This document shows positions 1 to 24,002 of a stretch of 24,002 nt of DNA, piece after piece. The position numbers were made by a program, and so were the translations under genes. The stretch lies in the IMG/VR virus record IMGVR_UViG_3300025771_000183, positions 1 to 24,002 of that record; one strand, given 5' to 3'. The notes below the pieces were generated by a model that was given only the letters and a program-made list of their open reading frames with translations, was not told where the DNA came from and made no database searches. The DNA comes from a virus. Numbering within the stretch: position 1 is the first letter of the stretch; each line of letters starts with the position of its first letter.

Positions 1-144
1 AGCCTAGAACTTTCAGAGATAGCAAGAGAATTATTAAATTTGCCTGAATACAAAAGAAAGCAATTGGCTTTAATTTTGATCGGCTCAACGCTTACCGATA
101 TATCAAAAAAAGAAGCGGAAACAGTCACAGAATGTTTTATATAA
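1..144 (+). CDS. 3' end of an unrecognised rightward gene (partial)
   Basis: Frame 1 is open from the first base to a TAA at 142-144 and gives the last 47 residues of a protein whose start lies left of the window. The visible part is amphipathic and helical, with ELSEIARELLNLPEYKRKQL followed by a hydrophobic stretch LALILIGSTL. No domain is recognised. It is followed after 9 bp by a second rightward gene whose Shine-Dalgarno overlaps this stop codon (taaggag), so the two probably form one transcript. These are the only rightward genes in the window, so they belong to a different transcription unit from the rest. A regulatory role is possible but nothing shows it. Confidence 0.6.
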   Translation, partial: SLELSEIARELLNLPEYKRKQLALILIGSTLTDISKKEAETVTECFI

Positions 145-153
145 GGAGTAAAC

Positions 154-375
154 ATGAATCTAACTAAAAAACAAATAATAGAAAAACTTAAAAGCATACA
201 GTATGAAGTTGATAGCATCTTTAACGAGAGGCTAGATAGGTTTGATACTGAATTGTTGGAGTTTCGCAAAGACCCTGAACCTGATTATGGTTATATATCG
301 TTTTTAGGGCATGAGGTTTATGAGGCTCAAAGAGTTCAAAAAGTAATTTTAGAAATAATAGGAGAGGAAGACTAA
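154..375 (+). CDS. Hypothetical protein, 73 aa, rightward
   Basis: An ATG preceded by AAGGAG with a 5-base spacer, and the downstream position behind another rightward gene, support this as real. The protein is charged, acidic at the C-terminus (GEED) and predicted mostly helical: KKQIIEKLKSIQYEVDSIF then ERLDRFDTELLEF, followed by a helix ending VQKVILEIIGEED. No family is recognised. Its stop codon (373-375) overlaps the first unit of the 17-bp repeat array, and the hairpin formed by the next two units sits just downstream in the orientation of a terminator. It converges with the leftward gpZ-like gene, with only 42 bp between the stop codons. Confidence 0.65.
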   Translation: MNLTKKQIIEKLKSIQYEVDSIFNERLDRFDTELLEFRKDPEPDYGYISFLGHEVYEAQRVQKVILEIIGEED

Positions 376-424
376 ATTTGCGGTAAAGGTAAATTTGCCT
401 CTATGGTAAATTTGCCTTTATCTT
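374..424. repeat. 17-bp direct repeat array, 3 units
   Basis: Three units start at 374, 391 and 408, exactly 17 bp apart, each beginning AAATTTGC; units 2 and 3 read AAATTTGCCT. Units 2 and 3 with the flanking GG form the near-palindrome GGTAAATTTGCC. The array fills the gap between two convergent genes and runs into both stop codons. The same 17-bp unit and period recur at 1073-1157, on the other side of the gpZ-like gene. Confidence 0.85.
388..424 (+). terminator. Probable Rho-independent terminator of the rightward unit
   Basis: Two copies of GGTAAATTTGCC (388-399 and 405-416) can pair in the rightward RNA as a 12-bp stem with two G-U pairs and a 5-base loop. The stem is followed by TTTATCTT. 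That is the layout of an intrinsic terminator for the gene ending at 375. In the leftward RNA the same stem has two A-C mismatches, so it should act less well for the convergent operon. The call is inferred from pairing by eye. Confidence 0.5.
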
Positions 425-1074
425 AGAACTTGTTTAACTCTTCTAGCAAATTGTTTATTCACTTCTTTATAAAAGTTATTTTGTACTACCTTTTGAGATA
501 ACTTAAACCAATCAATAAACTTTCTATGCCTAATAAATGGTGTAAAGGCTACAAGCAAGTCTAAGCCACCTCTACCTTTTCTACCTTGCCTTTCCCATAT
601 ACCATAGACTTTTGATCCCTTACCTTTAGGTACGCCTATAAAACGTGAGCCTTTTCTTTGAGATTCTTTAGTCTTATCTAGTCTTTTTAATATACCTCTT
701 TGAGTAACAATGTTACCGAACTGATTTCTTCTACCCATAGCATCATCAGTAGGTGATGGATAACTTTGACTTCTAGCAGGTTCGTTTTCTCCAGTATAGA
801 TATAATACAAGAACTTTGTAGCATAACTCTTAACCCTAACTGTAACCTTTAGACCTCTCTTATTAGGTTTAGCAAACTGAGACATGACAATAGCAGTTAT
901 AGATGTTTTTCTAGGTTTCTCTAGTTTTCTTAGAAGCATCTCTCTATGAGCATTGACAACTTTAGCACCAGTATAATTCATGCCTTCGCTAAGAACTTTG
1001 TTAAAAGTCTTATGTTGCAAAACGTCCATTTTCTTTTGCAGTTTCTTGAGATCAGTTTTTACTTGTATATCCAT
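418..1074 (-). CDS. Minor tail protein Z-like (tail completion) protein
   Basis: This 218-residue, very basic protein resembles the prophage minor tail protein Z family (lambda gpZ, about 190 aa), which finishes the tail end that joins the head. Supporting features are an N-terminal helix leading to NAHREMLLRKL, a central KPRKTSITAIV segment where family members carry the R/K-rich RPT-type stretch, then the glycine/proline-rich GSRFIGVPKGKGSKVYGIWER, a hydrophobic VAFTPF strand and a C-terminal basic helix. Overall strand/helix order fits; sequence similarity is weak. It is the last gene of the leftward early operon, over 20 kb from the connector genes where lambda-like phages place Z, and no Z-like gene lies between the FII-like and U-like genes here. 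It starts directly after GGCAAAT of a repeat unit, with only AAGG as a ribosome site. An HK97 gp10-like protein is the main alternative. Confidence 0.6.
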   Translation of the reverse strand: MDIQVKTDLKKLQKKMDVLQHKTFNKVLSEGMNYTGAKVVNAHREMLLRKLEKPRKTSITAIVMSQFAKPNKRGLKVTVRVKSYATKFLYYIYTGENEPARSQSYPSPTDDAMGRRNQFGNIVTQRGILKRLDKTKESQRKGSRFIGVPKGKGSKVYGIWERQGRKGRGGLDLLVAFTPFIRHRKFIDWFKLSQKVVQNNFYKEVNKQFARRVKQVLR

Positions 1075-1157
1075 ATTTGCCTTAATACTAAATTTGCCTT
1101 AAAAGTAAATTTGCATCAATACTAAATTTGCCTTAATTATAAATTTGCCCATGGGCT
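1073..1157. repeat. 17-bp direct repeat array, 5 units
   Basis: Units start at 1073, 1090, 1107, 1124 and 1141, exactly 17 bp apart. Each begins AAATTTGC (first unit ATATTTGC), and the first four have a common tail near CTTAATACT. The fifth is degenerate after AAATTTGCC because it lies inside the helix-turn-helix gene. The array makes up the whole non-coding gap between that gene and the gpZ-like gene. On the leftward strand each unit contributes AAGGCAAAT, and the first supplies the bases directly before the gpZ-like ATG. The unit and period match the array at 374-424. Confidence 0.9.
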
Positions 1158-1307
1158 TTTTTTATCAAACTTCAAACCATTCTCATTAGCCACTTTGAGA
1201 ATAGTCGATTTGCTTTTACCTAAAGACATCACAACCTCATTCAGCGATTTGCCTTTATCGATTTGCCTTTTTAATTGTGAAACATCAATTTGCGGTTTAT
1301 TACTCAT
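1137..1307 (-). CDS. Small helix-turn-helix DNA-binding protein, 56 aa
   Basis: The start ATG overlaps the stop of the upstream DUF3310 gene (TAATG), so translation is probably coupled. The 56-residue product has a resolvase/Hin-type helix-turn-helix at about residues 16-45: IDKGKSLNEVVMSLGKSKST followed by ILKVANENGL. The glycine turn and the S-K-S-T start of the recognition helix are typical. It is likely a small sequence-specific DNA-binding protein, perhaps a regulator; the partner is unknown. Its last codons and its stop lie inside the 17-bp repeat array, making that array a natural candidate operator. That link is inference only. The protein is basic and has no other domain. Confidence 0.7.
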   Translation of the reverse strand: MSNKPQIDVSQLKRQIDKGKSLNEVVMSLGKSKSTILKVANENGLKFDKKSPWANL

Positions 1308-1525
1308 TATAAGTTCTCGTAATGTTCTTTTAATTTATTAATATACCAAATACTTTTCTCTAAGTCTTGAATGTTAGAGTCTTTATATTTATGTCTATGT
1401 AAGTATTTAATTGCATTACCTTCTAGATATGAAGGGAAATTTGCACCCAACTGTTGCTTTATATAGTCTATACATTCAAATTTGCCTTTATTGTAATGTG
1501 GTGGTTTGTTTACTAAATCACTCAT
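1307..1525 (-). CDS. DUF3310 family protein
   Basis: The 72-residue protein carries the DUF3310 signature (also annotated as a SaV-like or nucleotide-kinase-like phage protein): VNKPPHYNKGKFECIDYI at the N-terminus, then EGNAIKYLHRHKYKD and a DLEKSIWYINKLKEHYE helix. Family members are common small early proteins of phages, often fused to or near nucleotide-metabolism genes; the biochemical role is not established. The length is normal for the family. The start overlaps the zinc-ribbon gene by 8 bp (ATGAGTGA), with AGGAGAGG as ribosome site. The stop overlaps the start of the helix-turn-helix gene. Confidence 0.85.
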   Translation of the reverse strand: MSDLVNKPPHYNKGKFECIDYIKQQLGANFPSYLEGNAIKYLHRHKYKDSNIQDLEKSIWYINKLKEHYENL

Positions 1526-1673
1526 TTGCCTCTCCTTTTGGTAAATATACTTCTACATAAGCCTCACATTTGGGGCATGATAGATTCGTAACAATATCAA
1601 ATTCTTCGTTTTCATCTCCAATATCATGATCTCCACCCCAAATTAATTTAGTTGCACAATGCCAACAATTCAT
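1518..1673 (-). CDS. Zinc-ribbon protein, 51 aa
   Basis: A 51-residue product with two CxxC knuckles, MNCWHC (C3, C6) and LSCPKC (C33, C36), about 27 residues apart: a compact zinc ribbon. Between them is an acidic segment, GDHDIGDENEEFDIVT. Similar tiny zinc-ribbon proteins are frequent next to DUF3310 genes in phages, but their function is unknown; nucleic-acid or protein binding is likely. The start is well supported by AGGAGG five bases before the ATG, and the ATG overlaps the stop of the preceding gene (ATGA). The end overlaps the DUF3310 start by 8 bp. Confidence 0.8.
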   Translation of the reverse strand: MNCWHCATKLIWGGDHDIGDENEEFDIVTNLSCPKCEAYVEVYLPKGEANE

Positions 1674-1852
1674 ATTTGCCTCCTAATTATTTCATTCTTA
1701 CATTTTTGTATGACTTTTTTCTTAGCACTTGGTGATTCAATGTAATCATTAAGCTCTGAAAGTGTCATACACTTTAGATAGTAATGTTCTGTTGTTGTTT
1801 TACCTGTAGCCCTATCTCTGATCTTGGCACTAGGTTTTAGTTTTATCGGCAT
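1670..1852 (-). CDS. Conserved small basic phage protein, 60 aa
   Basis: I chose the internal ATG giving MPIKLKPSAKIRDRATGK because GGAG lies 7 bases upstream, and because the longer reading (start at 1900) only adds a lysine/arginine-rich stretch that is another frame of the preceding gene. The 60-residue protein starts with a basic beta-like part, then TTEHYYLKCMTLSELNDYIE and a basic C-terminal helix KKKVIQKCKNEIIRRQI. Proteins of this pattern are familiar from marine phages but have no assigned function. The stop overlaps the zinc-ribbon start by 4 bp (ATGA). The gene itself begins inside the end of the 43-aa gene, a 23-bp overlap. Confidence 0.7.
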   Translation of the reverse strand: MPIKLKPSAKIRDRATGKTTTEHYYLKCMTLSELNDYIESPSAKKKVIQKCKNEIIRRQI

Positions 1853-1961
1853 CTTTTTTCTCCTTTTTCTTTTTGCCAAAGACCTTTTTCCAATTTGCAT
1901 CTAACTTCTTAGAGTCTTCAGGTCTACGTTTAGACCCTTTGCCACCATGCCACTTAGACAT
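1830..1961 (-). CDS. Small KGGKGSxxRP-type phage protein, 43 aa
   Basis: The 43-residue product begins MSKWHGGKGSKRRPEDSKKL, continues DANWKKVFGKK and ends in a lysine-rich tail. This matches a widespread family of tiny phage proteins with a glycine/lysine-rich start, an R-P pair and a final W-x-x-x-F-G-K motif. Their function is unknown; the charge suggests nucleic-acid binding. The start overlaps the end of the 164-residue gene by 8 bp. The AAAAGGAG inside its own 3' end serves as ribosome site for the next gene, which explains the 23-bp overlap. It is below normal ORF length limits and easily missed. Confidence 0.75.
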   Translation of the reverse strand: MSKWHGGKGSKRRPEDSKKLDANWKKVFGKKKKEKKDADKTKT

Positions 1962-2448
1962 AATCGACTCTTTGAAAATTGACCGATTTATCTAATTTGC
2001 TTAAAAGTTCTTTTGCTCTCATAAAATCATTGGGCAAACATCTTAATAATTCTTCTATACTGAATATCATAATATCTTTTTCATCTTTATGTATTAATTC
2101 TAATACAGGCTTATCATCATCAGTATCACATACCAAAGCAGTCTTTCTATCAAACGTAAAGCATTTTGCATTTGGTTGAATCATAATATATCCACTTTCT
2201 TCACATTTGATATTTAACTGCTCATAAGCTCTTATCATCATTTCAACCATAGCGATTTGCTTTTTAGGTGGATCATCTTGTAAAGATGTTTTTAGTATTT
2301 GCTCACCTTTAAGAAACTTAATCTCAAAATCAACACCCACCATTTTAAATATCCTTCTACGATTACCCCATTTAACTTTAGTCTCTAGCTCATAGATTCT
2401 TAGTTCTTTTAATTTATCTTTTAAAGATTCATTTAAATAAGTATTCAT
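1954..2448 (-). CDS. Hypothetical protein, 164 aa
   Basis: The start has AGGAG seven bases upstream. The sequence is mixed alpha/beta: a helix LKDKLKELRIYELETKVKWG, strands IFKMVGVDFEIKFLKG, a helix KQIAMVEMMIRAYEQLNI, strands YIMIQPNAKCFTFDRKTALV and an acidic turn DTDDDK, then a C-terminal helix IEELLRCLPNDFMRAKELLS. No catalytic motif or family is recognised. It is the first gene after the non-coding hairpin/CA region behind the primase-helicase, so it is probably an early protein. It overlaps the next small gene by 8 bp. Confidence 0.65.
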   Translation of the reverse strand: MNTYLNESLKDKLKELRIYELETKVKWGNRRRIFKMVGVDFEIKFLKGEQILKTSLQDDPPKKQIAMVEMMIRAYEQLNIKCEESGYIMIQPNAKCFTFDRKTALVCDTDDDKPVLELIHKDEKDIMIFSIEELLRCLPNDFMRAKELLSKLDKSVNFQRVDYV

Positions 2449-2574
2449 ATATTTATCTCCTTGTGCGTATACATTTAAGTGTGCATGTGTGTAGTCCTAC
2501 GGACTACTACACACACACACACTCAAATAATGTATCAATACACACACACACACTTGCACACACACTCGCACACT
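2449..2574. other. Non-coding island with CA/GT tracts; candidate replication origin or mRNA structure
   Basis: This 126-bp gap is unusual in an otherwise tightly packed operon. It holds CA tracts at about 2509-2522, 2540-2552 and 2556-2565, alternating purine/pyrimidine GT stretches on the left, and a long hairpin (listed separately). It lies directly behind the primase-helicase gene. The ribosome site of the 164-residue gene is at its left edge. The origin call is inference from position and structure. Confidence 0.4.
2479..2520. repeat. Long imperfect inverted repeat (hairpin)
   Basis: The core is perfect: GTAGTCC (2491-2497), loop TAC, GGACTAC (2501-2507). Outside a one-base bulge (T2508) the GT-rich left arm (2486-2490) pairs with the CA-rich right arm (2509-2513). 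After two mismatches, 2479-2483 pairs with 2516-2520. This gives about 17 base pairs in total. It is not followed by a T-run on either strand, so it does not look like an intrinsic terminator. Confidence 0.8.
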
Positions 2575-4551
2575 CTATTCATTATTTAACTCATAATCAT
2601 CATATAATCTAAACTCAGATAGTCTATAACCCTGCTTTCTTACAGTGTTTTTGTCTCTTTTAGCATGTATAACAACACCAGCTTTTTCTAATCTTTTAAA
2701 TGATCTATTGATAGCATCACGATTAATTTCATTACCACTAGTGTTATATACCGCTTGATGACCAAAATCATCTGCTGTAAACCATTCTTCTTCAGGTTTT
2801 GGCTTATCTTTTGCTAGAAAATACATAAGAGAAGATATCTTTTTATCTTCTGCTTCGTTTACCGCATCTTGTATATCATCATCAGAATCATCAAGATCAG
2901 TCTCAATTAATAATCCTGAAGTCACATTGAGACCCTCACCAATAACAGTCTCCTCATGGAAAATAAAGCTCTTGTCAGTCATTCCCATTCCATCTTTATT
3001 TTTGGTTTGTTTCATCTTGACAAACATTTGCTTCTCACCATCAACAGTATTATCTTTTCTCTCAACCATAAACTCACCATCAATAGAAGCATCAAGAACA
3101 GAACTACCTCTAGCTCTTCCTTTATTTCCTCTACCAGTATGATGAACAAGCAATACAGTACAATCAAAGTCATGAATCAACTGATCAGCAGCTTTGACAA
3201 ACTTATTAACCTCTTGAGCAGAATTTTCATCGCCTGAGAAATTTCTTTGAAACGTATCGAAGATAATTAAACCGATTTGCCCTACTTCTTTTTTAAGCAA
3301 GTTAATTTCAGTTTCTAGCTTCTCATACTCTTCTGCTTCATTAATCCTTGAACCTCTATTAGATAAAAATAAAGGTGCACCCTCTAAGCTACCACCATAT
3401 TTGCTTTGGTGGAATACAGCGAGCCTTCGCTTAATTCCACTCACTCCCTCCCCTGCAAGATAGACTACAGGTGCTTTTTTTGCTTCATGACCATAGAAAG
3501 GAGTTCCTTTTGCTACAGCACAAGCCATGGCTATCGCAATAAACGATTTGCCTGATTTGGGAGCACCGAATACTGTTATTAAACGATTACGTTCAAATAC
3601 CTCGGTTATAAGCCAATCAGGGTTCGTTACCTGCGATAGAACATAATCGGCTCTATCAAAACGTAAAGCACCCTTAGGTAGCTTAACTTTTTGTTTATCA
3701 ACAAAGCTAATAAATTCATCTGCTGATTTAAAATAACCCCTCTCATAAGCATCATAAAGATCATCCTTTTCATTAAAATCTTCAGGTGGCTGTATGATTC
3801 TAATATTTCTACAACCTTCTTTTCTTAGGTGTTCTGCTAATTGATCAGCACATTCCTTGCCTGCTTTATCATTATCAGGAAATATCCATACTTCTCTTTT
3901 TAATATAGGTTTCCAATCTGCCTTCTTCCAACTATTGACTCCACCATGCCAAGTACAAGAATCTAACTTATCTCCAATTATTGCCTCACAGCCTCTTAGA
4001 GCCTTCTCACCTTCATTTAACACAATAGGCTTCTTTGGGTACTTGTCTGTATAATAAATTGGCATAAGAGGGCTGTCAGGGCGTTTTAAGTCCCATAAAC
4101 CATTAGCATCTAATGTAAATGGTGCATATTTCTGTTTAATGGCATGACCTTCAGGGAATCTGAGAACCATAAAATTATCAGTATACTTAAGGCTAACGAT
4201 TGACTGTTTATACAAATCAATCATTTGCTCTCTAGTGAATGACCTAGCACTACTTGTGGCTTCAATTTTAGGGGGGTTGAAACCACTTAATAAGGAGTCA
4301 TTTGAATGTAGTGCTAAGTCATAACCAAACTGTTTTAAAACTGTGTTGACATCTTCATTAAGATGTTTAATTAAATCTATTACTCCCCCGCCGACTCCTT
4401 CTTCGTGATCGTAAAAAGTCCCCTCTGATAGATTAAGAGCCATAGACCCCTTATTACCCCATCTAAGCTCGTTAGATGAGGTTTTAGTGGGTTCTCCTAG
4501 TAGTTGCTTGGCAACGTCAGGTGCTATTCTTATCCAATCTATCTGTTGCAT
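2575..4551 (-). CDS. TOPRIM primase / RepA-type helicase
   Basis: A 658-residue replication protein. Residues about 1-75 resemble the N-terminal part of phage primase-helicases (SEGTFYDHEEGVGGGVIDLI) but show no zinc-finger cysteines. A TOPRIM domain follows with NEGEKA (179-184) and PDNDKAG (225-231), the acidic residues of primase metal binding. A RecA-fold ATPase of the RepA/AAA_25 type has Walker A GAPKSGKS (329-336), Walker B LIIFD (428-432) and LLVHHTGRGNKGRARGSS (467-484). The C-terminal 90 residues (DAINRSFKRLEKAGVVIHAK) look like a winged helix. It probably primes and unwinds DNA at the phage fork. The start overlaps the stop of the SSB-like gene (TGATG), implying coupling. A non-coding hairpin region lies just downstream. 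Confidence 0.88.
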   Translation of the reverse strand: MQQIDWIRIAPDVAKQLLGEPTKTSSNELRWGNKGSMALNLSEGTFYDHEEGVGGGVIDLIKHLNEDVNTVLKQFGYDLALHSNDSLLSGFNPPKIEATSSARSFTREQMIDLYKQSIVSLKYTDNFMVLRFPEGHAIKQKYAPFTLDANGLWDLKRPDSPLMPIYYTDKYPKKPIVLNEGEKALRGCEAIIGDKLDSCTWHGGVNSWKKADWKPILKREVWIFPDNDKAGKECADQLAEHLRKEGCRNIRIIQPPEDFNEKDDLYDAYERGYFKSADEFISFVDKQKVKLPKGALRFDRADYVLSQVTNPDWLITEVFERNRLITVFGAPKSGKSFIAIAMACAVAKGTPFYGHEAKKAPVVYLAGEGVSGIKRRLAVFHQSKYGGSLEGAPLFLSNRGSRINEAEEYEKLETEINLLKKEVGQIGLIIFDTFQRNFSGDENSAQEVNKFVKAADQLIHDFDCTVLLVHHTGRGNKGRARGSSVLDASIDGEFMVERKDNTVDGEKQMFVKMKQTKNKDGMGMTDKSFIFHEETVIGEGLNVTSGLLIETDLDDSDDDIQDAVNEAEDKKISSLMYFLAKDKPKPEEEWFTADDFGHQAVYNTSGNEINRDAINRSFKRLEKAGVVIHAKRDKNTVRKQGYRLSEFRLYDDYELNNE

Positions 4552-5165
4552 CAGAATGGAATATCATCATCAGATAATTCATTCTTATCAACCATCTCCT
4601 GAACTTTATCAGCAAGACCATCATTAGGACTCTTAAATGTGTCCGCAACAGCATCATCATCCTTGTCATAAAATGCTGGTATATCAAAGTTAGCAAATCT
4701 AGGTGCAAACTTAGAAAACTCAAAAGATAATTCTGATGACCTTCCTATCCCAACCTGTATTTCTTTTGAGCCTTTATACTCAACTACAGGTAAGGAATCA
4801 CTATTTGCATCCATTTGATTCCAAAAGCTACTTAGTATCTTATTAAAGGCACTTGATTCAGCAAAAGTGAATCTACTCCAAATAAGTGCATGGTCATGTC
4901 CATGTGGCATAACACAGCAACTAAATGCTCTTTTCCAATCATCAGAAGGTTTAGGGCTTGCTTCTCCAAACTTAGCATCCCATTGATACTGATACTCACC
5001 AGCATACCTACCCCAACCACTTTTAAATGTTGCAGGGTCTAACTGCAAGTATTTAAAATCGATTGCTGTTTGCCCATTAACAAAAAATTGTTGATCGGCT
5101 GTTTTAAAAGCAAGATAAACTTGCTGACTATCGCTGGAATTTCTCATTCCGCCTAATATATCCAT
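4551..5165 (-). CDS. Putative single-stranded DNA-binding protein with SSB-type acidic tip
   Basis: The 204-residue protein ends in ELSDDDIPF, the acidic tip by which bacterial SSBs recruit partner proteins. The N-terminal 150 residues hold many aromatics (YLAFKTADQQFFVNGQ, GWGRYAGEYQYQWDAKFG, ALIWSRFTF) as expected for a strand-rich, DNA-binding fold, but I do not recognise a canonical OB-fold SSB. An acidic linker (DKDDDAVAD) precedes the tip. The gene has a strong ribosome site (AGGAG, 6-base spacer) and is coupled to the primase-helicase gene, which fits a replication or recombination role. It could instead be a single-strand annealing protein working with the RecE-like exonuclease, for which no RecT/Erf is seen here. 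Confidence 0.6.
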   Translation of the reverse strand: MDILGGMRNSSDSQQVYLAFKTADQQFFVNGQTAIDFKYLQLDPATFKSGWGRYAGEYQYQWDAKFGEASPKPSDDWKRAFSCCVMPHGHDHALIWSRFTFAESSAFNKILSSFWNQMDANSDSLPVVEYKGSKEIQVGIGRSSELSFEFSKFAPRFANFDIPAFYDKDDDAVADTFKSPNDGLADKVQEMVDKNELSDDDIPF

Positions 5166-5180
5166 AATACTCTCCTATGG

Positions 5181-5390
5181 TTAATGTATTGTTCTATCAA
5201 TACTGTTTAAATAATCAGTCTCAAGTTTCGTATAATTACGCTCCTTGAAACTGAAGTAATCCTCATCATTTACAATGCCAAAGACATCGCAAGCAATTTG
5301 GATTCTTTCGTAGGCTGCCCTACAAAACTCTTCAAAATCTTCCTGAAGCAAGTAGCTATTTAAATCCATTCGCTTTTTGTAAGATTTCAT
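5181..5390 (-). CDS. Hypothetical protein, 69 aa
   Basis: A small acidic, helical protein: EDFEEFCRAAYERIQIACDV, then DEDYFSFKERNYTKLETDYL. No family recognised. The start at 5390 has AAAGG four bases upstream and overlaps the resolvase-like gene by 35 bp; the alternative internal ATG (residue 8) has no ribosome site. It sits between the resolvase-like gene and the SSB-like gene in the replication/recombination operon, 15 bp before the SSB start. Confidence 0.6.
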   Translation of the reverse strand: MKSYKKRMDLNSYLLQEDFEEFCRAAYERIQIACDVFGIVNDEDYFSFKERNYTKLETDYLNSIDRTIH

Positions 5391-5778
5391 CTAACCTTTT
5401 GCATATTTCTGATAGTGGACATAAGTATGTGCATTGCCAATTTGCAGTCTCTACACTTGTTACCAAGTAAAGAGGTATCACACACATAGGTTCTCTTCTA
5501 TCATATTTAAAAATTAGCAAAGGTATTAAATTATCTCCAGCACTCTCAACTGCCTGTTGCCACCACTCATTCTTATACATGGTCTTTTTACCACCAGCCT
5601 TATATCTTTTACATTCAATGGCAAACTTATCCCAGTAAATATCAGCCATGCCTTTTGTTTGATATTGATCTAAGTTTCTTTTAACTCTTGTATCTAGTCC
5701 TTTTGATTCAAGAATGTTATTAATCTTATTGACTATGACCCTCTCAAACGCTGCACCTTTGTTTCTGCTGTTTACCAT
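5356..5778 (-). CDS. PD-(D/E)XK nuclease, Holliday-junction-resolvase-like
   Basis: The 140-residue protein shows the archaeal Hjc-type layout: an N-terminal RNKGAAFERVIVNKIN helix with E12, then KGMADIYWDKFAIECKRYK with D46, E55 and K57, the metal-binding residues of a PD-(D/E)XK nuclease. The length fits Hjc-like phage resolvases (120-150 aa). It would cut branched DNA during recombination or before packaging. It lies between small genes and the SSB-like gene, in the same leftward operon as a RecE-like exonuclease. The start overlaps the stop of the 35-aa membrane gene (TAATG). A VRR-type or other PD-(D/E)XK endonuclease is the alternative; the nuclease fold itself is well supported. Confidence 0.75.
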   Translation of the reverse strand: MVNSRNKGAAFERVIVNKINNILESKGLDTRVKRNLDQYQTKGMADIYWDKFAIECKRYKAGGKKTMYKNEWWQQAVESAGDNLIPLLIFKYDRREPMCVIPLYLVTSVETANWQCTYLCPLSEICKRLDEILQKANGFK

Positions 5779-5885
5779 TAATCTAACTCATTAAAAATAT
5801 ATATTGCTGCTATAACGCTGATAACAGCACCTATAGCCACTAAGCCAAACACTGCACCAATAAAATATAGAATCCACTCAATCAT
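5778..5885 (-). CDS. Tiny membrane protein, 35 aa
   Basis: The product begins MIEWILYFIGAVFGLVAIGA and continues with VISVIAAIYIF before a short polar end (NELD). Nearly all of it is one long hydrophobic segment, so it is a single-span membrane peptide. The start overlaps the preceding gene by 8 bp (ATGATTGA) and the stop overlaps the resolvase-like start (TAATG), so it is embedded in the operon by coupling on both sides. Function unknown; early position argues against a holin, though an inner-membrane or superinfection role is possible. Confidence 0.55.
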   Translation of the reverse strand: MIEWILYFIGAVFGLVAIGAVISVIAAIYIFNELD

Positions 5886-6042
5886 TGAAATCAGTCCTTA
5901 CCACTCTTCCACTTTCATATTGTATTTCCCTATAGTGCTCTCCAGCTCCTTTCTGAAAGTAATACATCTTGATTGAATTATCTAATCTCTCAGCTTCTAA
6001 CTCTTCTCTACGCTTTGATACCGCTTTACTATTTTGACCCAT
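5878..6042 (-). CDS. Hypothetical charged protein, 54 aa
   Basis: A helical, highly charged N-terminus (SKAVSKRREELEAERLDNSI) is followed by a strand-like part, KMYYFQKGAGEHYREIQYES and GRVVRTDFND. No family recognised. The ribosome site is GGAGAAGAAG a few bases before the ATG, inside the end of the upstream ribbon-helix-helix gene (14-bp overlap). The stop overlaps the tiny membrane gene by 8 bp. The chained overlaps and charge pattern make it a likely real early gene. Confidence 0.6.
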   Translation of the reverse strand: MGQNSKAVSKRREELEAERLDNSIKMYYFQKGAGEHYREIQYESGRVVRTDFND

Positions 6043-6193
6043 TCTTCTTCTCCGCTTTGTAAGAACACATGCCTAGCTTCAGTATCATCTGACTAGCTGA
6101 TTCAATATTCATGTTATTTTTGATTGCAAATATCTTGATCTCTTTATGTAAATCTTCCGATATCCAAAGTGCTTTTTTTGTTTTTTCGTCCAT
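6029..6193 (-). CDS. Small ribbon-helix-helix-like protein, 54 aa
   Basis: The 54-residue product reads MDEKTKKALWISEDLHKEIK, then IFAIKNNMNIESASQMILKL and a basic tail. The KALWISEDLHKEIKIFAIKNNMNIESASQMIL pattern is that of a ribbon-helix-helix (Arc/CopG) protein: a short strand, a first helix, a turn and a second helix. Such proteins dimerise and act as repressors. The ribosome site is strong (AGGAGAG, 6-base spacer). It follows a 133-bp gap containing a perfect 7-bp inverted repeat at 6230-6249, so autoregulation is plausible but not shown. It opens a chain of overlapping small genes. Confidence 0.6.
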   Translation of the reverse strand: MDEKTKKALWISEDLHKEIKIFAIKNNMNIESASQMILKLGMCSYKAEKKNGSK

Positions 6194-6229
6194 TATGACT
6201 CTCCTTTTTTATATTAATATTTATTTGAT

Positions 6230-6249
6230 AATAAAGCTAGAACTTTATT
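6230..6249. promoter_or_regulatory. Inverted repeat upstream of the RHH-like gene (candidate operator)
   Basis: AATAAAG (6230-6236) and CTTTATT (6243-6249) are perfect 7-bp arms around a 6-base centre, 37 bp before the start of the ribbon-helix-helix-like gene. The rest of the 6194-6326 gap is AT-rich with no convincing gene. The low-GC stem and absent T-run argue against a terminator. The operator role is inferred from position. Confidence 0.35.
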
Positions 6250-6326
6250 ACCTACTTCTCCAAAAACTGTATACTAGGTTCAAGGGCAAAGGATAAACTC
6301 TCCAAATACTTAATACTCTCATATAT

Positions 6327-6746
6327 CTATTTGCCCTTTTTCAATACCACTATCATAGAATCGTGCATACCAGCTTTATTGCTTACCTCTTCTCCAAAAG
6401 TGTTAATACCTATAAATTTAATCCTACCTCTTACAAACCTTATCTCTTCTGCATTGGGCTGGATGTAGTCGTGAAACAAAATAGTGCTGGTACTTACTGG
6501 TAACAACAATACACATAATTTACCTTTTTTTGCTTCTTTGATAGCTTTTTTTACAAATGAATCTTTTAGCTTTCTGCTGTAAGGTGGATTGATAAAGTTA
6601 CTTTTACCCCAGTCAATTTTTAATCCATCAAAGTCTGCAAACAAAGGACAAGGATCAAAATCAAAATTAAATTCTTTATTTAATTCATCATAAAATTCTT
6701 TAGGCGTTGCCCAGTTATCATGGTTATTTAGGTTTCTATTTTTCAC
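6327..6746 (-). CDS. dam: Phage N6-adenine DNA methyltransferase (Dam-type)
   Basis: The 139-residue protein matches the phage DNA N-6-adenine-methyltransferase family: DNWATPKEFYDELNKEF at the start, the DFDPCP strand (residues 29-34), and the catalytic NPPY motif (53-56) in SNFINPPYSRKLKDSFV. LLLPVSTSTILFHDYI and RIKFIGINTF follow as in the family. It would methylate adenine in phage DNA, protecting it from host restriction or marking it. No restriction enzyme partner is seen. It starts with GTG, overlapping the RecE-like stop (GTGA), and no ATG is available in the right place. The length is close to short family members. Confidence 0.85.
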   Translation of the reverse strand: MKNRNLNNHDNWATPKEFYDELNKEFNFDFDPCPLFADFDGLKIDWGKSNFINPPYSRKLKDSFVKKAIKEAKKGKLCVLLLPVSTSTILFHDYIQPNAEEIRFVRGRIKFIGINTFGEEVSNKAGMHDSMIVVLKKGK

Positions 6747-7573
6747 AACACCAAATCCACAACATTAGGACTATTGTAAATACTTAAAGGTTTACCTTTT
6801 TGATATTCCTTATACTCTTCCAAATAATTCTCCATCATTGTCCAACCATAATCCATTTGCTCTTTAGTAATTCTAAACACCTTAGAAGCATAAGGTTGTG
6901 TTTTTTCTTGTGCTATAAAAACAAAGTCTGTCACATCATATCCAGCCATCTGTAACCCTCTTCTATAGAATGATGCTTGTAAGTCGTAGCCATACTTTTT
7001 GACTGACTTATTAAAAGCATAAGGTTCGCAAGATATTGTAGTCTTGTAATCTACTATTACTATTTCATTATCTGAATTAGGTTTATCTAGTGGCGGACAC
7101 ATTAAATCAGGTCTACATTTGCATAGCACATCATCTTCATACCAGTAGATACTTGCTTCAGCTAATTTGCCTTTTGCATTTAAGTAAGCATTACCTTCGT
7201 AAATCATATTTGCCTTCATCTCAAAGATCATATTTGCATCATCTTCTTTTAAGACTATATAACCCAATGCTTCAAACTCAGCCTTCTCTTCTTTAAAGGC
7301 TTTGGTGTAAGGAGAGCCTGTAACAATTCTGACTTCTTTATCAAAAGCCTCTTTACCTTCTACTAATAAAGAATGAGCTGCTGTGCCAAACTTTAGTGCA
7401 GGAGTAGATTCAGATTTATGATTAACTGCGTGTAATTGCGATTGACCAAATCTTCTAATATAACTACTGCTTATACCTACGCCAGCATGGTAATCTTCAT
7501 TAGGTATATCTTTGTAGATAAGTGCTTGTCCTTTTTGTTCTGACTCAAAGTTCTTTAGTGATTCAATCTTCAT
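6743..7573 (-). CDS. RecE-like exonuclease VIII (PD-(D/E)XK)
   Basis: The 276-residue protein shows the exonuclease VIII C-terminal (RecE/DUF3799) nuclease layout: DIPNEDYHAGVGISSSYIRR near the N-terminus, KFGTAAHSLL with H67, the strand LAEASIYW with E139, CRPDL with D155, IVIVDYKTT with D175 and K177, and YDLQASFYRRGL with Q199. These are the metal-binding and catalytic positions of this family. It should degrade double-stranded DNA ends to single strands for annealing recombination. Its start overlaps the preceding gene by 4 bp (ATGA) and its stop overlaps the methylase start. No recognisable RecT partner is in the window. Confidence 0.87.
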   Translation of the reverse strand: MKIESLKNFESEQKGQALIYKDIPNEDYHAGVGISSSYIRRFGQSQLHAVNHKSESTPALKFGTAAHSLLVEGKEAFDKEVRIVTGSPYTKAFKEEKAEFEALGYIVLKEDDANMIFEMKANMIYEGNAYLNAKGKLAEASIYWYEDDVLCKCRPDLMCPPLDKPNSDNEIVIVDYKTTISCEPYAFNKSVKKYGYDLQASFYRRGLQMAGYDVTDFVFIAQEKTQPYASKVFRITKEQMDYGWTMMENYLEEYKEYQKGKPLSIYNSPNVVDLVL

Positions 7574-7752
7574 GTATTAGCTCCCATTAGATAAGCTATC
7601 TCAGTCAAGGAATCTCTGACTATATATTCTCTTTCATCTACTTGAACTTTATTCTCTCCAGTGAAGACATCTCTGTAGTAACCTCTTATTTGCCTTTTAG
7701 CTAAGATCAAAGGTTTTACTTTACCAACTTCGTTTAATGTTATTTCTCTCAT
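7570..7752 (-). CDS. Hypothetical protein, 60 aa
   Basis: A small protein with strand-like segments: EITLNEVGKVKPLILAKRQI, RGYYRDVFTGENKVQVDE and EYIVRDSLTEIAYLMGANT. No family recognised. It overlaps the tiny membrane gene upstream (ATGA) and the RecE-like gene downstream (ATGA), so it is part of the early operon and translated by coupling. Its position next to RecE suggests an accessory role, but nothing in the sequence shows it. Confidence 0.6.
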   Translation of the reverse strand: MREITLNEVGKVKPLILAKRQIRGYYRDVFTGENKVQVDEREYIVRDSLTEIAYLMGANT

Positions 7753-7844
7753 TTGTTATTCCTGTCTTTGATAATTAATGCAGCACCATAACAAAGATAT
7801 GCCATAGCACTTAACAACACTAATGCTTGTATTTTTTCTATCAT
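7749..7844 (-). CDS. Tiny membrane protein, 31 aa, first gene of the early operon
   Basis: The product is MIEKIQALVLLSAMAYLCYG followed by AALIIKDRNNK: one membrane span with a basic C-terminus. A strong ribosome site (GGAGGAG, 7-base spacer) precedes the ATG and the stop overlaps the next gene (ATGA). It is the first gene after the promoter-like region at 7875-7903. No function is recognised. It could also serve as a translated leader for the genes coupled to it. Confidence 0.55.
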   Translation of the reverse strand: MIEKIQALVLLSAMAYLCYGAALIIKDRNNK

Positions 7845-7874
7845 AATTAACTCCTCCATTTAATTAATATAAAT

Positions 7875-7903
7875 ATATTAAATTATATTTATATAATATG
7901 CAA
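7875..7903 (-). promoter_or_regulatory. Sigma70-like promoter for the leftward early operon
   Basis: On the leftward strand TTGCAT (7898-7903) is followed after exactly 17 bases by TAATAT (7875-7880), close to -35/-10 consensus. It sits about 30 bp before the first early gene and its strong ribosome site, in one of the few clear intergenic gaps. The gap is very AT-rich, so chance matches are likely. Confidence 0.45.
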
Positions 7904-7906
7904 GGA

Positions 7907-8353
7907 TTAAATTATTGAATTTAAAACAGGAACAGAATTAAGAGAATTAAGAGTTTCTTGAAGTGAGTCTAGTTCCATATTGTCGGTAATGATTTTTTTA
8001 TCAAAGGTGAAATAATTTTGTGAAGAAGTATTTGCCTTAAACATAATTCTTTTTTGGTCATCAAAGAAAAATACAAAAGCTAAGATGTCGCAACTATAGT
8101 TCTTATAAGTATCAGACATTGATCTTGAGTTCTCAGCAGCAAAGACAAACTTCTTTTCTTTAGTAGCTCGCCTGCTCTTTACTTGAATTGTATACATTGA
8201 ATTATTCAGCTCCATACATAGGTCTGCTGGATGTTTTTCTTGGGTGGGGAAACAAAAGTCTGCATACTCAAGCAGAAATGTTTGAACCAGTGATTCTCCT
8301 AATGCACCAAGTCTAGAATTAGCTTGATGTTGGTCTGATGTCTTTCTTGGCAT
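7907..8353 (-). CDS. PD-(D/E)XK endonuclease-like protein
   Basis: The 148-residue protein has the order E...D...QxK of a PD-(D/E)XK nuclease: SRLGALGESLVQTFL with E20, HPADLCMEL with D44, and YTIQVKSRR with Q57 and K59. A later strand, CDILAFVFFF, matches the core fold of group-I-intron/HSDR-like endonucleases (PDDEXK_5 type). It might cut DNA as a homing-like or host-DNA nuclease; the target is unknown. It overlaps the lysozyme gene by 35 bp, has no clear ribosome site, and is the last gene of the late/lysis unit before the early promoter region. It may therefore be late-expressed, unlike the other two nucleases in the window. Confidence 0.6.
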   Translation of the reverse strand: MPRKTSDQHQANSRLGALGESLVQTFLLEYADFCFPTQEKHPADLCMELNNSMYTIQVKSRRATKEKKFVFAAENSRSMSDTYKNYSCDILAFVFFFDDQKRIMFKANTSSQNYFTFDKKIITDNMELDSLQETLNSLNSVPVLNSII

Positions 8354-8762
8354 TTTGACATAAGGCTAGTTTTCTAGAATTTCTAGCACATCTTGCAGGG
8401 GTTTGTTCGTGGTACTTGCTCCTTAAAATTTCTTCTGAGGCTTCTAGCCATGCTCCCATTTCCATCAAAGCTCTTGTTCTTCGAAAATTCATCCATCCAG
8501 TGATACCAATTTGGAAGGCACAGTCTATACATACTTCTTGAGCAAGTGGTGGAAAACCTCTCCATACTTTCCATACTTTATCTAAATTATCTACAACTCT
8601 TTTAATATCATTCTCAAGTAAATACATAGCTTCATCTTCTGATATACCATTTGCTTCGAGATTCCTGCCCACACCTATTGATAATTTATTAGCACTACAA
8701 TGATAAGGAGTACACATCAACCCTTCATTCTTAATTAGCATTTCTTTTATGTTGTCGTACAT
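8319..8762 (-). CDS. Lysozyme / endolysin, glycoside hydrolase 24 type
   Basis: Read from the ATG at 8762, this 147-residue protein has the T4/P22/R21-type lysozyme fold: MLIKNEGLMCTPYHC then KLSIGVGRNLEANGIS, ending in a family-typical PPLAQEVCIDCAFQIGITGW stretch and a C-terminal R-rich helix. The catalytic signature is E13, eight residues, C22, five residues, S28. GH24 endolysins use E-8-D/C-5-T, so this has the Cys variant plus Thr to Ser. No signal peptide is seen, so export through the holin is expected. The start follows the holin stop by one base without a good ribosome site, suggesting reinitiation. An in-frame extension to 8873 is another frame of the holin gene. Confidence 0.8.
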   Translation of the reverse strand: MYDNIKEMLIKNEGLMCTPYHCSANKLSIGVGRNLEANGISEDEAMYLLENDIKRVVDNLDKVWKVWRGFPPLAQEVCIDCAFQIGITGWMNFRRTRALMEMGAWLEASEEILRSKYHEQTPARCARNSRKLALCQNAKKDIRPTSS

Positions 8763-8763
8763 A

Positions 8764-9135
8764 TTATTTTTTTGTTTTTTCGTAGGTTCTAAGCGAGGAT
8801 AAGCCAAGCATTGCCATAACGATTGTAGATAATTGGCTAAAGTCAAACTCAGGCGTTTCAAATTGAATTGCATTGACTATAAGAATGTATTGAATGATAG
8901 GTTCTAAAATAAAATGATAAGCGAGTGATAGACCGCAGCACCAACCGATAAAAGGCCTCCAACCTGAAACGAATATGTTATTGTGTTTTGCTTCAACTGC
9001 ATTTACTTCTAATTGTGCTTTGTTTAACGAAATTATCTCTTTCTCAAGTTCATGAGATAGTTTTATTTTTAAGTCTTTATCGGCAACAAATTTATCTAAT
9101 ATGTCACCAACAGGTTGGATAAGTTTATCTATCAT
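8764..9135 (-). CDS. Holin, GTA 3TM type
   Basis: The 123-residue protein shows the GTA_holin_3TM pattern: a charged coiled N-terminus (KIKLSHELEKEIISLNKAQL), then VSGWRPFIGW (57-65), and three hydrophobic segments at about 62-76, 77-91 and 101-113 (STIVMAMLGLSSLRTYEK). It would form the membrane lesion that releases the lysozyme encoded next. The start overlaps the stop of the XhlA-like gene by 4 bp and its own stop is one base from the lysozyme start, so the lysis genes are translated as a set. Confidence 0.85.
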   Translation of the reverse strand: MIDKLIQPVGDILDKFVADKDLKIKLSHELEKEIISLNKAQLEVNAVEAKHNNIFVSGWRPFIGWCCGLSLAYHFILEPIIQYILIVNAIQFETPEFDFSQLSTIVMAMLGLSSLRTYEKTKK

Positions 9136-9368
9136 AGTTTAATAATCAAGGTGATAATGCCACTTAATAGTATTAATATCACTGCACCCAAACCACCTTT
9201 AATAGACCAGTCGATTTTGTTAAGTTTAGCTTCGGTTTTACCATCTAAATCTTTAACTTGTTCTTCTATCTTTTTTAGTCTATTCCAGTTTTGAGTCCAT
9301 CTTTCACCGCATTGGATTTCGTGTTTTTCTAATTCAACTCCGATATCTTGTGCGGTGACTCTAGGCAT
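9132..9368 (-). CDS. Small membrane-anchored coiled-coil protein, XhlA-like
   Basis: The 78-residue product has a long charged helix (WTQNWNRLKKIEEQVKDLDG) and one C-terminal membrane span at about 57-77 (LGAVILILLSGIITLIIKL). This is the layout of XhlA/hemolysin-type holin-associated proteins. It could be a lysis regulator or second holin, given its place directly before the holin gene (4-bp overlap). The start overlaps the previous stop (TAATG). The family call rests on layout only. Confidence 0.6.
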   Translation of the reverse strand: MPRVTAQDIGVELEKHEIQCGERWTQNWNRLKKIEEQVKDLDGKTEAKLNKIDWSIKGGLGAVILILLSGIITLIIKL

Positions 9369-9625
9369 TATTCTTCCTCTACTACCTCGACCTCTTCAGG
9401 ATTGATAGCTCTATCAAATGATTGGATTACTAAGTTCTTGTATTCATTAGTAATAACATAATCATCGTATGCTTCTTGAAGTCTAGCTAGTTTCTTACCA
9501 ACAATATTTAATTTTCCAGCCAAAGCCATTTGTTCTTCGTTTAGATCAGAAGCTCTGTACTCTGTGCCATTATATGTAATTATTACTGGTTCTTGATTTT
9601 CCATCTTATTCTCTTCTTTACTCAT
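9368..9625 (-). CDS. DUF6447-like small phage protein, 85 aa
   Basis: The protein has a beta-hairpin-like start, VIITYNGTEYRASDLNEEQM, followed by a helix LAGKLNIVGKKLARLQEAYD and an acidic tail (NPEEVEVVEEE). A short "x-I-x-Y/I-N/D-G-x-x-Y" strand followed by D-L-x-x-E-Q and a helix is a common small phage protein pattern (DUF6447-like); the role is unknown. The first ATG has AGGAGAG with a short spacer, so I kept it over the in-frame ATG at residue 8. It sits between tail-associated small genes and the lysis genes. Confidence 0.6.
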   Translation of the reverse strand: MSKEENKMENQEPVIITYNGTEYRASDLNEEQMALAGKLNIVGKKLARLQEAYDDYVITNEYKNLVIQSFDRAINPEEVEVVEEE

Positions 9626-9663
9626 GTAACTCTCCTATAAGTTTATTAAAATTAAATTATATA

Positions 9664-9978
9664 CTAAGAATCTAGTGTTATTAAATCAGATACAGGATTT
9701 TTTTGTTCTTCTATTTGTGCATCTAAATTCGCTTCTATTTCAGCAAGTACCTCTTCACCCATAGCACTAATAACCCATGCTTCTACATCAGCAGAAGTTA
9801 CAGAATCTAAAGGAATGAAATTGCTTATTTCTTCAGTGTTTAAGGTTTGTGTACCATAAGATGATGCTAAATAATCTCCATCTTCTTTTGTTACTTTCCA
9901 ATGCACATTCCATATAACACCAGTATGTCCATTGTGTTCTTGATTATATACTTCTATTGTTTTGCAATTCCAGTTCAT
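9664..9978 (-). CDS. Small tail-region protein, 104 aa
   Basis: Strand-rich N-terminus with HTGVIWNVHWKVTKEDGDYL, then IPLDSVTSADVEAWVISAMG and an acidic helix EEVLAEIEANLDAQIEEQ. The pattern V/I-x-N-V/I-H-W/Y-K/R followed by I/L-D-x-V-T and a D/E-x-W-V/I helix recurs in the 118-residue protein at 15316-15672 on the other side of the tail fibre. I therefore read them as related. Small proteins of this kind are common beside tail-fibre genes in marine phages; function unknown, perhaps fibre-associated or chaperone. Confidence 0.6.
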   Translation of the reverse strand: MNWNCKTIEVYNQEHNGHTGVIWNVHWKVTKEDGDYLASSYGTQTLNTEEISNFIPLDSVTSADVEAWVISAMGEEVLAEIEANLDAQIEEQKNPVSDLITLDS

Positions 9979-9981
9979 TTT

Positions 9982-10155
9982 CTATGCTTCTCTTTTGGTT
10001 ATTTTAATTTTAAAATTTAAAGCTAATATATCTATGTAGCTAAATAGTTTATTAATCCAACCATCATCAATTTTGTTAGGGGTACAAGCAGCTATGATTG
10101 ATGCAGTTGTTACAATATAAGTTACTGTTGTAATTGTTTCTAATATAAAATTCAT
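9982..10155 (-). CDS. Small membrane protein, 57 aa
   Basis: The product begins MNFILETITTVTYIVTTASI, a hydrophobic span that continues IAACTPNK, then IDDGWINKLFSYIDILALNF and a basic end. The layout (N-terminal span, T-P-x-x-D-D turn, amphipathic second helix ending in lysines) is a recurring tiny phage protein near the tail-fibre and lysis genes; its role is unknown. The ribosome site is AGGAG with a 6-base spacer. The stop falls three bases before the next gene's ATG. Confidence 0.65.
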   Translation of the reverse strand: MNFILETITTVTYIVTTASIIAACTPNKIDDGWINKLFSYIDILALNFKIKITKREA

Positions 10156-10167
10156 ATTATTCTCCTG

Positions 10168-10461
10168 TTATGGTGTTGCTAATTCATTAGCTGCTTTTTT
10201 AGCTTCTTTAATTTCATTAGTCCAAACAGTAGCAGCTATGCCTTGAACATTAAAACTTTCTTCTGATACATCTGTATCTGCATGAGTCCAGTTACCATCT
10301 TCATCTTGAACAGAACTTACACAATCTAATGCGTGTCTATGAAAAGATCTTGATAGTTCTACGCCATCTTCTTTGATGACTGTAGCTGTTCTCACTTGTA
10401 TAGTTTTGTAGTCTCCTACAACTTCTATTTTATCTTCTATTATTTCTTTTGTTATTGCCAT
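10168..10461 (-). CDS. Conserved small phage protein, 97 aa
   Basis: Strand-rich protein: IIEDKIEVVGDYKTIQVRTA, TVIKEDGVELSRSFHRHALD, then DVSEESFNVQGIAATVWTNE and a short helix. Proteins of this pattern (I-Q-V-R-T-A-T-V-I-x-E-D-G then S-R-x-x-H-R-H) lie next to tail-fibre genes in many marine phages. A distant relation to the 9664 and 15316 proteins is possible (strands, a D-V-S/T turn, then a helix with W). It is preceded by GGAGAA at good distance and follows the inverted repeat behind the tail-fibre gene. Function unknown. Confidence 0.65.
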   Translation of the reverse strand: MAITKEIIEDKIEVVGDYKTIQVRTATVIKEDGVELSRSFHRHALDCVSSVQDEDGNWTHADTDVSEESFNVQGIAATVWTNEIKEAKKAANELATP

Positions 10462-10481
10462 TCTATTTTCTCCTATGTCCG

Positions 10482-10501
10482 TACCTAGAATCCACTAGGT
10501 A
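10482..10501. repeat. Inverted repeat behind the tail-fibre gene
   Basis: TACCTAG (10482-10488) and CTAGGTA (10495-10501) are perfect 7-bp arms around AATCCA, in the 49-bp gap after the tail-fibre stop and just before the next ribosome site. There is no T-run on the leftward strand, so it is a weak attenuator or mRNA-end hairpin rather than a full terminator. Confidence 0.5.
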
Positions 10502-10510
10502 TATTAGTTA

Positions 10511-13500
10511 TTATGAATCCGTGTAATACACAAAATTGACATCTATATCTGTTGTATTTGTGAAATTAGCATTTGTAACAGTGCTATTACCAGTGCCCGT
10601 AAAACCATTTTTATATAAACGAGCATATGCATTACCAGCAGCCAAATATAAATTAACTGGAACACCTGCTGTACTTAATCCTTGTCTATCACCTATGGGT
10701 TGAAAAGCACCAAATGCTTGTTGATTTATAGTAAATGGAAGTCCATTTATATCAGCAATACCAGCAGCAGTTCCTTTGCTACTTAAACTACAATGACATG
10801 AAACATATACAGCACTTCCTATTTTTACATATTTTCCATTTTGTACATTATGGGTAATGCCTGTTGAACTTTGACCAAAAGTAATGCTTGGAGTCCAAGT
10901 ACCTTCTTCATAATCTTCAAGTTTGTTTCCTGCTGCTGTTCCGCCTAGATAAGCACCACCTGAAAGATATAGGTCTTTCCATTTACTTGTTGGACTTCCT
11001 AAACCAACAACCCCCGTATCAGCAGCAGCAGGTTCAAAATTGTCTTTGTATGCTTGAACTGTTCGCCTAGTAGTGTTGTCGTTATTTCCAAACTCTAGCT
11101 TTATTGCTGCTCCTGCTGTTTCAGGAACATTAATTTGTAGACTTCCTGTATTTGTACCCAAAATCATATTATTAACAGACGAAGCACCTGCATTAGAACC
11201 AAAACCTAATACACCTTTTGCTGTATTATTATTTCTAAATTGTAAGTAGCCACCACTTGCTGAAGAACCATCAAAAACAGCAATAGCAGCACTATCACTA
11301 TCTACTGTAAATGTAGCTGAACCAAGAGGTGATGTACCACCAACAATAACAGCACCAGTTGACGTTATTCTCATATGCTCATTTTGTGAGCCTTGATCTT
11401 GTCTAGTTTTAAATACTAAAGCACCACCATATTCATTATGAGTTGCTGTTTCTTTACTAGCTTCTATAGAAGCAAAAGCTGTTGTACTACCACCTGTTTG
11501 ATAAACACCACTAAAATTAATTGCACCACCAACACCAGCAGCTAAAGATGTTGTATCAGTTACAGATATATTATTTGTTGGTATTCCTGCTACTAATTGT
11601 TTTTCAAAATTTAAGTCCAGTTTACTATTTAAAGTTGTAGTTCCACTTTCTGTAATATTGAATAAAACATTAGTGTTAGCTGCAGTATCTTGATTATGTC
11701 CTATAGTAAATGCTTCTGCTGTACCATCATTATTAGAATCAATATTTATTCTTAATGCATTAGGTGAATTAATTACAAAGTTTTGACTTGTTGGGCAAGT
11801 AAAGCCACTAGCAGCAATAGTCATACTATTAACTGTTCCTGTTACACCTAAATTAGAACCATCATAAGTAAGACCACTTTCAGCTTCTAAAGTATCAGCA
11901 GTATCACTACCTGTAATAACTCTGTTGTTAGCATTATTGTTAATAGTTGTTCCAGTACCAGTAGCATCTTCCCAAGCAATGCCACTTCCTGTAGAGGTAA
12001 GAACTTGACCATCAGTACCTTGTGAACCTGCAACTGTAAGATTATCAAGTTCAACTGTACCAGTTACGTCTATGCCTGAAGAGGTTGTGGCTAGTCTTGT
12101 AGAATTATTATGCCTTAACAATATTGGCTGGTCAGCATTAGTTGTAATCTGAAAGTTAGTGCCACCATAAAATATTCTTGCATCAAAGTCATCATTAAAA
12201 GGAGTTTTAAAATCTACATATCCACCACTTGCACCACCTAATTCAATATTTCCATAGCCTGTAGCATCATTAACATTAATAGTAGTATCAACTATCAAAG
12301 TTCCTGTAATATCTACTCCAGTGCTACTTGTAGCTAATTTTTCTGTATTATCATAATAAAGTTTTACCCAACCATCACTATTATTACCTACTACGAAATT
12401 TTTTGTTCCATCATTATTTTGTAGTAATAATTGATTACTTCCTCTTATATGCAAATTACCTGTTCCAACTTCATCTATATAACTATTAGAACCATCATGA
12501 TAAATCTGTAAATCATTACTAACACCAAACTTTAATCTATCATCAGTAGCACTAGAACTATCTCCAAACCGAATCATATTACCATTAGATGCTAAATCAC
12601 CACCTAATTGTGGAGTTGTATCTTCTACAACATTGTTAATAGAAACAGCTTGTACTCTTGCATCAGTGTAATAAAGGTTAGAGCCTTCACTAAGGTCTGA
12701 GGTAGATTTAGTTCCCAATCTAGTATCAAATCTTGCATCGGTATAATAAAGGTTGGTGCCTTCAGATAAATCTGATGTTGAGAAAGATGATAAAGATACT
12801 GTTGCATCTATTGCACCATCACCAGCATCATCATAAACAAATGAAATACCAGTATGTGAGCCATTCGTTACAAACTGACCAGCTACAACATCTTGTACTC
12901 TTTCGGTAGTATGATATAAATTTGTCCCTTCAGATAAATCAGATGTAGACTTAGAACTTAAATCTAAATTAGCTCCTGTTTGTAAATTAACCCTTGCATC
13001 TGCTCTATTATTTGTGTAATAAATATTTGTAGAACCTTCTGCAATATCATCTGAGTCAAGAACAACTGCTCCTGTTTGTGTATTAACACTAGTTACTGGT
13101 GAAGTACCAGCAGTAAAACTAATAACACCAGTGGTGCTATTGTAAGCAATATCTCCACTTGCAGAAATAGAAGTTCTTGCTCTTCCAGTTGTAAAATATT
13201 GGTTTGTTGATCCTTCTGAAATGTCATCTGTATCTAAAACAACAACACCAGTTTGAGTATTTACACTTGTTACTGGCGTACCAGCACTAAAACTAATAAC
13301 ACCAGTTGTGCTATTGTAAGAAATATCACCTGTTGCAGAAATAGCAGCTCTTGCTCTTGCATCTGTATAATAAAGGTTGGTATTTTCAGTTAGGTTTGCA
13401 GTCGTAAAATTAGATATATCTGATACTTGTCCAGTTACATTACCTGTAACATTACCTTCAACATTAACAACCAAAGTACCAAGTGAATTAAGTGTTATAT

Positions 13501-15235
13501 TTCCTGTTGAAGTACCATCTGCTGTAGTAAGACCCATTGTAAATTTATCAGCAGACTCATCCCACATAAAGATACCATTATCTTGATTACCTCTATTTAT
13601 AAGCATACCTGAATCATTTACAGGACTACCTGTTAATCCTGCATTAAGCTGGAATAAGTTATCTTCTATATCTAGGTTTGTTGTATCAAGAGATGTAAGA
13701 GTTCCATTAACAGTAAGATTACCTGCAACTGTTAAGCTGTCTGCAATCTGAACATCATCAGGTAGTGTTAGTGTTATGTCTGCAGACTCACTACCACTTC
13801 CTGACACTGTAATCTTATTAGCAGTTCCTGTAATTGTTTGAACATAGTTACCTGTTGTATCAGTTCCTAATGCAACAGAATTAGCACTAACGCTTGTTGC
13901 TTGTATTCCTAATGCATCAACAAATGATTTAGTAACTCTAGCATCAATAGCTGAATTTGCTCTTGTATCTGTATAGTATAAATTTGTGTTTTCAGTTAAA
14001 TCAGCAGTTGTTTTATTACCAAATGCAGAATCAAATCTTGTCGTTGTGTAATATAAATTTGTGCCTTCTGATAAATCGCTTGTTGATTTAGCTGTAAATG
14101 CAGAATCAAATCTAGCTTGCGTATAATATAAGTTTGTATTCTCAACAACTATAGAAGTATCAAGTGTTGATGTAACCGCTTGATTAGAGCCATTACCTAT
14201 AAATATCTTGCCATTATCTAAGTTAGGAGTAGCGTTGCTTCTTCCAGCACCACCTACTTTAATAGAACCATTAACAGCATGACTTCTTAATACTTTACCT
14301 ATGTTTTGTATTTGTGCTGATTCTCCACTTGGAGCTGTAGTTGTATATTCACCTGCTGTTGTAGATACATAAAGTATTTCACCAACTGATTCATTAGAAG
14401 TATCAATAGATGTTAAATTACCAAAAGTAACTATTTGTAGATTGTTATTAGCATTAGCATCTTCTATTGCCATACCAAATGCAGGCATTTTAGAAGCATC
14501 ATCAGCCTTTGCTTTACCTACTGTAGTTGTATTTCCTGAAACACCTGACACATAAACAACATCACCTTTAGATAATGCTACATCTGCTTTTGCTGTAAAT
14601 CTAACAGCACCATCAATATCACCAACAAATTCATCTGTTGCAGTAATTAAATTAAAAGTAACATCATCAGTTGTAGCTACAGCTTGTCCTATAGCAATAC
14701 TAGGAGTAGAACCTTCACCAGTTCCACCTGTTACTGTTACACCAGTTCCACCTGACATAGATTCAACATAATCACCAGTTGTATCAGTTCCTAAAGTAAT
14801 AGAATTAATTTGCACAACTGTATCTATATCAACATTAGCACTACCATCAAAAGATACTGATCCCACAACATCACCTGATAAAGATATAGTTCTAGCTGTA
14901 CTTAGGGTATCAGCAGAATCAGCATTACCTGTTAAGTCTCCAGTTACATTACCAGTAACATTACCTGTTAAGTTACCAGTGACATCACCTGTCAAATTGC
15001 CTGTAAATGTATTAGATGCAGTAATACTAACACCTGTAGTAACCCAAGCATTATCAGCAGCGTTTCTAATCTTTAATACACTGCTTGATGTATCTACCCA
15101 TAATTGATGGGCAAATGTAGTTGATGGTTCTGTTGCTCCACTGTTTGTAGTTGCAATAGCAGATAAAGCATTGTTTAAATCTGCTCTAAAGTTTGCACCT
15201 GTTTGGTTTGCTATGTTGTAATCGTGTTGTGCCAT
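10511..15235 (-). CDS. Repetitive tail fibre protein, 1574 aa
   Basis: The largest gene in the window. The N-terminus (QTGANFRADLNNALSAIATT, then HQLWVDTSSSVLKIRNAADN) is a typical phage fibre head domain that anchors to the tail. Residues 80-103 are six tetrapeptides of type [ND][LV]TG. Residues 365-862 hold nine copies of a [ST]-D-L-[ST]-E-G-T-N-L-Y-Y-T-x-x-R element, some 24 residues apart. Later parts contain beta-strand repeats (NLHIRGSNQLLLQNNDGTKN) and a Ser/Gly/Asn-rich shaft. The C-terminal ~130 residues (EEGTWTPSITFGQSSTGITH onward) look like a receptor-binding tip. It probably forms a trimeric fibre that sets host range. The ribosome site is weak (AAGAGA). The trimeric state and the tip role are inference. 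Confidence 0.85.
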   Translation of the reverse strand: MAQHDYNIANQTGANFRADLNNALSAIATTNSGATEPSTTFAHQLWVDTSSSVLKIRNAADNAWVTTGVSITASNTFTGNLTGDVTGNLTGNVTGNVTGDLTGNADSADTLSTARTISLSGDVVGSVSFDGSANVDIDTVVQINSITLGTDTTGDYVESMSGGTGVTVTGGTGEGSTPSIAIGQAVATTDDVTFNLITATDEFVGDIDGAVRFTAKADVALSKGDVVYVSGVSGNTTTVGKAKADDASKMPAFGMAIEDANANNNLQIVTFGNLTSIDTSNESVGEILYVSTTAGEYTTTAPSGESAQIQNIGKVLRSHAVNGSIKVGGAGRSNATPNLDNGKIFIGNGSNQAVTSTLDTSIVVENTNLYYTQARFDSAFTAKSTSDLSEGTNLYYTTTRFDSAFGNKTTADLTENTNLYYTDTRANSAIDARVTKSFVDALGIQATSVSANSVALGTDTTGNYVQTITGTANKITVSGSGSESADITLTLPDDVQIADSLTVAGNLTVNGTLTSLDTTNLDIEDNLFQLNAGLTGSPVNDSGMLINRGNQDNGIFMWDESADKFTMGLTTADGTSTGNITLNSLGTLVVNVEGNVTGNVTGQVSDISNFTTANLTENTNLYYTDARARAAISATGDISYNSTTGVISFSAGTPVTSVNTQTGVVVLDTDDISEGSTNQYFTTGRARTSISASGDIAYNSTTGVISFTAGTSPVTSVNTQTGAVVLDSDDIAEGSTNIYYTNNRADARVNLQTGANLDLSSKSTSDLSEGTNLYHTTERVQDVVAGQFVTNGSHTGISFVYDDAGDGAIDATVSLSSFSTSDLSEGTNLYYTDARFDTRLGTKSTSDLSEGSNLYYTDARVQAVSINNVVEDTTPQLGGDLASNGNMIRFGDSSSATDDRLKFGVSNDLQIYHDGSNSYIDEVGTGNLHIRGSNQLLLQNNDGTKNFVVGNNSDGWVKLYYDNTEKLATSSTGVDITGTLIVDTTINVNDATGYGNIELGGASGGYVDFKTPFNDDFDARIFYGGTNFQITTNADQPILLRHNNSTRLATTSSGIDVTGTVELDNLTVAGSQGTDGQVLTSTGSGIAWEDATGTGTTINNNANNRVITGSDTADTLEAESGLTYDGSNLGVTGTVNSMTIAASGFTCPTSQNFVINSPNALRINIDSNNDGTAEAFTIGHNQDTAANTNVLFNITESGTTTLNSKLDLNFEKQLVAGIPTNNISVTDTTSLAAGVGGAINFSGVYQTGGSTTAFASIEASKETATHNEYGGALVFKTRQDQGSQNEHMRITSTGAVIVGGTSPLGSATFTVDSDSAAIAVFDGSSASGGYLQFRNNNTAKGVLGFGSNAGASSVNNMILGTNTGSLQINVPETAGAAIKLEFGNNDNTTRRTVQAYKDNFEPAAADTGVVGLGSPTSKWKDLYLSGGAYLGGTAAGNKLEDYEEGTWTPSITFGQSSTGITHNVQNGKYVKIGSAVYVSCHCSLSSKGTAAGIADINGLPFTINQQAFGAFQPIGDRQGLSTAGVPVNLYLAAGNAYARLYKNGFTGTGNSTVTNANFTNTTDIDVNFVYYTDS
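12650..14143 (-). repeat. Nine dispersed N-L-Y-Y-T repeats in the tail fibre gene
   Basis: Copies fall at about residues 365, 387, 411, 613, 671, 729, 765, 821 and 845 of the fibre. Most read SEGTNLYYT or TENTNLYYT followed by x-A-R; two are diverged (NQYFT, NIYYT) and one has NLYHT. Closely spaced pairs are about 24 residues apart, giving DNA repeats able to recombine. Confidence 0.85.
12989..13342 (-). repeat. Tandem duplication of about 58-59 codons in the tail fibre gene
   Basis: Residues 632-689 and 690-749 are near copies: each has I-S-A-[TS]-G-D-I-[SA]-Y-N-S-T-T-G-V-I-S-F, then PVTSVNTQTG, then VVLD, and ends in a D-D-I-[SA]-E-G-S-T-N repeat. The second copy has one extra residue (TSPV versus TPV). 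It is a recent segmental duplication by the look of the DNA. Confidence 0.85.
14927..14998 (-). repeat. 12-bp tandem repeat encoding [ND][LV]TG
   Basis: Six consecutive tetrapeptides (NLTG DVTG NLTG NVTG NVTG) plus DLTG at fibre residues 80-103 come from 12-bp imperfect tandem repeats. A shorter relic, NVTGNVTG, recurs at about residues 594-602. Such repeats can change copy number by slippage and alter fibre length. Confidence 0.8.
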
Positions 15236-15315
15236 ATTAAAATCTCTTTTGTATTAATTTTATACCTATCTTAAATATTTATAAATTCTTTTTCATTAGT
15301 AAATCATTTTTTTAT

Positions 15316-15672
15316 TCATTCAGTTTCAGTAGGATTAGGAGCACCATATAATAAATTTGTAAATGCATAATTAATATTGTCATTACTTTCATAAAAGCTA
15401 TTAATCCAATCCTCTGCTATTTCATTTGTTACTTCATCTATATCAATAAAAGATTCATTAGATGTGTTAATTTGAGAGGGATTAAAACAAATCATTTCAT
15501 CTTCTAATGTATAAGTATTACCACTACCATCATTATCAGTACCTACCAATCTGTAATGAATGTTATATACAATACTTTTACCGCCTTCCTCTATTGGTTT
15601 TGCATAAATATTTTTAACTGTAACCTCAGTTGAAAAAGTATGAACATCTGAAACATTATCATTCCATGGCAT
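15316..15672 (-). CDS. Small tail-region protein, 118 aa
   Basis: Acidic, strand-rich protein: TEVTVKNIYAKPIEEGGKSI, then VYNIHYRLVGTDNDGSGNTY, MICFNPSQI, and IDIDEVTNEIAEDWINSFYE before a polar end. The Y-N-I-H-Y-R strand and the D-E-V-T...DW-I helix match W-N-V-H-W-K and D-S-V-T...AW-V of the 104-residue protein at 9664-9978, so the two are probably diverged copies. It lies between the gpJ-like hub and the tail fibre, with 80 bp of AT-rich DNA before the fibre start that shows no clear promoter. A fibre-attachment or chaperone role is possible but unproven. Confidence 0.65.
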   Translation of the reverse strand: MPWNDNVSDVHTFSTEVTVKNIYAKPIEEGGKSIVYNIHYRLVGTDNDGSGNTYTLEDEMICFNPSQINTSNESFIDIDEVTNEIAEDWINSFYESNDNINYAFTNLLYGAPNPTETE

Positions 15673-15681
15673 TTTTATCTC

Positions 15682-18345
15682 CTATGTACTAAATTTAACC
15701 AATCTAACATCACATCCACCAATATATTGTGTATTACTATCACCTTCTGCATATATAAAAAAGTTTAATGTACCTGTGCCTGTATATCGAAAAGCTATAG
15801 GAATATTCCCACTATCTTTTGATGTAGTTAATCTACTTCCACTAATCCATCCACCAGTTAAATATACTAAATCTGTAGAAACGTAAATAGCATGAGAAGC
15901 ACTTTCTGTAATTTTAGTAACATCATAAAATGAAACTACTGTATTAACATCGTAACCAGCTCCTGAACCATAAGTGCCATCTGACACTAGAAAACTTATA
16001 TTTTTAACTTGTCCAGCAAAAGAGCCTTTGTATACTCTTACATAGCCAGTATAAAAACCTGCTTCTGATCCTATTTCTGCTACATGGCGATAATTAAAAT
16101 CGTTTTCATTCCAATAGCCTAAAGTAGTACCTGTTTTTTCACCGCCATTAGTAGGTAAAAATAAATTAGTAGTAATAATCTTGCTTGCTTGTATAGTATT
16201 TGCCTGAATATCAATACCACCTACAGGTTCATTGACTATAGTAAATGGTAGGGTGGCTGCATCTGATTCTGAACCTAATACATTTAAAGAAGTAACGCTT
16301 GCTGTATATGAGCCAACTGGTAAGAATTTTAAATCACAATTATTAATATCTACCAATCTATTCATTACTTGATTAGGCGTTGTTTCATCATCAACAATAT
16401 TTACCCTGTATTGATAATCGGGAAAATCAGTTGGTAAATCCCATGTTAAAAAAGGTCTACCTGTTGAACTTGACAAAGTATCAGTAAAAGATAAATTTGT
16501 TGGCGGTTTAACTGCGTAAGCTGAAGGTGGATTTGATTTATCTTCAACTGGTTCTTGAGCTGGAACTTCCCATGTATATACATCAAAGTATTCAATTAAA
16601 CTAACTGCTACTAATCCATTAGGCTGTAATTCTAATGCTTCAACCCTGCAAAACTTACCTGAGAATCCTAATGGCGTATATGATAGTGTTACTATATCTC
16701 CTACATTAAGTTTATACATTTCAGGAGTTCCTAAAAACTGCATAGTTGTTTGATTTCTACTTCTTGTAAGAATTGCTTTACCCATGTTGTAAGCAATATA
16801 TGGATTTGTAATCCAAGGAAATTCAGCCTTAACTTCTAATATTTCATCGCCATCATCTGAATAATATTCAGGAGATGCATCATGTAAAACAATTGCTGTA
16901 TCTAGTTCATAGTTTTTATTGGCATTAAAAAATTCAACAATAACTTTATTTGCTTTATTATCTTTTTTACCATAATCAACTGATATACCAACATCAGCAA
17001 TAATATGTTCATCAGTTATTGTAAATGTTGATGAGCCTGTATCTTCTATTTGTAATTCGTATTGACCATTTATATAAAGAAAAATACCTCTCATATTAGC
17101 AAGAAGCTCTTTAGCATTATCCATTACATTTTTATTAGTATCTAAATAACCATTACAATGAAATCTTTTAACTTTACCTAATTCAGTACCAACAACACCT
17201 GAATAATTGCTAGTAAAATAATCGTTTACATAAACAATCCACTCTTGAGACGTATCATAAAACTGATTAGTTTTAACATCTGTAATCTCTACACCATCAA
17301 GAACTTTAGTGCTACTAGCATCGTATAAATCTATAATGTCACTAACTTTATTTTGCCACCATTGAGTATTTGCAGAAGCACCACTAATAGTAAAAAAGTT
17401 ATCGCCACTATTTGCACTCCATGTAAGTGATTGTGCTGAACCATTAAAATATGGTTGGTCTACTAATGTCTCGCAAATAGTAGCTGCTGTACCAAAAGTG
17501 GTAAAATTAATTTGTGAGTTTGTTAATCCCTTGCCGTAATCATTGTCACGAATAAAATCGAGGAAACATAAAGCTGGATTATTTCCTATAACTTTGCCTG
17601 TACTATCTGTATATGCTGTTTCACCACTTCTAGGGTCATAAATTCTTTTACCTTTAACTTGTACTGTTAGTTGTGGTACACCTCTGAACATTCCCTCAGT
17701 ATCAAACTTATAGTGTGCTGAAATGTAACAAACACCATCTAACCTATGTGCTGAAGTCCAATTAGGCATAGATGCAACCAGCATTGGGTCTGCTGTTTGT
17801 GATGATGCTCCATGATGCAAGTTAAATGTAATTCTATATCTTGATGTTGGACTAGTACCAAATCCACCAGCACCAGCACTAATAGTTGAACCTACTTGAG
17901 AAGCACTATTTAAAGCTCTATGACCTGAGTATCCACTTTCACCATTTCTATCAGAACCAATATAACTACCATATTTAAATCTTTTAGGGTCTGTTAATGG
18001 ATTACCATCTAATTCAATAGTTCTACCAAGTATTTCATCACATTCACCTACTGATAAAGCATAAACTACAAACAAGTGCCTTGAATCGTTATCAGACACA
18101 TCCATATACACAACTTGTGCTCCAACCCTTCTTGTACCATATATAACAGGAATCTTACCACCAGCAGAAGTTTTGTTAGCTAAGATGTCTTGACCTTTAG
18201 CCATCATCTGTCTAGCTTGCATGTAGCCTTTTACACCTACTACTAGTGTTGCTAAATTAACAATATTAACTATTGTTTTTAATACTTCACTTGCTTCGTA
18301 TGTAGCTTTAGCCCATCTAAAAAACTGAAATACTTTATCAAGCAT
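15682..18345 (-). CDS. Tail tip / host-specificity hub protein, gpJ-like
   Basis: The 887-residue protein has the layout of lambda gpJ-family hubs. A hydrophobic N-terminal segment (TIVNIVNLATLVVGVKGYMQ) is followed by KIPVIYGTRRVGAQVVYMDV at 64-83, and the signature FLDFIRDNDYGKGL at 261-274. A tail-hub core runs to about 600. A fibronectin-III-like domain at about 612-700 starts KPPTNLSFTD and contains FLTWDLPTDFPDYQYRVNIV. The C-terminal 170 residues are strand-rich (a carbohydrate-binding-like module is possible). It caps the distal tail and carries the fibre. It is shorter than lambda gpJ (1132 aa). The stop of the preceding DUF2163-like gene abuts its start, and it is followed by a small tail gene and the fibre. 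Confidence 0.82.
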   Translation of the reverse strand: MLDKVFQFFRWAKATYEASEVLKTIVNIVNLATLVVGVKGYMQARQMMAKGQDILANKTSAGGKIPVIYGTRRVGAQVVYMDVSDNDSRHLFVVYALSVGECDEILGRTIELDGNPLTDPKRFKYGSYIGSDRNGESGYSGHRALNSASQVGSTISAGAGGFGTSPTSRYRITFNLHHGASSQTADPMLVASMPNWTSAHRLDGVCYISAHYKFDTEGMFRGVPQLTVQVKGKRIYDPRSGETAYTDSTGKVIGNNPALCFLDFIRDNDYGKGLTNSQINFTTFGTAATICETLVDQPYFNGSAQSLTWSANSGDNFFTISGASANTQWWQNKVSDIIDLYDASSTKVLDGVEITDVKTNQFYDTSQEWIVYVNDYFTSNYSGVVGTELGKVKRFHCNGYLDTNKNVMDNAKELLANMRGIFLYINGQYELQIEDTGSSTFTITDEHIIADVGISVDYGKKDNKANKVIVEFFNANKNYELDTAIVLHDASPEYYSDDGDEILEVKAEFPWITNPYIAYNMGKAILTRSRNQTTMQFLGTPEMYKLNVGDIVTLSYTPLGFSGKFCRVEALELQPNGLVAVSLIEYFDVYTWEVPAQEPVEDKSNPPSAYAVKPPTNLSFTDTLSSSTGRPFLTWDLPTDFPDYQYRVNIVDDETTPNQVMNRLVDINNCDLKFLPVGSYTASVTSLNVLGSESDAATLPFTIVNEPVGGIDIQANTIQASKIITTNLFLPTNGGEKTGTTLGYWNENDFNYRHVAEIGSEAGFYTGYVRVYKGSFAGQVKNISFLVSDGTYGSGAGYDVNTVVSFYDVTKITESASHAIYVSTDLVYLTGGWISGSRLTTSKDSGNIPIAFRYTGTGTLNFFIYAEGDSNTQYIGGCDVRLVKFST

Positions 18346-18891
18346 TTAGACACCCCACCTTACATCTGATTTTACTTGAGTAGCAAATTCCATACCTCTA
18401 TCGCCTGAACTAAATGCTTGTTGTGAATCTTCAGAGAAATGTCTACCCTTAGTTAAATTCCAATTTGCCCAATGACTTGCAACAGTCATAGATAATGTAG
18501 ATTCATTTATGCTTTCTGCAATTGCAATATTTCTAATTTGTCCAGTAAAATAATTTATTGCACCTATAATAGTTTCGCCTGAAAAATAAGCTAAATAAAT
18601 ATCTACTGTTTTATCTGTAAAAGAACCATCTTGTACTAAAGACCTGACTTGGTCGGTGATATTAGAGAAACCTATATTAATTTCATTAACTTGTAATTGA
18701 CCTGTTTCAGTTGTTGAATCGACTGTTAAGAAAGAACCACCAGCTTCATAAGTGTTTGAATCATAGGTTACATTAGTATACCAATCAGTTAATCTAATAG
18801 TTGAAGATAAATTAAGTTCAACTAAAAATGCCATCTTTGTTGCTTCTGCTGATACTTGAGTTTGTAAAGCAGAAGATAAACTTCTAGGCAT
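18346..18891 (-). CDS. Distal tail protein, DUF2163/BR0599-like
   Basis: The 181-residue protein resembles the phage BR0599/DUF2163 family of the GTA-type distal tail: MAFLVELNLSSTIRLTDWYT near the N-terminus, DVQ-type strands GSFTDKTVDIYLAYFSGE, a GQIRNIAIAES strand, and the C-terminal hallmark ANWNLTKGRHFSEDSQQAFS followed by G-D-R-G. It should sit between the tape-measure end of the tail and the hub. It is shorter than the usual 270-300 residues, ending soon after the R-H-F motif; in many phages the remaining part is a separate peptidase-like gene, which is not seen here. The start overlaps the previous gene by 1 bp. Confidence 0.65.
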   Translation of the reverse strand: MPRSLSSALQTQVSAEATKMAFLVELNLSSTIRLTDWYTNVTYDSNTYEAGGSFLTVDSTTETGQLQVNEINIGFSNITDQVRSLVQDGSFTDKTVDIYLAYFSGETIIGAINYFTGQIRNIAIAESINESTLSMTVASHWANWNLTKGRHFSEDSQQAFSSGDRGMEFATQVKSDVRWGV

Positions 18892-19490
18892 TAGGTTATA
18901 ACCTCTCTAACATCAAATGAAATGTTATAGAAACCACTAGCATCTGTTGAATACATAATTTCATTAGACTCAAGATAAACAGTAAAGCTAGGTTTATTAA
19001 CAGTAATTGATTCGTTGTTTGCTAGAGATGCTACAAGTGGTGGTGATATAGTTACTGTTGCAGCACCGCCTGATGCGTTAGCATCTTCTGCAATCATATA
19101 AACTTTAGAATGATTTGCAAATTTAATCAAATCTCCAGCCTTTAAAGCTCCTGTTGTTTGTGAAAATCCATCAGCAGCAATTTGGGTATTTCCTACTGCA
19201 AATGTATTTGTGGTTAAAATATCTGTCTCATCTTTGCTTGCACCTAAATTATCTAATGGTGCTTGTATAGTAAAGTCCCCAAAAGAACCTTTTTGTTTTT
19301 GTAAAAATGCAAATACTTCTTGAGCCTTTTCTTGTTGTAAAGGTGGCATTTGCACTGTAAAAGAAAAATATTGGCTACCTATTTGTCTGACTTGTCTTTT
19401 ACCTGATAAGGTTTGATTCAATAAAGTAGGTCTATTATCTTTAAAATTTAAACTTCTAAAATTGGGAGATGTTGGAAATTGTCCTGACAT
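18891..19490 (-). CDS. Minor (distal) tail protein, 199 aa
   Basis: The product begins SGQFPTSPNFRSLNFKDNRP and continues LLNQTLSGKRQVRQIGSQYF then SFTVQMPPLQQEKAQEVFAF, a pattern known from distal tail proteins of marine phages: bind, measure, Q-x-x-F-x-F of a tail-tube-derived fold. A later strand-rich part (ALKAGDLIKFANHSKVYMIA) and the final SFDVREVIT fit a distal tail or gpM/Dit-like protein. It follows the tape-measure gene directly (1-bp overlap), which is where the lambda-type distal tail protein M lies. Exact homology is uncertain. Confidence 0.6.
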   Translation of the reverse strand: MSGQFPTSPNFRSLNFKDNRPTLLNQTLSGKRQVRQIGSQYFSFTVQMPPLQQEKAQEVFAFLQKQKGSFGDFTIQAPLDNLGASKDETDILTTNTFAVGNTQIAADGFSQTTGALKAGDLIKFANHSKVYMIAEDANASGGAATVTISPPLVASLANNESITVNKPSFTVYLESNEIMYSTDASGFYNISFDVREVIT

Positions 19491-21271
19491 TATACGACTC
19501 CCATTTTGCCTTGATTATTCATGGCATTGTTTATGATTGATGTTATCAATCCTTTTCTTGATGCTAGTAATTGATCAAATCCAGCAGCATCTACTGTTGA
19601 AATATTAAAGTTGACTGTAGCTCCCATACCTTGACCTTTAGTATGGTCGATAACAGTTTCATTAGGATGTAGTATTGCAGGGAATCCACCTCTACCATCT
19701 ATACCGCCTGCTCTTGCACCCATACCTGTAAAACCACCGCCTTCGTTTGATGGTATTGTTGTAGGTATGCTTAAACCTGATGTATCTATTTTGGGTTTAA
19801 AAAAACTACCAAATGATGCAAACATTTTATCTATTACTAATTTTTGTACTGCTATTCTAATTAACTCTCTTACTATAGATGTAGCATAATCTTTAAATGA
19901 TGCTTTTCCTTTTTCTAAGAAATCCATAGTCAACTGAGTTAATCCATCGTATGACTTTTTAAACACACCCTGCATTTCTTCTTGCATGGTTTTGATATTA
20001 GTAAAGAAATCTTTATAACCTCTTTCAGCATCCATTAAGAATTGTTCTAGTGCTGTTAATGGTGTAAACCCTGTTCCACCTTCATCGCCTTTTGCATTAG
20101 GATCTCTGCCAAGTAATAAATCCATAAAAGAAGGTATTTTTATTTTTTTAAAAACTGCATTAGTTCTCTTTTCTATTTTTTTACCTAAAGCAGCTATTTC
20201 TGCATCAAGCTCTTTGTCTTTTTCTTTGAAACTAATCATTTTTTGCAGTTCTTTAAATTTAATTTTGAATCTGTCAATCATATTTGGCAGCATTCTTTTA
20301 AAGACTTCTTGAAAAACTGTGCCTATTTCATTTCTAAATATATAAGCAGCAGAGAGTACAGCAGCAAAACCGCTTATTAAAGCAATAACTGGATTTGCTC
20401 TCATTGTTGCATTTAGTGCAACAAAACCTAATCTCAATTTATTTACAGCTAAAAGCGTACCAGCCAAAACTGGAATTAATATAAAGTCCAAGTTTTCTGC
20501 AAATTTATTTACTACAGAAGCAAAAGTTGAAAAACCATTAGTGGCTTTTTGCACATCACCAACAATAAATTGAAAGTTATTTCTTAAAGCTACACCAGCC
20601 TGACCTAGTGTCATGGGCATCTCTTTAATTTGCTCATTAGTTTCTTTCATGCCAGCAATAAGAATTGGCATTACAACTTCGGCTGTTAATTTTCCAGCAT
20701 GACCAAACTCTCTAAGCTCACCAATAGTTTTACCCAAACCTTCGGCTAACATCTTGGTAAGAATTGTGTTGTTTTCCATTACTGACCTAAGCTCATCACC
20801 TCTTAAAGCACCTGAGGCTAAACCCTGTGCTAACTGTCTAGCAGAGTTATTTGCCTCTTGAGCATGAGAACCAGCAATAATAAAGGTATTTGCCACTGTT
20901 TGCGTAGCATCAGCAACATCTTTTTGCGTTGCACCTAAATGATCTGTGGCTAGTGCAAGTCTAGTATATAACATAGCAACTGCATCAAAATCTGATCTTG
21001 AATCAGATGCAATTCTTCTCATGTGATCCATAGCTATTGCAGTTTTTTCAGCACTACCAGTTAAGGCATTCATTCTATTTTCAACGCCTATCATGACGTT
21101 AGCAGCATTAACTATTTCTCTAACACTAAAAGCAGCAACAATAGTATTTCTCAGACTTGCTAAAGCCTGATTCGTACTATTAATGTTTTTCTTAAAACTA
21201 TTAACCGCTTTAGCAGATTTATCATTTCCAATAAAATTAAAATGAATATCTGACTTAGTTAGAGCTGCCAT
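19490..21271 (-). CDS. Tail tape measure protein
   Basis: The 593-residue protein carries the tape measure domain (TIGR02675 type): residues 50-245 include GVENRMNALTGSAEKTAIAM, TQTVANTFIIAG and the hallmark QLAQGLASGALRGDELRSVM at 147-166. A hydrophobic stretch at about 261-312 (ILIPVLAGTLLAV, NPVIALISGFAAVLSAAYIF) is typical of the membrane-active part. The C-terminal 60 residues (GFPAILHPNETVIDHTKG) look like lambda gpH. It sets tail length; 593 residues would give a tail of the order of 90 nm by the usual 0.15 nm per residue rule, which is an estimate. Its start overlaps the end of the frameshifted chaperone extension by 17 bp. Confidence 0.9.
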   Translation of the reverse strand: MAALTKSDIHFNFIGNDKSAKAVNSFKKNINSTNQALASLRNTIVAAFSVREIVNAANVMIGVENRMNALTGSAEKTAIAMDHMRRIASDSRSDFDAVAMLYTRLALATDHLGATQKDVADATQTVANTFIIAGSHAQEANNSARQLAQGLASGALRGDELRSVMENNTILTKMLAEGLGKTIGELREFGHAGKLTAEVVMPILIAGMKETNEQIKEMPMTLGQAGVALRNNFQFIVGDVQKATNGFSTFASVVNKFAENLDFILIPVLAGTLLAVNKLRLGFVALNATMRANPVIALISGFAAVLSAAYIFRNEIGTVFQEVFKRMLPNMIDRFKIKFKELQKMISFKEKDKELDAEIAALGKKIEKRTNAVFKKIKIPSFMDLLLGRDPNAKGDEGGTGFTPLTALEQFLMDAERGYKDFFTNIKTMQEEMQGVFKKSYDGLTQLTMDFLEKGKASFKDYATSIVRELIRIAVQKLVIDKMFASFGSFFKPKIDTSGLSIPTTIPSNEGGGFTGMGARAGGIDGRGGFPAILHPNETVIDHTKGQGMGATVNFNISTVDAAGFDQLLASRKGLITSIINNAMNNQGKMGVV

Positions 21272-21742
21272 TCTTTTCTTCCTTTATTTCAAGATAAGCT
21301 AACCATCCTTGAAACTCCTCAACTGTCATTTCTTCAATTTCAGCTAAAGTTTTGTTTAGTTTTTCAGCTAGTGCATATTTTATGTATAGCTGCTTATCTT
21401 CAATTACTTTTTTTTAACTTCTTCCTGCGAAACATTATTCATCATTTCACTAGAAACTCTTATTAATACATCTCTATCAACCCTCTCCAATAAGGTTTTC
21501 TTATCAGCGATAGTAAATAACTTTTCTCCAGCTTCATCTAATGCTTTATAAATTAAAACATAAGCTAAAAGCTGTACGTCATCATCTTGAGCTAGTTTCA
21601 TAAATTTAGAAGTCTCTGAAAGAGTTATTGGTTTGCAATAAATCTTTAAAGGACTATCTTCATCCTCACCCCATTCAGGGACTTCTATAATTCTAGTTTC
21701 TAGGCTATCAAAATGCTTCTTTGCGTTATCTATAACTGACAT
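21255..21742 (-). CDS. Tail assembly chaperone, -1 frameshifted long form (gpGT-like)
   Basis: If ribosomes slip -1 at the A_AAA_AAG heptamer (21407-21413), translation leaves the short frame at residue 112 and goes on for 50 residues to a TAA at 21255-21257. The extension begins VIEDKQLYIKYALAEKLNKT and contains IEEMTVEEFQGWLAYLEIKE, which resembles the T domain of lambda-type chaperones. The total is 162 residues. As in lambda gpGT, the long form would link the tape measure to the tail tube subunits. Coding quality in the extension and its 17-bp overlap with the tape measure start support this. Frameshift frequency is unknown. Confidence 0.8.
21404..21742 (-). CDS. Tail assembly chaperone, short form (gpG-like)
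   Basis: The 112-residue zero-frame product starts MSVIDNAKKHFDSLETRIIE and contains LKIYCKPITLSETSKFMKLA and LLERVDRDVLIRVSSEMMNN, a pattern of phage tail assembly chaperones (TAC family). It ends in V-K-K-K directly before TAA. It lies between the tail tube and the tape measure genes, the fixed site of this gene in lambda-like phages. It would coat the tape measure before tail tube polymerisation and is not in the mature virion. Confidence 0.82.
   Translation of the reverse strand: MSVIDNAKKHFDSLETRIIEVPEWGEDEDSPLKIYCKPITLSETSKFMKLAQDDDVQLLAYVLIYKALDEAGEKLFTIADKKTLLERVDRDVLIRVSSEMMNNVSQEEVKKK
21407..21413 (-). promoter_or_regulatory. -1 ribosomal frameshift slippery site
   Basis: In frame, the leftward sequence reads GTT AAA AAA AAG TAA, giving the heptamer A_AAA_AAG (the dnaX type), one codon before the stop. 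An AGGAAG 7 bases upstream could act as an internal Shine-Dalgarno stimulator, and CAGCTA/TAGCTG (21387-21392 with 21365-21370) could form a weak downstream stem about 14 bases from the site. Confidence 0.78.
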
Positions 21743-21746
21743 TTTC

Positions 21747-22136
21747 TTATACTGTAGTTTGTGTTAATGCACCAGTTCCTTGAACTGAAACACTAGCTTC
21801 AACTAGACCATCAAATGATCCACTTCTTGTTACACCAGTAACAATAGCTGAACCAGCATAATAAGTATCACCTGATGCGTCTCCTTCAGGATATACATTA
21901 AGAGTTACTTCTGAACCAATGGTTAAAGCACCCTGACCACTAGTATCAGTCTCATCCCAAAATACATCTATACTTCCTGAGAAAGAAGTCAATGATGATT
22001 TATAAGTTCTAGCAGAATCACCCATTGAAGTATCTTCTAAAGTATCAGCAGTTTCCTCAAGTGAGTATGATCTAATTTCAGCTACAGCATTAGAACCGAC
22101 TTTTACAGTTCCTTCACTTCCTTTATGTGTTGCCAT
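21747..22136 (-). CDS. Major tail tube protein
   Basis: The 129-residue protein is strand-rich with the tail tube pattern: GSEGTVKVGSNAVAEIRSYS, ADTLEDTSMGDSARTYKSSL, then FSGSIDVFWDETDT, and LTIGSEVTLNVYPEGDASGD with GSAIVTGVTRSGSFDGLVEA. The N-terminal G-S-E-G-T-V-K-V, the D-T-S-x-x-D region and the S-G-S-I/D-V strand are common to marine and GTA-like tail tubes. It lies between the U-like terminator and the chaperone pair, where lambda places gpV. It is shorter than gpV (246 aa) because there is no C-terminal Ig domain. High expression is expected. Confidence 0.82.
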   Translation of the reverse strand: MATHKGSEGTVKVGSNAVAEIRSYSLEETADTLEDTSMGDSARTYKSSLTSFSGSIDVFWDETDTSGQGALTIGSEVTLNVYPEGDASGDTYYAGSAIVTGVTRSGSFDGLVEASVSVQGTGALTQTTV

Positions 22137-22290
22137 TTTCTACCTCGTCTTTCGACTTTTTCTTAGAAGAAGATTTAATTTTATCTTGCGAATGGACTGC
22201 TTCCTCTTTCCAACCCATATTCAATAAAGACTCAACCTTAGAAGGGTGAGCTTTTATAGAAACCTTACCATTTGGACTAATCATTTTCAT
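22123..22290 (-). CDS. Small basic protein, 55 aa
   Basis: The product begins MKMISPNGKVSIKAHPSKVE, continues SLLNMGWKEEAVHSQ and ends in a lysine-rich tail. Such "I/V-x-P-N-G-x-x-x-x-x-H/P...V-x-x-L-L-x-x-G-W" proteins are common small phage structural-region proteins of unknown role (a region that may act as a head/tail joining accessory). AGGAGA with a 6-base spacer supports the first ATG over the in-frame ATG two codons later. Its end overlaps the tail tube gene start by 14 bp. It fills the gap between the U-like and tail tube genes. Confidence 0.65.
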   Translation of the reverse strand: MKMISPNGKVSIKAHPSKVESLLNMGWKEEAVHSQDKIKSSSKKKSKDEVENGNT

Positions 22291-22303
22291 AATTTGTCTC
22301 CTG

Positions 22304-22744
22304 TTAAACTGCTACGTCAGGATTAGTTTCCTTGACATAATAGTTAGTTAAAAATGTGAGAGATACATAACCCAGTGGTTTTTCTCCCTCTCCGTTAAAC
22401 TCTATTTCTGTTGATTCTAAATAGCAATCTTTAGCTAATCCATCTAAAGTTCTATCTGCTGCTATTGCTTCTTCAACTTCTTTTGATATTGTATCAATAG
22501 TATCATCAAAGTCACTAGTAGCTTTTGCATATCCTTCTACTACCACTGACAATTCTCTACTCATAACTCTATCAGTACCTATAACTATTGGTTCAGATGT
22601 TTCTGACTTAGTATAGATAACTAATGCTGGTACTGTTTCTAATGGATAAACCCTAGACTCATAAACTCTTGAACCAGTTGTAGTTAAACCAGTTAAGGTA
22701 GTTCCAAACTTTTCTCTTATTTGTTGTCTTATGTGATTTGCCAT
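22304..22744 (-). CDS. Tail terminator protein, gpU-like
   Basis: The 146-residue protein has the layout of minor tail protein U / tail terminators: HIRQQIREKFGTTLTGLTTT, then RVYESRVYPLETVPALVIYT, SRELSVVVEGYAKATSDFDD and DTISKEVEEAIAADRTLDGL, ending in a strand pair EIEFNGEGEKPLGYVSLTFL. The P-A-L-V/I-Y strand, the D/T-x-x-D helix and the final strand pair are typical. It would stop tail tube growth and bind the head connector. It lies between the FII-like pair and the tail tube gene, the lambda order. The start overlaps the preceding stop by 1 bp. Confidence 0.72.
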   Translation of the reverse strand: MANHIRQQIREKFGTTLTGLTTTGSRVYESRVYPLETVPALVIYTKSETSEPIVIGTDRVMSRELSVVVEGYAKATSDFDDTIDTISKEVEEAIAADRTLDGLAKDCYLESTEIEFNGEGEKPLGYVSLTFLTNYYVKETNPDVAV

Positions 22745-23094
22745 TATATTTCCTCTAACATTAATGCACTAAAACCTGTTCTATCTGCTTGTATATTAAC
22801 AACAGTATAACTTTGTGCTGCTTTGAGTATATTACCATTTGTATCTTTTATTGCAGATATATCTAATCTATTTCCAAATGCAATATTTGGTACATCTATG
22901 GTTCTGCAATAGGCTATTGGTTTTAATGCTTCTACACCAATACCTTCTTCTTGTTCTACATATTCATTATTTAGAATCACATTAATTGTTGTAGAAGTAC
23001 CATTGTTTGTATAAACAGCAGAAACACCATGACCAAAATTAATATCTAAATATCCAGCCATATCTAATTCAGTTTCTAATCTAAATTGAGACAT
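22744..23094 (-). CDS. Head-tail joining protein, FII-like (copy 2)
   Basis: The 116-residue protein has the lambda gpFII-type layout: a helical start MSQFRLETELDMAGYLDINF, GHGVSAVYTNNGTSTTINVI, LNNEYVEQEEG, and a C-terminal strand run KAAQSYTVVNIQADRTGFSA ending LMLEEI. It lines up along its whole length with the neighbouring 132-residue protein: GHGV, NEYVEQEEG versus QEYFNIEGG, a D-x-N/Q-G-N/S-x-L-K stretch, D-x-T-G and L-E-E. A head-tail joining role fits the place between capsid and terminator genes. It overlaps both neighbours by 1 bp. Confidence 0.6.
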   Translation of the reverse strand: MSQFRLETELDMAGYLDINFGHGVSAVYTNNGTSTTINVILNNEYVEQEEGIGVEALKPIAYCRTIDVPNIAFGNRLDISAIKDTNGNILKAAQSYTVVNIQADRTGFSALMLEEI

Positions 23095-23492
23095 TATTGC
23101 TCCTCTAATACTACTGAAATCAAACCCGTATTATCAGGCTCTACTGTTTTTATTAAAAAGGTTGTTTCAGGCTTTAAAACACTACCTTGGTCGGTTGTTA
23201 TTGCATCAACAATCAATTTATTGTTTTGAGATATGCTGAAATCATTTGAAAATTTTAAAATTGCTCTTGGTTGATAACCAGCAACAGGAACAGTTCCACC
23301 TTCTATATTAAAATATTCTTGGTCAATAATAGTATCTACACTTATAGATAATCCTGAATCAATATCAGCAAGGGTATCTATTAATGGTAAGGTATCCCAT
23401 AAAGCGGTAACGTCAAAGAAAGTAGCAGTAACACCATGACCTGTTGTTGTATCAACATAGGCGTTAAAATCTAATGCACTCTCTAAAGGCAT
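23094..23492 (-). CDS. Head-tail joining protein, FII-like (copy 1)
   Basis: The 132-residue protein begins MPLESALDFNAYVDTTTGHG and continues VTATFFDVTALWDTLPLIDT, then ISVDTIIDQEYFNIEGG, KFSNDFSISQNNKLIVDAIT, and the end KTVEPDNTGLISVVLEEQ. It is a clear paralogue of the following gene product. It differs mainly by an insertion of about 20 residues rich in D/L/T (ALWDTLPLIDTLADIDSG), which looks like a low-complexity piece. It is placed just after the capsid-side gene. Two FII-type subunits in tandem could form a hetero-ring at the connector, or one may have changed role. Confidence 0.6.
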   Translation of the reverse strand: MPLESALDFNAYVDTTTGHGVTATFFDVTALWDTLPLIDTLADIDSGLSISVDTIIDQEYFNIEGGTVPVAGYQPRAILKFSNDFSISQNNKLIVDAITTDQGSVLKPETTFLIKTVEPDNTGLISVVLEEQ

Positions 23493-23495
23493 GAT

Positions 23496-23711
23496 TTATT
23501 TTTTAGCTCTAGTTTTAGGAGCTTTTACTTTTGAAGTTTCTAAACCTACGCTTCTATCTTGTTTTTCAGCTTTAGGTTTAGCTGTATGAACTTCAGCTTT
23601 GCCATAACCACATAAAGCATGACCTTCATGCTCAGGTAGTTCAACTATATCACCAGCATGTACTTTAGAACCGCCAGCCATTGTATCTGTTAAGATTTTA
23701 TATTTTTTCAT
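23496..23711 (-). CDS. Small head-region protein, 71 aa (FI-position)
   Basis: I chose the ATG at 23711 (MKKYKILTDTMAGGSKVHAG) because the longer frame to 23753 would translate straight through a strong hairpin and begins with an unrelated GSNTPN stretch. The protein continues DIVELPEHEGHALCGYGKAE and ends in a lysine-rich tail. This "K-x-x-x-G-D-I-V-E-L-P-x-x-E/G-x-x-L-x-x-x-G-x-A" pattern is a familiar small head-gene protein of marine phages; function unknown. No good ribosome site precedes either start, so the hairpin may influence initiation. Confidence 0.6.
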   Translation of the reverse strand: MKKYKILTDTMAGGSKVHAGDIVELPEHEGHALCGYGKAEVHTAKPKAEKQDRSVGLETSKVKAPKTRAKK

Positions 23712-23720
23712 ATTTAAGTT

Positions 23721-23738
23721 GGGGGTATTACTACCCCC
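23721..23738 (-). promoter_or_regulatory. GNRA-loop hairpin between the capsid gene and the next gene
   Basis: On the leftward RNA GGGGGUA and UACCCCC are perfect 7-bp arms around GUAA, a GNRA-type tetraloop. It lies 22 bases behind the capsid stop codon and 9 bases before the ATG of the next gene. No T-run follows, so it fits an mRNA-end stabiliser or partial attenuator better than an intrinsic terminator. Five G-C pairs stand out in this AT-rich genome. Confidence 0.75.
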
Positions 23739-23760
23739 ATTCCATTTAAGCATCAGCTAA

Positions 23761-24002
23761 TTAGTCGGATGATTTACAGAAAGATACTGCGTGTCTTACA
23801 GCAACATCAACAGTTTGTAGAGCAACAATTCTTACTCCACCTGAAGTTGATAAAGCATAAGGATCAACAGTAATATCTAATCCACCATACATACCAATTA
23901 ATAGGTCTGCAAAATTACCAAAGTAGAAATCACCACTTGTTACTTGATTACTTCTGATTACATTATAGCCATTCATGCTATTGTCAGGAGAAACAACAAA
24001 TT
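23761..24002 (-). CDS. Major capsid protein, HK97-type, C-terminal part (partial)
   Basis: The frame stays open to the right edge (F-V-V-S-P-D-N-S before the in-frame ATG at 23976), so the start lies outside the window. The visible ~80 residues contain SGDFYFGNFADLLIGMYGGL, DITVDPYALSTSGGVRIVAL and QTVDVAVRHAVSFCKSSD. The G-D-F-x-x-F/G and "G-G-V-R-I-V-A-L-Q-x-V-D-V-A-V-R-H-A-x-x-F" run is the final beta-tongue of HK97-fold major capsid proteins. It lies upstream of the connector genes as expected. The in-frame methionine at 23976 is internal. Confidence 0.82.
   Translation of the reverse strand, partial: FVVSPDNSMNGYNVIRSNQVTSGDFYFGNFADLLIGMYGGLDITVDPYALSTSGGVRIVALQTVDVAVRHAVSFCKSSD

Follow-up and report, generated by a model that had tools for sequence, protein, structure and literature searches.

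The gap downstream of the primase-helicase gene

At 33% G+C, the 24,002-nt stretch of viral DNA analyzed here (the window) represents a 24-kb piece of the genome of a tailed phage with low G+C content. The minus strand encodes its early genes, which follow one another as exonuclease, Dam methylase, RusA-like nuclease, SSB-like protein, primase-helicase, 164-aa ORF and small ORFs. The primase-helicase, which matches the Pfam families AAA_25 and Toprim_2, is followed by a gap at 2449–2574. This gap fills exactly the interval from the stop of the primase-helicase gene (2575) to the start codon of the next gene (2448), and the minus strand encodes both. Is this gap the place where replication of the phage starts? 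A sequence-only reading had put forward a candidate origin here from a hairpin and CA/GT tracts, and the comparative evidence described below (a conserved stem, a conserved architecture and a linked exchange of repeats and protein domain) supports that proposal. The features discussed are as follows.

1954–2448, minus strand: 164-aa ORF downstream of the element; a conserved neighbor whose sequence does not follow the iteron type
2449–2574, minus strand: the whole element (candidate origin), from the primase-helicase stop to the next start; minus-strand order iterons, spacer, hairpin, ribosome-binding site
2469–2535, minus strand: bulged hairpin of 27 pairs with the apex GTAGTCC-GTA-GGACTAC; an iteron and its inverse lie within the arms
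2506–2510, minus strand: conserved bulge of 3 nt that interrupts the 5′ arm (coding strand) directly beneath the apical stem; register ambiguous within GTAGTAG
2524–2538, minus strand: short AT-richer spacer, minus-strand TTGATACATTATTTG, overlapping the outer stem in part
2539–2574, minus strand: GT-rich direct repeats of degenerate sequence (iterons); in relatives the consensus is AAGTGTGTA, with typical spacing of 8 and 12 bp
2575–4551, minus strand: primase-helicase gene with a Toprim primase part, a RepA-like AAA_25 helicase part and a C-terminal domain
2578–2910, minus strand: C-terminal domain of the primase-helicase (residues 548–658), proposed iteron binder with a predicted winged-helix-like topology
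4551–5165, minus strand: 204-aa protein with an SSB-like acidic C-terminus, which does not track the iteron type

The hairpin with a GTAGTCC/GGACTAC core and the three CA tracts that had been described in the gap are real features, because the free energy of the hairpin is better than that of 200 of 200 dinucleotide shuffles (z = −4.08 as RNA and −4.05 as DNA) and GTGTGTG is concentrated in the gap, with 10 of the 11 copies in the window falling within 2510–2565 (1.8 expected). The CA tracts are located at approximately 2509–2522, 2540–2553 and 2557–2564. The stem itself had been reported too small: rather than 17 bp at 2479–2520, it comprises 27 bulged pairs. Its arms (2473–2495 and 2506–2528) are 87% complementary, and an outer stem, ATACAT/ATGTAT, extends the hairpin to 2469–2535. 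One 3-nt bulge is found a few base pairs below the loop and another 3-nt bulge further out. A short AT-rich stretch, ATTATTT (approximately 2524–2531), is present between the repeats and the hairpin, and the earlier remark that no AT-rich unwinding run is obvious is to that extent too strict, but the genome itself has a background of ~67% AT. An AT-richer spacer is also visible in the repeat types inspected in relatives, and from its position the spacer at 2524–2538 is a possible opening site.

The cumulative GC skew, suggested earlier as a check, follows the coding strand with no informative inflection at the gap, and neither supports nor refutes an origin. An Rfam search of the element gave no match. 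A scan of 2449–2574 for an intrinsic terminator (a GC-rich stem followed by a T run) found none, and a promoter scan found no convincing promoter inside the element.

Conservation of the hairpin and the repeats

The element is present at the same place in 26 close relatives, and a search with the apex pattern was used to reach more distant phages. In the relatives reached in this way, the hairpin core GTGTGTAGTAGTCCGTAGGACTACACA is nearly invariant, while the primase-helicase is only 54–61% identical. The stem is more strictly conserved than the flanking proteins; a stem lost where the genes are kept had been named as the outcome that would refute an origin, and this outcome was not observed. 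The same relatives carry clean tandem copies of AAGTGTGTA, typically 8 or 12 bp apart, and in a 35-kb relative all six copies of AAGTGTGT fall inside the element. The CA/GT tracts of the window can be recognized from these relatives as drifted copies of the direct repeats, and the earlier remark that no iterons are obvious does not hold in this comparison. The apex pattern occurred in 65 contigs, of which ten (L034, L043, L046, L056, L058, L066, L073, L075, L081 and L087) were discarded as chance palindromes in unrelated sequence.

A single architecture, consisting of 3–5 direct repeats, an AT-richer spacer and a hairpin, was observed 3′ of the primase-helicase gene in approximately 140 distinct loci (the best 80 per scan of the 386–431 available). 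The repeat sequences of these loci fall into nine types. At the place occupied by CA/GT tracts in the window, sister phages carry GGAAGTTT, TCGGAAG, CAGGGAA, GAGGGAAGTTT, TTTGGTTTGG, GAGTTAGTTT, CAAGGAAT/CGGAAT or CTCTGCCA. The CA/GT tracts thus represent one of several sequence variants of an iteron array, and their capacity to form Z-DNA or to slip, which the sequence-only reading had mentioned, is not the point. The tracts in the window phage are indeed simple dinucleotide runs, as a microsatellite generated by chance or slippage with an incidental hairpin would be, but the nearly invariant core in phages with such divergent proteins and the non-microsatellite repeats that other types have in the same architecture refute this explanation, and its probability is practically nil.

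Hairpins were found in all types; wherever a type was inspected, a copy of the repeat and an inverted copy make up part of the arms. The stems at the apex vary yet stay complementary (for example, GTAGTCC/GGACTAC, AAGTAT/ATACTT, GAAGTCC/GGACTTC and AAATATC/GATATTT). Of 36 distinct hairpin cores, which cover the nine types, 34 have their first asymmetric interruption below the loop on the 5′ arm (coding strand); cores of one type are related, and the 36 do not count as independent cases. Such a constant asymmetry is unexpected for a symmetric duplex operator and suggests recognition of a folded single strand, either DNA or RNA.

In MW202475, a relative with a complete genome, no element is visible downstream of the primase-helicase gene. 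In the divergent relatives L042, L069 and L062, the 164-aa ORF after the hairpin has no obvious Shine-Dalgarno sequence, unlike that of the window. The 65,678-base viral contig IMGVR_UViG_3300050343_000089 contains two related but different primase-helicase/origin loci (L286 and L288), separated by ~34 kb. It looks like a fusion of two genomes, either a chimeric assembly or tandem related phages.

The C-terminal domain of the primase-helicase and the repeats

A change of the repeats is accompanied by a change in the family of the primase-helicase C-terminal domain. Types II and IV have similar repeats, and L187 straddles both; a type-free 5-mer measure was preferred for repeat similarity. In pairwise comparisons of 140 loci, repeat similarity correlated with the identity of the C-terminal domain (rank correlation 0.80, partial 0.72); the locus pairs are not phylogenetically independent and the correlations carry no tree correction, with the other proteins serving as internal controls. 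The corresponding values were 0.20 (partial 0.12) for the N-terminal primase part, 0.50 (partial 0.02) for the helicase part, 0.15 (partial −0.11) for the downstream ORF and, with 125 loci, 0.10 (partial 0.03) for the SSB-like protein.

Individual pairs of loci point in the same direction. L117 and L137 share ~0.9 identity through the primase and helicase parts and 0.30–0.37 in the C-terminal domain, and their repeats differ (TCGGAAG and CAGGGAA, respectively). L196 and L233 are 0.97–1.0 identical over 240 residues and then divergent through the helicase, the C-terminal domain and the repeats (GGAAGT and GGTTTTTGG), and are similar again in the downstream ORF (0.88 identical). In L112 and L154, the downstream ORF is 0.99 identical, and both the C-terminal domain and the repeats differ. 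The cultured Roseobacter phages CRP-823 and CRP-831 have helicases that are 0.95–1.0 identical, a downstream ORF that is 0.95–1.0 identical over most of its length and a common hairpin apex, versus 0.60–0.81 identity in the C-terminal domain and different repeats (TTTGTAGT and TTTATAC). CRP-823 and CRP-811 have the C-terminal domain and the element in common and different N-terminal parts. As read from these alignments, natural recombinants swap the C-terminal domain and the repeats together.

Two other candidates for the repeat binder were rejected. The correlation and the recombinants speak against the 164-aa ORF, and the failure to track the repeat type speaks against the SSB-like protein; neither protein follows the repeats, and therefore neither is likely to set the specificity. 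In the roseophage relatives, a ssDNA-binding protein is annotated at the position of the 204-aa protein of the window. The 164-aa ORF is kept in nearly all relatives, yet has no Pfam or PHROG match.

Structure prediction for two C-terminal domains with barely alignable sequences gave a shared helix-strand-helix-helix-strand-strand order (pLDDT 82 and 88), an order typical of a winged helix. A Pfam search of the C-terminal domain gave weak winged-helix hints with no significant match, and the best matches in a Foldseek search against PDB structures were mostly winged-helix proteins (including LexA for the second domain), none of them statistically significant; the designation “winged helix” therefore refers to the predicted topology. 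From this topology together with the co-exchange with the repeats we infer that the domain binds DNA, and the C-terminal domain of the primase-helicase is the likely iteron binder.

Repeats bound by a winged-helix domain are typical of operators too, and many initiators bind iterons for autoregulation. The gap might accordingly be an operator array, at which a nearby promoter is repressed or activated by the primase-helicase or by some other regulator, with no part in the start of replication. The site is, however, downstream of the gene of its presumed binder and not at the promoter of that gene, the promoter scan described above found nothing convincing inside the element, and the conserved bulged hairpin would be left unexplained. 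We regard an operator as quite improbable.

The element in cultured relatives and beside inserted genes

The same layout is present 3′ of the primase-helicase gene in the Roseobacter phages CRP-406, CRP-811, CRP-823 and CRP-831, and also in the Alteromonas phages XX1924 and PB15, the Idiomarina phage 1N2-2, the Salicola phage CGphi29 and the complete genome MW202867. A blastn search of the region against cultured phages gave no match, and these phages were reached only by comparison of proteins and architecture. FoX2 and Mano, which are related only in the primase half, have no such element. The gap upstream of the primase gene in CRP-406 contains an ordinary terminator-like hairpin that was set aside as distinct from this element. 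An annotated hypothetical ORF of the same phage, CRP406_2 (L093:4131–4457, PV211008.1), overlaps the repeats and hairpin of the CRP-406 candidate origin; either this ORF as a whole or the start assigned to it may be an artefact of annotation.

In 11 loci, a gene is inserted between the primase-helicase gene and the element (apparently a methyltransferase where readable), and three other loci (L072/L111, L162 and L182) have an insertion on the opposite side, separating the element from the 164-aa ORF. All of these loci retain the element, which argues against a leader dedicated to one neighbor. In L182, the repeat array seems to have been absorbed into the primase-helicase frame (C-terminal tail ...NREVTGKNEGSINEKS); the hairpin comes after it, and the repeats seem to have been kept although they turned coding.

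These insertions bear on the possibility that the gap acts at the RNA level, as an element in the polycistronic mRNA that controls translation, processing or antitermination and is perhaps bound by the primase-helicase. Its location inside a co-directional and probably co-transcribed string of genes, 20–40 nt before a start codon, would suit such a role, the hairpin folds well as RNA, and the constant strand of the repeats and the bulge fits RNA too. An RNA element is nevertheless unlikely: the features of the gap are retained when other genes are inserted before or after it, its type does not follow the downstream ORF, it has neither a U-tract terminator nor an Rfam match, and its repeats track a winged-helix-like, that is, DNA-binding, domain.

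Comparison with known origins

In SaPI Rep and SCCmec Cch2, it is a C-terminal domain that binds iterons, and these follow immediately after the gene for the protein (PMC7581432). The present system resembles them in that iterons lie immediately 3′ of an initiator-helicase gene, inverted repeats accompany the direct repeats, and the specificity seems, by comparison, to reside in the C-terminal domain. Several direct repeats of one short sequence beside the initiator gene, the mark of an iteron origin, were found most clearly in the relatives and in degenerate form in the window. The helicases of SaPI Rep and Cch2 are of the DUF927 or D5 type, and the primases are AEP-type or unrelated, whereas a RecA-fold AAA_25 (RepA-like) helicase is fused to a Toprim primase here, and unlike in those systems the hairpin is strictly conserved and bulged. 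The Pfam matches AAA_25 and Toprim_2 leave no helicase of the DUF927 or D5/Primase_Cterm family in this protein.

The helicase of phage P4 belongs to SF3, a superfamily other than that of the helicase here. P4 alpha binds the repeats of its origin with a winged helix (PMC4234260); a Toprim primase, a helicase and a winged helix (predicted in the present protein) are combined in one polypeptide in both systems, and both have direct repeats. PMC4234260 describes no bulged hairpin downstream of the P4 gene, in contrast to the present locus. The replication of plasmid pRN1 depends on a stem-loop just downstream of its primase-helicase gene, and this stem-loop can be moved in cis; a stem-loop origin of this ORF904 type has also been proposed for phage BIP-1 (PMC4234260). 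A conserved stem-loop 3′ of a gene for a primase, a helicase and a predicted winged helix is likewise found here. pRN1 differs in having no iterons, an archaeo-eukaryotic primase, an SF3 helicase and a stem-loop of ~100 nt with a large loop; the combination of an AEP primase-polymerase with an SF3 helicase is absent from the present protein. At oriV of RSF1010, RepC binds the iterons, RepA is the helicase and RepB′ primes at the ssiA and ssiB hairpins (PMC4234260). The RepA-type helicase and the iterons and hairpin in cis are shared with the present locus, whereas RSF1010 uses three separate proteins and two hairpins in place of one protein and one conserved, strand-asymmetric hairpin. By its helicase family, the present system belongs to neither the SaPI/Cch2 nor the pRN1 family, although it appears to work like their origins.

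Cis-acting DNA sites of another kind (a rolling-circle nick site, a recombination or attachment site, or a packaging site) were also considered. Stem-loops with iterons mark rolling-circle origins in other viruses. The genes examined include neither an integrase nor an HUH replication protein, the 35-kb relative has its terminase gene ~6 kb or more away, and the partner linked to the element is the C-terminal domain of the primase-helicase; such a site is very improbable.

Proposed function of the element

We consider it highly probable, from the sequence comparison, that the 126-bp gap at 2449–2574 is a replication origin bound by the C-terminal domain of the phage's own primase-helicase. The evidence for such an origin lies in the conserved architecture, the linked exchange of the repeats and the C-terminal domain, the conservation of base pairing in the hairpin and the constant strand of the bulge. 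Binding, opening, loading, priming and the direction of replication would follow a scheme inferred from these features. The primase-helicase made from the upstream gene would bind the GT-rich direct repeats through its C-terminal winged-helix-like domain. The RepA-type helicase would then be assembled on the locally opened AT-rich spacer and the hairpin, and synthesis would be started by the enzyme's own primase before a host or phage polymerase takes over. As the origin opens, the bulged hairpin, which combines a repeat with an inverted copy, is probably extruded on one strand, and the folded hairpin would mark the place and direction of enzyme loading or priming.

A broader proposal can be made only tentatively, and we hold it to be rather less likely than its contrary: that these widespread marine phages use a self-contained origin code. 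One polypeptide would do the work of RepA, RepB′ and RepC of RSF1010, its exchangeable C-terminal domain would read the iterons, the strand-specific bulged hairpin extruded at the opened origin would position helicase loading or the first primer, and specificity cassettes (C-terminal domain, iterons and hairpin arms) would be swapped by recombination. The swapping of cassettes would perhaps allow escape from cross-recognition by co-infecting phages or satellites.

If the identification of the origin is right, both the origin and the initiator of a widespread marine family can be predicted, and the protein–DNA pairing exists in nine or more natural versions, cultured representatives included. 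The placement of an origin directly after the gene of its initiator helicase, a design known for SF3, D5 and DUF927 helicases, would be extended to RepA-type Toprim primase-helicases. The natural swaps would also offer ready material for studying how winged-helix domains select their binding sites.

Phage family and other observations

The phage family was approached through the 35-kb relative G001 rather than the window itself. Its TerL is 48–51% and its capsid protein 44–53% identical to those of CRP roseophages, which lead both match lists, and its terminase and capsid are closest to those of CRP-822-type roseophages. The low-G+C subgroup V of the CRP-822-type family consists of predicted SAR86 phages (PMC12629253). 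The text of PMC12629253 contains no iterons, repeats, primase or replication origin, its single match to “origin” being unrelated; the wider literature was covered less than exhaustively. A related locus, L151, is located on a 72.7-kb SAR86 genome contig (CACEDS010000004.1, SAR86 isolate AG-390-L11), which fits SAR86 as the host of this phage group. The window would presumably belong to subgroup V with a SAR86 host.

Two further genes were noted. The 35-kb relative carries an ArdA antirestriction gene (L090:1374–1907; Pfam PF07275, E = 2.7e-16) in a block of plus-strand genes, and the window contains a 1574-aa tail-fibre-like ORF at 10511–15235 with many repeats of a motif like SDLSEGTNLYYTDAR.
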